Of a stretch of DNA of 64,000 nucleotides, positions 1 through 64,000 are shown one piece after another. The stretch comes from Aquitalea magnusonii (GTDB lineage: Bacteria > Pseudomonadota > Gammaproteobacteria > Burkholderiales > Chromobacteriaceae), in assembly GCF_002217795.2 (NCBI RefSeq), contig NZ_AP018823.1:3224001-3288000 (forward strand). Direction: 5' to 3'. The notes beneath the pieces are model-generated. The model worked only from the letters and a program-made list of their open reading frames with translations. It was not told where the DNA came from and made no database searches. Position 1 is the first letter of the stretch. Each line of letters begins with the position of its first letter. The translations under genes were made by a program, and so were the position numbers.

Positions 1-45
1 TTTTCTACATCCACTCCGCCCAATAACTTGCCAATACCCGTCTGA

Positions 46-930
46 CTACTGAGCCGGGATGGCAAAACCCGATAACTGTTCCAGCGCCCTTACCATCGCA
101 CTATGGTCCCATCCCGCCCCCCCCTGAGCCACGCAGCTATTAAATAGTTGCTGTGCCAGCGCTGTTGCCGGCAAAGCCAGTGCCATTTTCTGAGCACTGG
201 ACAGGGCCAGGTTCAAGTCTTTTTGATGCAAGGAAATCCGGAAACCGGGATCAAAAGCCCGTTTAACCATACGCTCACCATGTACTTCGAGAATCTTGGA
301 TGAAGCAAAGCCACCCAATAGAGCCTGCCGTACTTTGGCTGGATCGGCACCGGCACGCGCCGCAAATAGCAGGGCTTCGCTGACCGCTTCTATCGTGAGT
401 GCCACAATCATTTGATTCGCCACCTTGGCAGTCTGACCATCACCATTCTCTCCAACACGGGTGATGTTTTTGCCCATTAACTGCAGCACGGGCAGTAACT
501 GCTCGAATACAGCCTGCGGTCCACCAACCATGATAGACAAGGTAGCGGCTTTGGCCCCCACTTCGCCACCAGACACGGGTGCATCTAAATAGTACCCGCC
601 CAGCTTTTCGATACGGCTGGCATACTGTTTGGTTTCCAATGGAGAAATCGACGACATATCGATAATGACCTTGCCTGCCAGCTCGGCTTCTGCAACGCCA
701 TTGGTGCCAAACAATACCTCGCCGACATCCGCGGTATCCGGCAACATCGTAATGATGACTTCTGCCTGCTGGGCTACCTGACTAGCATTGTCACACACCG
801 TCAAGGGCTGGGATGCCAGCGACGCTGGCAGCCCGCTACGCGAATGGACAAACAAGGCATGGCCAGCGTTTACCAGATGTCCGGCCATGGGAGCCCCCAT
901 GATGCCCAGTCCAATGAATCCTATCTTCAT
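46..930 (-). CDS. garR: 2-hydroxy-3-oxopropionate (tartronate semialdehyde) reductase
   Basis: NAD(P)H-dependent reduction of tartronate semialdehyde to D-glycerate, the last step of the glyoxylate-to-glycerate route begun by gcl and hyi upstream. The 294-residue protein has the beta-hydroxyacid dehydrogenase layout: an N-terminal Rossmann motif GLGIMG (residues 7-12), the substrate motif DAPVSGG (117-123) and the catalytic lysine K169 in KVANQ. The second ATG is preferred because AAGGAG lies 6 nt before it; the first ATG directly abuts that Shine-Dalgarno. It is the third gene of a gcl-hyi-garR transcript. The 45 bases beyond its stop are too short to interpret. GlxR and GarR names are used interchangeably for this family. 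Confidence 0.93.
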   Translation of the reverse strand: MKIGFIGLGIMGAPMAGHLVNAGHALFVHSRSGLPASLASQPLTVCDNASQVAQQAEVIITMLPDTADVGEVLFGTNGVAEAELAGKVIIDMSSISPLETKQYASRIEKLGGYYLDAPVSGGEVGAKAATLSIMVGGPQAVFEQLLPVLQLMGKNITRVGENGDGQTAKVANQMIVALTIEAVSEALLFAARAGADPAKVRQALLGGFASSKILEVHGERMVKRAFDPGFRISLHQKDLNLALSSAQKMALALPATALAQQLFNSCVAQGGAGWDHSAMVRALEQLSGFAIPAQ

Positions 931-950
931 TGCCATCTCCTTCTATTTGT

Positions 951-1730
951 TCAGGAAAGATATTGTTGGGCCCACGTCAGACCGGCCAGGGTTCCGTTGC
1001 GTGGTTTATACTCACAGCCAATCCAGCCCTGATAACCGATCTCATCCAGCAAACCGAATAAATAGGGATAGTTGATCTCACCACTGCCAGGTTCATGTCG
1101 ACCGGGATTGTCAGCCAGTTGGATATGAGCGATATGCGCCAATTGCAACTGCAAGGTTTGTGCCAGTTCGCCTTCCATTCGCTGCATATGGTAGATGTCG
1201 TACTGGACAAACATATTGTCACTACCGATATCGCGGATCAGTGCCAGAACCTGCCGAGTACGGGATAGCGCAAACCCTGGAATATCAAAGGTATTGATGG
1301 CCTCAACCAATAGTTTGATCCCCTCGCTGCGCAGCGCATTGGCAGCGAATCGCAAGTTGTTGTAAAGGGTCTCCTCCACCAAATCAGCATCGGTCCGTGC
1401 AGGACGAATGCCGGCCAGCACATTCAACTGGCGGCATCCCAAAGCCTTGGCATAGGCAATGGCCTCGCCCACACCATCCTGGAACTCCCCAACCCGGTCT
1501 GGCAGGCAGGCAATGCCGCGCTCTCCCGCGTCCCAGTTTCCTGCAGGAAGGTTATGCAGCACCTGCACCAGTTGATGCTTGTCCAACTGTTCTGCCAGTT
1601 GATGCTTGTCGTAGGCATACGGAAACAAATACTCCACCCCACGAAAACCGGCACGCGCAGCGGCTTGAAAGCGTGACATAAAATCAACTTCACCAAACAA
1701 CATGGTCAGATTGGCAGCAAATCTTGGCAT
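951..1730 (-). CDS. hyi: Hydroxypyruvate isomerase
   Basis: Interconverts hydroxypyruvate and tartronate semialdehyde, feeding the reductase downstream. It is a 259-residue single-domain TIM-barrel protein of the xylose-isomerase-like (AP-endonuclease 2) superfamily, the normal length for Hyi. Metal-ligand type motifs are visible, such as the conserved VEAIN segment, EINYPYLF and a C-terminal GCEYKPRN. A GGGAGA Shine-Dalgarno lies 6 nt before the ATG. It sits 30 bp after gcl and 20 bp before garR, so the three are almost certainly one operon. The gene order matches the enterobacterial gcl-hyi-glxR cluster. Confidence 0.93.
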   Translation of the reverse strand: MPRFAANLTMLFGEVDFMSRFQAAARAGFRGVEYLFPYAYDKHQLAEQLDKHQLVQVLHNLPAGNWDAGERGIACLPDRVGEFQDGVGEAIAYAKALGCRQLNVLAGIRPARTDADLVEETLYNNLRFAANALRSEGIKLLVEAINTFDIPGFALSRTRQVLALIRDIGSDNMFVQYDIYHMQRMEGELAQTLQLQLAHIAHIQLADNPGRHEPGSGEINYPYLFGLLDEIGYQGWIGCEYKPRNGTLAGLTWAQQYLS

Positions 1731-1760
1731 ATGAATCTCCCGATAAAGTTGGCAAGTACA

Positions 1761-3506
1761 TCAGACCGGCAGGTCGATAATGTCTTCGAACTCGTTGATG
1801 GCATTGATTTCTGCACCCATGGCGATATTGGTCACTCTTTCCAGAATCACCTCCACCACGACGGGCACTGCATATTGCTCCATCAACTGCTGAGCCTCGG
1901 CCAGACCTGCTGCTAATTGCTCAGGATCACGAATACGCACAGCCTTACAACCCAGCCCTTCGACCACACGCACGTGATCGACGCCATAACTGCCAAGCTC
2001 TGGGGCATTAATATTTTCAAAGCTGAGCTGTACGCAATAGTCGATATCAAACTGACGCTGAGCCTGCCTGATCAAGCCGAGATAACTGTTATTCACCAAT
2101 ACATGAATGTATGGGATACGGAACTGGGCACCGACGGCCAGCTCTTCCAGCATGAACTGGAAATCGTAGTCACCGGAAATAGCGACTACCTGGGTGGATG
2201 GATCTGCCACCTTGGCACCAAGGGCCGCAGGAATGGTCCAGCCCAAAGGTCCGGCCTGGCCACAATTGATCCAGTTACGCGGCTGATAGACATGCAAGAA
2301 CTGCGCAGCAGCAATTTGCGACAGACCGATGGTGCTGACATAGCGGGTGTTCTTGCCAAAATAGCGGTTCATTTCTTCATAAACCCGCATTGGCTTGATC
2401 GGTTTGTCCGCATGATCACTGCGTCGCAGCATGCATCTCTTGCGATGCTGGCAGGCTTCCAGCCACGCAGGGCGCGTCGGCAGACGTCCTTGATCCTGCC
2501 ATTCTCGGGCGATTTCGATCAGCAGAGCGAGCGCACTGGCGGCATCGGAAACAATGCCGTAATCCGGCGCAAACACCCGGCCAATCTGGGTAGGTTCGAT
2601 ATCGATATGCACGAATTTGCGCCCGGCGGTATAGACATCGACCGAACCGGTATGGCGATTAGCCCAACGATTGCCGATACCCAATACGAAATCCGCCGCC
2701 AACAAGGTGGCATTGCCGTAGCGATGGGATGTTTGCAAACCGACCATCCCTGCCATCAGTGGATGATCGTCGGGAATACAGCCCCAGCCCATCAGCGTGG
2801 GAATTACTGGCACCTGCACAATTTCGGCAAACGTGGTCAGCAGTGTTGAAGCATTGGCATTGATGATGCCACCACCAGCGACAATGAGCGGGCGCTCAGA
2901 CTCCAGCAGCATGGACAATGCTTTCTCTAGCTGGGCACGGCTGGCCTCTGGCTTGAACGCGCGCAGTGGCTGATAGGTTTCCAGGTCGAAATCTATCTCG
3001 GCCATCTGTACATCAAAAGGCAGGTCTAGCAGCACCGGCCCGGGACGCCCGGAGCGCATCAGATGGAATGCTTGCTGAAAGGCTCCAGGTACCTGGGCAG
3101 GCTCCATGACCGTGGTCGCCCATTTACTGACTGGCCGTGCGATCTCCTTGATATCGACGGCCTGGAAATCTTCTTTGTGCAAGCGGGAACGTGGTGCCTG
3201 ACCGGTGATGCAGAGAATGGGAATGGAATCCGCCGCCGCGGAATACAGGCCGGTAATCATATCGGTACCAGCCGGACCGGATGTGCCGATGCAGACACCG
3301 ATATTACCGGCACCGGCACGGGTATATCCCTCGGCCATGTGCGATGCACCTTCCACATGGCGGGCCAGCAGATGACGGATTCCGCCGATTTTTTTCATGG
3401 CGGCATATAGCGGGTTGATGGCGGCTCCCGGCACGCCAAAGGCAGTGTCCACCCCTTCTTTGATCAAGATATGTACGGCTGCTTCGATTGCTCTCATTTT
3501 GGCCAT
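1761..3506 (-). CDS. gcl: Glyoxylate carboligase (tartronate-semialdehyde synthase)
   Basis: ThDP-dependent condensation of two glyoxylates to tartronate semialdehyde plus CO2. The 581-residue protein has the full acetolactate-synthase-like layout (Pyr domain, central FAD/nucleotide domain, PP domain with GDYDFQF and VNNSYLG). The diagnostic feature is V51 in RHVEGASH: Gcl has valine where other ThDP enzymes have a catalytic glutamate, and it falls at the same residue number as in E. coli Gcl. It is slightly shorter than the roughly 593 residues of the E. coli enzyme. AGGAG precedes the ATG. First gene of the operon; a 31-bp palindrome about 90 bp upstream is the likely repressor site. Confidence 0.95.
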
Positions 3507-3592
3507 GGATTACTCCTGAATTGGGCAGGCCTCACCACCTTGGTCGCGGCCCGTCATGGCTTCAACTATCTCGCAGCATGCAAACGCAGTCA

Positions 3593-3623
3593 ACAAATAA
3601 TGGAAACCGTTTCCATTATTTGT
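3593..3623. promoter_or_regulatory. 31-bp perfect palindrome, candidate IclR-type operator
   Basis: Fifteen bases each side of a single central C (3608) are exact reverse complements. The core TGGAAACCGTTTCCA matches the known E. coli IclR operator pattern TGGAAATNATTTCCA in both arms. It lies between gcl (start 3506) and the divergent IclR-family regulator, 87 bp before the gcl ATG, so repression of gcl, and perhaps autoregulation, is the natural inference. Confidence 0.75.
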
Positions 3624-3865
3624 AAAAATAAAATTTATCCATTAAAATCAACAAATTAAAGAAAAATAAAAAGATGAATAAATATCAAATCGCCAAAACA
3701 GACACCACAAGGTCAGTAATAGCTACACCCAACTGTACCTAAGGCGTAAAATCGCAACGAATCTTCCTATCCGACCATGCCAAGAGGATATATGGCCAAA
3801 GCCGACAGCACCCCGCGTACTTCCCCCGTAAACGCGCAGAAGGCGGCAGCGCTAGCACAGGCCAG

Positions 3866-4633
3866 GTGCAGTCACTGACCCGGGGCTTGATACTGCTGGA
3901 GCGGATTGCTGCAGCACCAGCTGGCATCATGCTGACCGACCTCTCCATGCAAGTAGGCCTGCCCAATTCCACGACACATCGTTTGCTCAGTACCATGCAA
4001 CAAATGGGCTTTGTGCAGCAGACCGGCGATCTAGGGCTGTGGAGCATAGGTGTGCGTGCCTTTACCGTAGGCAGCGGTTTTCTGGGAAGCCGCGATCTCT
4101 CCACCCTTGCCATGCCGGTTTTACGCCGCACCATGGAGGCCGCTGGTGAAACCAGCAATCTGGTGGTATTTGATACCGATGCTTGGCAAAGCGTGGTTGT
4201 GGGGCAAGTGCAATGCCGCGAACTGATGCGCATGCTGGCTCCGATTGGTGGCAGGCTGCCACTGCACGCCTCGGCGGCAGGCAAGGCTTTTCTGGCGGCG
4301 CAGGAGACCGAACTCTTGAACCGTATCCTGCAAAAAACCGGCTTGCCTCATTACACCGAACACACCATCACCACGCCAGCCCAACTGAAAGAACAGCTAC
4401 AGCGGGTTCAGCAACAGGGTTTCGCTTTTGATGATGGTGAGCACGCTCTTGGTCTGCGCTGTGTGGCCAGTTGTATCTATGACGAAAGCAGCCAGGCATT
4501 TGCAGCCATCTCGGTATCTGGTCCCAAATCGCGTATCCCAGATGAACGCATCACCCACCTGGGGTCACTGGTGATGCAGGCCGCCAGCGAAATCACTCAG
4601 CGTTATGGTGGCAGACCCAGAAAAAATGGCTGA
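3866..4633 (+). CDS. IclR-family transcriptional regulator; 5' end probably frameshifted
   Basis: Winged-helix repressor of the IclR/AllR family, probably sensing glyoxylate and controlling the divergent gcl operon. The HTH (GLPNSTTHRLLSTMQQ) and the C-terminal effector domain (APIGGRLPLHAS, GKAFLA, EEHALGLR-like, ISVSGP) are intact. Coordinates use GTG 3866, the first start codon in this frame. However, the frame is open back to 3743, and the upstream codons read PRKRAEGGSASTGQ, which continues homology to E. coli IclR (KRGRKP...ATGQVQSLTRG). No start codon exists there in frame. ATG 3792, with AAGAGGA before it, is in another frame and joins this one if the C5 run at 3823-3827 had one more C. 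The gene is therefore a sequencing-error or true-frameshift candidate; without the N-terminus the HTH itself is retained. Confidence 0.85.
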   Translation: MQSLTRGLILLERIAAAPAGIMLTDLSMQVGLPNSTTHRLLSTMQQMGFVQQTGDLGLWSIGVRAFTVGSGFLGSRDLSTLAMPVLRRTMEAAGETSNLVVFDTDAWQSVVVGQVQCRELMRMLAPIGGRLPLHASAAGKAFLAAQETELLNRILQKTGLPHYTEHTITTPAQLKEQLQRVQQQGFAFDDGEHALGLRCVASCIYDESSQAFAAISVSGPKSRIPDERITHLGSLVMQAASEITQRYGGRPRKNG

Positions 4634-4652
4634 GCCCGGCTGGCTGAATGAT

Positions 4653-4681
4653 AAAAAAGGCCCTGCAATGTGTGCAGGGCC
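4653..4681 (-). terminator. Rho-independent terminator of the ribF-ispH operon
   Basis: Nine-bp perfect stem GGCCCTGCA/TGCAGGGCC with a 5-nt loop. On the minus strand it is followed by six Ts (A-run 4653-4658). It lies 24 bp after the ispH stop. On the plus strand it follows iclR but has almost no U-tract. Confidence 0.85.
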
Positions 4682-4704
4682 TTGGTGGAAAACCGCCGGA
4701 AGGG

Positions 4705-5637
4705 TTATTTATCACGCAAACCGGGCGGCAGGGCAAACACCGTTGACTCTTCCACCCCACTGAGTTCGGCCACGCTCTGCGCACCGTAACGGCGAATCTG
4801 CTCGATAACGGCCTGGACCAGCACTTCGGGCGCACTGGCTCCTGCAGTCACACCGACACGGGTCTTGCCCTCGAACCACTCAGGCTGCAGCAGCGACGCA
4901 TTATCCACCATATAGGCATCCACTCCGCGCAAGGCCGCCACTTCGCGCAGACGGTTGGAGTTGGAGCTATTGGGCGAGCCGACCACCACGATGATGTCAC
5001 ACTGGTCGGACAAGGCTTTTACTGCATCCTGGCGGTTCTGCGTGGCATAACAGATATCGTCCTTTTTCGGACTAATGATGGCGGGAAAGCGCTGCTTGAG
5101 TGCCTCGATGATCTCCCGGGTTTCATCGACAGAAAGCGTGGTCTGGCTGACATAGGACAGGGCGGCAGGATTGCGTACTTCCAGCGTGGCGACATCGTCC
5201 ACGCTTTCAACGAGGTACATGCCACTCTCAACCTGCCCCATGGTACCTTCCACCTCCGGATGTCCGGCATGGCCGATCATGATGATTTCCATCTCGGCCT
5301 TGTGCATGCGCTTGACTTCGACATGTACCTTGGTCACTAGCGGACAGGTGGCATCAAACACCTGCAGGCCCAAGGCCTCGGCTTCGGCGCGCACCGATAG
5401 TGGCACGCCGTGGGCGGAATACACCAGGGTGCTGCCAGCCGGAACATCTTTCAGTTCTTCGATGAAAATGGCGCCCTTGGCACGTAGGTCCTCTACGACA
5501 AAGCGGTTATGCACTACCTCATGCCGCACATAAATGGGAGCACCAAACTTCTCGATGGCACGCTCGACGATGGCGATGGCCCGGTCCACCCCGGCACAGA
5601 ACCCACGCGGGTTGGCCAGCATAATGGTCTTCGTCAT
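4705..5637 (-). CDS. ispH: 4-hydroxy-3-methylbut-2-enyl diphosphate reductase
   Basis: Last enzyme of the MEP isoprenoid pathway; makes IPP and DMAPP with a [4Fe-4S] cluster. The three cluster cysteines are visible in [18 protein letters not shown] and DDICYATQ, and the [11 protein letters not shown] phosphate-binding loop is intact. The protein is 310 residues (family about 310-316). The ATG at 5637 is chosen because AAGGA lies 9 nt before it; the TTG at 5652 would sit on top of that site. Last gene of ribF-ileS-lspA-ispH. In E. coli fkpB lies between lspA and ispH; here it is absent, and the only FKBP in the window is slyD, 16 kb away. Confidence 0.96.
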
Positions 5638-5685
5638 CTGTAATCCTTGCAAAACGCCATCACACGATGGATGGCAAAAACGGGT

Positions 5686-6189
5686 TCAATGCGCTCTGGG
5701 TTGCTTCATGCTGTCGAGCACCATCAGCACGGCACCGACACAGATAAAGGAATCAGCCAGATTGAAAGCCGGGTAGTACCAGCTGTGCTGATAATGGACC
5801 AGGATGAAATCCACCACATGACCATAAGCCAGGCGATCGATGACATTACCGATGGCCCCGCCGATGATGAAGCTGGCGGCCATATTCATCAGGGGGGTGA
5901 ACCGTCCTTTGACGATATTCCATCCCAGGTAGCCGGATACCGCCAGTGCCAGCAGGGTAAACAAATACTTCTGCCAACCACCGGCATCACGCAGAAAACT
6001 GAAGGCGGCACCGGGATTGTAGATCAGCGTAAAACCGAAGTAGCCGGGAATCACCTCCCGCACTTCACCAAACTGGTACTGACTGTTGAAATAAATCTTG
6101 GAGAGCTGGTCCAGAACGATGACCAGCAACGCCAGCCCCATCCATTTGCTCCAGCTTCTGGCTTGAGGCGCCTGCATGACGGATTCCAT
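5686..6189 (-). CDS. lspA: Lipoprotein signal peptidase (signal peptidase II)
   Basis: Inner-membrane aspartyl protease that cleaves prolipoprotein signal peptides before the lipid-modified cysteine; clients in this window include BamC and the small lipoprotein at 20.1 kb. There are four hydrophobic segments and both catalytic aspartates, in GNVIDRL and VVDFI. The ATG at 6189 is preferred over 6225 because AAGGA sits 10 nt before it, giving 167 residues. It is 62 bp after ileS and 48 bp before ispH in the same transcript. Confidence 0.95.
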   Translation of the reverse strand: MESVMQAPQARSWSKWMGLALLVIVLDQLSKIYFNSQYQFGEVREVIPGYFGFTLIYNPGAAFSFLRDAGGWQKYLFTLLALAVSGYLGWNIVKGRFTPLMNMAASFIIGGAIGNVIDRLAYGHVVDFILVHYQHSWYYPAFNLADSFICVGAVLMVLDSMKQPRAH

Positions 6190-6251
6190 TTGATTACATC
6201 CTTGCCGGTCGATCCCCCGGCGCATCGGTCCGGGGGAACGCTCAGGGTCGA

Positions 6252-9038
6252 TCAGGCATGTGCCCGGACTTCACCTTTGCCATCGATATTATCGACGCAG
6301 CGACCACATACTGCGCCATGACCGGCATGAGACCCTACATCGGCCCGATAGTGCCAGCAGCGATCACATTTCTGATGCGCCGATGGTGTCACGGTGATAC
6401 GGGTCTCTGCGGCCTCACGCACGCGCGCAGCCGACACGATGAGCACGAACTTGAGATCGTCGCCCAGGCTGGCCAGTTGCTGGTACAAGTCGCCGGCAGC
6501 CTCGATATCCAGCTCGGCTTGCAAGGAGGAACCCAGTTGATCGGCACTACGCAGTTCTTCAATCTGCTTGTTGACCTGGGCACGCAGGCTGCGAATGGCT
6601 TGCCACTTTTGCTGCAAGGCTTGCTCACTGGCGGCAGTAAGTGCCGGGAACTCATGCCAAGTGTGATACAGGGAGGACTCTTCTTCGCTCTTGGTGAGGA
6701 CTTCCCAGGCTTCATCTGCGGTGAAGCACAATACCGGTGCAATCAACAACAGCAAGCTGCGGCTCAGATGATAGAGCGCCGTCTGGGCACTGCGACGCGC
6801 ACGGCTGTCGGCCTTGGTGGTGTACAGACGGTCCTTGATGATATCCAGATAGAAAGCACCCAGGTCTTCCGAGCAATAATTCACCACTTCCTGCATGGCA
6901 TGGTGGAAGGCATAACGGGTATACAGCTCACCCGCCACCTTTTCCTGTACCTGACGCGCCATCAGCAGGGCGTATTGATCCAGCTCCAGCATTTCACCAA
7001 ACGGCACGGCATTTTCCAGCGGATCGAAATCCGACAGGTTGGCCAGCAGGAAGCGCAGGGTATTACGCAGGCGGCGGTAGCTTTCGGTCACCCGCTTGAG
7101 GATTTCATCGGAAATCGCCAGTTCGCCGGAATAATCGGTGGAAGCCACCCACAGACGCAGGATGTCAGCACCCAGGCTGTCATTCACCTTTTGCGGTGCA
7201 ACGACATTGCCCTTGGACTTGGACATCTTCAGGCCCTTGCCATCCACCACGAAACCGTGGGTCAGCAATTGCTTGTACGGAGCGCGGCCAATGGTGGCAC
7301 AACCGGTCAGCAAGGAGGACTGGAACCAGCCGCGGTGCTGGTCGCTACCCTCCAGGTACAAGTCAGCTGGCCAGGCCAGTTCGGGGCGCTGCTTGAGCAC
7401 GGCAAAGTGGGTGGAGCCGGAGTCGAACCACACATCCAGCGTGTCGGTCAGTTTGCGATACTCGGCCGCTTCGCTACCCAACAGTTCCTGCGCATCCAGG
7501 CTGAACCAGGCCTCGATGCCCTGCTGTTCGATGCGCAGTGCCACTTCTTCCAGCAAGGCCAGCGAACGCGGATGCAATTCACCCGTTTCCTTGTGTACGA
7601 AGAAGGTCATCGGCACGCCCCAGTTACGCTGGCGCGACACGCACCAGTCCGGACGGTTGCCAATCATGGCTTCCAGACGGGCACGCCCCCATGCCGGGAA
7701 GAATTCGGTTGCATCCACCGCGCTCTTGGCACGTTCGCGCAGTGCCACACCATCCTTGCCCTGCTTGTCCATGCCGATGAACCACTGGGCCGTCGCACGG
7801 AAGATGATGGGGGTCTTGTGACGCCAGCAATGCGGGTAGCTATGCAGCAAACGGGCCTGATGAATCAGGGTGCCATGCTGTTCCAGCGTTTCGATGACTT
7901 TGGGATTGGCTTCCCATACCGACAGACCGGCAAACAGTTCGGTAGTGGACTTGTAGCGACCATCATCCGCCACCGGGTTGTCAATCGGCAGGCCATATTG
8001 CTGGCCAACCTGGAAGTCTTCCAGACCGTGTGCCGGCGCGGTATGCACCAGACCGGTACCGGCGTCGGTAGTAACGTGATCACCGCAGATGACTGGCACG
8101 CTGCGGCTATAGAACGGATGTTGCAGTTGCAACAGCTCCAGCTTGTCGCCAGTGGTTTCTGCCAGCACCTTGGCATCGGCAAAGCCGTAGCGCTGCAGCG
8201 CAGACTCGGCCAGCTCCTTGACCAGGATCAGCTTGCCCTTGGGGGTATCAATCAACTGGTAAGTCAGCGTGGCACTGACTGCCACCGCCTGGTTGGCCGG
8301 CAGTGTCCACGGAGTGGTAGTCCAGATGACGGCCATGGCACCAGCTACCTGCTCGGCAGTCAGACCGAATGCAGCCGCCAGCTTGTCCTGTTCCAGCACT
8401 CGGAAACCAACATCGATTGCCGGAGAGTTCTTGTCTTCGTACTCGACCTCGGCTTCTGCCAGTGCGGAGCCACACTCGATGCACCAGTGCACCGGCTTTT
8501 CACCCTTGAACAGGTAGCCGTTACTGTAAATGGTGCCCAGGGTGCGCACGATGTCCGCTTCGGTCTTGAAATCCATGGTGAGATAGGGATTGTCCCAATC
8601 TCCCAGTACACCCAAGCGGATGAAGTCTTTCTTCTGACGGGCAATCTGCTCCTTGGCATATTCACGGCACAATTCGCGGAATTTGGCGGCGGGAATGGCT
8701 TTGCCATGCAGTTTTTCCACCATCAGCTCGATCGGCAGGCCATGGCAGTCCCAGCCCGGTACATACGGAGCATCAAAGCCGGCCAGGGTCTTGGAGCGGA
8801 CGATAATGTCCTTCAACACCTTGTTAACGGCATGTCCGATATGGATATCACCGTTGGCATACGGTGGGCCATCATGCAGGATGAATTTAGGGCGACCTGC
8901 AGACAGCTTGCGTACCTTGTCGTAGCGCTTCTGCTCCTGCCAGCGTTTGACCCAGGCAGGTTCGCGTTTGGCCAGATCCCCTCGCATGGCGAACGGGGTA
9001 TCCAACAGGTTGACGGTTTTACGGTAATCGATGCTCAT
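6252..9038 (-). CDS. ileS: Isoleucyl-tRNA synthetase
   Basis: Class I aminoacyl-tRNA synthetase, 928 residues, charging tRNA-Ile. The HIGH signature is in [15 protein letters not shown], the KMSKS loop in [10 protein letters not shown], and a zinc-binding C-terminus reads CDRCWHYR...CGRC. The CP1 editing domain ([10 protein letters not shown]) is present. It is a eubacterial type-1 IleRS. Its ATG overlaps the ribF stop by 4 bp (ATGA), so translation is probably coupled. Large open frames on the opposite strand are shadows caused by high GC. Confidence 0.98.
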
Positions 9039-9970
9039 GCCTGCTCTCGCTGCAAACTGGTCAAATAAGTATGGGCACTGGCGGCATCACGTTCTATCTG
9101 CGCCACCAATGCCGGCAAATTGTCATAGCGCTCTTCATCGCGCAATTTTTTCAGGAAATGTACCGTCACACGCTGGCCGTACAGATCACCAGCAAAATCA
9201 AACAGGTGTGCTTCCAGTTTGTAATCACTGCTACTGCTGACCGTGGGATTCACACCCAGGCTGGCGACACCGCCCTTGCGTCCGTAAGGCGTATCTACTT
9301 CTACCACAAACACGCCTTGCAATGCGGGTTTCAAATGCGGCAAATGGACATTCACGGTGGGAAAACCGATGGTGCGCCCAAGCTTCTGCCCATGCATCAC
9401 CTTGCCGGATATCTGGTAGCTACATCCCAGTAATGCATTGGCAGCAGCCAGATCACCCGCCGCAAGCCTCTCGCGTACCAGGGTGCTGGATGCCCGCTCC
9501 CCTTGCACCAGCACCGAAGGCATGGCCTCGGTAACAAAATCAGGACAGGCAGACAACAATTCAAAATTACCCTTGCGCGCTGCTCCAAACTGGAAATCGT
9601 CACCGATCAGCAAGTAGCGGGTTTTCAAATCGCGCACAAGCACATCCTGAATGAAATCCTGCGCACTCATGCTGGCAAAGCGCTGATTAAAACGAAAGAC
9701 GAATACATAATCCACCAGCCCCGATGCTTGCAATATATTCAATTTGTCACGCAAGGTGGATAAACGCGCAGGCGGATTGCTTCTGGTGAAGAACTCACGG
9801 GGATGCGGTTCAAACGTCAGCAAGGCAGTGGGCAAGGACCGGGCATTGGCCTCATCCTTGAGGCGTCGCAGCATATGCTGATGACCAAGATGCACGCCAT
9901 CGAAATTCCCAATGGTCAATGCACAGCCAGCAAGCCCGAAACGTCGTGGATCTCCTAGAAATACCTGCAT
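9035..9970 (-). CDS. ribF: Bifunctional riboflavin kinase / FAD synthetase
   Basis: Makes FMN then FAD from riboflavin. The N-terminal adenylyltransferase domain has [11 protein letters not shown] (around residues 22-32), and the C-terminal flavokinase domain has [11 protein letters not shown]. The start at 9970 (MQVFLGD) gives the usual 311 residues; the open frame extends 96 bp further upstream, but that extension has no family counterpart. First gene of the ribF-ileS-lspA-ispH operon. I saw no FMN riboswitch upstream. Confidence 0.95.
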
Positions 9971-10053
9971 CTGACGCCTAGCATCCTGAAAACTTACGAT
10001 TGTAGCCGTGGGTAAGCGGTAGCGTCCAGCCATGCCACCGGAAGTGATAAAAC

Positions 10054-10081
10054 AAAAAAGCCCCACATCCGTGGGGCTTTT
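10054..10081 (-). terminator. Terminator of the RmpM-like gene
   Basis: Ten-bp stem AAAGCCCCAC/GTGGGGCTTT with a 4-nt loop, followed on the minus strand by a T-rich tract. It lies about 20 bp past the stop of the OmpA-family gene and separates it from ribF. Confidence 0.85.
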
Positions 10082-10100
10082 GAAGGTTTACCGAAGCAGA

Positions 10101-10778
10101 TTACTGCTGGGTGGTAACCTTGACTGCATCAATCACAACGTCAACACGACGATCCGGCTCGATGCAAGCCTTGATTTCAGCATTCTGCTTCTTGTTCTTG
10201 GCGTATTTCGGGAACTTGGCCTTGCACTCGTCGGTCATCTTGGCATCAGCCTTGCCCTTACCAACAGCAGTAACCTTCTCAGCCGGAACACCAGCGTCTA
10301 CGAAGTAGGCCTTAACAGCATCAGCACGCTTCTGGGACAGAGCGTTGTTCAGCTTGTCGGAACCCATGAAGTCGGTATAGCCGTCGATTTCAACACCATT
10401 CAGGACACCTTGACCTGCGTGAGTCTTCAGCTTGGCAACCAGCGGATCCAGTTCGTTCTTGGCATCAGCACGCAGAGTAGCCTTGTTGAAGTTGAACAGA
10501 ACCTTGGCGGACAGGGTTACATGCTCTTTCACGGAAACCGGAGCAGCCTTCGGAGCTTGCGCTACCGGGGCAACCGGCTTGGCAGCTTCGCGATCGCCAC
10601 ACTCAACCAGACCATCCTTGGCCTTGTCGAAGTAAGCGGTGTGCCAGCATTCGCCGTAGTTGTTACGGGAAACGGCATCGGTGGTTTGATCTACGGTGTA
10701 GCCCGGCTTAGCTGCGAACGCGCTAGCGGAAACCAGCAGAGCAGCAACCAGGGCGCTCAGTTTCAGCTGTTTAGTCAT
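10101..10778 (-). CDS. OmpA-family peptidoglycan-binding protein, RmpM-like
   Basis: Exported protein of 225 residues with a clear signal peptide (MTKQLKLSALVAALLVSASA, cut after AFA). It has a short neisserial-type N-terminal module (NNYGECWHTAYFDKA, VECGD) and an OmpA C-terminal domain (EIDGYTDFMGS, LSQKRADAV, CIEPDRRVDV). These segments match Neisseria RmpM (class 4/PIII protein), which anchors outer-membrane porins to peptidoglycan; the same role is inferred here. The ATG at 10778 is backed by AGAGGGA and by the signal peptide. It is monocistronic: a strong promoter 120 bp upstream and its own terminator. Confidence 0.92.
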   Translation of the reverse strand: MTKQLKLSALVAALLVSASAFAAKPGYTVDQTTDAVSRNNYGECWHTAYFDKAKDGLVECGDREAAKPVAPVAQAPKAAPVSVKEHVTLSAKVLFNFNKATLRADAKNELDPLVAKLKTHAGQGVLNGVEIDGYTDFMGSDKLNNALSQKRADAVKAYFVDAGVPAEKVTAVGKGKADAKMTDECKAKFPKYAKNKKQNAEIKACIEPDRRVDVVIDAVKVTTQQ

Positions 10779-10895
10779 ATTATTCCCTCTTTTATCTATG
10801 AATCGGTATTGATGCGGTTGACGCAAACACCACGCGGACAATTCTACTGCAAACAACAGGGTAAGCGCCAAACTGTGTTTATGCAGTTAACGGGC

Positions 10896-10924
10896 ACTAT
10901 AGAAATGCGCCTACCCGGTGTCAA
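10896..10924 (-). promoter_or_regulatory. Near-consensus sigma-70 promoter of the RmpM-like gene
   Basis: On the minus strand, TTGACA (10924-10919), a 17-bp spacer and TATAGT (10901-10896). This predicts a start near 10889 and a leader of about 110 nt. It is among the strongest-looking promoters in the window, fitting an abundant outer-membrane protein. Confidence 0.75.
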
Positions 10925-11016
10925 CACAGCACGACGGCTGATGCCGCTGAGATGTTGCAGAAAAACATCACAATTCCCAAGAAATCCGGCAATACTGTGT
11001 CATTCACACGACACTA

Positions 11017-11529
11017 TCACAACGATGTTACACGCCGACGAAACAGGGGAACGGGCTCTCGATGCGTAGACTGATAGCGTTCAGTAAACGTGTCATATCC
11101 GGACAGCGCCCCATCAAGATCTTTGCCATCCTTGATTTCGAAGGCGTTGAAGCCAACCTGCCAGAGATAGTGCAGCAAATCCACCCACACGTCGCCCAGC
11201 GCTCTTAACTCACCGGCATAGCTGTAGCGTTCTCGCAACAGCCGACCAAGACTGTAACCACGGCCATCAGTAAATGCCGGGAAATCCACTGCAACTAGCG
11301 GAAGGCGGTCCAGATCGGTCGCCAATAGCTGCGGATCATCATCCGGAGCCAGCCAGACTGCCGTCTGCCCTGCGCGAGCCTGCCATGTCGGCTTGTCTGC
11401 CAGCCACAGTGCCAGCGGGACGATGACATCTACGTCAGCCGCCACGGTAGGGTATTGCCCTTCCACATCGGCACGCAGTACCTGCCAGCTATCCTGCGTA
11501 ATTTGTCCATCTTTAATGATGCTTCGCAT
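11017..11529 (-). CDS. DUF934 protein of the sulfate-reduction cluster
   Basis: 170-residue protein of the DUF934 family, which co-occurs with CysH and sulfite reductase; the exact role is unknown. Typical features are visible: DVIVPLALWLA, then FPAFTDGRGYSLGRLLRERY, and a C-terminal FEIKDGKD segment. It starts inside the 3' end of the sulfite reductase gene (16-bp overlap). The ATG at 11529 is chosen for the strong AAGGAG 9 nt upstream. Last gene of the cysH-sir-DUF934 transcript. No cysteine or metal motif suggests catalysis; an accessory role in assembly or electron supply is possible. Confidence 0.85.
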   Translation of the reverse strand: MRSIIKDGQITQDSWQVLRADVEGQYPTVAADVDVIVPLALWLADKPTWQARAGQTAVWLAPDDDPQLLATDLDRLPLVAVDFPAFTDGRGYSLGRLLRERYSYAGELRALGDVWVDLLHYLWQVGFNAFEIKDGKDLDGALSGYDTFTERYQSTHREPVPLFRRRVTSL

Positions 11530-13171
11530 ATACGCGCTCCTTGAAGGGGTCGAGGCCAATACGGCGTACGGTTTCAATAAAGCGCTCCCCTTCTGTGCGC
11601 TGCTCCAAATAGACCGTCATGATTTTTTCAAATGCCAGCGGGACATCCGCCTGGGCAAAGGAAGGTCCGATTACTTTGCCAATGGTGGTATGGCTGCCTT
11701 GACTGCCACCAAGGGTAATCTGGTACCACTCCTCGCCATTCTTATCCACACCAAGGATGCCGATATTACCAATATGGTGATGTCCGCAGGCATTCATGCA
11801 ACCGGAGAAATTGCAGTCGATTTCGCCCAGGTCAAACAGGTAATCCAGATCATCAAAGCGAGTCTGGATGGCTTCTGCTACCGGAATGGAGCGGGCATTG
11901 GCCAGACTGCAGAAATCACCACCCGGGCAGCAGATGATGTCGGTGAGCAAGCCGATATTGGGCGTGGCAAAGCCCTGGCTCTTGGCCAACTGCCATACTT
12001 CATACAAGTCCCGCTCGCGTACATCCGGCAGAATCAGGTTCTGCTCATGTGCCACGCGCAGTTCGCCATAGCCAAAGCGGTCGGCCCAATCTGCCGCAGC
12101 ATCCATTTGATCTGCCGTGATATCGCCCGGCGGTACGCCGGTCTTTTTCAAGGATAGCACCACCGAACGGTAGCCAGCCTGCTTGTGCGGGCGGGTATTG
12201 CGCTCCAGCCAGCGGGCGAATGCCGGCTCGGCAGCCTGCTTTTCGAGGAGTTCGGGCGGATTGGATGGCAGCACGTCATAGGCCGGATCGGTGAAGTAAC
12301 TGGCGTAATGAGCAACATCCACGTCGCGCAGGGTGGACGGGCCGTCTTTGAGATGCTGCCATTCGTCTTCCACCTTGGCGGCAAAACCGGCCACGGTCAT
12401 GGCTTTGACCAGAATCTTGATGCGTGCCTTGTACTTGTTGTCGCGACGACCAAAGCGGTTATAGACGCGCAGCACCGCATCCAGGTAGGTCAGCAAATGC
12501 CGGGTGGGCAGAAACTCTTTTACCACCTCGCCAACAATGGGGGTACGTCCCAGACCACCACCGACAATCACCTTGAAGCCGACTTCGCCCGCCTCATTGC
12601 GCACGACATGCAGGCCGATATCGTGTACTTGGGTTGCGGCACGGTCTTCCACGCTGCCGGATACGGCAATCTTGAACTTGCGCGGCAGGAAGGCGAACTC
12701 GGGATGCAGGGTGCTCCACTGACGGATGATTTCGCAGTAGGCACGCGGATCGAGCAATTCGTCCTGGGCTACGCCGGCGAAGGCATCGGTGGTGGTATTG
12801 CGCACGCAGTTGCCCGAAGTCTGGATGGCATGCATTTCCACCTCGGCCAGCTCCGCCAGGATATCCGGCACGCGCGCCAGTTCCGGCCAGTTGAACTGGA
12901 TGTTCTGACGCGTGGTGAAGTGCGCGTAGTTCTTGTCGTAGGTGCGGGCGATATGCGCAAGCTTGCGCAACTGCCGGCTGGCCAGGTGCCCGTACGGAAT
13001 GGCAACGCGCAGCATGGGTGCATGGCGTTGAACGTACAGGCCATTCATCAGGCGCAACGGGCGGAACTCATCTTCTGTCAGTTCGCCGGAAAGAAAGCGC
13101 TGGGTCTGATTGCGAAACTGTTCGACACGTTCGCGCACGATGCGATGGTCGACTTCATCATAACGGTACAT
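11513..13171 (-). CDS. Assimilatory sulfite reductase (siroheme, 4Fe-4S)
   Basis: 552-residue single-polypeptide nitrite/sulfite reductase family enzyme, reducing sulfite to sulfide in the cytoplasm. It carries two ferredoxin-like half domains (TTRQNIQFNW motif) and the cluster/siroheme cysteines in CCPGGDFCSLANA and CNFSGCMNACGHHHIG. The genes on both sides (APS reductase, DUF934) point to sulfite rather than nitrite as substrate. No CysJ flavoprotein is nearby, so ferredoxin or another donor is likely. A cysI or nirA label would both be defensible. Confidence 0.92.
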   Translation of the reverse strand: MYRYDEVDHRIVRERVEQFRNQTQRFLSGELTEDEFRPLRLMNGLYVQRHAPMLRVAIPYGHLASRQLRKLAHIARTYDKNYAHFTTRQNIQFNWPELARVPDILAELAEVEMHAIQTSGNCVRNTTTDAFAGVAQDELLDPRAYCEIIRQWSTLHPEFAFLPRKFKIAVSGSVEDRAATQVHDIGLHVVRNEAGEVGFKVIVGGGLGRTPIVGEVVKEFLPTRHLLTYLDAVLRVYNRFGRRDNKYKARIKILVKAMTVAGFAAKVEDEWQHLKDGPSTLRDVDVAHYASYFTDPAYDVLPSNPPELLEKQAAEPAFARWLERNTRPHKQAGYRSVVLSLKKTGVPPGDITADQMDAAADWADRFGYGELRVAHEQNLILPDVRERDLYEVWQLAKSQGFATPNIGLLTDIICCPGGDFCSLANARSIPVAEAIQTRFDDLDYLFDLGEIDCNFSGCMNACGHHHIGNIGILGVDKNGEEWYQITLGGSQGSHTTIGKVIGPSFAQADVPLAFEKIMTVYLEQRTEGERFIETVRRIGLDPFKERVYAKHH

Positions 13172-13217
13172 GGTTGAATGTCCTTGGGTAAGGTTGGCCT
13201 GCTATGGCCGGCCAGCC

Positions 13218-13922
13218 TTATGCTGGGCGCTTGAGAGGACTGGATTTGATGTGCAGTCCACACTCTTTGGATTCCGGATTTTCCCACCACCAGCGACCGG
13301 CACGCACGTCTTCGCCAACGGTAATGGCACGAGTACAAGGAGCACAGCCAATGGAGGGGTAACGCTGATCGTGCAGGGCGTTGTAAGGCACATCGTTGCT
13401 ACGGATGTATTCCCAGACTTCTGCCTCGGTCCACTCGATCAGCGGATTGAATTTCATCAAACCGTTGTCTGCGTCAAACTCCTGATTTCCCAGGTCTTGC
13501 CGGGTTGGCGACTGTTCGCGCCGCAGGCCGGTAATCCACGCCGTCTTGCCTGCCAGGGCCCGCTTCAGCGGCTCGATCTTGCGGACCTGACAACAGGATT
13601 TGCGTAGTTCCACACTTTGATAGAAACCGTTGATGCCATGGGTATTGACATAGGTTTCGGTCGCAGCGGTTTCCGGGAAGTAGACCTTGACGGGTACGGC
13701 GGGATAGCGCTCGGCAACCTGCTGCATCAGGGTATAGGTTTCAGCCGGCAGCCGGCCGGTATCCAGGCTGAACACCTGCAGCGGCAGGGACAGGCGGGCG
13801 ATCAGGTCGGTCAGCACCATGTCTTCGGCACCGTAGCTGTTGGCCAGCACTGCGTCCGGGTGTTTGGCGGCAATTTCGGTCAGCAGGGCTTGGGTTGCTG
13901 CAAGTTTTACATCCAGGCTCAT
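13218..13922 (-). CDS. cysH: Adenosine phosphosulfate reductase (CysH family, APS type)
   Basis: Reduces activated sulfate to sulfite, using thioredoxin. Two cysteine pairs, KSCCQVRK and CAPC...ECGLH, are the four ligands of the [4Fe-4S] cluster found in APS reductases and missing from enterobacterial PAPS reductases. The enzyme should therefore use APS directly. The catalytic C-terminal ECGLH is present. The start is ATG 13922, with GTGGAG before it; the GTG at 13934 is in that Shine-Dalgarno. First gene of the operon and divergent from the CysB-type regulator. Confidence 0.93.
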   Translation of the reverse strand: MSLDVKLAATQALLTEIAAKHPDAVLANSYGAEDMVLTDLIARLSLPLQVFSLDTGRLPAETYTLMQQVAERYPAVPVKVYFPETAATETYVNTHGINGFYQSVELRKSCCQVRKIEPLKRALAGKTAWITGLRREQSPTRQDLGNQEFDADNGLMKFNPLIEWTEAEVWEYIRSNDVPYNALHDQRYPSIGCAPCTRAITVGEDVRAGRWWWENPESKECGLHIKSSPLKRPA

Positions 13923-14043
13923 TGAGCACTCCACGATAGGTAAAGTCTGGCTAGGGCATCATCCTACCCAAGCCCTATATAAACCTAAAAGAATATTGTG
14001 TTAGTATTTAATGCCTACAGGTTTTATGGAATATGGCCGTCTT

Positions 14044-14988
14044 ATGAAACTGCAACAGCTGCGCTATCTGGTCGAAGTGGCCAAACAGGGTCTGAATGTC
14101 TCCGAAGCTGCAGAGAAACTGCATACTTCGCAGCCGGGCATTTCCAAGCAAATCCGCTTGCTGGAGGATGAACTGGGCATCCAGGTGTTCATCCGCAACG
14201 GCAAGCGCGTGGTATCGGTTTCCGAGCCGGGCAAAGAGGTATTGCGCATTTCCGAGCGTATCTTGCGCGAAGCACAGAACCTGAAGCGCGTCGGGGATGA
14301 GTTCTCCCGCGAATCGGAAGGCGCGCTCACCATTGCCACCACCCACACGCAGGCGCGCTATGCGCTTCCGTCCACCATTGCGGCCTTCCTGCAACGCTAT
14401 CCCAAGGTCAAGCTGTCGATCAAGCAAGGCAGTCCGACCCAGATTTGCGAGATGGTGGTATCCGGCGAGGCTGACCTGGCCGTGGCCACCGAGGGCATCG
14501 CTCTTTATAAAGAGCTGGCCATGCTGCCGTGCTATGAGTGGAACCGCTCGGTGGTGGTCCCGCAAGATCACCCCTTGTTGCAACTGGATCGCCCACTCAC
14601 CCTGGCCGACATTGCCAGCTATCCGATTGTCACTTACGACTTTGCCTTTGCCGGCCGCTCCAAGATCAACAAGGCGTTTGCCGATCAGGGCCTCAGCCCC
14701 AATGTGGTGCTGACCGCAATCGATACGGATGTGATCAAGACCTATGTGGCTCTGGGGCTGGGCATTGGCATCATCGCCAGCATGGCATTCGAACCAGCCA
14801 GGGATGCCAGCCTGCGCATTATCGACGCAGGCCATCTGTTTGAACCCTCCACCACCAAGATCGGCATTCGCAAAGACGCGTATCTGCGTGGTTTCGCCTA
14901 CACCTTTGTCGAGCTGTTCGCACCGCACCTGCATCGTCGCGAAGTGGATGCCGCCCTGCTGGCCCACGACAACGAGCTGGACGACTAG
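14044..14988 (+). CDS. cysB: LysR-type regulator of sulfur assimilation (CysB-like)
   Basis: 314-residue LysR-family protein with the N-terminal HTH of CysB type (MKLQQLRYLVEVAKQGLNVS, TSQPGISKQIRLLEDELG) and a periplasmic-binding-like effector domain with TTHTQARYALP, the CysB inducer-site signature. It is divergent from cysH with 121 bp between starts, the usual arrangement for activation by CysB. The ATG at 14044 is chosen from homology; the frame opens 33 bp earlier but that extension is not family-like. It probably responds to O-acetylserine and sulfide. Confidence 0.92.
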   Translation: MKLQQLRYLVEVAKQGLNVSEAAEKLHTSQPGISKQIRLLEDELGIQVFIRNGKRVVSVSEPGKEVLRISERILREAQNLKRVGDEFSRESEGALTIATTHTQARYALPSTIAAFLQRYPKVKLSIKQGSPTQICEMVVSGEADLAVATEGIALYKELAMLPCYEWNRSVVVPQDHPLLQLDRPLTLADIASYPIVTYDFAFAGRSKINKAFADQGLSPNVVLTAIDTDVIKTYVALGLGIGIIASMAFEPARDASLRIIDAGHLFEPSTTKIGIRKDAYLRGFAYTFVELFAPHLHRREVDAALLAHDNELDD

Positions 14989-15015
14989 GCAGGCGTGCCA
15001 GCCATACCAACAAGC

Positions 15016-15041
15016 AAACGCCCCGGCTTGCCGGGGCGTTT
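15016..15041. terminator. Bidirectional terminator between cysB and the SDR gene
   Basis: Eleven-bp perfect stem AAACGCCCCGG/CCGGGGCGTTT with loop CTTG, between convergent genes. The U-tract is short on both strands. Confidence 0.75.
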
Positions 15042-15061
15042 CCACTACATGTACTGGCTGA

Positions 15062-15802
15062 TTACAGCGTCAGGCCACCGGTTACTTCAATGGCTGCGCC
15101 ATTGATGTAGCTGGCTTCATCCGAGGCCAGGAAGGCATAGACATTGGCGATTTCGGCCGGGTCTGCCATGCGCTTCATCGGCACCTTGTCTTCCATGGCC
15201 TGGATAACCTTTTCCGGCATGGATTTCAGGATGGGCGTAGCCACAAAGCCCGGGCATACGGCGTTGGCACGAATGCCTTTCTTACCCAGCTCCTTGGCCC
15301 AAGTCTTGACGAAGCCGATGACACCAAACTTGGTGGCAGCGTAGTTGGTCTGGCCGAAGTTGCCATAGACACCAACCACCGAAGAAGCATTCAGAATAAC
15401 ACCACCGCCCTGCTCTACCATGGTATCCACCACGGCACGGGCGCAGTTGTAAACACCCTTCAGGTTGATATCAATCACTTTGTCGAACTGGTCGTCGGTC
15501 ATCTTGATCAGTTGGGCATCCATCACGATGCCAGCATTGTTGACCAACACGTCGATGCGGCCAAAACGGTTTTTCAGATCGCCAACCATATCGGCAATCT
15601 GCGCCTTGTCGGTCACATTGACCAGATAGCCAACAGCCTCGCCACCCAGAGCCTTGAGTTCTTCCACTACCGCATTCACCGCATCGATGTTCAGGTCACA
15701 GACGGCAACAATGGCACCTTCCTTGACGAACTTCTCTGCAGTGGCTTTGCCGATGCCGCTGGCAGCGCCGGTGATGATGGAGACTTTCCCTTTCAATCGC
15801 AT
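15062..15802 (-). CDS. Short-chain dehydrogenase/reductase, FabG-like
   Basis: 246-residue classical SDR. It has the cofactor motif TGAASGIGKA, NNAG, a catalytic serine in NASSVVG, YAATK as the YxxxK dyad, and a C-terminal GGLTL. It probably reduces a 3-oxoacyl group with NAD(P)H; its place outside a fab or pha cluster leaves the substrate open. The start at 15802 has GAAGGAAG before it; the frame runs 75 bp further without support. Monocistronic by layout. Confidence 0.85.
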   Translation of the reverse strand: MRLKGKVSIITGAASGIGKATAEKFVKEGAIVAVCDLNIDAVNAVVEELKALGGEAVGYLVNVTDKAQIADMVGDLKNRFGRIDVLVNNAGIVMDAQLIKMTDDQFDKVIDINLKGVYNCARAVVDTMVEQGGGVILNASSVVGVYGNFGQTNYAATKFGVIGFVKTWAKELGKKGIRANAVCPGFVATPILKSMPEKVIQAMEDKVPMKRMADPAEIANVYAFLASDEASYINGAAIEVTGGLTL

Positions 15803-16072
15803 GGTTCTTCCTTCATTAACTTGAGGTTGCAGGCAACCCGATTCCGGGTCGACTTTCGGGCTCCACCATCGACCCATTCAAGATCGGGTTCCTGTTTTGG
15901 TCTTATCGTTATTATGTTGGTGCTACAAAAAACGGGAGCATCATGCGCTGTTATTTTGCAGCGCAACACGATGTCGCACTGCAATATAGCGCACCTGCTC
16001 CCGTCGGTAAAGCAATCGCTCTAGCCTGGCTGCCAACAAGACAAAGGCATTGAAGAAAGAGCGACTTAGGGC

Positions 16073-17704
16073 TTATTCCAAACCCTTGCTAGCCAGATAA
16101 TCCTCGTAATTGCCGGTGTAGTAGTCATAACCACCCTTGCCATCCAGCTCCAGCACATGGGTTGCCAGCGAGCTGACAAACTGACGGTCGTGCGATACGA
16201 AAATCAGCGTACCCTTGTACTTTTCCAGCGCCATGTTCAAGGATTCGATCGACTCCATATCCATATGGTTGGTCGGTTCGTCCATGATCATCACATTCGG
16301 CTTTTGCAGGATCAGCTTGCCATACAGCATGCGGCCCTTCTCGCCACCGGACAGCACACGCACCGGCTTGGTTACCTCGTCACCACCAAACAGCAGGCGG
16401 CCCAGCGTGCCACGGATCACCTGCTCGTCGTCGCCTTCCTGACCCCACTCGCGCATCCACTCGGTCAGGTTCATGTCGGTGTCGAAATCGGCTTCGTGGT
16501 CCTGCGCGAAATAACCGATCTGGGCTTTTTCCGCCCATTTGATCGTGCCATAGTCTGCAGTCAGACCCTCGGCAAATTTGGGTTCAAACGCACCGGCCAG
16601 CAGCTTGATCAGCGAGGTCTTACCTGCGCCGTTAGGGCCGATCACGGCCAGGCGGGCACCGGCTTCCAGAATAAAGCTCATGTCCTTGAACAGCACCTTG
16701 CTGTCGTAGGCTTTGCTCAGGTTTTCCACTTCAACGGCCTGACGGTGCAGTTTGAACTTGTCGTCGGTCTCGAAACGGATGAACGGGTTTTGGCGGCTGG
16801 AAGGCTTCACCTCCACCATTTCCGACTTCAACTTGTCCACCTGCTTCAGACGGGAAGTAGCCTGACGCGCCTTGGACTTGTTGGCCGAGAAACGGGCCAC
16901 GAATTCCTGCAGCTCCTGGATGCGCTCCTTGGCCTTGCTGTTGGAAGACAGCTGACGTTCGCGCGCCTGGGCCGAGGCAATCATGTAGTCATCATAATTG
17001 CCCGGATAGATACGGATGGTGTTGTAGTCCAGATCCGCCATGTGGGTACACACGGAATTCAGGAAGTGGCGGTCATGCGAAATGATGATCATGGTGGAGT
17101 TGCGCTCGTTCAGCACGTTCTCCAGCCAGCGAATGGTGTTGATGTCCAGGTTGTTGGTCGGTTCGTCCAGCAACAGGATGTCCGGGTTGGAGAACAAGGC
17201 CTGTGCCAGCAGCACACGCAGCTTCCAGCCCGGAGCCACTTCGCTCATCGGCCCAAAGTGCTGCTCCACCGGAATGCCCACCCCCATCAGCAGTTCGCCG
17301 GCACGCGCTTCGGCAGTATAGCCGTCATATTCGGCAAACTTGGCCTCCAGCTCGGCCGCGTGCATATAGTCTTCTTCGGTGGCTTCGAGATTGGCGTAAA
17401 TGGCGTCACGCTCGCTCATTGCCGCCCACATCTCGGTATGGCCCATCATCACCACATCGATGACGCGCTGGTCTTCATAGGCAAACTGATCCTGACGCAG
17501 CTTACCCAGACGCAGGCCGTTTTCAATGGCCACTTCGCCGCTGGTCTGCTCCAGGTCGCCGCCCAGAATCTTCATGAAAGTCGATTTGCCGGAACCGTTG
17601 GCACCAATCAGGCCGTAACGGTTGCCTTCGCCAAACTTGACGCTAACCTTTTCAAACAAAGGCTTAACGCCAAACTGCATGGTAATGTTGCTTGTGGTAA
17701 TCAC
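16073..17704 (-). CDS. ybiT: ABC-F family ATPase, YbiT type
   Basis: Cytoplasmic ribosome-associated ABC-F protein with two nucleotide-binding domains and no membrane segment. Walker A motifs are GANGSGKST and GPNGAGKTS, the second signature is LSGGEKGRM, and both Walker B regions read DEPTNN/DEPTNH. The linker with [15 protein letters not shown] is the P-site tRNA interaction motif. At 543 residues it is close to E. coli YbiT (530) and matches it segment by segment. It starts with GTG, preceded by AAGGATC. ABC-F proteins tune translation; a specific antibiotic role is not implied by this subfamily. Confidence 0.93.
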
Positions 17705-17810
17705 GCTTGGGATCCTTCAGCCAATCCAGCCGTAAGTATCGGAAAAACCGTGGATTCTATCACATCGGCACGACAATCCGGCGCATCACACCAAATGCAA
17801 TGACATGCTT

Positions 17811-17838
17811 TTGACCCGTAGGGGAATTCCGCTACAAT
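17811..17838 (+). promoter_or_regulatory. Sigma-70 promoter of dapA-bamC
   Basis: TTGACC (17811-17816), a 16-bp spacer and TACAAT (17833-17838), about 40 bp before the dapA ATG. Confidence 0.7.
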
Positions 17839-17878
17839 CGAAGACTTTGAATCCTCATCCCTAGATATAGGCAGAACT

Positions 17879-18754
17879 ATGCTTACCGGTAGCTTGGTTG
17901 CCCTGGTCACCCCGATGTCCACTGATGGTCGGGTCGACTTCGAATCCCTTTCCCGCCTGGTCGATTTCCACATCGACAATGGCACCAGCGGCATTGTTGC
18001 CGTCGGTACCACCGGCGAATCCGCCACCCTTGCCGTTGATGAGCACATCGCCGTTGTCGAAGCTGTCATCAAACAGGCCAAGGGCCGCGTCAAGGTTATC
18101 GCCGGCACCGGGGCAAACTCCACCGCCGAAGCCATCGAACTGGCGGCACATGCCAAGCAGGCCGGTGCCGACATGACGCTTTCCGTGGTGCCCTACTACA
18201 ACAAACCGACGCAGGAAGGCATGTACCGCCATTTCCGCGCAATTGCTGAAAGTGTCGACATTCCGGTCATCTTGTACAACGTACCGGGCCGTACCGTTGC
18301 CGACATGAACAACGACACCGTTCTGCGTCTTGCCGAAGTACCCGGCATCATCGGACTGAAAGATGCGACGGGTGATATCGGCCGCGCTTGCGACCTGATC
18401 AGCCGTGTGCCGAAAAACTTCGCGCTGTACTCCGGCGATGACGCCACCGGCATGGCTTTCATGCTGTGCGGTGGCAATGGCGTGATTTCAGTAACGTCCA
18501 ATGTTGCACCTAAACTGATGAGCCAGATGTGTGCCGCCGCGATTGCCGGCAACGCAGCACTGGCACGTGAGCTGAATGACAAGTTGCAAGGTCTGCACAA
18601 ACAGCTGTTTGCCGAACCCAATCCGATTCCGGCCAAGTGGGTACTGCAAGAGCTGGGCATGATTCCTGCAGGCATCCGCCTCCCCCTTCATGTGATGTCG
18701 GACAACCTGCGCCCGCAGCTGACCGCCGCCATGAAACAGGCTGAACTCATTTAA
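17879..18754 (+). CDS. dapA: 4-hydroxy-tetrahydrodipicolinate synthase
   Basis: Condenses pyruvate with aspartate semialdehyde in lysine/diaminopimelate synthesis. The 291-residue TIM barrel has GTTGESATL (Thr44/45 region), the catalytic tyrosine in YNVPGRT and the Schiff-base lysine in GLKDATGD. Length and motifs match the E. coli enzyme. It is followed 25 bp later by bamC, as in E. coli and many proteobacteria, so one transcript is likely. Confidence 0.97.
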   Translation: MLTGSLVALVTPMSTDGRVDFESLSRLVDFHIDNGTSGIVAVGTTGESATLAVDEHIAVVEAVIKQAKGRVKVIAGTGANSTAEAIELAAHAKQAGADMTLSVVPYYNKPTQEGMYRHFRAIAESVDIPVILYNVPGRTVADMNNDTVLRLAEVPGIIGLKDATGDIGRACDLISRVPKNFALYSGDDATGMAFMLCGGNGVISVTSNVAPKLMSQMCAAAIAGNAALARELNDKLQGLHKQLFAEPNPIPAKWVLQELGMIPAGIRLPLHVMSDNLRPQLTAAMKQAELI

Positions 18755-18779
18755 ACCCCCTGACGACAAGGGAGTCCGC

Positions 18780-19946
18780 ATGAAACGAAGCGCGCCCGCC
18801 GCGATTCTGCTGGCAACCGGCATTCTCGCTGGTTGCAGCACCTCCAACCCGCTGGAAAAGAAACTGGACTATAAGTCCGCCGAGCCGCCAAAGGCAGGTA
18901 ACTCACTGGAAGTCCCGCCTGATCTGACTGCGCCGCAGATTCAGAACAAGTACGTCATCCCGACAACCGGTAGTGCCTCGGCCCTGGCCAATAGCAATGC
19001 TGCCGCAGCTGCACAGCAGGCACCTGCCGTACAAGCTGCTGTTACCGGCAATACCATTGCCGTCAACAGCATCAACAACATCACCATGGAACGCGCTGGC
19101 ACACAGCGCTGGCTCGAGGTCAAGGGCAAGTCTCCTGCCGAACTGTGGCCAGTGCTGAAGGCGTTCTGGCAGGAAAACGGTTTTGTCATAAAAACCGAAG
19201 AGCCTGATCTTGGCATCATGGAAACCGACTGGGCGGAAAACCGCGCCAAGCTGCCATCCGATGGCATTCGCAAGCTGATGGAAACCGTTGGCCTGGGTGG
19301 TGCCATGTCGACACCGGAGCGCGACAAGTTCCGCATCCGGCTTGAGAAGACCGCCAACGGCACTGAAATCTACTTCTCGCATCGCGGCATGTACGAAACC
19401 TTCATTAACGAAGGCAAATCGGACACCATGTGGCAGCCGCGTCCGGTAGACCCGAATCTGGAAGCCGAACTGCTGGGCCGTTTCATGATCCGCATGGGCA
19501 TCAGCGAAGAGCAGGCCAAGGAAGCCGTCAAGAAAACCCAGGTCGTTGCCGACAAGCCGAAAGACAGCATTGTGGGTGGCACACTGAATATCAACGATAG
19601 CTTTGACCGCGCTTGGCGTCGTGTCGGCCTGGCACTGGACCGCATTGGTCTGGTGGTGAACGACCGCGATCGCTCACAAGGTCTGTACTTCGTCAAACCC
19701 GCCAAGGGCGAACTAGACAAGAAGGACGAAGCCTCCAGCAGCGGTGGTTTCTGGTCCAGCCTGGCGTTCTGGAAGAGCAAGGATGCTGCCGAGAAGGCCA
19801 ATTCATCCAGCCCGGAATACCGGATTCAGATCAAGGAAGCAGACAGCGGCAGCAGTACCCTTGTGGTACTGGACAAGCAAGGCAAACCCTTGTCTGACAG
19901 TTTTGCCAAGTCGGTTCTCTCCAAGCTGCAGACTGAACTACAGTAA
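18780..19946 (+). CDS. bamC: Outer membrane assembly lipoprotein BamC
   Basis: Lipoprotein subunit of the BAM beta-barrel assembly machine. It has a signal peptide with lipobox LAGC (Cys about residue 19), a long unstructured N-terminal stretch rich in Ala/Pro/Asn, then two helix-grip domains (KGKSPAELWPVLKAFW and NINDSFDRAWRRVGLALDRI). 388 residues, slightly longer than the E. coli protein because of an Ala/Asn-rich insert. The position directly after dapA is diagnostic. Confidence 0.93.
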   Translation: MKRSAPAAILLATGILAGCSTSNPLEKKLDYKSAEPPKAGNSLEVPPDLTAPQIQNKYVIPTTGSASALANSNAAAAAQQAPAVQAAVTGNTIAVNSINNITMERAGTQRWLEVKGKSPAELWPVLKAFWQENGFVIKTEEPDLGIMETDWAENRAKLPSDGIRKLMETVGLGGAMSTPERDKFRIRLEKTANGTEIYFSHRGMYETFINEGKSDTMWQPRPVDPNLEAELLGRFMIRMGISEEQAKEAVKKTQVVADKPKDSIVGGTLNINDSFDRAWRRVGLALDRIGLVVNDRDRSQGLYFVKPAKGELDKKDEASSSGGFWSSLAFWKSKDAAEKANSSSPEYRIQIKEADSGSSTLVVLDKQGKPLSDSFAKSVLSKLQTELQ

Positions 19947-19966
19947 GCCCGCCGCAGGAAAGCAAG

Positions 19967-19990
19967 AAGCCCGCGCAAGCGGGCTTTTTT
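19967..19990 (+). terminator. Terminator of dapA-bamC
   Basis: Eight-bp stem AAGCCCGC/GCGGGCTT with loop GCAA, followed by six Ts, 21 bp after the bamC stop. Confidence 0.9.
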
Positions 19991-20035
19991 CATGCCTGAA
20001 TACCGGAGGAACCACAATCAGCAGGCCATGGACGT

Positions 20036-20061
20036 AAAAAAACCGGCCGAAGCCGGTTTTT
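20036..20061 (-). terminator. Terminator of the small lipoprotein gene
   Basis: Stem AAACCGGC/GCCGGTTT with loop CGAA; on the minus strand it ends in a run of Ts (plus-strand A-run 20036-20042). It lies just past the lipoprotein stop. Confidence 0.85.
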
Positions 20062-20078
20062 GGTGCTTTCGCGCTGAA

Positions 20079-20291
20079 TTACTGAGCAGCGGAAGCAGCC
20101 GGAGCGGAAGCAGCAGCAGCGGAAGCGTCAGCAGCCGGAGCGGAAGCGTCAGCAGCCGGAGCGGAAGCGTCAGCAGCCGGAGCGGAAGCTTCAACAGCAG
20201 GAGCGGAAGCTTCAGCCGGAGCATCAGCCTTCTTACCGCAAGCGGACAGAGCAACGGCCAGCAGGGCAGCAACGAGGAGCGACTGTTTCAT
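20079..20291 (-). CDS. Small Ala/Pro-rich repeat lipoprotein
   Basis: 70-residue protein. The signal peptide MKQSLLVAALLAVALSAC ends in a lipobox (LSAC), so the mature protein is lipidated and only about 53 residues long. It is nearly all Ala, Ser, Pro, Glu and Asp, in a 7-residue repeat ASAPAAD encoded by 21-bp tandem repeats. Function unknown; similar short lipoproteins are common in Neisseriales and may act as spacers in the envelope. It has its own terminator. A 5' leader of about 100 nt contains an inverted repeat (CGCCCA/TGGGCG, about 20338-20366). Confidence 0.8.
   Translation of the reverse strand: MKQSLLVAALLAVALSACGKKADAPAEASAPAVEASAPAADASAPAADASAPAADASAAAASAPAASAAQ
20121..20204. 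repeat. 21-bp tandem repeat inside the small lipoprotein gene
   Basis: Three perfect copies of a 21-bp unit (20121-20141, 20142-20162, 20163-20183) and a fourth diverged copy to 20204. The unit encodes seven residues, so copy-number change keeps the reading frame. Confidence 0.9.
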
Positions 20292-20556
20292 TTTTTCTTG
20301 ACCTTTAAAGATAAGTTAACAAGACGTCAATTTAATCGCCCAAGCTGTATTTGGAAATGACTGGGCGACTGAAAATCTTTCAGTGCGCAAATTGTATCAC
20401 GAAAAAAATTGCTGTGTAGGGGGGCAGACCAGCAAAAACGCCACTAATCCCACTGCAACCTTCCGCAGCGCAGCATTCCCGGCAAAATGAGCGTTTGAAC
20501 GCCGATGCTTGACCGGTAGATGCCTTGCCATGTGTACATTTGAACATCTGATGTGG

Positions 20557-21690
20557 TTATTTTGCTACAGACTGCGGCAAATGCCAATATCCAGATAGAT
20601 ATCCTTCGTACAGCGCATCCAATAACGACGGCCTGATGTCGGCTGGGGACAAATGCCGCTGATTGGCAAATTGTTGCCACAGTGCAACATCATTCGGTTC
20701 GATTTCGAGAACCTCACCATTGCAATAGAACATTTCATCATGGAACAGAATCAGGCTTTTGCGATCCAGTTCAATCCCGAGCAGCCCTACTTCTTGGGCA
20801 AACTCATCCTCATCCAGCTCTTCTGCTGGTGAATCGTAAAACACATGCGGCTTCGGTTCGGTCAGATAGTGTCCAAGGAAGTCGCTGATCGTCTGCTTGT
20901 CCCAAGTAATCTGACTTAGCATCTGGCTGACTTTATCTACCATTTCATCGCTGATGCGCGCCGGGTCTGGCTGACGTTGCAATTCAGGATCGGCATAACG
21001 GCCCTCCAGGCAGATGTGGTCCTGCATGTACACCAGAAACTGCGTTGCCAGCTCCTGCGTCGGTGCCGCGCGAAAACCGATGGAGTAAGTCATGCCCGGC
21101 TCAAGCGCCACCCCATAATGCGCACATTTGGGTGGCAGATAGAGCATGTCGCCATGTTCCAGCACAAACTCCTCTTCCACACGGAAGTCCTGCAAAACCC
21201 TGATGGGGGCATCCGGAATGAAATCGTCATCCGCTTGCGAGGAAATCTGCCAGCGCTTGCGCCCCCCCACTTGCAACAGGAAAACATCGTAGGAATCAAA
21301 ATGCGGACCAACCGTGCCACCAGGTGGCGCATAGCTAATCATCAGATCATCCAGCCTGGCAAAAGGGATGAAATCGAATTGCCACAGAATCTTGTCGATA
21401 TGCGGCAAGTGGTGGTTCACATTCTGCACCAGGATGGTCCAGTCGGTTTCACCCAGCTTACGGAATCGAGCGGGACGGAAGGGGCCACGCTCCAGGTGCC
21501 ATTTTCCGTTGCGGTTTTCGATCAGGCGTGACTCCACATCTTCCTGCATCGCCAGTTCGGACAGGCATTTGAAATCAACATGCGGCCCAACCTCAGTCAG
21601 CGCACCACGAATCAGCAAAGGCTTTTTTTGCCAGTATTCGCTCAGAAACTCTTCAGGGGTCAGCCCCCCCAGCAATGTCATCGTTTTCAT
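20557..21690 (-). CDS. roxA: Ribosomal protein L16 arginine hydroxylase-like cupin oxygenase
   Basis: JmjC/cupin 2-oxoglutarate-Fe(II) oxygenase of the YcfD/RoxA family, which hydroxylates an arginine of ribosomal protein L16. At 377 residues it is close to E. coli YcfD (373). The iron ligands are visible as HFD in GPHFDSYDVFLL and a later histidine in PPKCAHYGVAL. The N-terminal GGLTPEEFLSEYWQKKPLLI is typical of the family, and the C-terminal winged-helix part is present. It stands alone, divergent from slyD. Substrate assignment is from family knowledge. Confidence 0.88.
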   Translation of the reverse strand: MKTMTLLGGLTPEEFLSEYWQKKPLLIRGALTEVGPHVDFKCLSELAMQEDVESRLIENRNGKWHLERGPFRPARFRKLGETDWTILVQNVNHHLPHIDKILWQFDFIPFARLDDLMISYAPPGGTVGPHFDSYDVFLLQVGGRKRWQISSQADDDFIPDAPIRVLQDFRVEEEFVLEHGDMLYLPPKCAHYGVALEPGMTYSIGFRAAPTQELATQFLVYMQDHICLEGRYADPELQRQPDPARISDEMVDKVSQMLSQITWDKQTISDFLGHYLTEPKPHVFYDSPAEELDEDEFAQEVGLLGIELDRKSLILFHDEMFYCNGEVLEIEPNDVALWQQFANQRHLSPADIRPSLLDALYEGYLSGYWHLPQSVAK

Positions 21691-21828
21691 GGCAGTTTCA
21701 CGGGCTTACGAGCCCATCTATGGTTTACAATACGTTCAAGCGGCTTTCCCGCACGATTACTTGCAGGCCAAGAGGCGTATCCCGCCTTGCCCTGACAAGG
21801 TTTTTCATTTCATTCCGGACAATTTCTG

Positions 21829-22308
21829 ATGCAAATCGCCAAAGACACCGTCGTTACCCTCCACTACGAGATGTTCGACGCGGAGAACACCCTCCTCGAC
21901 AAAACCGAAGAGCCCATTGCCTACCTGCACGGTGGCTATGATGGCATCTTCCCGCTGGTTGAAGAGGCCCTGCACGGCAAGAGCGTTGGCGACTCCGTCG
22001 ACGTCAAGCTGACCCCGGATGATGCCTTCGGCGATCCGGAAGAAGAGCTGGTTCGTGTCGAAGACTTGGACGTCTTCCCGGCTGATGTTGAAGTCGGCAT
22101 GATGTTTGAAGCCGACGATCCGGAAACCGGCGATGTTCTGCTGTTCCGCGTCACCGACATCGCCGACGGCAAAGCCATCGTGGATGCCAACCATCCGCTG
22201 GCAGGTCAGACTATCCGCTTTGTTGCCAAGGTTACCGAAGTGCGTGCCGCTACTGCCGAAGAACTGAGCCACGGCCACGTTCACGGCGCACATGGCCACC
22301 ACCATTAA
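21829..22308 (+). CDS. slyD: FKBP-type peptidyl-prolyl isomerase SlyD
   Basis: Cytoplasmic prolyl isomerase and chaperone with a metal-binding tail. The 159 residues comprise an FKBP domain (AYLHGGYDGIFPLVEEALHGK), the inserted IF chaperone domain (about 70-120) and a short His-rich C-terminus (HGHVHGAHGHHH). The tail fits nickel binding for hydrogenase or urease maturation, although neither is in the window. Its tail is much shorter than that of E. coli SlyD. It is the only FKBP here and could replace the fkpB missing from the lspA-ispH interval. Confidence 0.9.
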   Translation: MQIAKDTVVTLHYEMFDAENTLLDKTEEPIAYLHGGYDGIFPLVEEALHGKSVGDSVDVKLTPDDAFGDPEEELVRVEDLDVFPADVEVGMMFEADDPETGDVLLFRVTDIADGKAIVDANHPLAGQTIRFVAKVTEVRAATAEELSHGHVHGAHGHHH

Positions 22309-22319
22309 GCATTAAGCCT

Positions 22320-22391
22320 GGCACTACACCGTAGTGCCGGTTCAAGACTGGCGCAGTCCTGACCGCAATCCGGTTCACAGGCTGCGCCAGT
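22320..22391. other. Two inverted repeats in the slyD-prmC convergent gap
   Basis: GGCACTAC/GTAGTGCC (22320-22338, 3-nt loop) is followed by ACTGGCGCAG/CTGCGCCAGT (22347-22391, 25-nt loop) and then TTTTC. The second may terminate slyD. The remaining sequence to 22593 shows no convincing gene. Confidence 0.5.
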
Positions 22392-22593
22392 TTTCAATTG
22401 GCCTCCGCCATCCCCGGCTTCAGCCATGGAGCTTGCCGTGATGACGGCTTTCAGGCTGGCGCCAGCATGCCTTCAGAATCGGCCTTTCCCCTTGATGCAA
22501 GGCAAAAGACTGCCAATGGCAGTAGCGAAACGCCTGGCAGCTTGCTGGCCCGCGGAGCAAGGCAGGCCACAGATGGCGCACCAGCCTGTCGGC

Positions 22594-23421
22594 TCAGGCG
22601 ACCGCTTTCCGGCCCAGCGACACCCGATCCAGCCCGGCCAGATCAAGCAGGGTTTCCACCGCCTGCAAGCCTGCTTGCCGCAAGAGCTGCCGCACCGCCT
22701 CACCTTGATCATAGCCATGCTCCAGCATGACCCAACCACCCGGCTTCAATCGCAGGGGGGCGCCGGCAATGATTTCGCGCAGGCAGGCCAGACCGTCACT
22801 TTCATCCGTGAGGGCCATGCGTGGTTCAAAACGGACATCACCCTCGTCCAGATGATGATCGTGCTGTTCGATATACGGCGGATTGGAAACAATCAGGTCG
22901 AAATCGCCCTGCCCGGCCAGTGGCTGATACCAGCTTCCCTGATGAAAGTGGACCACCGCGCCCAACTGTTCGGCATTGCCACGGGCAACTTCAAGTGCGG
23001 CCGCAGACAAATCAACCGCCTGCACCTGCCATACCGGGGCTTCCAGTGCCAAGGTAACGGCAATGGCACCACTGCCACAGCCCAGGTCCAGCACGCGCAT
23101 TGGTGCGACAGCGGCCACGCGCTGCAAGGCGGCTTCTACCAGATGCTCGGTCTCGGGGCGGGGGATCAACACCGCAGGTGTAACCCGGAAGTTGCGACCA
23201 TAGAATTCGCGTTCGCCCAGCAAGTAGGCCATCGGCTCGCCTTGCAGGCGGCGCTGTGCCAGCTGCGTAAACTGGGCAGCTTCACTTTCAGTGAGCTGCA
23301 GATCAGGATCGGCAATCATGCGGGCATGGGTCAGGCCCGGACGGACATGCTGCAACAGCATGCGTGCCTCCAGACGGGGCAGTGGATGGCAGCGCAGTGC
23401 CTGTGCAAGGGTCAGCATCAT
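22594..23421 (-). CDS. prmC: Release factor glutamine N5-methyltransferase
   Basis: SAM-dependent methyltransferase modifying the GGQ glutamine of RF1/RF2. 275 residues, with an N-terminal helical bundle, the SAM motif LDLGCGSGAIAVTLA and the catalytic NPPY in VSNPPYIEQHD. It begins directly after the mgtE stop (TGAATGATG), implying translational coupling with mgtE. The usual neighbours hemA and prfA are absent. Confidence 0.95.
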   Translation of the reverse strand: MMLTLAQALRCHPLPRLEARMLLQHVRPGLTHARMIADPDLQLTESEAAQFTQLAQRRLQGEPMAYLLGEREFYGRNFRVTPAVLIPRPETEHLVEAALQRVAAVAPMRVLDLGCGSGAIAVTLALEAPVWQVQAVDLSAAALEVARGNAEQLGAVVHFHQGSWYQPLAGQGDFDLIVSNPPYIEQHDHHLDEGDVRFEPRMALTDESDGLACLREIIAGAPLRLKPGGWVMLEHGYDQGEAVRQLLRQAGLQAVETLLDLAGLDRVSLGRKAVA

Positions 23422-24825
23422 TCAAAGCAGGAAAATGGTGGCCAGGCCAAGGAAAATGAAAAAACCACCGGAATCGGTGCAGGCGGTGATCAACACGCTG
23501 GAGCCCAGTGCGGGATCCCGCCCCAGTTTTTGCATCAGGGAAGGAATCAGCACCCCCATGGTGGCGGCCAGCATCAGGTTGAGCGTCATGGCAGCCAGCA
23601 TCACCAGCCCCAATGACAGGCGTCCATACAATAGCCAGGCAATCAGGCCGATGGCCCCGCCCCATATCAGTCCATTGATGATGCTGACCCCCAATTCCTT
23701 GCGCCACAAGCGCCAAGCCTGGCTTACCTGCATCTGGCCCATGGCCAGCGCGCGCACAATCATGGTGATGGTCTGATTGCCAGAGTTACCGCCAATGCCG
23801 GCCACGATAGGCATCAGCGCAGCCAATGCCACCAGTTGGTTGATGGATTGTTCAAACACACCAATCACGCGGGAAGCAACAAAGGCGGTACACAGATTGA
23901 TGGCCAGCCAGGACCAGCGGTTCTTCACAGAGTCGATCACCGGTGCAAACAGGTCTTCTTCTTCTTTCAAACCGGCCAGATTCAGCACTTCGCTGTCCGA
24001 CTCCTCGCGCATCACATCGACCATTTCGTCCACGGTCAGGCGGCCAATCAGCGCACCGCGCTCATCGACAACAGGTGCGGATACCAGATCGTAACGCTCG
24101 AATGCCAGGGCCGCGTCTCGCGCTTCATCTTCTGGCTGGAAGGATACGACCTCGGTCGCCATTACGTCGGCCACCATGGCTTCCGGATCGGCCACCAACA
24201 GGCTGCGCAAGGGCAGTACCCCGCAGAGCACTTCATTGGCGTCCAGCACAAAAATCTTGTCGGTCTGGTGCGGCAGCTCGTCAAAACGGCGCAGATAGCG
24301 CAATACGACTTCACAACTGACATCGGCACGGATTTTCACCAGCTCAAAATCCATCAGGGCACCGATGCTGCCCTCCGGGTAGGACAGTGCCGATTGCAGT
24401 TGCTCACGCTCGGCTTCATCCAGCTCCCCCATGACTTCGTAAACCACCTGCCGCGGCAGATCGCCGGCGAGGTCTGCCAACTCATCGGTATCCAACTGAC
24501 GCACAGCGGCAACCAGTTCGTCCGGGGCCATGGACTCGATCAGGGTTTCCCGGACGGCATCGGAAACTTCCAGCAGGATGTCACCATCCTGCTGTGCCTT
24601 GACGCGATTCCAGACCAGCAGCCGCTCTTCCAGCGGCAGGGCTTCGAGAATGTAGGCGATATCTGCCGGATGCAGGTTTTGCAGCCTTTGCTGCAGATCA
24701 TCGAGTGCCGGTGAAGTGGCAGGGGCGACAGCATCATTTTCCTGATGCAGCGCAATCAGCCTTTGCACCTCAGCCAGGCTTTCGCTCAATCGTTCAGCAG
24801 TTTGTTTTTTTTCGATAACCGACAA
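23422..24825 (-). CDS. mgtE: MgtE-family magnesium transporter
   Basis: Inner-membrane Mg2+ channel of 467 residues. It has a cytosolic superhelical N domain (about 40-150), a CBS pair (about 155-275, with VLPLRSLLVADPE and RLTVDEMVDVMREE) and five C-terminal membrane segments with the pore motif PIVAGIGGNSGNQ. The start is most likely TTG 24825, six bases after a strong GGAAGGAG; there is no ATG or GTG near in frame, and the upstream TTG at 24831 touches the Shine-Dalgarno. No M-box riboswitch was recognised in the 190-bp upstream gap, which holds only a CCCCTTGC/GCAAGGGG hairpin near 25005-25025. Confidence 0.93.
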   Translation of the reverse strand: MSVIEKKQTAERLSESLAEVQRLIALHQENDAVAPATSPALDDLQQRLQNLHPADIAYILEALPLEERLLVWNRVKAQQDGDILLEVSDAVRETLIESMAPDELVAAVRQLDTDELADLAGDLPRQVVYEVMGELDEAEREQLQSALSYPEGSIGALMDFELVKIRADVSCEVVLRYLRRFDELPHQTDKIFVLDANEVLCGVLPLRSLLVADPEAMVADVMATEVVSFQPEDEARDAALAFERYDLVSAPVVDERGALIGRLTVDEMVDVMREESDSEVLNLAGLKEEEDLFAPVIDSVKNRWSWLAINLCTAFVASRVIGVFEQSINQLVALAALMPIVAGIGGNSGNQTITMIVRALAMGQMQVSQAWRLWRKELGVSIINGLIWGGAIGLIAWLLYGRLSLGLVMLAAMTLNLMLAATMGVLIPSLMQKLGRDPALGSSVLITACTDSGGFFIFLGLATIFLL

Positions 24826-25028
24826 GCACAACTCCTTCCGCCATGGCGACGGAGACTGGGCTACACGGTCGTAACGGCGGGAATCAACAAGGAAAAACGG
24901 GGGAGCCAGAGGCTATGGGGTAACTGGGTAAGTCCATGTGCAATACCACGCCTTTTCGGCGCGGCAGAACGTATAAACAGGAGCGGGATTGTAACATGAA
25001 GCCCCCTTGCCTTCCAGCAAGGGGTATC

Positions 25029-25712
25029 TCAGGGAAGGTCGGCAAACGCCATGCGACGCTGGATGATGCGGGTTTTCTTCATCAAGCCCGGCGCATTGCG
25101 ATGCTCATCGTAGTAACGCGGATTAGGCACCATGGCAGCCAGTTTGGCCGCCTGCCCCGCGGAGAGCCGGGCAGCGCTGGTATGGAAGTAATAGCGGGCA
25201 GCGGCTTCGGCCCCAAATACACCGTTACCCCACTCGATGACATTGAGGTAAATCTCGAAAATGCGGCGTTTATCCAGCACCTTCTCCAGCATCACGGTAA
25301 TGGCGGCCTCTTCCAGCTTGCGCCATGGTGTTTTCTTGCTGGACAGAAACAGGTTTTTTGCCAATTGCTGGCTGATGGTGGAACCACCCGCCACGATGCG
25401 CCCCTGCTTCAGGTTCTTTTCGAAAGCCGCCTCGATGCCATCCCAGTCAAAGCCTTCGTGATCGGCAAACTTGGCATCTTCCGCCGCAATCAGCGCGCGT
25501 TTGAGATTGGGGGAAATCTGGGCGTACGGCACCCATTTCTGCCGCAAGGCAGCCTCGGGGTCGTCTTCCTGCAGTTTGGCCAACTGCTCGTTCATGAAGG
25601 CACTGGCGGAAGGATTATGACTGCGCCAGTAAACGATGTGACCGAAGATCCACAGGTTGTACAACACAATGGCGGCCACCAGGACCGCCATGATCTTGAA
25701 AATGAGCCGCAT
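25029..25712 (-). CDS. mtgA: Monofunctional peptidoglycan glycosyltransferase
   Basis: Membrane-anchored GT51 enzyme polymerising lipid II into glycan strands. One N-terminal transmembrane helix (about residues 4-25) is followed by the GT51 motifs: the catalytic glutamate in AAEDAKFADHEGFDWDGI, GGSTISQQLAKNLFL, RRIFEIYLN and GVFGAEAAARYYF. 227 residues, the normal MtgA length, with no transpeptidase domain. The start at 25712 matches the family; its Shine-Dalgarno is weak, and it begins 5 bp after the aroE stop, so it may depend on coupling. Confidence 0.93.
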   Translation of the reverse strand: MRLIFKIMAVLVAAIVLYNLWIFGHIVYWRSHNPSASAFMNEQLAKLQEDDPEAALRQKWVPYAQISPNLKRALIAAEDAKFADHEGFDWDGIEAAFEKNLKQGRIVAGGSTISQQLAKNLFLSSKKTPWRKLEEAAITVMLEKVLDKRRIFEIYLNVIEWGNGVFGAEAAARYYFHTSAARLSAGQAAKLAAMVPNPRYYDEHRNAPGLMKKTRIIQRRMAFADLP

Positions 25713-25716
25713 CAAA

Positions 25717-26538
25717 TCAAGCCAGCACTTCTCGCAGCATATTGGTGACCTTGCGTGTATCCGGCTTGACCCCACGCCAGATATGGAAGGACTCGGCAGC
25801 CTGCTCCACCAGCATGCCCAGGCCATCGGCCAGCATGCCGGCGTTTTCGCTTTGCGCACGTTTCAGGAAAGGCGTCAGACCCTTGCTGTACACCATGTCG
25901 TAAGCCAGAGTGCGCGCCGTAAAGATGTTGGCCGGCAGCGGCGGGATTTCATTATGCAGGCTGGTGGAAGTCCCGTTGATGATGATGTCGAAGGTTTTGC
26001 CTTCCAGCGCCTCGTAACCACTGGCCTGAACCTCACCCCAGGGGGCGAAATGATGGGCAATGGATTCCGCCTTGATCAAGGTACGGTTGGCAATGGTCAC
26101 CTTGGCTGGCTTTTGCTCCAGAATCGGTTCCAGCACGCCGCGAACAGCACCACCGGCACCCAGGATGAGGATGCTTTTGCCTTCCATCGGGAAATCAAGG
26201 TTTTCCACGATATCGCGCACCAGGCCGACACCGTCAGTATTGTCGCCATAGACTTTGCCATCACGGAAAGTCAGGGTATTGACGGCTTCGGCGGCACGGG
26301 CGCGCTCGGTCACTTCCTGCGCCATGCGGAAGGCATCGCCCTTGAACGGCAGGGTGACATTCAGGCCCAGGCCACCGTTTTGCACAAACTGGCCAACCAC
26401 TTCGTTGAACTTGTCCAGCTCGGCAAACAGCTTTTCATATTGCACGGCTTCGCCGGTGGCGCGGGCAAACTCGCTATGAATGAACGGAGACTGGCTATGG
26501 GAAACGGGGTTACCGATGACGGCGTAACGGTTGGTCAT
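25717..26538 (-). CDS. aroE: Shikimate dehydrogenase
   Basis: NADPH-dependent reduction of 3-dehydroshikimate. 273 residues, with the substrate site SHSQSPFIH, the catalytic lysine in NVTLPFKG, the aspartate in NTDGVGL and the nucleotide motif LGAGGAVRGVL. It forms an aroE-mtgA pair with a 4-bp gap, an arrangement seen in other beta-proteobacteria. Confidence 0.96.
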   Translation of the reverse strand: MTNRYAVIGNPVSHSQSPFIHSEFARATGEAVQYEKLFAELDKFNEVVGQFVQNGGLGLNVTLPFKGDAFRMAQEVTERARAAEAVNTLTFRDGKVYGDNTDGVGLVRDIVENLDFPMEGKSILILGAGGAVRGVLEPILEQKPAKVTIANRTLIKAESIAHHFAPWGEVQASGYEALEGKTFDIIINGTSTSLHNEIPPLPANIFTARTLAYDMVYSKGLTPFLKRAQSENAGMLADGLGMLVEQAAESFHIWRGVKPDTRKVTNMLREVLA

Positions 26539-26664
26539 GATCAGCTTTCTTGGATTCCTGTGGTGCTACCGCATTGTGCGGTTCATCTGCTGAGGTAGCA
26601 CTTTGCCGTGTAACGTCATAAACATCAACCGGTCAATACCCCTGTCCCAACAATCCAGCGCAGC

Positions 26665-27117
26665 TCAGCCCTGCACCCAGGGCAGGCCATGAGCCTTCCA
26701 GCCGGTCAGATTGCCGCGGTGTTCCTGCCCATCCTTGTCCCCTTCAAAGCCTTCCAGCACGTTGTAAACCCGAGTGTAACCGGCGGCGGCGGCCAATACC
26801 GCAGCCTCATGCGAACGCACGCCACTGCGGCACATCAGCAGCAGCACCGCATCCTTGCCAACTGCGCCCTGCAATTGGGCAGAGAACTGCGGATTGGGCT
26901 GCATGCCGGGGAAAGTGCGCAGCTCGATGCGTAGCGCGCCGGGCACTACACCAACGAATTGCCATTCAGCCGCACTGCGTACATCCACCAGCACGGCGCC
27001 TTCCAAATGCTGGGTAAGATAATGGGCTTCAGGCGGCGTCAGCGCGCCCTGATAAGCAAGCTGCTGGCTTGCCGCACGTTCGGCGGCAGTTTGCAGAATG
27101 AGGGTTGTTTGTTCCAT
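26665..27117 (-). CDS. Rhodanese-domain sulfurtransferase-like protein
   Basis: 150-residue protein with one rhodanese domain (VLVDVRSAAEWQFVGVVPGA at about 43-62) and an active-site loop CRSGVRS around residue 95. The cysteine is present, so sulfur transfer is possible; the physiological acceptor is unknown. The C-terminus GNLTGWKAHGLPW is typical of single-domain bacterial rhodaneses. It is divergent from glnA but separated from it by the long nitrogen-control region. Confidence 0.88.
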   Translation of the reverse strand: MEQTTLILQTAAERAASQQLAYQGALTPPEAHYLTQHLEGAVLVDVRSAAEWQFVGVVPGALRIELRTFPGMQPNPQFSAQLQGAVGKDAVLLLMCRSGVRSHEAAVLAAAAGYTRVYNVLEGFEGDKDGQEHRGNLTGWKAHGLPWVQG

Positions 27118-27206
27118 CGTTGACCTTCCTTTCCTTGTAACGAGGCCGTGTCATTCTTTGCCGTATGGCAGGCTTGCCAGCCTGCCCAGGAGCGGGCACA
27201 AGCAAA

Positions 27207-27221
27207 GCACCATGATGGTGC
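27207..27221. promoter_or_regulatory. NtrC binding site upstream of glnA
   Basis: GCACC-ATGAT-GGTGC is a perfect dyad matching the known NtrC pattern (GCACC N5 GGTGC). It lies about 95-110 bp upstream of the sigma-54 core, the normal enhancer distance. A weaker half-site, GGTGC, is at 27248-27252. Confidence 0.8.
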
Positions 27222-27315
27222 AATTCAACCATGCAGCATCCCATTTTGGTGCGTATTGAATGACTAGCCGGGTCGCAGACCCTGTGACACAATGATTAAA
27301 TTAGCGTTCTTAGCC

Positions 27316-27331
27316 TGGCACGCTTCATGCT
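27316..27331 (+). promoter_or_regulatory. Sigma-54 promoter of glnA
   Basis: TGGCACGCTTCATGCT matches the -24/-12 consensus TGGCACRNNNNTTGCW with one mismatch (A for T in TTGC) and correct spacing. The glnA ATG is 70 bp downstream. Together with the NtrC dyad it implies induction under nitrogen limitation. Confidence 0.85.
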
Positions 27332-27400
27332 TGAGTCGAAGCGTACCATCTTTATCAAGCAATATTGCTTTCGATGCACGTTGCCTTTAGGAGAACATTC

Positions 27401-28819
27401 ATGGCGGTTGCAGACGTAGTCAAGCTGATTCAAGAAAACGACGTCAAGTTCGTAGACCTGCGCTTTACTGATACCCGTGGTAAAGAACAACACGTTACCA
27501 TCCCGGCACACGTGCTGCTGGAAGATGCTGATGAATGGTTTGAGCGCGGCCACGCGTTCGACGGTTCTTCTATCGCCGGCTGGAAGGGTATCCAGGCTTC
27601 CGACATGCTGCTGATGGCTGATCCGGCCACCGCCAAGATCGACCCCTTCTTTGACGAACCCACCGTATTCATGTCTTGTGACGTGATCGACCCGGCTGAC
27701 GGCAAGGGTTACGACCGCGACCCGCGCTCCATCGCCAAGCGCGCTGAAGCTTACCTGAAGGCATCCGGCCTGGGCGACACCGCCTACTTTGGTCCGGAAC
27801 CGGAATTCTTCGTATTCGACAGCATCACCTGGGGCACCGACATGTCCGGTTGCTTCGTGAAGATCAAGTCCGAAGAAGCTGCCTGGGCCTCCGCCGAAGA
27901 ATTCGAAGGTGGCAACACCGGTCACCGTCCGGGCGTGAAGGGTGGCTACTTCCCGGTTCCGCCGGTTGACTCTGCACAAGACCTGCGTTCCGCCATGGTT
28001 CTGCTGCTGGAAGAGCTGGGCGTTCCGGTTGAAGTACACCACCACGAAGTGGCCACTGCCGGCCAAATGGAAATCGGTACCAAGTTCAGCACCCTGACCC
28101 AGCGTGCCGACTGGACCCAGATCCTGAAATACGTGGTTCAGAACGTGGCACACAGCTACGGCAAGACCGCTACCTTCATGCCCAAGCCCATCGTTGGTGA
28201 CAACGGTTCCGGCATGCACGTTCACCAGTCCATCTGGAAAGACGGCAAGAACCTGTTTGCTGGCGACGGCTACGCCGGCCTGTCCGACACCGCCCTGTAC
28301 TACATCGGCGGTATCATCAAGCACGCCAAGGCGCTGAACGCCATCACCAACCCGGGTACCAACTCCTACAAGCGTCTGGTTCCGCACTACGAAGCTCCGG
28401 TGAAACTGGCTTACTCCGCCAAGAACCGTTCCGCTTCCATCCGTATCCCGCACGTGGCCAACCCGAAGGCACGCCGTATCGAAGCGCGCTTCCCGGATCC
28501 GCTGGCTAACCCGTACCTGTGCTTCTCCGCGCTGCTGATGGCTGGTCTGGACGGTATCCAGAACAAGATTCACCCGGGCGATGCCGCTGACAAGAACCTG
28601 TACGACCTGCCGCCGGAAGAAGACAAGCTGATCCCGACCGTGTGCGCCAGCCTGGACGAAGCCCTGGCTGCCCTGGACGCAGACCGCGACTTCCTGACCC
28701 GTGGCGGTGTGTTCTCCAACGAATGGATCGACGCCTACATCGAACTGAAGATGCAGGAGGTCAACCTGACCCGCATGACTACCCACCCGGTAGAATTTGC
28801 GATGTACTACTCCCTGTAA
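27401..28819 (+). CDS. glnA: Glutamine synthetase type I
   Basis: ATP-dependent glutamine formation from glutamate and ammonia; forms a dodecamer. 472 residues, with FDGSSI near the N-terminus, the ATP/metal motifs [11 protein letters not shown] and GSGMHVHQS, the NRSASIRIP arginine loop and the adenylylation tyrosine in [10 protein letters not shown]. Activity should therefore be controlled by GlnE as well as by transcription. The ATG at 27401 has AGGAGA before it; the frame extends 36 bp upstream without support. Codon choice is strongly biased, fitting high expression. Confidence 0.98.
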
Positions 28820-28857
28820 TCAGGCAGCGGCGTCCACGGACGCCTTGCCGGATGCAC

Positions 28858-28892
28858 AAAGCCCGCACAAGTACTACCTGTGCGGGCTTTTT
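28858..28892 (+). terminator. Terminator of glnA
   Basis: Twelve-bp stem AAAGCCCGCACA/TGTGCGGGCTTT followed by Ts, 39 bp after the stop. A smaller hairpin GGCGTCC/GGACGCC (28829-28844) precedes it. Confidence 0.9.
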
Positions 28893-28925
28893 CATGGCTG
28901 CCAGCCCGGCTTGCTCGGGCGAGGT

Positions 28926-29348
28926 TCATTCCGGCAAGCCGGCAAAAGCCTTGAGCATGGCCAGACCATCCTGCGGTGCGATGATCAACTGGCTGACATC
29001 AAATGCCGGGTCAAACACCGGGGCAAACTGGGGGAAGCGGGCCAACTCTTCCGGGCGCGGGGTGTGAAACCCCATATACCAGTGGCCGAACTCACGTTGC
29101 TTGCACTCAGTCCGAAACAGCGACTCCACCTGATGATGCCGCCTATCCTGGCCAATGCGCCGAAAGGTAGCCTCAACCACGGCCTCCTCACCTTCAAGCA
29201 ACTGCAGGAAACAGCCATCCCGGTATAACAGCAGGCCGGTAATCTGGTTGGCCTGATTATTGATGACTGACTGGTCGAGAATGGCTGTTAGTTCAGCAGG
29301 CGCCAGGGAAGCACTAGCCTTGCTGGAATAAAGCAACTGAATCAACAT
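28926..29348 (-). CDS. BLUF-domain blue-light sensor
   Basis: 140-residue protein consisting of one BLUF (FAD-binding) domain plus a short C-terminal helix region. The key photocycle residues appear present: the tyrosine in LLYSSKA, the asparagine in QANQITGLLLY, the glutamine in FLQLLEGE and the tryptophan in GHWYMGF. With no output domain it should act by protein-protein contact, like short PixD/YcgF-type BLUF proteins. The ATG at 29348 is chosen because AAGGAAG lies 8 nt upstream; the TTG at 29354 is not supported. It lies convergent to glnA. The partner is unknown; the degenerate EAL protein at 53.7 kb is one speculative candidate. Confidence 0.9.
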   Translation of the reverse strand: MLIQLLYSSKASASLAPAELTAILDQSVINNQANQITGLLLYRDGCFLQLLEGEEAVVEATFRRIGQDRRHHQVESLFRTECKQREFGHWYMGFHTPRPEELARFPQFAPVFDPAFDVSQLIIAPQDGLAMLKAFAGLPE

Positions 29349-29599
29349 GCACAAAGCTTCCTTATAGGTGACGGGTCAACACCGGTCCTGACGGATACCG
29401 CGCTATCAAAGGATGTTGTGTCCAGCACTGCAGGCCGATTGCGGATTGTCCATGATATTGGCAAGTAGCGCGCATGAAGCGCATGCTGCCGCATTCCCGG
29501 TCATCTGGCAAATTGCCTCCTCTTGTTCCGGCAATGCAGATGTGACGTGCGCCAGCCTTTTGCTTATCATAGCGTCACGTCCACCCGTTTTCTCCGCTA

Positions 29600-30097
29600 A
29601 TGCCCAAAACCATGAAAACGCTTGCCTTCTGCCTGCTGCTGACCTGCAGCCTCGCCCAGGCCGAGGTATACAAATACGTCGATGCCAACGGCAATGTCAC
29701 CTTCACCAATGTGCCGATCAAGGGTGCCAAGCCCATGCATCTGGCACCGCTGTCCACCTATGGCGGCGGCGGTTCCAGTAAACCGCGCGCAGCAGGCAAT
29801 AGCCGATCGGCCTCGACACCGGATGGCTACCCCAGCGTGGACAACGGCACCCAGTCCAAGCGTGATGAGGGCAGGCGCAAGATACTGGAAGGCGAGCTGT
29901 CCAACGAGAAAAAGGCACTGGCTGATGCACAAAAAGCCTATACCGAAGGTGCCGCCACTCGCAACGGCGACGAAACCCGTAATTACCAGAAATACCTGGA
30001 TCGGGTACAGAAACTAAAGGACGCCGTGACCGAGCGACAGAAGAACGTGGATGCCTTGCGCCGCGAATTGGGGCAGTCCGCGTCATCTGCACAATAA
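29600..30097 (+). CDS. DUF4124-domain secreted protein
   Basis: 165-residue exported protein. A signal peptide (MKTLAFCLLLTCSLAQA) is followed at once by a DUF4124 module (EVYKYVDANGNVTFTNVPI), a Gly/Ser/Pro-rich linker and a C-terminal coiled coil (about 90-160, rich in Lys/Glu/Ala). The function of DUF4124 is unknown; such proteins often sit next to glnA-ntrBC in beta-proteobacteria, as here. The start may be 29600 or the ATG at 29612; neither has a clear Shine-Dalgarno. Confidence 0.82.
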   Translation: MPKTMKTLAFCLLLTCSLAQAEVYKYVDANGNVTFTNVPIKGAKPMHLAPLSTYGGGGSSKPRAAGNSRSASTPDGYPSVDNGTQSKRDEGRRKILEGELSNEKKALADAQKAYTEGAATRNGDETRNYQKYLDRVQKLKDAVTERQKNVDALRRELGQSASSAQ

Positions 30098-30197
30098 TGG
30101 TGCATCATTAAGGCCGATTTCGTGCATCCGCTGTGCTCTGGCTTGGCGTGCTTATTGCTAACAGCTACAGGCACAGCCCCATCCGATTCGGAGCACC

Positions 30198-31253
30198 ATG
30201 AACTCTCCCAGCTTTGCCGGTCTGGAATTACTCGATACGCCGGTACTGATTGCCCATGCCGACGGCAGTCTCGAGTTTGCCAATCCCGCTTGTGAAAACC
30301 TGCTCGCCATAGGCCGGCGCGAGCTGCTGCGCCACACCCTGTTCGAGTTGCTGCAGGACAGCCCTGCCTTGCGGCAAGCGCTGACGACCGCGCTACAACA
30401 CAATTCCAGCTATATCGAGCACGACCTGGAGCTGCGTACGCCGCATGGTGAGCAGCCGCTGCATATCGCCCTGTCAGTGACGCCGATTGATGCGGAAGGC
30501 CGGCTGGCGCTGGTCGAGCTGCGACCGCTGGATCAGCAACTGAAAATTGCCAATGAAGAGCGGCTTTTGCTGCAACAACAGGCTAATCGCGAGCTGATTC
30601 GTAACCTGGCGCATGAAATCAAGAACCCCTTGGGGGGAATCCGCGGTGCGGCCCAGTTGCTGGAGCATGAGCTGTCAGACCGGCCGGAGCTGAAGGAATA
30701 CACCGAAGTCATCCAGGAAGAAGCGCTGCGCCTGCAATCGCTGGTAGACCGTCTGCTGGCCCCGCATCGCCGCCATGTGCGCAGCGAAATCAATATCCAC
30801 GAAGTGCTGGAACGGGTGCGCAGCATTGCGCTGGCCGAGTATCCGCAGGGTCTCACCATCCGCCGCGATTACGACACCAGCCTGCCGCAGATGGTGGCCG
30901 ACAAGGAGCAATTGATCCAAGTGGTGCTCAACATCGTCAAGAATGCCATTCAGGCGATGAAGGCCAAGGGCGAGGTGATTTTGCGTACCCGCGTTGCCCG
31001 GCAAGTCACCCTGGCACGCAAGCGTCATGGGCTGGCATTAAAATTGCAGATTGTCGACAACGGCCCCGGCATTCCGGAAGAAATCAGGGATCACATTTTC
31101 TATCCCCTGGTCACCGGACGCGCCGAAGGCACTGGTTTGGGGCTGACATTGGCCCAGGCCTATGTGCATCAGCATGGCGGTAGCATCGAATTTGAATCCC
31201 GCCCCGGCCAGACCTGCTTTACCGTGATGCTGCCTTTCAGCAACACGGATTGA
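30198..31253 (+). CDS. ntrB: Nitrogen regulation sensor kinase/phosphatase NtrB
   Basis: Soluble histidine kinase that phosphorylates or dephosphorylates NtrC in response to PII. 351 residues: an N-terminal PAS domain (about 10-120), the H-box NLAHEIKNPLGGIRGAAQLLE with the phospho-accepting histidine, an N-box (NIVKNAIQAM) and G-boxes (DNGPGIPEEI, GTGLGLTLAQ). There is no transmembrane segment, as expected for NtrB/GlnL. It is followed 26 bp later by ntrC. Confidence 0.95.
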   Translation: MNSPSFAGLELLDTPVLIAHADGSLEFANPACENLLAIGRRELLRHTLFELLQDSPALRQALTTALQHNSSYIEHDLELRTPHGEQPLHIALSVTPIDAEGRLALVELRPLDQQLKIANEERLLLQQQANRELIRNLAHEIKNPLGGIRGAAQLLEHELSDRPELKEYTEVIQEEALRLQSLVDRLLAPHRRHVRSEINIHEVLERVRSIALAEYPQGLTIRRDYDTSLPQMVADKEQLIQVVLNIVKNAIQAMKAKGEVILRTRVARQVTLARKRHGLALKLQIVDNGPGIPEEIRDHIFYPLVTGRAEGTGLGLTLAQAYVHQHGGSIEFESRPGQTCFTVMLPFSNTD

Positions 31254-31279
31254 ACTCAATTACAGAAACGAGGGCTGCT

Positions 31280-32737
31280 ATGAATAACCCGGTGTGGATC
31301 ATCGATGACGACAAGGCCATCCGCTGGGTACTGGAAAAGGCGCTTGGCCGCAGCGGCATCGGCTTTGACAGCTTTTCCAGTGCCGATGACGCACTCAACG
31401 CCCTGTACGACAATACGCCGCGCGTCATCATTTCCGACATTCGCATGCCGGGGACGGACGGCCTGAAATTCCTTTCCAAGGTAAAGGCGGATCACCCGCA
31501 ATTGCCGGTCATCATCATGACCGCGCATTCCGACCTGGACTCCGCCGTTGCCGCCTTTCAAGGTGGTGCCTTCGAATACCTGCCCAAGCCCTTTGATGTC
31601 GACCAGGCGGTGCAACTGATCGAGCGCGCACTGGCGGAAAGCAATAGCCAGATCGAAGCCACTGGCGGGGTGGAAGCCATGCCAGTGCTGCTAGGCCAGG
31701 CTCCCGCCATGCAGGACGTGTTCCGCGCCATTGGCCGCTTGTCACAATCGCACGTCACCGTGCTGATTACCGGCGAGTCCGGTACCGGCAAGGAGCGGGT
31801 GGCCGAAGCGCTGCATCGCCATTCGGTGCGCTCCAGCAAGCCTTTCATTGCCCTGAATACCGCAGCCATTCCCAAGGATTTGCTGGAGTCCGAGCTGTTT
31901 GGCCATGAAAAAGGCGCGTTTACCGGCGCGCTGGCCACCCGGCGCGGTCGTTTTGAAGAGGCGGAAGGCGGCACGCTGTTTCTGGATGAAATCGGCGACA
32001 TGCCCACCGAGCTGCAAACCCGCTTGCTGCGCGTGCTGTCGGACGGACACTTTTACCGCGTGGGCGGCCATGTGCCGATCAAGGCCAATGTGCGGGTGAT
32101 TGCCGCCACCCACCAGAATCTGGAAGACCGGGTCAAACGCGGCCTGTTCCGGGAGGACCTGTTCCACCGCCTGAACGTGATCCGCCTGCGTCTGCCGCCC
32201 TTGCGCGAACGGCGCGAGGACATCCCGCTGCTGACCCGCCATTTCCTGGCCAAGAGCGCCAGCAGTCTGGGCGTTGAGCCCAAGCGCCTGACCGAAGCGG
32301 CCATGGAAGTGATCAAGTTCCACAGCTTTACCGGTAATGTGCGCGAACTGGAAAACCTGTGTCAGTGGATTACCGTGATGGCACCGGGCCAGCAGGTGGA
32401 AGTGGGCGACTTGCCCGCCGAACTGCGCGAACCGGAAGCCGCTGCACCAGCCACAGAGAGCGATGGCAGCCCGGTGATCAGCAGTGCCGTGCACGTGGTG
32501 GACTGGACGCTGGGCCTGGCCGAAGAAGTGGCACGCCGACTGCGCGCCGGTGAAGTCGGCATCATCGACGACCTGACCCGACGCTTTGAAGAAAGCTGCA
32601 TCCGCACCGGGCTGGCCCACACCGGTGGCCGCAAGGTGGAAGCCGCCCATTTGCTGGGCTGGGGCCGCAACACCCTGACCCGCAAGATTCAGGAACTGGG
32701 CATGGAAGGGCATGACGAACATGCCGACCATGTCTAG
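31280..32737 (+). CDS. ntrC: Nitrogen regulator NtrC, sigma-54 activator
   Basis: 485-residue response regulator. The receiver domain contains IDDDKA and the phospho-acceptor in ISDIRMPGTDG. The AAA+ domain has Walker A GESGTGKE, the sigma-54 contact loop GAFTGA and the Walker B LFLDEIGDMP. The C-terminal Fis-type HTH reads HLLGWGRNTLTRKIQELG. The start at 31280 follows GAGGG; the frame opens inside ntrB. It should act on the GCACC-N5-GGTGC site and sigma-54 promoter in front of glnA, 4 kb upstream. Confidence 0.97.
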   Translation: MNNPVWIIDDDKAIRWVLEKALGRSGIGFDSFSSADDALNALYDNTPRVIISDIRMPGTDGLKFLSKVKADHPQLPVIIMTAHSDLDSAVAAFQGGAFEYLPKPFDVDQAVQLIERALAESNSQIEATGGVEAMPVLLGQAPAMQDVFRAIGRLSQSHVTVLITGESGTGKERVAEALHRHSVRSSKPFIALNTAAIPKDLLESELFGHEKGAFTGALATRRGRFEEAEGGTLFLDEIGDMPTELQTRLLRVLSDGHFYRVGGHVPIKANVRVIAATHQNLEDRVKRGLFREDLFHRLNVIRLRLPPLRERREDIPLLTRHFLAKSASSLGVEPKRLTEAAMEVIKFHSFTGNVRELENLCQWITVMAPGQQVEVGDLPAELREPEAAAPATESDGSPVISSAVHVVDWTLGLAEEVARRLRAGEVGIIDDLTRRFEESCIRTGLAHTGGRKVEAAHLLGWGRNTLTRKIQELGMEGHDEHADHV

Positions 32738-32748
32738 GCCCTGACTGC

Positions 32749-33666
32749 TTAGCCTGCCAGTACGGTAAGGCCGGGGAGCGTGGCGAAGCTGCGCTCCCGT
32801 ACCGTGGCCAGAAAATCCTGCATGAAGGCAAGCGGCGCATCCTCGCTACGCACCGCGGCATACAACTCGCTGCGCAGGCCCTCATCGCCAATGGTACGCG
32901 CCACCACATAGCCCTTTTCAAGATAAGGCCGCACCGCCCAGTACGGCAAGGCCGCCACCCCGCGCCGGCTGGCCACCAACTGGATGATGGCCACCGTCAG
33001 CTCGCTGCTGCGCCGTGGCGGGTTCACCCCGGCGGGCAACAACACCTTGCGCCACAAATCCAGCATGTCATCCGGCACCGGGTACTGGATCAGCGTTTCC
33101 CCGGCGAAATCCGCCGCCTGCCACACTTTTTTGTCCGCCAGCGGATGATCCCGCGCCACGATGCCCACCATCTCGTAGGCAAACAGCGGCTGATGCACGA
33201 TGCCGGCTTGGGCCTCCACTTCCGACACGATGGCCAGGTCAGCGCGCTGGGTCAGCAGCAGGCTGACCGGGTCGGCATGAAAGCCGGACACGATGTCCAG
33301 CTCCACCGCCGGCCAGTGCTGACGGTAACTGTCCATGGCCGGCATCAGCCAGTCAAAGCAGGTATGGCACTCCACCGCCACCCGCAACTCCCCTGCCTCA
33401 CCCTCACGGATACGCGCCACATCGCGCTCGGCGGCCGCCACGCGGCCCAGCAGCTCATGCGCCAGCGTCAGCAGGCGTTCCCCCGCCAGGGTAAAGCGTA
33501 GCGGCTGGCTTTTGCGTTCAAACAGCGGCTGCTGATAGTAGGCCTCCAGCTGCTTCAGTTGATGCGACAAGGCGGACTGGGTGAGAAACACCCGTTCTGC
33601 CGCCAGCGACACGCTGCCGGTTTCCTGCAAGGCAATCAGGGTGCGCAAGTGGCGCAGTTCCAGCAT
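32749..33666 (-). CDS. metR: LysR-type activator of methionine synthesis (MetR)
   Basis: 305-residue LysR-family regulator. The HTH (LRHLRTLIALQETGSVSLAA, TQSALSHQLKQLE) and effector domain (VECHTCFDWLMPAMD) match MetR, which uses homocysteine as co-inducer. It is divergent from metE with 113 bp between, the classic arrangement. A TGAA-N5-TTAA dyad in the gap is a candidate binding site. The C-terminus is convergent with ntrC, 11 bp apart. Confidence 0.93.
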   Translation of the reverse strand: MLELRHLRTLIALQETGSVSLAAERVFLTQSALSHQLKQLEAYYQQPLFERKSQPLRFTLAGERLLTLAHELLGRVAAAERDVARIREGEAGELRVAVECHTCFDWLMPAMDSYRQHWPAVELDIVSGFHADPVSLLLTQRADLAIVSEVEAQAGIVHQPLFAYEMVGIVARDHPLADKKVWQAADFAGETLIQYPVPDDMLDLWRKVLLPAGVNPPRRSSELTVAIIQLVASRRGVAALPYWAVRPYLEKGYVVARTIGDEGLRSELYAAVRSEDAPLAFMQDFLATVRERSFATLPGLTVLAG

Positions 33667-33688
33667 GATGGACTCCCGCGGCTATTCA

Positions 33689-33701
33689 TGAAAATTATTA
33701 A
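33689..33701. promoter_or_regulatory. Candidate MetR box
   Basis: TGAAAATTATTAA fits the MetR pattern TGAA-N5-TTCA with one mismatch. An overlapping TTCATGAA dyad is at 33685-33692. It lies between metR and metE, 80-90 bp before the metE ATG. Confidence 0.45.
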
Positions 33702-33779
33702 TGCAAAATACAAAAATTATGCGTTTGAATCATACAGCAAAAACCACCATGCTGGAGCCACTGACCACAAGGAGCCACC

Positions 33780-36062
33780 ATGACCACACTGCACCTGAGC
33801 GGATTTCCGCGCATCGGCGCCAAGCGCGAGCTGAAATTTCTGCTGGAAGACTACTGGCAAGGCAAAATTGACGAACAGGCACTGCGGCAGGGCGCGCGTG
33901 AACTGCGCCAGCGCCACTGGCTGCTGCAAAAGGGTGCCGGCATCACCCTGTCCCCGCTGGGCGACTTCTCCTTGTACGACCACGTGCTGGACGCGCAGAT
34001 TCTGGTGGGGGCCATCCCGCCGCGCTTCGGCTTTGATGCCGCCACGCTCAGCAGCGCGCAATACTTCCAACTGGCACGCGGCAATCAGCAGCAGCCCGCG
34101 CTGGAAATGACCAAGTGGTTTGATACCAACTATCACTACCTGGTGCCGGAATGGCATGCCGACACCCGTTTTGCCGCCAATCCGGCCCCTTTGCTGGCCC
34201 AGTTGGCCGAGGCGCGCGCGCTGGGCATCCGCACCAAGCCGGTGCTGGTTGGCCCGCTTACCCTGCTGTGGCTGGGCAAGTGCAAGGGTGGAGAGTTCGA
34301 CCGGCTGCAACTGCTGCCGGCACTGCTGGCATGCTACGAAAACATACTGCAGCAACTGGCCGCAGCCGGCGTGTCCTGGGTACAACTGGACGAGCCCATC
34401 CTGGCACTGGACTTGCCCGCCGACTGGCTGCAGGCCATCAGCACGGCCTACCGGCAACTGGCCGCCAGCCCGCTCAACATCCTGCTGGCCACTTATTTTG
34501 GCAGTGTGGCGGAGCACGCCGCCCTGCTCACCACGCTGCCGGTAGCCGGCCTGCATCTGGACCTGGTACGCGCACCGGAGCAGCTCGCGGCTTTTGCCGC
34601 CGATTGGCCGGCTGACAAGATTCTCTCGGCGGGCATCGTGGATGGCCGCAATATCTGGCGCAGCAATCTGACCGCCCAACTGGCACTGCTGGAGCCACTG
34701 GCCGGGCAACTGGGCAACCGGCTGTGGCTGGCACCCAGTTGCTCGCTATTGCACTGCCCGGTGGATGCGGCAGCCGAAACCGAAATGGATGCCGACCTCC
34801 GTAGCTGGCTGGCCTTTGCCGTACAAAAGCTGAACGAACTGAAACTGCTGCAGCGCGGGCTGGAACAAGGCCGCAACAGCATCGTGCATGAATTGCAGGC
34901 CAGCGATCATGTGCAGGCCATACGCCGCAGCAGCCCGCTGATCCACCGGCCTGCGGTGCAGGACAAGCTAGCCTCCCTGCCGCCGGGTGCCGACCAACGC
35001 CGCAGCCCCTTCGCCAGCCGGGCCAAGCAACAGCAGGACTGGTTGCAGCTCCCCCTGCTGCCCACCACCACCATCGGCTCCTTTCCGCAAACCGCCAGCA
35101 TCCGCAGCGCCCGCGCAGCATTCCGCCGTGGCGAGCTATCCGCCGCCGACTACCAGCGCGCCATGCAAGAAGAAATCAGCCTGGCCATGCGCCGTCAGGA
35201 AGCGCTGGGCCTGGATGTGCTGGTACATGGCGAGGCCGAGCGCAACGATATGGTGGAATATTTTGGCGAACAACTGGATGGCTTTGTGTTTACCCGGCTG
35301 GGCTGGGTGCAAAGCTACGGCAGCCGCTGCGTCAAGCCGCCCATCATCGTGGGCGATGTGGCACGACCGCAGGCCATGACCGTCAGTTGGGCGGTCTACG
35401 CCCAAAGCCTGACGCAGCGCCCGGTAAAAGGCATGCTCACCGGGCCGGTCACCTTGCTGCAATGGAGCTTTGTGCGGGACGATGTGCCGCGCAGCACCGT
35501 GTGCAAGCAGATTGCCCTGGCCCTGAATGAAGAAGTGCTGGAGCTGGAAAATGCCGGCATCCGCATCATCCAGATTGACGAACCGGCCATCCGGGAAGGC
35601 CTGCCGCTGAAAAAAGCCGCTCAGGCAGACTACCTGCGCTGGGCGGGTGAAGCCTTCCGCCTGTGCAGTTGGCGGCTGGATGACAGCACGCAGATTCACA
35701 CCCATATGTGCTACTCGGCCTTTGGCGACATCCTGCCGCAGATTGCCGCCCTGGATGCCGACGTGATCACCATTGAAACCTCGCGCTCGGACATGGCGCT
35801 GCTACAGGATTTTGCCTGCTTCCATTATCCCAACCAGATCGGCCCCGGCGTCTACGACATCCACAGCCCGCGCACGCCGCGCCTGGCCGAGATGGAAGCC
35901 CTGCTGCACAAGGCTTTGCAAGTGATTCCAGTTGATCGCTTGTGGGTGAATCCGGATTGCGGACTGAAAACCCGTAGCTGGCCGGAAGTGGAAGCAGCGC
36001 TGCAGCGCATGGTGGCTGTGGCAAAAAACCTGCGCCAGCAACTCACCGTGCCAGCGGGCTGA
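33780..36062 (+). CDS. metE: Cobalamin-independent methionine synthase
   Basis: Transfers the methyl group of 5-methyltetrahydropteroyl-triglutamate to homocysteine. 760 residues with the duplicated TIM-barrel layout: the N-terminal half starts [14 protein letters not shown]; the C-terminal half has the [10 protein letters not shown] substrate loop and the zinc ligands in HTHMCYS and [15 protein letters not shown] precedes the ATG. Transcription is probably activated by MetR. Confidence 0.97.
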
Positions 36063-36160
36063 CCGCTATCTATTGCAATTTGTAAAAAGTATTTATAGCA
36101 TAAGCTTACCAAGACTCTCTCTCAGGGCCACCCCTGGCCCGCTTGGTACCCGCTGATCAA

Positions 36161-36185
36161 GGGCTCCTTCGGGAGCCCTCTTTTT
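36161..36185 (+). terminator. Terminator of metE
   Basis: Seven-bp GC-rich stem GGGCTCC/GGAGCCC with a TTCG tetraloop and a following T-run. Confidence 0.88.
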
Positions 36186-36451
36186 ATCTGCGACAGTCTG
36201 CAACAGAATGAAAAAACCGCCACAGGGGCGGTTTCAGCTTGTTGACAAACCCCCTCTCGCTTTCTGAAAAGAAAGCGAGGCTCCCTTTCAGGGAAAGGGC
36301 GGGGGGATTGGGATTAGACGGGAAGGCTGCGGAATCTAAGAGTTAGTTGAAAGGCCCGGCTTTGCCGGGTCCTGTGCAATCGAACCAGATTACTTTGTCA
36401 GCAGCCTGAAACCGCCACAGGGGCGGTTTTTTTCACAACACGGTGACTGCA
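36186..36451. other. Hairpin-rich metE-sixA intergenic region
   Basis: No gene seen. It holds two copies of one terminator-like hairpin in opposite U-tract orientation: AAACCGCC-ACAGG-GGCGGTTT at 36214-36234 (preceded by six As, so a minus-strand terminator) and at 36409-36429 (followed by seven Ts, a plus-strand terminator). Between them are CTCGCTTTC/GAAAGCGAG (about 36256-36279) and GGCCCGGC/GCCGGGTCC (about 36352-36372). Together they insulate metE from the convergent sixA. Confidence 0.75.
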
Positions 36452-36919
36452 TCACTCATTGGGCGTCAGCATGCTGGGTGTCATCATCACCTTCAGCCGC
36501 ACCTGCTCCAGATCGTGCCGCGTGCGATGGCTCAGCCACCACACCGCCCCTTTCTTGACGCTCCACAGCAAGGGCTGCTCACCCAGCAATTGGGCGGACA
36601 AGCGACCGATATAAGGCTGATGCCCCACCAGCACGATGGTCTTGCCTGCCTCAGGCCAGTTAACGGCCTGCATCACTGCCTCGATCGAGGCATCCGGGTT
36701 CAATTCCGGCAATACGGTATAACGCTTGCTCAGCAGCGCAGCGGTCTGCTGCGAGCGCTTGGCTTCCGATGCCAGCAAGATGAAATCACGCGGCAGACGG
36801 TCACGCAGCCAAGCGGCCATCTGGCTGGCCTGTTGCTGACCACGGCGCGTCAGCGCGCGCGCCAGATCATCCGACCCCTCTTCCGCTTCGGCATGACGCC
36901 ATAGAATCAGATCCATCAT
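36452..36919 (-). CDS. sixA: Phosphohistidine phosphatase SixA
   Basis: Small histidine-phosphatase-superfamily enzyme, removing phosphate from phosphohistidine (in E. coli from ArcB-type HPt domains or PTS NPr). About 155 residues, with the RHG-type motif in LILWRHAEAEEG, the second arginine in LASEAKRSQQTA and the second histidine in LVGHQPYIG. GGAGGTGA precedes two consecutive ATGs (36919 or 36916); either could start. Confidence 0.9.
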   Translation of the reverse strand: MMDLILWRHAEAEEGSDDLARALTRRGQQQASQMAAWLRDRLPRDFILLASEAKRSQQTAALLSKRYTVLPELNPDASIEAVMQAVNWPEAGKTIVLVGHQPYIGRLSAQLLGEQPLLWSVKKGAVWWLSHRTRHDLEQVRLKVMMTPSMLTPNE

Positions 36920-37070
36920 TCACCTCCGTTATTGTTGTTGGTGCGGCATTACGACAAGGTAAACCCGCCTTGTAGTGCCGCACGACATGCCTGTATCCCA
37001 GAGCATGACAGCAGACCGGCAGCCTACACCAGACGTGTGTCAGCCGCATGTCGCACAAACACTTATGCCG

Positions 37071-37784
37071 CTAGTGCAACAGCGGTGCCAGCAGCGGCAC
37101 CAGAATGGCCGTCACCACGCCGTTCAGCCCCATCGCCAGCCCGGCAAAAGCACCCGCCGTTTCCGACAACTGAAACACCCTGGCCGTGCCGATGCCGTGG
37201 GCGGAAATCCCGGTTGCCGTCCCCAGCACCATGTCATCGCGCAGGCCCAGCAGATTGAACAAGGGCTTGACGATGACCGCCCCGAAAATGCCGGACAGGA
37301 TGACAAACATGGCCGACAACTCCGGAATGCCGCCGATGCCCTGCGACACACTCATGGCAATGGGGGTGGTAACGGCACGGGTAGTCAGCGACAGCAGCAC
37401 CTGCTGCGGCAATTGCAGCAGCCAGCCCACCCCCACCGCACTGACAATACCCACCAGGCCACCAAACAGGATGGTGATGGCCAAGGGGCCGGCGGCACGC
37501 TTCAGCCGCGACAGATTGCCGTACAGCGGCACCGCCAAGGCCACCGTGGCCGGCCCCAGCAGCATCTGCACCATCATCCCGCCCTTCATGTAATCACGGT
37601 AGCTGGTGCCGGTGGCCAGCAGCCAGACCAGCAACAGCAGCACGCCAATCAGTACCGGATTGGACAAGGGATGCCCCTTGCAGCGGCGGTTGAACAACAC
37701 CGCCAGCTTGTAGGCCAGCAAGGTGACAAACACCCCGGTCAAGGGCGAGGTGCGGATCACGCTGAGGGCTGCATCGGTATTCAT
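37071..37784 (-). CDS. lrgB: LrgB/CidB-family membrane protein
   Basis: 237-residue polytopic inner-membrane protein with about six to seven hydrophobic segments and the family signatures GPATVALAVPLY, TTPIAMSVSQGIGGIPELSA and ISAHGIGTARVF. The LrgAB/CidAB proteins were described as holin/antiholin-like and more recently linked to pyruvate or glycolate transport. The ATG follows AGGAGG and overlaps the lrgA stop by 4 bp. Confidence 0.9.
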   Translation of the reverse strand: MNTDAALSVIRTSPLTGVFVTLLAYKLAVLFNRRCKGHPLSNPVLIGVLLLLVWLLATGTSYRDYMKGGMMVQMLLGPATVALAVPLYGNLSRLKRAAGPLAITILFGGLVGIVSAVGVGWLLQLPQQVLLSLTTRAVTTPIAMSVSQGIGGIPELSAMFVILSGIFGAVIVKPLFNLLGLRDDMVLGTATGISAHGIGTARVFQLSETAGAFAGLAMGLNGVVTAILVPLLAPLLH

Positions 37785-38146
37785 GCGCCCTCCTGATGTC
37801 GATGGCGCGCCAGCAGCAGCTTGAGCAACAGGCCGGGCAACAGCAGGGTCAGCGTGGTGGACAGCACCAGCACCACAATCAGCTGCCAGCCAAAACCGGC
37901 CAGCAAGTCACGGTAGGCCAGCACCGCAGCCCCGGCCGGAATGAACAATAGAGACAGATGCGACAGAAAGCGCGGCACATTCAGCTTCATGCTTTCCGGT
38001 ACGGATTTGCGCAGGGCCAGCGTGGCAAACAGCAACAGCATGCCCAGCACCGGGCCAGGCAAGGGCAAGGAAAAAGTGCGGCTGATCAGTTCTCCAGCCA
38101 GCTGGTAGCCTACCAGCCACAACAGGGTTTCTATCATGATCGTCAT
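37781..38146 (-). CDS. lrgA: LrgA/CidA-family membrane protein
   Basis: Small four-helix membrane protein that pairs with LrgB. Motifs seen include YQLAGELISRTFSLPLPGPV and LFIPAGAAVLAY, with a charged C-terminal tail. About 121 residues from ATG 38146; ATG 38137 is equally possible, and the longer open frame to 38218 has no family support. It forms a two-gene operon with lrgB, divergent from ubiC. Confidence 0.88.
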   Translation of the reverse strand: MTIMIETLLWLVGYQLAGELISRTFSLPLPGPVLGMLLLFATLALRKSVPESMKLNVPRFLSHLSLLFIPAGAAVLAYRDLLAGFGWQLIVVLVLSTTLTLLLPGLLLKLLLARHRHQEGA

Positions 38147-38300
38147 TCCGCTTGCGACAGCAGACCGCCACAAGTCAGGTAGTGGGCAAGGACACGGGAC
38201 TTTCATCATACCTGCCACTGCCCGCCGGCGAAATAAACAGACAAGAGCATTGTCGTATTACCGGTGACAAACAGGACAAGCAGCACCGGGCTTTGGCATA

Positions 38301-38831
38301 ATGCGCGCCATGATCGAGGATTCGCACTGGCTGCCGCAGCCCCCCGCACTGGCCCCGGCCTTGCTCGGTTTTGTCACCGAGCAAGGCTCGCTCACCGAAC
38401 GGCTGCTGGCCACCGGCCACCGCTTTGCCGTACAGCCGCTGTACCAAGGTGCCGCCACTGTCCACCCGGATGAAGCGCTACTGCTTGGCATCCCGCCAGG
38501 CAGCACACTGTACGCGCGCCAGGTACTGCTCACCCTGGATGACACCCCGGTGGTCTATGCCCGCAGCATTGCCCGGCTGGACTGCCCGGTATGGCAGCCG
38601 ATTCTGGACCGTGGCAGCCGCTCGCTGGGTTTCACCCTGTTTGGCGGTCTGCCGCAACTGCAACGCGCCCCCCTGCACTACCGGCAACTGGACAGCAGCC
38701 ATCCGCTGTATCCGGCCAGCGCAGCCCAGGCCGACAGCCTCAGCGCACGGCGCTGCCGTTTTGTGCTGGATGACGCCCCCATGGTGGTATGCGAGGTGTT
38801 CCTGCCCGCCCTGAAAGACTTTGCCCGATGA
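38301..38831 (+). CDS. ubiC: Chorismate lyase
   Basis: Makes 4-hydroxybenzoate and pyruvate from chorismate, the first step of ubiquinone synthesis. 176 residues; weakly conserved family, but the central arginine region (YARQVLL) and the C-terminal VCEVFLPAL are present, and the stop overlaps the ubiA start (ATGA). The start is 38301 or the ATG at 38310; no strong Shine-Dalgarno. Confidence 0.9.
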   Translation: MRAMIEDSHWLPQPPALAPALLGFVTEQGSLTERLLATGHRFAVQPLYQGAATVHPDEALLLGIPPGSTLYARQVLLTLDDTPVVYARSIARLDCPVWQPILDRGSRSLGFTLFGGLPQLQRAPLHYRQLDSSHPLYPASAAQADSLSARRCRFVLDDAPMVVCEVFLPALKDFAR

Positions 38832-39700
38832 CACTGCACGCCCTGAAAGACCGCTACACCGTTTACAAGCAGCTGATGCGCATGGACAAGCCCATCGGCA
38901 CCCTGCTGCTGCTGTGGCCTACCCTGTGGGGGCTGTGGATAGCCGGCAACGGCAAGCCGGACCCGCTGGTGGTGCTGATTTTCGTGGTCGGCACCTTCCT
39001 GATGCGCTCGGCCGGCTGCGTCATCAACGACTATGCCGACCGCCACTACGACATGCATGTAGAGCGCACCAGCCAGCGCCCGTTTGCCCGTGGTGCGGTG
39101 ACCGAGCGCGAAGCGCTGCTGCTGGCCCTGGTGCTGGCCATTCTCTCCTTCCTGCTGATTTTGCCGCTCAACCAGCTCACCTGGCTGATGAGCGTGCCAG
39201 CCGTTTTCGTAGCCGCCAGCTACCCCTTTACCAAGCGCTTCTTCCCCATGCCTCAGGCGTATCTGGGCATTGCCTTCTCTTTTGGCATTCCGATGGCCTT
39301 TGCCGCGCTCAACAATCACGTTCCCGCGCTGGCCTGGCTGCTGCTGGTGGCCAATGCCTTCTGGACCGTGGCTTACGACACCGCCTATGCCATGGCCGAC
39401 AAGCCGGATGACCTGAAAATCGGCATCAAGACTTCGGCCATTACCTTCGGTGATCACGACGTCACCGGCATCATGCTGTGCCACGCCGTGTTCATCATCA
39501 TGATGACCGGCATCGGCCTGCACCTGAGCCTGGGTTGGCCCTTCTTTGCCGCGCTGGTTATCAGCCTGGGCTTGATTGCCAAGCAGTATCTGGAAATCCG
39601 CACCCGCGACCGCGGGCTGTGCTTCAAGGCTTTTCTGGACAATAACCGCGTCGGTGCGGTGCTGATGGCAGGTATCGTGCTGAGCTATCTGTTGAAGTGA
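38828..39700 (+). CDS. ubiA: 4-hydroxybenzoate polyprenyltransferase
   Basis: Inner-membrane prenyltransferase attaching the polyprenyl tail in ubiquinone synthesis. 290 residues with eight to nine hydrophobic helices and the two Asp-rich motifs NDYADRHYD and YDTAYAMADKPDD that bind Mg-diphosphate. ATG 38828 overlaps the ubiC stop. It is the last housekeeping gene before the repeat island. Confidence 0.96.
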   Translation: MTLHALKDRYTVYKQLMRMDKPIGTLLLLWPTLWGLWIAGNGKPDPLVVLIFVVGTFLMRSAGCVINDYADRHYDMHVERTSQRPFARGAVTEREALLLALVLAILSFLLILPLNQLTWLMSVPAVFVAASYPFTKRFFPMPQAYLGIAFSFGIPMAFAALNNHVPALAWLLLVANAFWTVAYDTAYAMADKPDDLKIGIKTSAITFGDHDVTGIMLCHAVFIIMMTGIGLHLSLGWPFFAALVISLGLIAKQYLEIRTRDRGLCFKAFLDNNRVGAVLMAGIVLSYLLK

Positions 39701-39743
39701 AGGGTTAGCCGCATGGTAGGCGGTCAAAGTTAAAACAGGTTTT

Positions 39744-39875
39744 GCATCCGCTTACGCGGATGATGGTTTGCATGCCGCTTCCGCGCGGCGAACGGGAAGG
39801 AGGGCTTGCCTGGCCAAGCCCTCCTTCACCTCCAAGGCCACCCCGCAAGCATGGCCTGCGGCTGCCCGACAGGGC
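39744..39875. repeat. Alpha element copy 1 (island repeat)
   Basis: About 132 bp starting with the ATCCGC/GCGGAT dyad, then CCGCTTCCGCGCGG and a 13-bp perfect hairpin (39796-39808 with 39815-39827, loop CCTGGC), ending in a CCCGACAGGG segment. It is followed directly by the last bases of a gamma element (GCGTCGGTGCGGT), so its gamma partner is almost wholly deleted. Confidence 0.9.
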
Positions 39876-39905
39876 TGCGTCGGTGCGGTGCTTATCTGAT
39901 CAAGA

Positions 39906-40155
39906 ACACCTGTCGGAGCCGCCCCAGTCCCGTCAGCGCGAGCCGACACAGGCGTGCCGCTCAGGGTTTTAAGCGGTCGGCTGTCCGCAGCGGCGCGACG
40001 CTAGCGCGCCGCAAGTTCCGGCCGCGCCCTAAGCGGTGCGGCTGGGGCGGGGTTTCGACGCGCTGCGGGTCGCCTTTTCTTTGGGTACTTTCTTTTGGCG
40101 AAGCAAAAGTAAAGTACCTCGACGGCGGGGCGAGACCCGCGAAGTTGTTTTTTGT
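39906..40155. repeat. Beta element copy 1
   Basis: About 250 bp, nearly identical to 41907-42155. It contains a long bulged hairpin at 40084-40118 (GGTACTTTCTTTTG against CAAAAGTAAAGTACC). That core resembles a dispersed repeat I recall from several proteobacterial genomes. No credible protein is encoded. Confidence 0.88.
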
Positions 40156-40186
40156 TTTGATCTTGGCGGCGATAACCCAGTGTGGG

Positions 40187-40318
40187 AATCCGCTCACGCG
40201 GATGATGATTTTCAGTGCCGCTTCCGCGCGGCGAACGGGAAGGAGAGCTTGCCTGGCCAAGCCCTCCTTCACCTCCAAGGCCACCCCGGCAAGCATGGCC
40301 TGCGGCTGCCCGACAGGC
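40187..40318. repeat. Alpha element copy 2
   Basis: Same layout as copy 1. The main hairpin GAAGGAGAGCTTG/CAAGCCCTCCTTC has one mismatch. It runs directly into gamma copy 1. Confidence 0.9.
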
Positions 40319-40444
40319 CCCGCCCGGAGCGAGGCGCGCCTGAACTCGCGATTTGCTAACGTCAAATCGCTCAAACATTGCAGGCGCTTAACACCTCGCC
40401 CCGGCCACCCGTCGGCATGCTTGACGGGGCCACGGGGCGCGTCG
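40319..40444. repeat. Gamma element copy 1
   Basis: About 125 bp with two conserved hairpins: GCGATTTG/CAAATCGC (40348-40370, loop CTAACGT) and CCCGTC/GACGGG (40408-40428). Present again at 41593 and 42318. Confidence 0.9.
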
Positions 40445-40660
40445 ATACGGTACTTTCCCTATAAGCAAGGTCCTGCTCACCTTCCCCTTCGAGCAGTTTC
40501 CACCCCCTCCCCCCATCGCTACAGTGTCCCGCTGGTGCTCAACACACCCTCAACAGCGGCTGCCGCATCCGTTAGTCTTGCGGCATTTCTACGTCCATCG
40601 GTTTTGTCATTGTCAGTTTTTATGGACAATGCACAGCCTATGGTCGGGTAGCGCGCAGCC

Positions 40661-40780
40661 ATGCAATACCTGGGCAACCGGGAAAAACTGCGGGCCGTTA
40701 CTGTTGGCGGTGTTGAAGTGCCTGACCACCCTCTCAACAGGGGTGACTTTCAACGACTCAACAGAAGGCCATTTCCATGA
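40661..40780 (+). CDS. 39-codon leader ORF coupled to the BRO-like gene
   Basis: Starts MQYLGNREKLRAVTVGG and ends RRPFP. Its TGA overlaps the next gene's ATG (ATGA at 40777-40780), suggesting coupled translation. An in-frame TAG lies 9 bp upstream of its ATG; that TAG ends another tiny frame, MDNAQPMVG (40622-40651). From memory, very similar short sequences precede antirepressor/BRO genes in proteobacterial prophages, often mis-annotated as N-terminal extensions. Function unknown; a regulatory leader is the inference. Confidence 0.55.
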   Translation: MQYLGNREKLRAVTVGGVEVPDHPLNRGDFQRLNRRPFP

Positions 40781-41457
40781 CCAAACAACCCCCTTCACAT
40801 CCCCAACATCCCCCTCCCCTTTGCTTTTACTACCACGGTAAACCGCTGCATGTGCTGCACCACAACGACCAATGGTGGCTGCACAGCAGCGATGTACTGG
40901 CCGTCATTGGCCGTCGGCTGGGACGCCGCATCCAGCAATTACTGAGCGCCGATCCCAACACCGGCATCGCCCCGGTTGGCGATGAACAGCCGGAGTGCTG
41001 GCTTGCCACCGCCCTGCTGCGCGTCTTGCGTCGCAGCGGCAAGCCGCTGGCACGGCAGCTGCGAAACTGGTTGAACAGCGAGCTGCTGCCCGCGCTGGCG
41101 CAGTTGCCACCCGCTGCGCCACGTTGGGAGCAGGCTCTGGCACTGGCGGCGGAGGCCGGGGTCCAGGTGAGCCATGCAGTGTTGCAGGCGGTATTGACGC
41201 AGGGTACGCGGTGGCAGCATTCGCACTGGTTGCTGACGCTCGATTACACGCCCGACCACCCCTTGCGCCATGCGCATGGCCGCTTGCTGGGGCTGAACAG
41301 TTCGGCCACGCCCTTGCAGGCGCTGGCGCAGCAGATTGCCACTGCGCAGGGGATTGCCGCAGATAATGGTGAATTGCTGGTGCTGGCGTCAGCGTGTCAT
41401 CAGCAACTGCGTGGCCGTTTGCAGCGCCAGGCCCGGCGGGTGATGCAGGCGGGTTGA
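40777..41457 (+). CDS. BRO-N/antirepressor-like protein
   Basis: 226-residue protein. Residues about 14-110 fit the BRO-N/ANT pattern of phage antirepressors: FYYHGKPLHVLHHNDQWWLH, then a DVLAVIG segment, then LRRSGKPLARQLRNWLNSEL, which matches the usual kPxAkxFrxWvxxxVLP motif. The C-terminal 110 residues (VQVSHAVLQAVL, HAHGRLLGLNS, helical, Gln/Ala-rich) are unrecognised. The gene sits alone between two repeat modules, with no phage structural or integrase genes nearby. A DNA-binding regulator is likely, its target unknown. The start is fixed by coupling with the leader ORF; no strong Shine-Dalgarno is visible. Confidence 0.75.
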   Translation: MTKQPPSHPQHPPPLCFYYHGKPLHVLHHNDQWWLHSSDVLAVIGRRLGRRIQQLLSADPNTGIAPVGDEQPECWLATALLRVLRRSGKPLARQLRNWLNSELLPALAQLPPAAPRWEQALALAAEAGVQVSHAVLQAVLTQGTRWQHSHWLLTLDYTPDHPLRHAHGRLLGLNSSATPLQALAQQIATAQGIAADNGELLVLASACHQQLRGRLQRQARRVMQAG

Positions 41458-41462
41458 GTGGG

Positions 41463-41592
41463 AGTCCGCTGCGCGGATGATGATTTACATGCCGCTTCCG
41501 CGCGACGGACGGGAAGGAGGGCTTGCCTGGCCAAGCCCTCCTTCACCTCCAAGGCCACCCCAGCAAGCATGACCTGCGGCTGCCCGACAGGT
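41463..41592. repeat. Alpha element copy 3
   Basis: Begins 5 bp after the BRO-like gene's stop. The main hairpin stem GAAGGAGGGCTTG/CAAGCCCTCCTTC is perfect. Runs into gamma copy 2. Confidence 0.9.
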
Positions 41593-41717
41593 CCCGCCCG
41601 GTGCGAGGCGCGCCTGAACTCGCGATTTGCTAACGTCAAATCGCTCAAACAGCCAGCCGCTTAAAACCGCCGCAGCGCCACCCGTCGGCATGCTTGACGG
41701 GGCCCAGTGGGCGCGTT
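41593..41717. repeat. Gamma element copy 2
   Basis: Carries the same two hairpins as copy 1 (GCGATTTG/CAAATCGC and CCCGTC/GACGGG); the linker between them differs most. Confidence 0.9.
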
Positions 41718-41906
41718 GGTGCGGTGGCTTTCCTGCTGGGGAAATGCGTTTATTCGGTAGCGTTGCGCGGTGGATCGCCCCTTTGGGGCATCCACCCTAC
41801 GGGGTAGACGCGTAGGGCGGAAGCCCCGGCTTTACCGGGGCGTTCCGCCGCAAGACATCCATCGCCCAAAAATTTTGAAAGCAGCACAGTCATTTTCTGC
41901 TCTGAC
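41718..41906. other. Spacer with two long hairpins inside the right module
   Basis: Contains GGTGGAT-GCCCC/GGGGC-TCCACC (41769-41796) and GGCGGAAGCCCCGG/CCGGGGC-TTCCGCC (41816-41849, one bulge). No gene seen. The left module has only about 30 bp at this position. Confidence 0.7.
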
Positions 41907-42155
41907 ACACCTGTCGGAGCAGACCAATCCCGTCAGCGCGAGCCGACACAGGCGTGCCGCTCAGGGTCTTAAGCGGTCGGCTGTCCGCAGCGGCGCGACG
42001 CTAGCGCGACGCAAGTTCCGGCCGCGCCCTGGGCGGCATGGCTGGGGCGGGAATTCGACGCGCTGCGGGTCGCCTTTTCTTTGGGTACTTTCTTTTGGCG
42101 AAGCAAAAGTAAAGTACCTCGCCGGCGGGGCGAGACCCGCGAAGTGGCTTTTTTG
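41907..42155. repeat. Beta element copy 2
   Basis: Near-identical to copy 1; the internal bulged hairpin is at 42084-42118, exactly 2,000 bp from its counterpart. Confidence 0.88.
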
Positions 42156-42185
42156 TTGGTTTTCCGTTGGAAGGTACGGGTTAGA

Positions 42186-42317
42186 AATCCGCTACGCGGA
42201 TGATGGTTTAAGTGCCGCTTCCGCGCGGCAAACGGGAAAGGGATCTTTGCTTGGCCAAAGATCCCTTTCATCCCTAAAGGCCACCCAGCAAGCATGGCCT
42301 GCGGCTGCCCGACAGGG
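42186..42317. repeat. Alpha element copy 4 with compensated hairpin
   Basis: The main hairpin here is GAAAGGGATCTTTG/CAAAGATCCCTTTC (42236-42249 with 42256-42269): a perfect 14-bp stem whose sequence differs in both arms from copies 1-3, while the loop (CTTGGC versus CCTGGC) and flanks are conserved. Confidence 0.9.
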
Positions 42318-42442
42318 CCCGTCCGGTGTGAGGCGCGCCTGAACTCGCGATTTGCTAACGTCAAATCGCTCAAACAAAGCAGGCGCTTAACACCTCGCCC
42401 CGGTCACCCGTCGGCATGCTTGACGGGGCCCCTGGGCGCGTC
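42318..42442. repeat. Gamma element copy 3
   Basis: Same two hairpins as the other copies. It closes the right module. From here to the terminator at 42528 no gene is seen. Confidence 0.9.
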
Positions 42443-42527
42443 GGTGCGGTTGAAATTAGTCAGCATCTGCGGCATCTAGCCCAGTATCACTACCGGAACA
42501 GCCTCAGCCCAAACCCACACTTTCCAC

Positions 42528-42552
42528 AAAAAAGGCCCCTTCCGGAGCCTTT
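42528..42552 (-). terminator. Terminator of the hda operon
   Basis: Imperfect stem AAAGGC-CCC/GGA-GCCTTT, followed on the minus strand by a T-run, 22 bp past the last gene. Confidence 0.75.
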
Positions 42553-42573
42553 GCGTGCTGAACGATACCTGCC

Positions 42574-43008
42574 CTACTGCGCCTGGAACGGCAGGCTGTA
42601 AGCCTTGTCACCCAGATGCAGGGTGGCAATCCAGTGACGGCTACCCGTAGCACATACCGGCAGGGTGATGCGGGCTTGCCAGTTGGCGCCATCCGCCACA
42701 AAGCGGTAGCGATTGAAGCCCATATCCATGTCCGCCATGGAAAATTCCACGCTGGGTTCACTGGCAGTCACCCCATCCAGCCGCATGACAAAAGGCTTGC
42801 CATTTTGCGGGGGCGTGACAAAGCGCAAGCTGCCGCCATCCGGCAGGCTGCAGGCTCCCTGTGTGATATTGCAGGCCAGGGGCTGCGCGGCTTGCGGCTG
42901 GTTCTTATGCTGGAAATACCACCAGATCAAGCCGCCTTTGAGCGCGGCCAGCAATATCAGCGCTACCCCAATCAGCAGCAGTTTTTTCTGTTTGAGATTC
43001 ATCGTCAT
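42574..43008 (-). CDS. Small single-pass membrane protein, unknown function
   Basis: About 144 residues. One N-terminal transmembrane helix (KLLLIGVALILLAALKGGLI) and a periplasmic beta-rich domain with two cysteines close together (LACNITQGACSLPDG) and a third further on (PVCATGSRHW). The short cysteine loop recalls small periplasmic domains, but I do not recognise a family. The start at 43008 gives an ATGA overlap with the upstream Nudix-ThiE gene and a GAGGGG 7 nt before it. Last gene of the six-gene operon. Confidence 0.75.
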   Translation of the reverse strand: MTMNLKQKKLLLIGVALILLAALKGGLIWWYFQHKNQPQAAQPLACNITQGACSLPDGGSLRFVTPPQNGKPFVMRLDGVTASEPSVEFSMADMDMGFNRYRFVADGANWQARITLPVCATGSRHWIATLHLGDKAYSLPFQAQ

Positions 43009-43946
43009 TGCCATGCCCCTCGCATCAGCGCCACGCCGTGCGCGCCATGCTGGCGGGCTCGCGGCAGATCCTGCTGCTGCAAGCCGCCCAGCGCATACAC
43101 CGGCAGCGGGATGCCGTCTGCCAATACCGCGGTAAAGCCTTGCCAGCCCAGTGGCGTGACGCCGGGGTGGCTGGCCGTGGGCTGGACATGGCCTAGCAGG
43201 GCGTAATCCAGACCAAGCGCCCCTGCTTGCTGCAACTCCTCCGCCGAATGTACCGAGGCGCCCACCCAGGCAAAATCCGGCCGCTGTGCCAGATGCCGCA
43301 AACGGGTGCCATTCAGATGCACGCCATCCACCGGCCAGCCGGCCAGCCAGTCCGGGTCGGCATTCACCACCAGCTTGCCGCCACGCGCATGCACGATGGC
43401 AGCCACGTCACAGACAAAGGCCTGTAACTGCTGCCGGTTCATGTCCGGTTCGCGCACCTGTACCAGCCCGTATGCCGGGCCATCGGCCAATGCTTGCAGC
43501 TGGGCGGCCACCCCGATTTCATGAGCGCAGGTGATGACATAAAGCGCAGGCAGTTGCAGGGATTTGAGAATCGGGCCATTGGCCGGCAGCATGGGCTGGA
43601 CACTGGTCTGCTCTGGCGCTTGCCAGGCAAACTGTTGCCCTTCTTGTGGCTGTGGCTGGCCCTGCCAGTCCCATACCCGGAAGAAGTGTAAGCGCACCGA
43701 GGCGTGTTCGTAATGATGTACGCGGGTCAGCCAGGGGGTGGCATGAGTCACCGTGATGGCCATTTCTTCTTGCAGTTCACGCACCAGCGCCTGCATGGCG
43801 CTTTCGCCCGGCTCCACCTTGCCACCAGGGAATTCCCAGTAACCGGCATAAGGTTTGCCCTCTGGCCGGCTACCCAGCATGAAGCTGCCATCCGGGCGCA
43901 TCAGCGCGCCGGCCACCACTTCGATGATTTTCTTGTCGGAATGCAT
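43005..43946 (-). CDS. Nudix hydrolase fused to a thiamine-phosphate-synthase-like domain
   Basis: 313 residues in two domains. Residues about 5-130 are a MutT-type Nudix hydrolase with a complete Nudix box (GGKVEPGESAMQALVRELQEEM). Residues about 135-313 are a ThiE/TenI-like TIM barrel (LVQVREPDMNRQQLQAF, VNADPDW, GVHLNGTRL, GASVHSAEEL, VYALGGLQ). The fusion is known in proteobacteria as a Nudix/ThiE-like protein; sanitising oxidised nucleotides is inferred for the first half, while the second half's substrate is unclear, and true TMP synthase activity is doubtful outside a thi cluster. Confidence 0.9.
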   Translation of the reverse strand: MHSDKKIIEVVAGALMRPDGSFMLGSRPEGKPYAGYWEFPGGKVEPGESAMQALVRELQEEMAITVTHATPWLTRVHHYEHASVRLHFFRVWDWQGQPQPQEGQQFAWQAPEQTSVQPMLPANGPILKSLQLPALYVITCAHEIGVAAQLQALADGPAYGLVQVREPDMNRQQLQAFVCDVAAIVHARGGKLVVNADPDWLAGWPVDGVHLNGTRLRHLAQRPDFAWVGASVHSAEELQQAGALGLDYALLGHVQPTASHPGVTPLGWQGFTAVLADGIPLPVYALGGLQQQDLPRARQHGAHGVALMRGAWQ

Positions 43947-43963
43947 ATTGATTATTGTTTGCC

Positions 43964-44845
43964 TCAGTTTTTTTCTTTGGCCACCACCACACCGCTGGCA
44001 ATGATGAGCGCACCACCCAGCCAGGTGGTGATGCCGGGCATTTCACCAAAAAACAGATAACCCAGTGCGGCTGCCCATAGCAGGATGCTGTATTCCAGCG
44101 GCGCCACTGCCGACAGTTGCACATAGCGCAGCGACAGGGCGTTGACGAAATTGGCCAGTCCGCCGCTCAGGCCAAGCAACAGCAGCACCAGCCAGTCGCC
44201 CCAGCCTGGCCATTGCCAGTCGCTGCCGGCACTCAAGGCACTGACAGCCAGCATGATCAGCGTTCCCAGCATGGCAATGGTGGCCGGGCTGTCGGTGGCC
44301 GATAGCTGGCGCGTCAGCAGCGAGGCCAGGGCATAAGACAAGGCCGAGCCCACCGCCAGCAGGCTGTAGATGTTGAACTGCAGGCCGGACCAGCCACACA
44401 CCACCACTACGCCGAGCAGGCCCAGTACCACGGCCAGCCATTGCCGCCGCCCAACGCGCTCGCCCAGCCACACCAGGCTGAGCAAGAGCATGAATACCGG
44501 GTTGGACAGGGTAATCACCGTTACCGTGGCCAGGGGCAGATGGCGCAGGGCAATGAAGAAAGTGACGATGGTGACCAGCACCACCATACCACGCAGCAGA
44601 TGCCGCCACGGATGGGCGGTAGCCAGCAGCCGGGCCGGTGCGCTGCTGTGACGCAGCCCCAATACCAGCAGGATGGGCAGGGCAAACAGCGAGCGGAAGA
44701 AGATGATCTCCCCCACCGGATAGCCATGGGTCAGCCATTTGGCGCTGGCATCCATCACCGCCAGCAAAAAGATGGCCAGACTGTACAGCAGGATGCCGCG
44801 CGCCTTGTGCTGCGACGGCATGCTGGCAGCGGCCGTCACGCTCAC
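43964..44845 (-). CDS. DMT-superfamily (EamA) transporter
   Basis: 293-residue inner-membrane protein with ten predicted helices arranged as two EamA repeats (about 15-150 and 165-290). The first repeat has ILLYSLAIFLLAVMDASAKW and the second ends in PLEYSILLWAAALGYLFFGE. Metabolite exporters and importers share this fold, so the substrate cannot be given. The ATG overlaps the DUF815 gene stop (ATGA). Confidence 0.88.
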   Translation of the reverse strand: MSVTAAASMPSQHKARGILLYSLAIFLLAVMDASAKWLTHGYPVGEIIFFRSLFALPILLVLGLRHSSAPARLLATAHPWRHLLRGMVVLVTIVTFFIALRHLPLATVTVITLSNPVFMLLLSLVWLGERVGRRQWLAVVLGLLGVVVVCGWSGLQFNIYSLLAVGSALSYALASLLTRQLSATDSPATIAMLGTLIMLAVSALSAGSDWQWPGWGDWLVLLLLGLSGGLANFVNALSLRYVQLSAVAPLEYSILLWAAALGYLFFGEMPGITTWLGGALIIASGVVVAKEKN

Positions 44846-45720
44846 TTGCCCAGCTCCGCCTTGCGTTCCTTGGCGCTACGCCCGGCCCAGTCATTGGCAA
44901 ACTGCCAGGCAACCCGGCCGGAACGGCTGGCACGCAGTTGGCTCCATTGCAGGGCGGCGCGTTCGGCTTCGCTGTCCATCGGCAGTTGGAAATGCTCCAG
45001 CCAGGTTTTGACCGCAGCGAGGTAAGCGTCCTGATCAAACGGATAAAACGACAGCCACAGGCCGAAGCGGTCCGACAGCGACACCTTCTCCTCAATGGCT
45101 TCACCCGGATGGATTTCGCCATCACTGACCCAGCCTTCGCGGTTTTCGCTGTGTTTTTCCGGCATCAGGTGACGACGGTTGGAGGTGGCATACACCAGCA
45201 TGTTTTCCGCCCGGCGCGCCAGGCCGCCATCCAGCGCGGTTTTCAGTGCCTTGTAGGCGTCATCGCCGTCTTCAAACGACAGGTCGTCACAGAACAGGAT
45301 GTAACGCTCCTTGCGTCCGGCTACCAGCGCCATGATCTGGGCCAGGTCGGACAGATGATCCTTGTCCACCTCGATGATGCGCAGGCCCTTGTCGGCAAAC
45401 TCCGGCAGCAAGGCCTTCACCAGCGAGGACTTGCCGGTGCCGCGCGCGCCGGTCAGCAGCACATTGTTGGCAGGGCGGCCCTTGACGAACTGGCGGGTAT
45501 TGCGCACCAAGAGCTTGAGCTGGTTGTCGATATGGGTCAGCCGTGCCAGCGGCAGAGTGTGCGGCTCGTTGACGCCCTCCAGCCAGCCGGCCATGCCCTG
45601 TCGCCGCCAGCGGTAGGCCGGTGCGCTCCAGTCCGGCTCGGGCCGGGCCGGAGGCAGCAAGGGTTCGAGACGGGCCAGCATGGCTTCGGCGCGGGCCAGA
45701 AAGGCTTCAAGTTGCTGCAT
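44842..45720 (-). CDS. DUF815-family AAA ATPase
   Basis: 292-residue P-loop ATPase. Walker A GARGTGKSSLVKA, Walker B ILFCDDLSFE, a sensor region with YATSNRRHLMPE and an SDRFGLWLSFYPFDQ segment are the signature of DUF815. The cellular role is unknown. ATG 45720 with GGAG upstream is chosen; the open frame runs another 345 bp, but that part is antisense-like sequence overlapping the HAD gene. Fourth position from the end of the hda operon. Confidence 0.9.
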   Translation of the reverse strand: MQQLEAFLARAEAMLARLEPLLPPARPEPDWSAPAYRWRRQGMAGWLEGVNEPHTLPLARLTHIDNQLKLLVRNTRQFVKGRPANNVLLTGARGTGKSSLVKALLPEFADKGLRIIEVDKDHLSDLAQIMALVAGRKERYILFCDDLSFEDGDDAYKALKTALDGGLARRAENMLVYATSNRRHLMPEKHSENREGWVSDGEIHPGEAIEEKVSLSDRFGLWLSFYPFDQDAYLAAVKTWLEHFQLPMDSEAERAALQWSQLRASRSGRVAWQFANDWAGRSAKERKAELGK

Positions 45721-45787
45721 GTCGTTCTCCGGGCAAAAAAACAGGCTGGCACGGCGGCCAACCTGTACGGACGGGCTGATGGCGGGC

Positions 45788-46474
45788 TTAGCCGCGCAGG
45801 CTGATGATGGGCCAGCCCTGCTCCTTGGCATGCTGGCGCAGGGTGTCGTCCGGGTCCACCGCCACCGGGTTGCTGACGATGGACAAGAGCGGCAGGTCGT
45901 TGTGCGAATCGCTGTAGAAGAAGCTGCGGCCATAGCTGGCCAGGGTCTGGCCACGTTCGGCCAGCCACATTTCCAGCCGGGTGATCTTGCCGGCCTGGAA
46001 GCTGGGTACGCCGGTGTGCTTGCCGGTGTAGCGGCCATCAGCAGTGCGTTCCAGGTCGATGGCAATCAGGTGTTCGTCATCCACGCCCAGTTCGGCCGCG
46101 ATGGGACCGGTGATGAAGCGGTTGGTGGCGGTGATGATGAGGATTTCATCGCCCTGCTGGCGGTGCAGGTTGAGCAGGTCTCGCGCGGCTTGCGGAATGA
46201 TGGGGAGGATGTGCTCATCCATGTAAGCGGCATGCAGGGCGGCCAGCTCGGCGTTGTCGTAGCGGGTGAGCGGCTCCAGCGCAAATTCCAGGTATTCGCC
46301 GATATTCAGCGTGCCGGCCTTGTACTGTTCGTAGAAATGATTGTTGCGGTGGTCGTAGTAAGCCTGATCGACAATGCCGCGCTTGATCAGAAAGCGCGGC
46401 CATTCGAAATCGGAGTCACCGATCAGCAGGGTGTTGTCCAGGTCAAACAGGGCCAGATTGCGTGCTTGGGTCAT
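45788..46474 (-). CDS. HAD-IB family phosphatase (SerB-like)
   Basis: 228-residue haloacid-dehalogenase hydrolase: nucleophile motif DLDNTLLIGD (about 11-20), motif II in IITATNRF, lysine in QAGKITRL and motif III YSDSHNDLPLL. Similar to HAD-IB phosphatases annotated as phosphoserine or histidinol phosphatase; substrate not determined. The ATG overlaps the hda stop by 4 bp. Confidence 0.88.
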   Translation of the reverse strand: MTQARNLALFDLDNTLLIGDSDFEWPRFLIKRGIVDQAYYDHRNNHFYEQYKAGTLNIGEYLEFALEPLTRYDNAELAALHAAYMDEHILPIIPQAARDLLNLHRQQGDEILIITATNRFITGPIAAELGVDDEHLIAIDLERTADGRYTGKHTGVPSFQAGKITRLEMWLAERGQTLASYGRSFFYSDSHNDLPLLSIVSNPVAVDPDDTLRQHAKEQGWPIISLRG

Positions 46475-47148
46475 GTGTCGGAAGAACTCGCGGTTTGCAA
46501 AACGTTTTTCACCAGCGGCACGGTGATGGGGCGGCGCAGCGCCAGCGAATAGCGGTCCAGCATGTCCAGCATGCCGATCAGGCTGGACAGGTCGCGCCGC
46601 CAGTGGGTAAGCAGGTAACGGAACACATCGTCGGCAATGGCCAGTTGGCGGTTGGCGGCGTGGGTACGCAGCGCGGCCAGCTTGTCGTCGTCGGACAGGG
46701 CCTTGACTTCCAGCACCAGTCCCCAGCCCAGGCGGGTACGCAGGTCGTCACGCACGGCGGCGGCCATCGGCGGCTTGCGCCCGGCCATCAGCAGGCGGCC
46801 CTCGCCGCTCTCCTTCAGGGAGTTATAAAAGGAGAACAGGGTAATCTGGTCGTCCGGTGCCAGGTCGTCGACATGGTCTACCGCAATAAAGCTGGCTTCG
46901 CGGGCGAAATCCGGCAAATGCTCCTTCTGGCCATCCAGATAAATGGAAGCACGCCCCAGCCGCTCGGCGTGGGCAATCCAGGCTTGCAGCAGATGGGTCT
47001 TGCCACTGCCAGGCTCGCCCCACAGATAGATGAAACGCTCGCCATCCTCCGCCGTGAGGGCGGTAATCACCTCGCGGTTGCGCTGGGCCAGGAAATTGTC
47101 GAAAGCCGGCAGCGGCGTGGGGGTCAGGTCTAGTACTAGCTGGTCCAA
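46471..47148 (-). CDS. hda: DnaA regulatory inactivator Hda
   Basis: 225-residue AAA+ protein that, bound to the beta clamp, stimulates DnaA-ATP hydrolysis after initiation. The N-terminal clamp-binding motif is visible as QLVLDL; Walker A reads GEPGSGKTHLLQA; a Walker B-like VDHVDD and an arginine finger region (RRDLSSLIGMLDMLDRYSL) follow. First gene of the operon that ends at 42574. Confidence 0.93.
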   Translation of the reverse strand: MDQLVLDLTPTPLPAFDNFLAQRNREVITALTAEDGERFIYLWGEPGSGKTHLLQAWIAHAERLGRASIYLDGQKEHLPDFAREASFIAVDHVDDLAPDDQITLFSFYNSLKESGEGRLLMAGRKPPMAAAVRDDLRTRLGWGLVLEVKALSDDDKLAALRTHAANRQLAIADDVFRYLLTHWRRDLSSLIGMLDMLDRYSLALRRPITVPLVKNVLQTASSSDT

Positions 47149-47452
47149 GAGTAATGTCGTGTGGGCCGATTGAAGTCAGACTGCAATTTTACGCTGAGAT
47201 GCCCGCTTGGCGAAACCGCTGCATGGCATTAGTTTAGTGCTTGTTGTTGTATAAAATCGCCAGCTTGCACCGGCCTGCCGTGCAGGTGTACCCCGCCAAG
47301 CACCTGTCCAGCACCCTGCCCGGCACACATCCGGACAACACATTGCAAACTAAGCGCAGCTTTCCCGAGGAAATTCAGTTAAAATACAGTGCTTTCGCAT
47401 CAGCGAAAGCTTGACGTGAAAATACTTCAAGTTAGCAGAAAGCGAGTTTACC
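47149..47452. other. Divergent hda-purM promoter region
   Basis: No gene seen. TATAAAAT at 47250-47257 resembles a -10 box. A perfect 8-bp inverted repeat GCTTTCGC-ATCA-GCGAAAGC (47391-47410) lies 43 bp before the purM start codon and could be an operator or a leader hairpin; it does not match the E. coli PurR box. Confidence 0.5.
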
Positions 47453-48490
47453 TTGAGCACCCAGTCCCTCAGTTACCGTGATGCAGGCGTGGATATCGAC
47501 GCCGGCGACGCGCTCGTCGAAAACATCAAGCCCTATGCCAAGCGCACCATGCGCCCGGAAGTTCTCGGCGGTATCGGCGGTTTCGGCGCACTGGTGGAAA
47601 TTTCCAAAAAGTACAAAGAGCCCGTCCTGGTTTCCGGCACCGATGGCGTGGGCACCAAGCTGAAACTCGCCTTTGACTGGAATCGCCACGACACTGTCGG
47701 CATCGATCTGGTCGCCATGAGCGTGAACGACATCCTGGTACAGGGCGCCGAGCCGCTGTTCTTCCTGGATTATTTCGCCTGCGGCAAGCTGGATGTACCG
47801 CAAGCCACCGACGTGATCAAAGGCATTGCCGCCGGTTGCGAACAGGCCGGTTGTGCATTGATCGGCGGCGAAACCGCCGAAATGCCGGGCATGTACCCGG
47901 TGGGTGAATACGATCTGGCCGGCTTTGCCGTCGGCGTGGTGGAAAAAAGCCAGGTGATTACCGGCCGCACCATCGTGCCGGGCGATGTTGTCCTGGGCCT
48001 GGGTTCCAATGGTGTGCATTCCAATGGTTACAGCCTGGTTCGCAAGATCATCGACCGCGCCCAGCCGGATCTGGACGCCGCCTTTGATGGCGACAAGAGC
48101 CTGCGCGACGCCGTGATTGCACCGACCCGCATCTACGTGAAACCGCTGCTCAAGCTGATGCAGACCCTGCCGGTAAAAGGCATGGCCCACATCACCGGTG
48201 GCGGCATCACCGAAAACACCCCGCGCGTACTGCCGGACAATGTTGTCGCCCAACTGGATGCCAATAGCTGGGAGCTGCCCAAGCTGTTCCAGTGGCTGCA
48301 AAAGGAAGGCAATGTGGACAGCCAGGAAATGTACCGCACTTTCAACTGTGGCATCGGCATGGTAGTGATTGTGGCCGAAGAGCACGTGGCCGCCGCCACC
48401 GCCCTGCTGCAGCAGGAAGGCGAAACCGTACACCGCCTGGGCAGTGTGCGCGCCCGCAATGGTGACGAACACCAGACCCAGATTTCCTGA
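47453..48490 (+). CDS. purM: Phosphoribosylformylglycinamidine cyclo-ligase (AIR synthetase)
   Basis: Fifth step of purine synthesis. 345 residues, typical length, with the N-terminal [31 protein letters not shown] and [12 protein letters not shown] motifs. The start appears to be TTG 47453; no ATG or GTG fits upstream of the conserved N-terminus. purN follows after 93 bp. Confidence 0.96.
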
Positions 48491-48583
48491 GTCCGGCAGT
48501 GACACCAAACGGCGCCGCTAGCACTGCTGGCGGCGCTTGTTTTTTACCGGCAGGCATTGTGGCTGCCGCAGACATGTTGCCCC

Positions 48584-49213
48584 ATGAAGAATATCGTCAT
48601 CCTGATTTCCGGCCGCGGCTCCAATATGCAGGCCATTGTCGACGCCAATATCCCCGGCGCGCGTATTGCCGCGGTGATCTCCAATCGCCCCGATGCCGCT
48701 GGCCTGGCCTGGGCTGCCGAGCGTGGCATTGCCACTGCCGTGCTAGACCACAAGGCCTATGCCAGCCGCGAGGACTTTGATGCCGCGCTGGCCCAACTGA
48801 TTGATGGCTTCCAGCCGCAGTTGGTGGTGCTGGCCGGTTTCATGCGCATCCTGACTGCCGACTTCACCCGCCGCTACGAAGGCCGCATGCTCAACATCCA
48901 TCCCTCGCTGCTGCCGGCCTTCCCCGGCCTGCACACCCATGCGCGGGCGCTGGAAATGGGCTGCAAGGTGGCTGGCTGCACCGTACACTTTGTCACGGCC
49001 GAACTGGATCACGGCCCCATCGTGTCGCAGGGCGTGGTCAGCCTGTTGCCGGATGACACCCCGGACAGCGTGGCTGCGCGGGTATTGCAGCTGGAACACC
49101 AGCTCTATCCCGATGCCGTGCGCCGCTTTGTCGCCGATGAACTACATATTGTCGCGGGCAAAGTGGCCTCGCCGGCACAGCCAGCCGGCAGCCTGATGGC
49201 CCCGGCGCCGTAA
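48584..49213 (+). CDS. purN: Phosphoribosylglycinamide formyltransferase
   Basis: Third step of purine synthesis, using 10-formyl-THF. 209 residues, with ISGRGSNMQAI, the active-site segment MLNIHPSLLPAFPG and the downstream HFV...LDHGPIVSQG motif carrying the catalytic aspartate. The start at 48584 (MKNIVIL) matches the family. A purMN pair, as in E. coli. Confidence 0.96.
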   Translation: MKNIVILISGRGSNMQAIVDANIPGARIAAVISNRPDAAGLAWAAERGIATAVLDHKAYASREDFDAALAQLIDGFQPQLVVLAGFMRILTADFTRRYEGRMLNIHPSLLPAFPGLHTHARALEMGCKVAGCTVHFVTAELDHGPIVSQGVVSLLPDDTPDSVAARVLQLEHQLYPDAVRRFVADELHIVAGKVASPAQPAGSLMAPAP

Positions 49214-49226
49214 TACCGCCATCAGC

Positions 49227-50393
49227 ATGAAGACGTCGCTGCGGGTCTTTGCCCTTGCCTTGCTGCTCTCGGTACTGGTGCATCTGGCCATGCTGGGTTC
49301 GGGCCTGCTGCCCGATGCCGTCATCGAACTGCCGCCGGATCAGGCGCTGCGCAAGATTGACGTCAAGATGCAGGCACTGGCGCTGGATACCCCGGCGCCA
49401 CCCGCGGTACCCACCGCCCGGCTGCTGCCTGTCGGCCCGGCTGGTGGCGCGGTCGCACATCATCCGGCAGCCAGAAAGCATAAGCCCAAACGCGATGCTT
49501 CAGGCGCGCAGGCCAAGGCAGACACCGTAGCGGACAAAGCGGCGGAGCATCCAGCCGACCTGGCGGATGCCAGCCAGCCGGCCACAGAAAACAGCAAGCG
49601 TGCCGAGGCCAGCATGCCGGAGGCAGAACAGCCGGCATCAAAGCCGGAAAAGCACGCCAAGGCAGCAGAAGCCAGCGCAGCAGCAGCCAGCAATAACGAC
49701 AGGCCGGCCGGTTATCTGACCCCGGCCAGTGCACTGCACCGCTTCCCGGCACGGGCCAAACTTGGCTACCAGACCTTCTATAATGGTGCGATGGTGGGCA
49801 GCGGCGGTCTGGATTGGCAACAGGATGGCCACCGCTACACGCTGGAAATCCGCTTCAATCCGCTGGTGGGCGGAAACAGGCGCTACCTCTCGCAAGGTCA
49901 ACTGGGCAAACAAGGCCTGCAACCGGATAGCCTGCAAGCCTGGGTAGGCCAGGAAGCCAAGGAGTCCGCCCGCTTTGACTGGTCTGCCGGCATGCTGCAT
50001 TTTGGCGACCAGGGCGACAAGGAAGTCGCCTTGCGCAGCGGGGCGCAGGATGTATTCAGCCTGGCTTTCCAGTTGGGCCTGAAGGGCGGCCAGCTTGGCA
50101 CTGCCCCGCTACAGATCACCACCGGGAAAAAGGTCTACGACTATCCGATGACCCCCAGTGGCGAAACCGATTACGACACCGGCTCCGGCAAGATCCGGGT
50201 GATTGTGTTCCGCGCCAAGGGCGAGGATGACATCACCGAATTCTGGCTGGCTCCGGATTTCTCCAACCTGCCGGTGCGCATCTCGCGCATCGACAAAAGC
50301 AAGCGGGTGGAACTGCGCGCCGTGCTGATCAATATCGACGGCACCGAGCAATGGCGCCTGCCCGCGCGCCCCATGACCCGGAATAACCGTTAA
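49227..50393 (+). CDS. DUF3108-domain envelope protein
   Basis: 388-residue protein. An N-terminal hydrophobic helix (VFALALLLSVLVHLAMLGSG) anchors or exports it, followed by a long Ala/Pro/Lys/Glu-rich linker (about 50-160, TonB-like in composition) and a DUF3108 beta-rich domain (about 170-380, with GYQTFYNGAMVGSGGLDWQ and TSGRIRVIVF-like strands). Function unknown. It lies 13 bp after purN, and its stop overlaps the next gene's start by one base (TAATG), so the four genes from purM may be co-transcribed. Confidence 0.85.
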   Translation: MKTSLRVFALALLLSVLVHLAMLGSGLLPDAVIELPPDQALRKIDVKMQALALDTPAPPAVPTARLLPVGPAGGAVAHHPAARKHKPKRDASGAQAKADTVADKAAEHPADLADASQPATENSKRAEASMPEAEQPASKPEKHAKAAEASAAAASNNDRPAGYLTPASALHRFPARAKLGYQTFYNGAMVGSGGLDWQQDGHRYTLEIRFNPLVGGNRRYLSQGQLGKQGLQPDSLQAWVGQEAKESARFDWSAGMLHFGDQGDKEVALRSGAQDVFSLAFQLGLKGGQLGTAPLQITTGKKVYDYPMTPSGETDYDTGSGKIRVIVFRAKGEDDITEFWLAPDFSNLPVRISRIDKSKRVELRAVLINIDGTEQWRLPARPMTRNNR

Positions 50394-51652
50394 TGAATAT
50401 CAGCCATAGCCAACTGAAACATATCGAAACCGTCATCAGCCAGATGACCCGCTTCGACCGCCCGGCCGATGCCGTGCTGTCCGCCTACTTCCGCGAAAAC
50501 GTGAAGCTGGGTTCCAACGACCGTCACCTGATTGCCGAAACCGCTTTTGGCTGCCTGCGCCGCCTGATCCAGTTCCGCGCCCTCATCGCCCCGGAAAAAG
50601 CCACACCGCGCCGCCTGGCCATGGTGGCGCTGATGCGTCTGCAAAAGCTCAATATCAAGGAAATGGCCGACTGCACCAGCGCTGGCGAACGTGAATGGCT
50701 GGGTGGCATCAAGGGCAAGACGCTGGAAGACAGCCTGTCCGTGGCGGCCGAACTGCCGGAATGGGTGATCGAACGTCTGGCAGAAAAAGACCCGCAAGAC
50801 GTGCTGGCACTGGGCCTGGGACTGATGGAACCGGCCCCACTCGACCTGCGCGTCAACACCCTGAAAATGAAGCGCGACGAAGTCATCGACCGCCTGCGCG
50901 CCGACGGCATGCCGTGCGAACCCACTCCGTACTCCCCACTCGGCATCCGCCTGCAAGGCAAGCCCTCGCTGAGCAAGTACGAGCTGTTCAAGTCCGGTGC
51001 CATCGAAGTGCAGGATGAAGGCAGCCAGCTCTTGGGCCTGATTACCGGCGCACGCCGTGGTGAAATGGTGGTGGACTTCTGTGCCGGTGCCGGTGGCAAG
51101 ACCCTGCTGCTGGGCGCGCAAATGGCCTCCAGTGGCCGCCTGTACGCGTTTGACGTGTCGGAAAAGCGCCTCTCCAACCTCAAGCCACGCCTGGCCCGCT
51201 CCGGTCTGTCCAATGTGCATCCGCAACTGCTGGCACACGAGAACGACAGCAAGGTGAAGCGTCTGGCCGGCAAGGCGGATCGCGTGCTGGTGGATGCCCC
51301 CTGCTCCGGCCTTGGTACCCTGCGCCGTAACCCGGACCTGAAATTCCGCCAGAGCCCGGAAAGCGTGGCCGAGCTGAACGTCAAGCAAACCGCCATCCTG
51401 GCCTCGGCAGCCCGTCTGGTCAAAGTGGGCGGCCGTCTGGTGTATGCCACCTGCAGCCTGTTGCCGCAGGAAAACCGCGACATCGTGGAAGCCTTCCTGG
51501 CCGCGCATCCGGACTTCAGCCTGCTGCCGATGGATGCCGCGCTGGCCGAGCAGAAAATCCCGCTGCAGATTGGCGATTATCTGGAACTGAAACCACATTT
51601 GCATAATTCTGACGGTTTCTTTGCCGCGGTTCTGGTCAGAAAAGCGGATTGA
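50393..51652 (+). CDS. RsmB-like rRNA (cytosine-5) methyltransferase
   Basis: 419-residue SAM-dependent RNA m5C methyltransferase of the RsmB/NOP2 family. An N-terminal NusB-like helical region (about 1-130) is followed by the catalytic domain with VVDFCAGAGGKTLLLG, the DAPCSGLGTLRRNPDLKF motif IV cysteine and the catalytic cysteine in YATCSLLPQEN. It lies next to DUF3108 and purN rather than fmt/def, so it may be a paralogue of true RsmB; the rRNA target is not certain. Confidence 0.9.
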   Translation: MNISHSQLKHIETVISQMTRFDRPADAVLSAYFRENVKLGSNDRHLIAETAFGCLRRLIQFRALIAPEKATPRRLAMVALMRLQKLNIKEMADCTSAGEREWLGGIKGKTLEDSLSVAAELPEWVIERLAEKDPQDVLALGLGLMEPAPLDLRVNTLKMKRDEVIDRLRADGMPCEPTPYSPLGIRLQGKPSLSKYELFKSGAIEVQDEGSQLLGLITGARRGEMVVDFCAGAGGKTLLLGAQMASSGRLYAFDVSEKRLSNLKPRLARSGLSNVHPQLLAHENDSKVKRLAGKADRVLVDAPCSGLGTLRRNPDLKFRQSPESVAELNVKQTAILASAARLVKVGGRLVYATCSLLPQENRDIVEAFLAAHPDFSLLPMDAALAEQKIPLQIGDYLELKPHLHNSDGFFAAVLVRKAD

Positions 51653-51757
51653 CCTTATCATTAGAGTATTAGCAGAATCGAAAATACTGTTCAATCCAGA
51701 ATGATTTGCGTTTCGGCGCTGCTACTCTCTTGATAAACCGATGGAGTTCCCACCCCC

Positions 51758-53116
51758 ATGTCCGACTCCAGAGTCGCCCGGCGCCTGGGCCAGCACGGCC
51801 TGCGCGCCAGCCGCCGCCTGAGATATCTGTATCTGTCCGTGGCGCTATGGCGACGCCGGGCCCCCATCTGGATTGCCGCCATCCTCATCGGCCTGGTGGC
51901 CGCCGTTTTTGCCAATGGCAGCCATCTGTCGCACGAGCTGTTCTACCAGATCTACGACCAATCGCCCTTGTGGGCGCTGCTGATCACCCCGGCCGGTCTG
52001 GGTTTGTCCGTCTGGCTGCTGCGTACTTTCTTTGAAGGTGCCGGTGGTGGCGGCATTCCGCAAACCATCATTGCCATGCAGCCAGGCATGCATGCGCTGC
52101 GTGCGCGCATCCTGACCATGCGCGCTGCCGTGGGCAAGATGGTATTGACGCTGATCGGCGTGGGCTGTGGTTCCACCATGGGCTATGAAGGCCCCATCGT
52201 GCAGGTGGGGGCCGCCATCAAGTATTCGCTCAATCGCGAAGCCGCCTTGCGCCATGAAGGCGTGGCGCGCAGCTTTATCCTGGCCGGTGCCGCCGCCGGG
52301 GTGGCGGCGGCATTCAACACCCCGCTGGCCGGCATTGTGTTTGCCATCGAGGAAATGGGCCGCACCTTCGACCAGCGCGCCAGCTCCACCATCTTGCTGT
52401 CGGTCATCCTGGCCGGTATCACCGCCATTGCCGTACTGGGCGATTACAACTACTTCGGCGTGGTGTCGGTCGCGCTGGAGTTGCGCTCGGGCTGGATGGC
52501 CATTCCGGTATGCGGCATCGTCGGCGGCATCATCGGCGGGCTGACTTCGCGCGCCATTCTGGCCCTGGCCAGCCGCCTGCCCGGCCCGCTGCATGACTGG
52601 CGCAGCCATTACCCCATCCTGTTTGCCATTGCCTGTGGCTTGCTGCTGGCCGTCATCGGCATCGCCAGCGACGGCATCACCTTTGGCACCGGCTATTTCC
52701 GTGCCAAGGAAATCATTGAAGGTGGCGGTAGCAGCATGCAGGAATACGGCATTCTGAAGCTGCTGTCGCTGATCATCACCTATATCAGCGGCGCGCCGGG
52801 CGGCATGTTTGCCCCCTCGCTGGCCGTGGGGGCGGGCTTTGGCCTGAACATGTCGCTGCTGCTGCCGTTTTTGCCCCAGGCGGCCATGGTGCTGCTGGGC
52901 ATGGTGGCGTTTTTCTCCGGCATGACGCGCGCACCGATGACCGGTTTTGTCATCGTGATGGAAATGACTTCCTCCTCCTCCACCATGATCATCCCGTTGA
53001 TGGCCACCGCCCTGGTGGCCACCAATGTGTCGCGCTTCATGAACCGGCATGCCTTGTATGATGGCCAGGCAGAAATATTCCTGCGCCAGTTGCGCGCACG
53101 CAATCAGGCAAATTGA
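51758..53116 (+). CDS. ClC-family chloride channel/transporter
   Basis: 452-residue membrane protein with the ClC signatures GGGGIPQ (selectivity loop), GYEGPIVQ with the gating glutamate, and GAPGGMFAPSLAVG. About ten or more membrane helices, with no C-terminal CBS domains. GREGP is replaced by GYEGP, a conservative variant. The Cl-/H+ exchanger versus channel distinction cannot be made from this alone. Monocistronic. Confidence 0.9.
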   Translation: MSDSRVARRLGQHGLRASRRLRYLYLSVALWRRRAPIWIAAILIGLVAAVFANGSHLSHELFYQIYDQSPLWALLITPAGLGLSVWLLRTFFEGAGGGGIPQTIIAMQPGMHALRARILTMRAAVGKMVLTLIGVGCGSTMGYEGPIVQVGAAIKYSLNREAALRHEGVARSFILAGAAAGVAAAFNTPLAGIVFAIEEMGRTFDQRASSTILLSVILAGITAIAVLGDYNYFGVVSVALELRSGWMAIPVCGIVGGIIGGLTSRAILALASRLPGPLHDWRSHYPILFAIACGLLLAVIGIASDGITFGTGYFRAKEIIEGGGSSMQEYGILKLLSLIITYISGAPGGMFAPSLAVGAGFGLNMSLLLPFLPQAAMVLLGMVAFFSGMTRAPMTGFVIVMEMTSSSSTMIIPLMATALVATNVSRFMNRHALYDGQAEIFLRQLRARNQAN

Positions 53117-53210
53117 CCGGCGCAACCGGCTTACGTACAATAACCTATCGATTCAGTCAAGTATTTAAGGGCCAGCCCGCCGCTGGCCCGTTCACAGCAA
53201 GGAATTCCTC

Positions 53211-53522
53211 ATGGATACCCAGGAAATCATCAAGCAGACCGTTACTGAAAATCCGGTTGTGCTGTTCATGAAAGGTTCGGCCCAGTTTCCGCAGTGCGGC
53301 TTTTCTTCGCGCGCAGTGCAAATTCTGAAAGCCTGTGGCGTGGAAACCATCAAGACCGTCGACGTGCTGCAAGACCCGGAAATCCGCCAGGGCATCAAGG
53401 AATTCTCCAACTGGCCCACCATTCCGCAGCTGTACGTGAAGGGTGAGTTCATTGGCGGTTCGGACATCATGTACGAGATGTACCAGTCCGGCGAACTGCA
53501 ACAGGTACTGGAAGGCCTGTAA
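53211..53522 (+). CDS. grxD: Monothiol glutaredoxin Grx4/GrxD
   Basis: 103-residue CGFS-type glutaredoxin involved in Fe-S cluster transfer. The active site reads [11 protein letters not shown], with WPTIPQLYV and GGSDIM glutathione-binding motifs. Length and sequence match E. coli GrxD. The upstream AAGGAAT suits the ATG, and it has its own terminator. Confidence 0.96.
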
Positions 53523-53546
53523 GCAAACGCTTGGCACTGCGCATGC

Positions 53547-53572
53547 AAAACCCGGCCTGGCCGGGTTTTTTT
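53547..53572 (+). terminator. Terminator of grxD
   Basis: Nine-bp stem AAAACCCGG/CCGGGTTTT with a long T-run, 25 bp after the stop. Confidence 0.92.
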
Positions 53573-53684
53573 ATGACCAGGCGCGATATCAGCATATCCA
53601 CCTGTAATCTGCTGTCTTACAATTGACCGTTACCAGATCAGACTGCGGCATGCAGCCCTTTCTTTTGCGGATTACAAAGACGAC

Positions 53685-54530
53685 ATGACCTCCTCCCAGA
53701 CCGAAGGCTTTTTCGCTCCCCCGGATCATCCCGCCGTGCCGCTGACTGCGGACAACGGTACCGCCATGCCGATTGATGAAATCTGGAAGGCCCTGGTCAA
53801 TGACCAGTTGGTGCCGTATTTCCAGCCTATCGTCAATATCCAGACCCGCCGCGTGATCGGGGCCGAGGCGCTGGCACGCTGGCGTCATCCTGCAATGGGC
53901 GTGCTCTCGCCGATTACCTTTGTGCCGGTGATGGAAGAACGCGGCATGATTCGCGAGCTGACCGAACTGATTCTGGAAAAGACGCTGTACGCCTGTCGCG
54001 ACTGGCTGGATCAGGGCTTTGACCTGAAAGTGTCGATCAACCTGTCCGCCCAGTTGCTGGCAGACCCACAACTGGCTGGCCACCTGAGCCAGAAAGTGCG
54101 GATAGCTGGCCTTGATCCGGCTAGTTTGGCGCTGGAGTTTTCGGAAAATACCCTGCGTCAGCACTGGTCAGTGGCGGATATGCAACTGGCCACCTTGCGC
54201 CAGGCTGGCTTTGGCGTGCTGGTGGATGAGTTTGGCATTGGCGTGGGGCTGACCGACAAGCTGAAGGCCAGCCATTTCAGTGGCCTGAAAATCGACCGTG
54301 CCTTTGTACATGGTGCCGGCGACAACCAACACCTGCGTGCCATTCTTGACGAGGCGCTGGCACTGGGCAAAGCCGAGGGCCTGCAAACCATTGGCATGGG
54401 GGTGGAAGATGCCGCTGATCTGTCGGTACTGAGCGAGCTGGGCTGCGAGGCGGTACAAGGCTATATCTGCTCGGCGCCATTGCCCGCCACAGGGTTAATT
54501 CCGTGGATTTCCCAGTGGGAAAAGCGGTAG
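53685..54530 (+). CDS. EAL-domain protein, probably catalytically inactive
   Basis: 281 residues: a short N-terminal tail and one EAL domain (about 35-275), with no sensory domain. Several conserved positions are kept: E61 in GAEALARW, the asparagine in INLSAQLL, the glutamates in LEFSE and the lysine in LKIDRAFV. However, the DDFG motif is DEFG (D181, E182), and the catalytic glutamate of the AEGVE motif is replaced (GMGVE, M238). Loss of that glutamate normally abolishes c-di-GMP phosphodiesterase activity, so binding or protein-interaction function is inferred. It has its own position between grxD and upp. Confidence 0.88.
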
Positions 54531-54660
54531 AATACCGCCCCATACCTCATTCACAGACCGGCCGCGGCAACAAGGCCGGTTTCGCATATCCGAAACAAGC
54601 TGCCATTGCGGTCCACAAGACCGGCATCGGCAGCTTTTTCGCAAGGTTGGGAACAAGAAA

Positions 54661-55293
54661 ATGAATATCCACGTAGTCAACCATCCGCTGGTGCAACATA
54701 AACTGGGTCTGCTGCGCGAAGGCGACATCAGCACCATGAAATTCCGCCAGCTCACCCAGGAACTGGCACGCCTGCTGGCTTATGAAGCCACCCGCGACTT
54801 CGAACTGGAAGCCACCACCATCGATGGCTGGTGCGGCAAGATCGACGTGCAACAAATCAAGGGCAAGAAAGTCACTGTCGTCCCCATCCTGCGCGCCGGC
54901 ATCGGCATGCTGGACGGAGTGCTTGACCTGGTTCCTTCGGCCAAGATCAGCGTGGTGGGCCTGGCCCGCAACGAAGAAACGCTGGAGCCGGTGTCCTACT
55001 TCGAAAAATTCGTCGACAGCCTGGACGAGCGCATTGCCATCATCATCGACCCGATGCTGGCAACCGGCGGCTCCATGGTGGCCACCATCGAACTGCTCAA
55101 ACGCAAAGGCTGCAAGCAGATCAAGGCCGTGGTGATGGTTGCCGCGCCGGAAGGCGTAAAGGTGGTCAACGATGCCCATCCGGACGTGCAGCTGTATGCC
55201 GCCTCGCTGGACAGCCATCTGAATGAAAACGGCTACATCATTCCGGGTCTGGGTGATGCCGGTGACAAGATTTTCGGCACCAAGCACATTTGA
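54661..55293 (+). CDS. upp: Uracil phosphoribosyltransferase
   Basis: Salvages uracil to UMP with PRPP. 210 residues, with the PRPP motif [11 protein letters not shown] and the C-terminal [12 protein letters not shown] uracil loop. Matches E. coli Upp throughout. A strong terminator follows, but the uracil permease gene lies 0.8 kb downstream on the same strand. Confidence 0.97.
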
Positions 55294-55313
55294 CTCCTGC
55301 CCATGCCAGCAAC

Positions 55314-55350
55314 ACGCCGCTCAACTTCAGCCGAAGTAGCGGCGTTTTTT
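55314..55350 (+). terminator. Terminator after upp
   Basis: Stem ACGCCGCT/AGCGGCGT extended by ACTTC/GAAGT, ending in six Ts. It would separate upp from the following two genes or attenuate read-through. Confidence 0.9.
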
Positions 55351-55393
55351 GCAGGCCATGCAGCCCCTGCACCATGCACAAGGAAGGCTTACC

Positions 55394-56035
55394 GTGTTGA
55401 GTCCGCATCAGGCGATTGATCAGGATTTTTTGCTGCGCTTTCCCGATGGTTTGCAGGACGCGGCATGGCAGGCACTGGCCAGAAAGCACCGCAGCGTGGA
55501 CAGCGTCATCACGCTGTGCCGCCAGGGACTGGCCGCCGCGACCATGCAGCAGGCGCTGGATAACGGCAATCTTGCCGCCATCAGCGAAACCTGCCGCCAG
55601 ATCATTGGCCGCAGCACCACGGTGAGCACCTTCGAGAAGATGGCTTTTCGCAATTACCTGGGCTTTCGCGATGTACACCTGCCGTTTGCCCAGGCCTTGT
55701 ATCGCCTGCTGCACCAGTTTGGCCCGGACAGCTTTGCCGACTTTGTCGAGGTACTGCAGTTGTGCCGCAACGATGGCAATGCCAATCCGGCCAAGTGGCC
55801 GGTGGTGACCTGCTTTCTGGCCTACAGCCAGCCCGATGTGCATGTGTGCATCAAGCCCACCACCATCAAGAAGGTGGCGGCGCGGCTGGGCGTGGACATT
55901 GCTTATCGTCCCTTGCCCAACTTTGATACCTACTCACGGGTACAGGCCATGGTGCGGGACTTCAGGCAACAAAGCGTGCTGGCACGGGAGCAGAACAACA
56001 TCATTGCCCAGGCCATCATGTATTGCACGGTCTGA
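55394..56035 (+). CDS. Conserved protein of unknown function between upp and uraA
   Basis: About 213 residues, soluble, no signal peptide or membrane helix. Predicted mostly helical in its first 150 residues (ISETCRQIIGRSTTVSTFEK, RNYLGFRDVHLPFAQALYRL), then a mixed region (KWPVVTCFLAYSQPDVHVCI). I do not recognise a family. GTG 55394 is preferred, with AAGGAAGG 7 nt upstream; the TTG next to it is possible. The position suggests a link to uracil uptake, but nothing in the sequence shows it. Confidence 0.72.
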   Translation: MLSPHQAIDQDFLLRFPDGLQDAAWQALARKHRSVDSVITLCRQGLAAATMQQALDNGNLAAISETCRQIIGRSTTVSTFEKMAFRNYLGFRDVHLPFAQALYRLLHQFGPDSFADFVEVLQLCRNDGNANPAKWPVVTCFLAYSQPDVHVCIKPTTIKKVAARLGVDIAYRPLPNFDTYSRVQAMVRDFRQQSVLAREQNNIIAQAIMYCTV

Positions 56036-56096
56036 GTCAGCGTCAGGCCCATAACAATTTTAAAAATCAGCTTTTAACAAAACAGGGAATTCGACT

Positions 56097-57341
56097 ATGT
56101 TCCAACACGTGAAGGTGGCCATCTCCGGCGCCCAGATCCTGTTCGTCGCTTTTGGCGCACTGGTTCTGGTTCCGCTGCTGACCGGCCTCAACCCGGCCAT
56201 GGCCTTGCTTGGCGCCGGCATCGGCACCTTGCTGTTCCAACTGTGTACCGGTCGTCAGGTGCCCATTTTCCTGGGCAGTTCCTTTGCCTTTATCGGCCCC
56301 ATCATCTACTCCATGCATACCTGGGGTCAGGGTGCCACCATGTTCGGCCTGTTTGCCGCCGGTTTCATGTACTTCGTGTTTGCCGCCATCGTGCGCTGGC
56401 GCGGCATGGAGCTGGTGAACAAGCTGCTGCCGCCGGTGGTGATTGGCCCGGTCATCATGATCATCGGTCTGTCGGTAGCCACCGCCGCATCCGGCATGGC
56501 CATGGGCCAGGCTGGCGGCAAGCAGATCATGCCGTATGAAACCTCCATGCTGCTGGCCGCCATTTCGCTGGCCACTACCGTCATCGTGTCCATCTACGCC
56601 CGTGGCATGTTCAAGCTGGTGCCGATTCTGGCTGGCGTCACCGTGGGCTATATCGCCGCCGCCTTCATGGGCGTGGTGGATTTTGCCAAGCTGGCCAATG
56701 CACCGTGGTTTGCCGCGCCGGTCTTCCACAGCCCCGAGGTCAACTGGTCTGCCGCGCTATTCATGCTGCCGGTCGCCATTGCCCCGTCCATCGAACACAT
56801 CGGCGGCGTGATGGCCATTGGCGGCGTGACCGGCAAGGACTTCACCAAGACACCGGGCCTGCATCGCACCCTGATGGGTGATGGCCTGGGCGTGTGCGTG
56901 GCCGGCCTGATCGGCGGCCCGCCGGTGACTACCTACGCCGAAGTGACCGGCGCCGTGATGATTACCCGCAACTTCAACCCGGTGACCATGACCTGGGCTG
57001 CCGTGTTTGCCATCTGCATGGCGTTCTTCGGCAAGTTCAATGCCCTGCTGCAATCCATCCCGATGCCGGTAATGGGCGGCATCATGGTGCTGCTGTTCGG
57101 CACCATCGCTTCCATCGGCCTGAAAACGCTGATTGAAGCCAAGGTAGACCTGATGCAGCCGCGCAATCTGGTGATCATCTCGGTAGTGCTGACTGCCGGT
57201 ATCGGTGGCCTGACACTGAAACTGGGCGGTCTGGAACTGGCCGGCGTGGGCCTGTGCTCGATTCTGGCCATGGCGCTGAACCTGATTCTGCCCAAATCCT
57301 CGGCCAGCCATGACGGCATTGTCGAAGGGCAGGACATCTAA
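56097..57341 (+). CDS. uraA: Uracil permease (NCS2 family)
   Basis: 414-residue inner-membrane uracil:H+ symporter. About 14 hydrophobic segments, with the NCS2 signatures GSSFAFIGP, AIAPSIEHIGGVMAIGGVTG (substrate glutamate) and the QNxG-like PVMGGIMVLLFGTIASIGL. It works together with upp, which traps imported uracil as UMP. It has a strong terminator. Confidence 0.94.
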   Translation: MFQHVKVAISGAQILFVAFGALVLVPLLTGLNPAMALLGAGIGTLLFQLCTGRQVPIFLGSSFAFIGPIIYSMHTWGQGATMFGLFAAGFMYFVFAAIVRWRGMELVNKLLPPVVIGPVIMIIGLSVATAASGMAMGQAGGKQIMPYETSMLLAAISLATTVIVSIYARGMFKLVPILAGVTVGYIAAAFMGVVDFAKLANAPWFAAPVFHSPEVNWSAALFMLPVAIAPSIEHIGGVMAIGGVTGKDFTKTPGLHRTLMGDGLGVCVAGLIGGPPVTTYAEVTGAVMITRNFNPVTMTWAAVFAICMAFFGKFNALLQSIPMPVMGGIMVLLFGTIASIGLKTLIEAKVDLMQPRNLVIISVVLTAGIGGLTLKLGGLELAGVGLCSILAMALNLILPKSSASHDGIVEGQDI

Positions 57342-57383
57342 GTACTTGATCAAGGCGATCGGACACGACTGCCTGAGAAAGAC

Positions 57384-57409
57384 AAAAGCGCGGGCTATCC
57401 GCGCTTTTT
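57384..57409 (+). terminator. Terminator of uraA
   Basis: Nine-bp stem AAAGCGCGG/CCGCGCTTT, loop GCTAT, followed by Ts. Confidence 0.9.
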
Positions 57410-57587
57410 CTTTATATAAATCAGACAGGTCGCAATATTACCGCTTGATGTCCGGATCATGAACGACAGCTTGCCGGGCAGATTGGATAATGTTGACACT
57501 CTGTTGAAGTTTCTTCAGGGCTTGCCGTGCATCAGCAAGCCACTGCCGTCAGGGGCAGACAGCAAACTCCTTTGTTGTGTAATTGAA

Positions 57588-57617
57588 AACGCCATCTTGC
57601 GATGGCGTTATTTTTTT
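57588..57617. terminator. Bidirectional terminator downstream of the GNAT pair
   Basis: Nine-bp stem AACGCCATC/GATGGCGTT, loop TTGC. It lies 10 bp past the stop of the minus-strand GNAT gene; on the plus strand it ends in seven Ts. The 57410-57587 stretch shows no convincing gene. Confidence 0.78.
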
Positions 57618-57626
57618 GTCCTGCGT

Positions 57627-58145
57627 CTAGACCGCGCCATGCATCGGTAAGGGGCGCAGTCTTGCCATTTTCAATACATCTTCATAGCGTCCATTGCGCA
57701 AGGCATACGCGCGCAAACAGGCTTCTTCGACAAAACCGTATTTGCGATACAAGCCCAGCGCAGCGGCATTATCGCTAAATACCATCAGTTCCACCCGGTG
57801 CAGGCCCAGCCAGTTATCGGCCAGGTCCAGCATGGCCTGCAGCAAGGCAGAACCCACGCCCTGTCCCTGCCATTCGCGCTGCACCGCCATGCCCAGGCTG
57901 GCACCGTGCGCCAGTCTGGGCGCACATTCCCGCCACAGTGAACCATGGGCAAGCACCTGCCCTTCGGCTGTTTCCAGCAATAGCGCATGGTGCAGCGGGT
58001 CGTTACCTGCCAGCCGCTGTTGCCATAGCTGCATGGATGGATAAGGAAGCTGCAGGGTATTGCCGTAACAGAGCGGATCGCTCATCAGCGCGCGCAGTGC
58101 CGCGGCATCTGCCGGACCGGGTTTGCGAATGCGAAACTGGCTCAT
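57627..58145 (-). CDS. GNAT-family N-acetyltransferase (copy 1 of tandem pair)
   Basis: 172-residue GNAT enzyme with the acetyl-CoA loop motif EWQGQGVGSALLQAMLDLAD (about 90-110) and a C-terminal LYRKYGFVEEA. Clearly paralogous to the next gene; the stretches EWQG.GVG.AL.QA.L.L.DNWLGL and LY...GF..E align. The start overlaps the stop of its paralogue (ATGA). Substrate unknown. Confidence 0.9.
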   Translation of the reverse strand: MSQFRIRKPGPADAAALRALMSDPLCYGNTLQLPYPSMQLWQQRLAGNDPLHHALLLETAEGQVLAHGSLWRECAPRLAHGASLGMAVQREWQGQGVGSALLQAMLDLADNWLGLHRVELMVFSDNAAALGLYRKYGFVEEACLRAYALRNGRYEDVLKMARLRPLPMHGAV

Positions 58146-58654
58146 GCCTGCCCTCCTGCCGGCCAGTGCAGCCGTGCCATCACCACGCTGTCCACATAGC
58201 GCCCGTCTTGCAGGATGTCCTGCCGCACCACGCCTTCATGCTGAAAGCCAAAGCGCTCGTACAGCGCAATGGCGCGCTGGTTGTCCTGCTGGGCCATCAG
58301 TTGCAGCCGGATCAGCCCCAGCCAGTTGTCGGACAGCTCCAGCAAGGCTTGCATCAGTGCGCGCCCCACGCCCTTGCCTTGCCATTCGTCACGGACCAGC
58401 AGGAACAGGTCGGCCACATGGCGGCAACGCGCCTGCGGCAGGATGGTGAGCCCGGCGCTGGCAATCACTTCGTCGGCAGCATCACAAGCCACCAGCCAGT
58501 GACAGGATGGGGATAGCTGTTGCAGCTTGTGCTGCCAGTCGGCGGCCGACTGATAGGGCTGCTGCGAGGTATGGCGTACCACGCCGGGGGCGGATTGCAG
58601 CCGCGCCATGGCGGCGGCGTCTTCCGGCTCGATGCGGCGGATATGAAAACTCAT
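58142..58654 (-). CDS. GNAT-family N-acetyltransferase (copy 2 of tandem pair)
   Basis: 170-residue GNAT enzyme with EWQGKGVGRALMQALLELSD and YERFGFQHEG, upstream in the same two-gene operon. The sequences have diverged in the N-terminal substrate half far more than in the acetyl-CoA half, so the two probably have different acceptors. Substrate unknown. Confidence 0.9.
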   Translation of the reverse strand: MSFHIRRIEPEDAAAMARLQSAPGVVRHTSQQPYQSAADWQHKLQQLSPSCHWLVACDAADEVIASAGLTILPQARCRHVADLFLLVRDEWQGKGVGRALMQALLELSDNWLGLIRLQLMAQQDNQRAIALYERFGFQHEGVVRQDILQDGRYVDSVVMARLHWPAGGQA

Positions 58655-58742
58655 GCGCGATTGCTCCCTTACAGCCAGTTACAGACAGTCAATCTGCCAT
58701 CATGACAAACAGCAGCAGGGTGTTACAAGCCAGCTGATCAAA

Positions 58743-58773
58743 CAAAAGCCCCGTTCCATGATGGAAACGGGGC
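58743..58773 (-). terminator. Terminator of the D-lactate dehydrogenase gene
   Basis: Stem GCCCCGTTTCCAT/ATGG-AACGGGGC on the minus strand with one bulge, followed by TTTTGTTTG, 25 bp after the stop. Confidence 0.85.
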
Positions 58774-58797
58774 GATTGATCGTCATGCGCACAGGGT

Positions 58798-61626
58798 TCA
58801 GCGACTGCGGCAGGCCTTGTCCACCAGATACATCAGGCTTTGATAAGGGATGCCGGAGTTGGCCGACAGGCCAATCTCACAAGTAACGCTATTGGAGAAG
58901 CCGCTGCCGCAGTCCTTCACCTGTGCCTTGAGGCCGGTGAGCGCACTGCTGTTGAGTTCCGGATGACTGAAGCCCTTGTCACCGGCAAAGCCGCAGCAGG
59001 TAATGCCTTGCGGCTCGACCACCTTACTGGCGCAGCGTTTGGCCAGGGCATTGAGCATGGCGGGCTGGCCGGTCTTGCGCATGGAGCACACCACGTGCAA
59101 GGCCACGCTTTCTGACTGCGGGGTGAAAGCCAGATATTCGGCAGCCACCTCGTGTACGAAGCGGGTGACGTCATACACGTGCAGACGCTTGTCCTGCAGC
59201 CCTTCCAGCATGCTGGCGGTACACACGCCATTGTCCACAATCACCGGCCAGCGGCCATTGTCGCTGGCCTGCAGCAAGGCCACTTCCAGTTCGGACAGCT
59301 TGCTGGCGGCGGCATCCACTGCCCCCTTGGACTTGAACGGCGTACCACAGCACAGGCCATCCATCTGCTGCGGGTAAAGAATCTGATAACCGGCCTTGCC
59401 CAGCACCGAGGCCACCACCTCGTTCAGCGGCCGTTGATCCGGCTGCGCCTTGGCCGGGGCAAAAGTGCGTGTCAGGCAGGATGGCAGGTACACCACCTTG
59501 CGTTCGCCCGGTTTGCCGCCATCCAGCCGCAGCTTGCTGGCAGCGCGCGGGAAGTATGGCGTCCAGTAGGGAATACGTCGCCCCACTACCCGGCGCAGGC
59601 TGCGCATCAGCACCCCGGTAGCGGCATTGCCGGCCACGCTTTGCACGGTTTGCAGCGCACGCAAGCCAAGGCGCGCACCCGCAGTGGCGGTGCCGTAGTG
59701 GCTGGCCAGGGTATTGGCCAGCGCCCTGCCGGTATCGCTCAGATTCTGCTGCCGCAACTGGCTGGTGAGCGCGCCGGTGTTGATGCCTACCGGGCAGGCG
59801 GATTCGCACAAGCCACAGGTGGTACAGGTTTCATCCCCGGCAAACTGGTAACTCTCACGCAATGCATCCAGCCGCGACGGGTCCTTGCCGCTTTGCTCAA
59901 GCGCAGCCATTTCGCGGTTGGCGACAATGCGCTGGCGCGGTGTCAGGGTGATGGCGCGGCTGGGGCACATCACCTCGCAGAAGCCGCACTCGATGCACTT
60001 GTCGATCAGCGTATTGGCGGTGGGAATCGGCTTCAGGTTGCGGATATGCAGCAGCTTGTCGTGGGTGATGATCACATCCGGGTTCAGGATGCCATCCGGG
60101 TCGAACAGGGCTTTGAGCTCCTGCATGATGCGGTAGGCAGCCGCGCCCCACTCCATCTCGACAAACGGTGCCATATTGCGGCCGGTGCCATGCTCGGCCT
60201 TGACCGCACCTTCGTATTCCACCGCCACCAGTTTGCACACATCCTCGATAAAGGCTTCGTAGCGCTTGATTTCGGCATCGCCGGAGAAATTGGGCGTGAA
60301 CACGAAGTGCAAATTCCCCTCCAGCGCATGGCCGAAGATGATGGCTTCGTCGTAATGGTACTGGCGGAACAAGGCCTGCAGCTTGAGCGTGCCTTCGGCC
60401 AGATGTTCGATGGGGAATACCACGTCTTCGATGATGACGGTGGTTTCCGCCGCCCGCATGGCGCCCACACTGGGGAACATGCCCTTGCGGATATTCCACA
60501 AGCGGGTGTATTCCTCGGCCACATCGGTAAAGCGGATGCCGGACAGATTGGGAATGGCCGCGATATAAGCGCAGATGGCGTCGATCTGCGCAGCCAGTGC
60601 CACGGCATCACGGGCACGGGTTTCAATCAGGATGGCGGCAGCCTCGTCGCCCAGCGTCTTCAGTTCGGCCGGCACCCCGGCCTTGTTTTCCACCGAGCGC
60701 AGGCTGGCGCGGTCCAGCAACTCGGCCGAGGACACCACGTCCTTGTGCTGGGCCAGCAACTGGATGGCATCGCAGGCGTCCTTGATGGTGGGGTACAGCA
60801 CCAGCGCCGATGCCTTGTTGGGCAGCTCTTCCACCGTGTGGTAGGTGGCTTCCGACACAAAGGCCAGCGTGCCTTCGCTGCCCACGATCAGGTGCAGCAG
60901 CATGTCCAGCGGATCGGCAAAATCCACCAGCGCATTCAGGCTGTAGCCGGTGGTGTTCTTCATCTTGTACTTGCGGCGGATACGCGCTTCCAGCTCGCCA
61001 TCGGCACGGATACGTGCGGCCAGAGCCGCCAGTCCGGTCAGCAGGCCGGCATGGGACTGGCGGAAAGCCGCCACGCTGGCGGCATCGCCGGTATCCAGCA
61101 CCGTGCCGTCAGCCAGCACCAGCCGCAGGCTCTTGATGGTCTGGTAAGTGTTTTGCGCCGTACCACAGCACATGCCGCTGGAGTTGTTGCTGACAATGCC
61201 ACCTATCATTGCCGAGTTGATGGTGGCCGGGTCCGGTCCAATCTTGCGGCCAAACGGCAACAGTGCAGCATTGGCCGCCGCACCGATCACCCCCGGTTGC
61301 AGGCGGATGGCACGCCCTTCATCCAGCACCTGCAAGTCTTTCCAGCCATGATTGGCCACCACCAGAATGGAATCGCTCACCGCCTGGCCGGATAGAGAGG
61401 TCCCCGCAGCCCGGAAGGTGACCGGCAATTTCAATGCCGCAGCCTGTGCCAGCACCGCCTGCACTTCGGCCTCGGTATGTGTCTGGATGACGATTTTCGG
61501 CACCAACCGGTAACAGGACGCATCCGTCCCGTAGGCCAGGGTGGACAGCGGGTCGGTAAATACACGTTTGGCGTCAATGACGTCGACAATGGCTTGATGA
61601 AACAGCCGGTAAGCACCTTGCAGCAT
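58798..61626 (-). CDS. FAD/Fe-S D-lactate dehydrogenase (Dld-II type)
   Basis: 942-residue membrane-associated oxidoreductase transferring electrons from D-lactate (or a similar 2-hydroxyacid) to quinone. Domain order: FAD-binding PCMH domain (about 35-215, with VTFRAAGTSLSGQAVSDSIL), FAD-oxidase C-terminal domain (to about 500), two 4Fe-4S motifs (CIECGFCEVMCP near 545, CTTCGLCESACP near 600), then two CCG modules (CCGTPF near 756, CCGFAGDKG near 877). This layout matches the long Dld-II enzymes of Neisseria and Pseudomonas. The start at 61626 with GGAGAGA is chosen; the frame runs 150 bp further and overlaps the divergent gene. Confidence 0.9.
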   Translation of the reverse strand: MLQGAYRLFHQAIVDVIDAKRVFTDPLSTLAYGTDASCYRLVPKIVIQTHTEAEVQAVLAQAAALKLPVTFRAAGTSLSGQAVSDSILVVANHGWKDLQVLDEGRAIRLQPGVIGAAANAALLPFGRKIGPDPATINSAMIGGIVSNNSSGMCCGTAQNTYQTIKSLRLVLADGTVLDTGDAASVAAFRQSHAGLLTGLAALAARIRADGELEARIRRKYKMKNTTGYSLNALVDFADPLDMLLHLIVGSEGTLAFVSEATYHTVEELPNKASALVLYPTIKDACDAIQLLAQHKDVVSSAELLDRASLRSVENKAGVPAELKTLGDEAAAILIETRARDAVALAAQIDAICAYIAAIPNLSGIRFTDVAEEYTRLWNIRKGMFPSVGAMRAAETTVIIEDVVFPIEHLAEGTLKLQALFRQYHYDEAIIFGHALEGNLHFVFTPNFSGDAEIKRYEAFIEDVCKLVAVEYEGAVKAEHGTGRNMAPFVEMEWGAAAYRIMQELKALFDPDGILNPDVIITHDKLLHIRNLKPIPTANTLIDKCIECGFCEVMCPSRAITLTPRQRIVANREMAALEQSGKDPSRLDALRESYQFAGDETCTTCGLCESACPVGINTGALTSQLRQQNLSDTGRALANTLASHYGTATAGARLGLRALQTVQSVAGNAATGVLMRSLRRVVGRRIPYWTPYFPRAASKLRLDGGKPGERKVVYLPSCLTRTFAPAKAQPDQRPLNEVVASVLGKAGYQILYPQQMDGLCCGTPFKSKGAVDAAASKLSELEVALLQASDNGRWPVIVDNGVCTASMLEGLQDKRLHVYDVTRFVHEVAAEYLAFTPQSESVALHVVCSMRKTGQPAMLNALAKRCASKVVEPQGITCCGFAGDKGFSHPELNSSALTGLKAQVKDCGSGFSNSVTCEIGLSANSGIPYQSLMYLVDKACRSR

Positions 61627-61807
61627 GAACTCTCTCCGCGGCGCGGGCAGCTGCTCTGTGTCGGCTTGCCACGCCAGGTTGCGCACGTTGCCTGCTTGCA
61701 GAACTGCAATGGCAGGCAGACGGTCCCAAGAATGTTGAAGCGGCATAGTGCCACATCTGGCTTTTCTGCCCATCAAGGGATTACCCTGTCAGCCAGAAGG
61801 ATTACCG

Positions 61808-62386
61808 ATGAAAAACACAGAAAGGGACAGCAATATGCTGATGCAGATTGATCAGGCCACCCTGCTGGTGGTGGATATCCAGGACAAGCTGTTACCGGCG
61901 GTGGATCATGCCGACGCCATGCTGGCTGCCAGCCTGTGGCTGGTGGGTGTGGCACACGACACCGGCCTGCCCATCGTGTTTTCCGAACAATATCCACGCG
62001 GCCTGGGCCATACCGAAGCCAGCTTGCTGGCACAGGCCCCCCAAGCCACCGTGGTGGAGAAGCTACATTTTTCCTGCGTGGCCGCCGACTGCCTGCCCGA
62101 CAGCCTGCTGGCGCGCAAACAGGTGATTGTCTGCGGCATGGAAACCCATGTCTGCGTATTGCAAACCGTGCTGCAACTGCTGGCACAGGGCAAGCAGGTA
62201 TTCGTGGTGGCCGATGCGGTGGCCAGCCGGCGCGACAGTGACAAGCAATTGGGCTTGCAGCGCATGCAGGCAGCGGGCGCGGTATTGGTGAGTCGGGAAA
62301 TGGTGCTGTTTGAAATGCTGGGCGCGGCTGGCAGCGAACTATTCAAGGCCATGAGCAAGAAATATCTGACGGGTGTGCAGCCATAA
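61808..62386 (+). CDS. Isochorismatase-family cysteine hydrolase
   Basis: About 192 residues with the family triad visible: the aspartate in LLVVDIQDKL, the lysine in TVVEKLHFSC and the cysteine in GMETHVCVLQTVL. Members include nicotinamidases, isochorismatases and hydrolases of unknown substrate; this one lacks the extra metal motif of PncA, so an uncharacterised YcaC-like role is likelier. The start is ATG 61808 (AGAAGGA upstream) or ATG 61835 (AAGGGAC upstream). Divergent from the D-lactate dehydrogenase gene. Confidence 0.85.
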   Translation: MKNTERDSNMLMQIDQATLLVVDIQDKLLPAVDHADAMLAASLWLVGVAHDTGLPIVFSEQYPRGLGHTEASLLAQAPQATVVEKLHFSCVAADCLPDSLLARKQVIVCGMETHVCVLQTVLQLLAQGKQVFVVADAVASRRDSDKQLGLQRMQAAGAVLVSREMVLFEMLGAAGSELFKAMSKKYLTGVQP

Positions 62387-62538
62387 ACCATTCATGACCA
62401 GGACAAGCAGCAGGATTAAGCAGATTGCCAGACCCAAAGGGCAGCTTGTCAGTCCTTATCTCTTGCACAGATAATTTCCAGAACGCAGGTTTTGCTGGAT
62501 CTGCAGTTTTAAAACCATTCATCCGGTAGCACCTTCCA

Positions 62539-62567
62539 GGCTTGTCACTGCAATAGCAGGCAAAACC
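62539..62567 (+). promoter_or_regulatory. RAT antiterminator site 1
   Basis: 29-nt sequence with the BglG/LicT ribonucleic-antiterminator layout (GGCTTGTCACTGC, then GCAGGCAAAACC). Its last six bases are the first bases of the terminator stem at 62562, so the two structures exclude each other. It precedes the antiterminator gene itself. Confidence 0.88.
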
Positions 62568-62602
62568 TGATCCACGATTTCAGTTGTGGATCAGGTTTTT
62601 GT
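62562..62602 (+). terminator. Conditional terminator before bglG
   Basis: Perfect 14-bp stem AAAACCTGATCCAC/GTGGATCAGGTTTT with a 10-nt loop and T-rich 3' end. It overlaps RAT site 1. Confidence 0.9.
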
Positions 62603-62618
62603 TTTTGGAGCCGCACCA

Positions 62619-63455
62619 ATGCGTATCTACAAGATACTGAATAACAATGCAGTCATTGTCCGTAATGCACAACAGCAAGAACAAGTTGTCATGGGATGCG
62701 GACTGGGTTTTCAAAAGCGTCCTGGAGACTTTCTGGACAAAGCTTGCGTTGAAAAAATATTCTCATTGCAAGAGCCAGGCTTGCAAGCACTACTCAGCGA
62801 ACTATTACAACGTATTCCAACAGAGATCATCACCGCCAGTGATCATGTGATTTGCCTGGCACGACTAAAACTTCCGTCCTTGCATGACCGTATCTACCTG
62901 ACTCTAGTTGATCATTTCCATTTTGCCATCGAACGCCGTCGCCAAGGGATAGCCATCAGCAATCTCATGCTGTGGGATATTCAGCAACTATATCCCTGTG
63001 AATATGATATAGGCTTGGAGTCATTGAAACTGATCGCACAGGAGCTGGATTGCCAACTACCCATTGATGAAGCTGGTTTCATTGCACTGCATCTGGCTAA
63101 TGCGCAGCTGACTGGAAACATGCAAATCACCAATCAGATCAGCCTGCTCATGCAGGAAATACTGCAAATTGTGCGCTTAAAAATGCATATCAGACTGGAT
63201 GAAAACACACTGGCCTTCCATCGCTTTGTCACTCATCTTAAATTTCTCGCTCAACGACTGCTCAGCAAACAAAGCCTGCCAACGGGAGATATGGCATTAC
63301 AGGAAATGGTGCAAAATTGTTACCCACAGGCATGGAACTGCGCCATGGTAATTAGCAAGCATATCGAAGCCCACAAACACCCCAAATTAAGCGATGCAGA
63401 AATCATGTACCTTGGCTTGCATATCAATCGGCTGCATGACAGGCAAGCCAAATAA
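62619..63455 (+). CDS. BglG/LicT-family transcriptional antiterminator
   Basis: 278-residue RNA-binding antiterminator controlling the beta-glucoside PTS gene downstream. The N-terminal CAT RNA-binding domain (MRIYKILNNNAVIVRNAQQQ, MGCGLGFQKRPGD) is followed by PRD1 (about 65-170, with YLTLVDHFHFAIERRRQG) and PRD2 (about 175-278), whose histidines (HLANAQ, HRFVTHLKFLAQRLL, LGLHINRL) are targets of PTS phosphorylation. GGAG precedes the ATG at 62619. RAT/terminator switches before it and after it imply autoregulation plus control of the permease gene. Confidence 0.94.
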   Translation: MRIYKILNNNAVIVRNAQQQEQVVMGCGLGFQKRPGDFLDKACVEKIFSLQEPGLQALLSELLQRIPTEIITASDHVICLARLKLPSLHDRIYLTLVDHFHFAIERRRQGIAISNLMLWDIQQLYPCEYDIGLESLKLIAQELDCQLPIDEAGFIALHLANAQLTGNMQITNQISLLMQEILQIVRLKMHIRLDENTLAFHRFVTHLKFLAQRLLSKQSLPTGDMALQEMVQNCYPQAWNCAMVISKHIEAHKHPKLSDAEIMYLGLHINRLHDRQAK

Positions 63456-63556
63456 CAGCCATATTCAACACCACAATACCGCACCACCTTTATTAAATTA
63501 ATCTGCAGCAAAATGAAACCAAGATGGTTGAATAATTCAAGCGCTTACTCTTGATA

Positions 63557-63585
63557 GGATTGTTATCGCAATTGCGAGCAAAACC
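63557..63585 (+). promoter_or_regulatory. RAT antiterminator site 2
   Basis: GGATTGTTATCGC followed by GCGAGCAAAACC, 29 nt, same layout as site 1 with compensating changes in the lower stem (GCAATTGC against GCAATAGC-type). It overlaps the terminator starting at 63580. Confidence 0.88.
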
Positions 63586-63628
63586 TGAAATCGCTCTCCG
63601 CCAGGAAAGCTGACTTCAGGTTTTTTTT
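63580..63628 (+). terminator. Conditional terminator before the PTS gene
   Basis: Stem AAAACCTGAA/TTCAGGTTTT (63580-63589 with 63615-63624), ending in eight Ts. Its 5' arm is shared with RAT site 2. Confidence 0.88.
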
Positions 63629-63650
63629 AATTTAATCACACAAGGAATAA

Positions 63651-64000
<350 letters not shown>

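Follow-up and report, generated by a model that had tools for sequence, protein, structure and literature searches.

The window, the 64,000-nucleotide stretch of Aquitalea magnusonii DNA analysed here, contains a BRO-like gene flanked by directly repeated palindromic elements. The repeats are real, yet the core of the locus is an immunity module resembling that of phage P1, which had been overlooked in the first-pass annotation. We estimate a probability of roughly 78%, on the strength of sequence comparison, that the locus represents an orphan C4-type module whose RNA would block translation of the BRO gene, with the repeats standing outside this mechanism. The proposed module would run in one direction, from a leader copy of the pairing sites (a1/b1) through a terminator-like hairpin and a C4-like RNA to the BRO/antirepressor-like gene. 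The RNA is predicted to fold on its own, and its b' and a' sites would pair with b2 and a2, covering the Shine-Dalgarno region, so that the BRO protein would be produced only if the RNA failed or was present in fewer copies than its target. By analogy with P1, the RNA may be processed from a longer transcript. The repeats probably offer homologous stretches through which modules are gained, lost and copied, and would play no part in regulation.

A C4-like RNA ahead of a BRO-like gene

One RNA and one gene lie between the left and right repeats. The RNA (40642..40735; this and all other features described at the locus are on the + strand) is matched by the Rfam model RF02221, sRNA-Xcc1, with a cmscan score of 55.9 bits (gathering score 53), and the match ends 41 bases 5' of the BRO start codon. 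The only credible genes in this interval had been thought to be a leader ORF and the BRO-like gene; the latter stands, but the leader ORF (taken as 40524-40841) was rejected because it overlaps the RNA matched by RF02221. The hairpin-2 loop and the 3' linker of this RNA complement both the ribosome-binding region of the BRO gene and a copy of it in the upstream leader. The b' site, CTGTTGG (40701..40707), belongs to hairpin 2, and the a' site, GTGTTGAAGT (40710..40719), to the 3' linker. Their putative targets before the gene are a2, ACTTTCAAC (40746..40754), and b2, CAACAG (40759..40764), which sits immediately 5' of an AAGG Shine-Dalgarno-like sequence. In the leader we find an a1-like site (40537..40545) and a b1-like site, again CAACAG (40551..40556), complementary to the hairpin-2 loop; the family-wide permutation tests that bear on both are given below.

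Between b1 and the RNA there is a terminator-like hairpin with a short T run (40561..40588), which is weak here (-11.4 kcal/mol) and was not reported by a terminator scan of the leader; under a stricter rule, such a hairpin precedes the RNA in 15 of 51 sRNA-Xcc1 loci, against 1.3 expected. A promoter scan of the leader, which is uninformative for this organism, found none.

The first-pass annotation knew of no named element with such a layout; the c4-icd-ant operon of P1 is a named model for it. In the P1 record, C4 (48343-48419) is followed by a2 (48423-48429), b2 (48452-48459) and icd (48470), with a1/b1 upstream. The operon of P1 and P7 (RF01695, clan CL00128) shares with the window the order a1/b1, RNA, a2, b2, ribosome-binding site and gene, and its RNA the same fold, in which a closing stem encloses two inner hairpins, with b' in the second loop and a' in the 3' linker. 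Two features of C4 are present here: a' and b' complement two sites before the gene, with b at the ribosome-binding site, and a second target copy, a1/b1, lies upstream of the RNA. Unlike in P1 and P7, the window RNA is matched by RF02221 and not by RF01695 (no match at E ≤1 in 39600-42600), there is no icd, the BRO gene following directly, the locus is chromosomal, and the protein is of the BRO-N type rather than P1 Ant.

The BRO/antirepressor-like gene (40777..41457) encodes 226 amino acids. Its match to Pfam Bro-N (PF02498) lies below the gathering score (E 0.011; 16.8 bits versus 25.6), and 10 of the 26 family members match the same domain at E ≤0.05, the best at 1e-5. A comparison with true Bro-N proteins by hhalign gave a probability of 95.2% over 97 columns (E 2.5e-8). 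Judging from its family, a DNA-binding regulator of the antirepressor type is its most likely identity, and phage ancestry of the gene is likely. The dN/dS ratio is low for two orthologues (0.07 and 0.14), and orthologues in two relatives are damaged, by an in-frame stop in G001 and by truncation in G007. A defence gene was rejected as an identity, the protein having no PADLOC match, and a recent prophage remnant is not supported, since tblastn found no match to it in 50,697 phage records. The search for PDB relatives by sequence returned a single match, which is not credible (E 0.86).

Direct repeats and the site downstream of ubiA

The three repeat elements described earlier are present where they had been placed, all in the same orientation. 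The left module comprises a truncated alpha-gamma repeat that has lost its gamma part (39746..39873; blastn 95% to alpha-gamma positions 3-132), a beta repeat (39924..40153; 15 matches in the genome, including itself) and an alpha-gamma repeat ending in a long imperfect palindrome (40186..40451; at least 30 matches including itself, from 40 of 56 candidates scored). On the right, an alpha-gamma copy (41462..41725) starts 4 bases past the BRO stop codon and is followed by two hairpins with CTAC/GTAG ends (41769..41849; folds of -21.4 and -28.4 kcal/mol), which we take to be REP-like, a second beta (41924..42153, 94% to the left beta) and a further alpha-gamma copy (42186..42450). The left-right likeness is far above chance for beta (E 4e-99) as well as for the two right alpha-gamma copies (E 5e-93 and 2e-87 to the left copy), and the beta offset is exactly 2,000 bp, as previously noted (39924 versus 41924). 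Beta and alpha-gamma are about 33 nt apart in both modules and form one unit, so their constant 2 kb offset amounts to one fact, not two. The consensus fold of 20 alpha-gamma copies contains 10 two-sided compensated pairs. Together with beta, these palindromes constitute a repeat family located between genes in the genus and its relatives.

When relatives are compared, three states of the site downstream of ubiA are seen: without repeats or BRO (G009), with a single alpha-gamma/beta/alpha-gamma module and no BRO (G004, where an IS30-like element interrupts beta) and with BRO plus repeats (G000, G001, G003, G005 and G007). On its right side G003 retains only a short alpha piece, and the G005 site was assembled from two contig ends; the comparison stops at contig breaks in G002 and G006, and G008 was left out. 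An empty site with one module, which the first-pass annotation had suggested looking for, is what G004 carries. The three states agree with its picture of a gene held between direct repeats and able to be lost or moved. Against that picture, neither flanking alpha-gamma copy in this genome has the other as its nearest match: they are 88-89% alike, whereas each is 92-94% identical to some distant copy. The reverse holds in G001, where the flanking copies are 96% alike and closer to each other than to distant ones. The picture is further weakened by repeats that occur without BRO in G002 and G006 and by RNA-BRO pairs that lack alpha-gamma in a sister genus.

It is possible, if rather unlikely, that the BRO modules and the repeats are mere neighbours that gather in the same permissive intergenic sites and are functionally unconnected; such a reading covers the repeats only and is compatible with a C4-like account of the RNA and gene. 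The repeats are indeed more widespread than BRO: at least 12-13 repeats were counted in G002 and G006, neither of which has a BRO gene (counts in relatives are lower bounds, with at most 12 candidates scored per genome), and gamma-like pieces are present in relatives without BRO. In this genome, merging the 30 scored matches at a 3 kb gap yields 12 alpha-gamma clusters, six with a BRO gene within 500 bp and six without, two of the latter having a C4 RNA within 400 bp. Within a BRO subtype, the repeats nevertheless keep to a similar side and strand and to a similar distance: in several C4-type copies alpha-gamma lies on the opposite strand, 311-321 bp upstream, and in three Xcc1-type copies it lies on the same strand at 324-326 bp (398 in a fourth), although shared ancestry may explain this.

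Alternatively, the locus could be a repeat-borne mobile unit in which the BRO protein binds or spreads alpha-gamma as RAYT does REPs, with the RNA acting as a restraint. The proximity of the two families speaks for such a unit and also bears out the expectation that the repeats are tied to BRO-type genes rather than scattered indiscriminately: alpha-gamma lies within 500 bp of six of the seven BRO copies in this genome, with a chance probability of ~2e-12 for random places or ~2e-6 if the places open to either make up only a tenth of the genome. For 21 of the 26 BRO places from Aquitalea it lies within 1.6 kb, and two of the five that lack it there have less than 600 bp of upstream sequence; in several copies the alpha end appears, by eye, to be near the gene or its upstream side. 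The G002 and G006 repeats and the gamma-like pieces described above make this reading improbable, as do six g7 BRO places that were examined and had no alpha-gamma match, three of them having weaker beta-like pieces within 1.6 kb. REP/RAYT systems resemble the alpha-gamma/BRO association in that palindromic intergenic repeats lie beside a small gene family. Unlike them, this genome holds no match to the Y1 transposase PF01797 (5 of 14 control genomes were positive), and Pfam scans assign the BRO gene to no transposase family; a RAYT partner for the repeats was rejected on the former ground. Also improbable is a 'BRO-tron', an ex-phage chromosomal family of repressible regulators under C4 or sRNA-Xcc1 control that would recognise alpha-gamma and copy itself among its sites, the RNA conferring immunity against extra copies. 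Under the C4-type reading, phage-type immunity modules would persist as families scattered over chromosomes in the neighbourhood of palindromic repeats.

Predicted pairing of sRNA-Xcc1 with the adjacent gene

The same covariance model that matches the window RNA describes sRNA-Xcc1 of Xanthomonas and Xylella, and in a sample of 398 genomes from the phylum, 58 proved to contain sRNA-Xcc1 (40 with a score above the family cut-off). Among 58 RF02221 loci, chosen by score alone as the best of 45 + 104 matches listed under strict filters, 27 have an antirepressor-type gene downstream, comprising 13 from the BRO family of the window and 14 with Bro-N, P22_AR_N, AntA, KilA-N or Rha domains; none was found at the other 31. 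Across the 58 loci, 85 downstream ORFs of at least 60 aa were listed and 70 of these scanned; 40 ORFs were scanned singly. An annotated antirepressor or KilA-N gene is next to the RNA in six of nine phage records, loci that illustrate the arrangement and give no measure of its frequency, since the query RNA itself precedes an antirepressor operon.

Permutation tests on 52 non-redundant loci (75%), drawn from 67 RNA loci with flank, indicated that the complementarity is specific to each locus (n = 51 or 50 in tests that needed longer flanks). Between hairpin 2 and the translation-start region, the mean longest run was 6.6 for own and 4.6 for foreign pairs (0 of 20,000 permutations, n = 52), and the linker gave 5.9 and 4.6 against the same region (0 of 5,000). 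Against the upstream leader, the values were 7.2 and 5.3 for hairpin 2 and 8.0 and 5.2 for the linker (each 0 of 5,000, n = 51). The downstream control region (+60..+210) was null (843 and 1,081 of 5,000, n = 50), and with hairpin 1 as a control there was a small excess (85 of 5,000). In the hairpin-2 test, own pairing was top or tied in only 24 of the 52 loci.

A scan of 20 loci with BRO or the repeats revealed a genuine C4 (RF01695, 63.7-70.3 bits) at nine BRO paralogue loci of the genus, ahead of the gene, where the window has sRNA-Xcc1. In three of these nine (L102, L109 and L113) the longest runs are at most 6 for the loop and at most 4 for the linker; in L108 and L112 pairing involves the loop only, across the start codon. 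Neither covariance model detects the other RNA (RF01695 has no match at E ≤1 in 20 RF02221 loci, and RF02221 misses P1 C4 at E ≤10), so common descent of the two is unsupported. According to PMC5320573, RNase P processes C4 out of the transcript of the antirepressor, and the C4-derived Group 1 sRNAs of Acinetobacter baumannii are numerous chromosomal C4-type RNAs, seemingly cut from longer transcripts. These carry the RF01695-type motif and are proposed there to act on transcripts of incoming phages or on other bacterial transcripts, whereas the partner gene in the window is adjacent.

That sRNA-Xcc1 acts mainly in trans on many targets, with the match to the adjacent gene secondary, is very improbable given the locus-specific pairing with the adjacent gene start at 51-52 loci and the null downstream control, even though the title of Chen 2011 reportedly presents it as trans-acting, integron-encoded and HrpG/HrpX-controlled. 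Two further papers describe it as trans-acting and under HrpG/HrpX (PMC12189769, PMC12444791), and one of them reports it ahead of symE, within the integron cassette that is most widespread in Xanthomonas (PMC12444791). Within our literature search, which most subscription papers lay outside, no paper connected sRNA-Xcc1 with antirepressors or with a C4-like mode of action; among the papers that one search returned, only PMC12189769 named both RNAs.

Our comparisons suggest a new reading of sRNA-Xcc1 as C4-like, with a candidate role in shutting off translation of the adjacent gene. This would offer a concrete, testable function for an RNA hitherto discussed, in the literature consulted, as integron cargo and as an sRNA that acts in trans or is linked to virulence. 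If correct, sRNA-Xcc1 and C4 would form one functional class, in keeping with a table in PMC12189769 that lists C4, isrK and sRNA-Xcc1 within 400 bp of one another in a Xylella genome. The RNA would then act on whichever gene adjoins it: an antirepressor gene, be it in a phage or a chromosome, or by the same pairing an ORF such as symE; at one locus (L136), a SymE ORF (Pfam E 2.4e-13) faces the loop CTGATAG with the sequence CTATCAG.

sRNA-Xcc1 upstream of the BRO-like gene

Between the repeat modules, a match to the Rfam family sRNA-Xcc1 (RF02221; 55.9 bits, gathering threshold 53) occupies 40642-40735, leaving 41 bases to the start codon of the BRO-like gene (40777-41457, + strand). The first-pass annotation had placed a leader ORF and the BRO-like gene in this interval; the latter stands, while the leader ORF (taken as 40524-40841) spans the whole RNA match and is not regarded as a credible gene, the RNA itself having been overlooked. 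The hairpin-2 letters CTGTTGG (40701-40707) face CAACAG at 40759-40764, immediately 5' of AAGG; for the linker GTGTTGAAGT (40710-40719) the opposing site is ACTTTCAAC at 40746-40754. A terminator-like hairpin with a short T run lies upstream of the RNA at 40561-40588 and is absent from the output of a separate tool scan. The palindrome CATTGTC..GACAATG at 40608-40631, immediately 5' of the RNA, could be an operator; a near-identical one precedes the paralogue at locus L078.

The same complementarity was assessed at 52 non-redundant sRNA-Xcc1 loci out of 67, using the longest perfect pairing of each RNA with its own or a foreign region. Hairpin 2 paired with the start region over a mean of 6.6 bases in own and 4.6 in foreign combinations, a value equalled in none of 20,000 permutations (n=52), and the own start region was top or tied in 24 of the 52 loci. 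For the linker the corresponding means were 5.9 and 4.6 (0/5,000), and against the region upstream of the RNA hairpin 2 and the linker reached 7.2 versus 5.3 and 8.0 versus 5.2, respectively (0/5,000 each, n=51). A downstream control (+60 to +210) gave no signal for these two segments (843 and 1,081 of 5,000 permutations), and hairpin 1 against the start region, also a control, showed a slight excess (85/5,000). By our own rule, a terminator-like hairpin precedes the RNA at 15 of 51 loci, against 1.3 expected and 0/50 in a control region.

Comparison with the phage C4 RNA

Pairing with the start region and with a second region upstream of the RNA is also the arrangement of C4 (RF01695), the antisense RNA of the phage P1 c4-icd-ant operon. 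The P1 record marks C4 at 48343-48419, its targets a2 and b2 at 48423-48429 and 48452-48459, icd from 48470, and the upstream target copy a1/b1 inside 48255-48276; by sequence, the second hairpin loop of P1 C4 holds b' and the 3' linker holds a'. In phages, b' covers part of the ribosome-binding site, according to a paper that also describes C4-derived RNAs in Acinetobacter (PMC5320573). This likeness in arrangement suggests that sRNA-Xcc1 acts like C4; its pairing would block translation, and the RNA would probably be processed. RF01695 has no match in the sRNA-Xcc1 loci scanned, RF02221 none to P1 C4, and Rfam gives a clan for C4 and none for RF02221; we therefore call sRNA-Xcc1 C4-like in action and do not identify it as C4.

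Among 20 BRO or repeat loci scanned, C4 itself takes the place of sRNA-Xcc1 at nine BRO paralogue loci (63.7-70.3 bits, gathering threshold 45), so that one protein family is accompanied by either RNA, or seemingly by none. Four of these copies (L025, L092, L093, L104) pair through both segments, over 6-8 bases in the loop and 7-8 in the linker; two (L108, L112) pair through the loop only, over 8 bases spanning the start codon; the last three (L102, L109, L113) have runs of at most 6 (loop) and 4 (linker). Sub-threshold c4-a1b1 matches occur at several of the nine and at five loci with no C4 match (L033, L110, L114, L115, L116), and isrK-like ones at several. Elsewhere in the source genome, two C4 RNAs precede members of a family of ~100-aa proteins (MTHQTTTPILPL...) with no BRO gene seen (L208 3534-4005, L209 4069-4589).

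In the parts of the literature searched, the discovery of sRNA-Xcc1 is reported (PMC2996969), revised families include RF02221 and c4-2 (PMC11701678), a Xylella genome listing has C4, isrK and sRNA-Xcc1 near one another (PMC12189769), and a review of phage RNAs includes C4 without sRNA-Xcc1 (PMC12197685); none of these parts connects sRNA-Xcc1 with antirepressors or with the action of C4.

Genes following the RNA and the BRO family

Among 101 relatives, 24 carry an sRNA-Xcc1 match, 23 of them above the cut-off; a phylum-wide sample of 398 genomes gave 58 with a match, 40 of them above it. At the best 58 loci by score, an antirepressor-type gene lies downstream in 27: a BRO family member in 13, and in 14 (L046, L058, L067, L069, L071, L072, L118, L121-L125, L129, L140) an ORF with P22_AR_N, AntA, Bro-N, KilA-N or Rha within 1.3 kb. 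The remaining 31 are followed by unnamed or other ORFs. One sRNA-Xcc1 copy, itself located ahead of an antirepressor operon, matches 39 phage records by blastn, and in six of nine inspected an antirepressor or KilA-N protein is annotated next (309 nt away in one); the other three have a small ORF then a DNA-binding protein, a hypothetical protein, and no annotation.

One relative has the RNA and a Bro-N gene close to tmRNA but on the opposite strand (L118 379-1585), so that ssrA may hold a prophage or island there. One of the 31 other ORFs is SymE (L136 1265-1586; Pfam E 2.4e-13), where loop CTGATAG faces CTATCAG before the start; sRNA-Xcc1 may stand in for SymR in symE-type cassettes. A published study places sRNA-Xcc1 upstream of symE in Xanthomonas integrons and mentions a divergent regulatory mechanism (PMC12444791).

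The window protein alone scores 16.8 bits against Bro-N, under the Pfam cut-off of 25.6, and matches 'anti-repressor' in PHROGs (E 8e-4). Bro-N hits at E <=0.05 (best 1e-5) were obtained for ten of the 26 family members, and the family profile aligns with Bro-N proteins at 95% probability. Protein-database relatives are from Aquitalea wherever a genus is named, three being labelled 'prophage antirepressor-like'; tblastn against 50,697 phage records was negative. We infer antirepressor activity, and dN/dS against same-site orthologues (0.14 for G003; 0.07 for G001, stop codon omitted) suggests past selection on the protein. In three relatives a family gene adjoins a CRISPR array (RF01317), presumably of type I-F by its look: L064 1821-3051 (G007), L098 2383-3660 (G001) and L099 2331-2718 (G003). 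At L098 the scan detected no RNA ahead of the gene.

Repeat modules and the ubiA-downstream site

The two direct modules of three repeat elements described at first reading were recovered in full, in the positions and orientation claimed: truncated alpha (39746-39873), beta (39924-40153) and alpha-gamma (40186-40451) on the left, and alpha-gamma (41462-41725), beta (41924-42153) and alpha-gamma (42186-42450) on the right, all six in common orientation. The beta copies are 94% identical and exactly 2000 bp apart, and because beta and alpha-gamma form a single unit, with a gap of ~33 nt in both modules, their shared offset is one fact rather than two. The fold of alpha-gamma is a string of hairpins with a long palindrome at its end; among 20 copies, 10 of 69 pairs show two-sided changes, which represent few events since the copies group into few flavours. 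The right module also holds two facing hairpins (41769-41849, ends CTAC/GTAG), which we take to be REP-like, though the source genome yielded no Y1 transposase.

The source genome has 15 beta matches and 30 alpha-gamma matches, the latter merged into 12 clusters. Its flanking alpha-gamma copies are not each other's closest relatives, being 88-89% identical to the partner versus 92-94% to some distant copy; those of G001 are 96% identical to each other. Recombination between the repeats is probable. The proposed tie to the BRO gene holds as linkage: six of seven BRO copies in the source genome lie <500 bp from alpha-gamma (the seventh at 2.9 kb), with a chance of ~2e-12 under random placement or ~2e-6 if one tenth of the genome can hold either, and alpha-gamma lies within 1.6 kb at 21 of 26 BRO places examined in the genus. 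It is not exclusive, as G002 and G006 have no BRO match though both carry repeats, and six BRO places examined in the sister genus g7 (presumably Chromobacterium) have no alpha-gamma match. C4 RNA also lies within 400 bp of two further alpha-gamma clusters with no BRO match (L079 5803-6328, L081 6267-7002).

The ubiA-downstream site was compared in G000-G007 and G009. In G009 ~150 bp separate ubiA from the next gene, with neither repeat nor BRO, and G004 supplies the anticipated site with one module (alpha-gamma/beta/alpha-gamma) and no BRO. Five genomes (G000, G001, G003, G005, G007) carry BRO and repeats in varying decay: BRO has an in-frame stop in G001 and is truncated in G007, the right side of G003 is a short alpha piece only, and the G005 site is spread over two contig ends. 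The G002 and G006 sequences stop within the repeat. The simplest reading is that the common ancestor of the five gained the RNA-BRO module and the second repeat module at a site already holding one; the G004 state may instead have arisen by loss. The G004 beta is itself interrupted by a 1.1-kb insert (L171 2628-3760), which from its transposase we take to be IS30-like.
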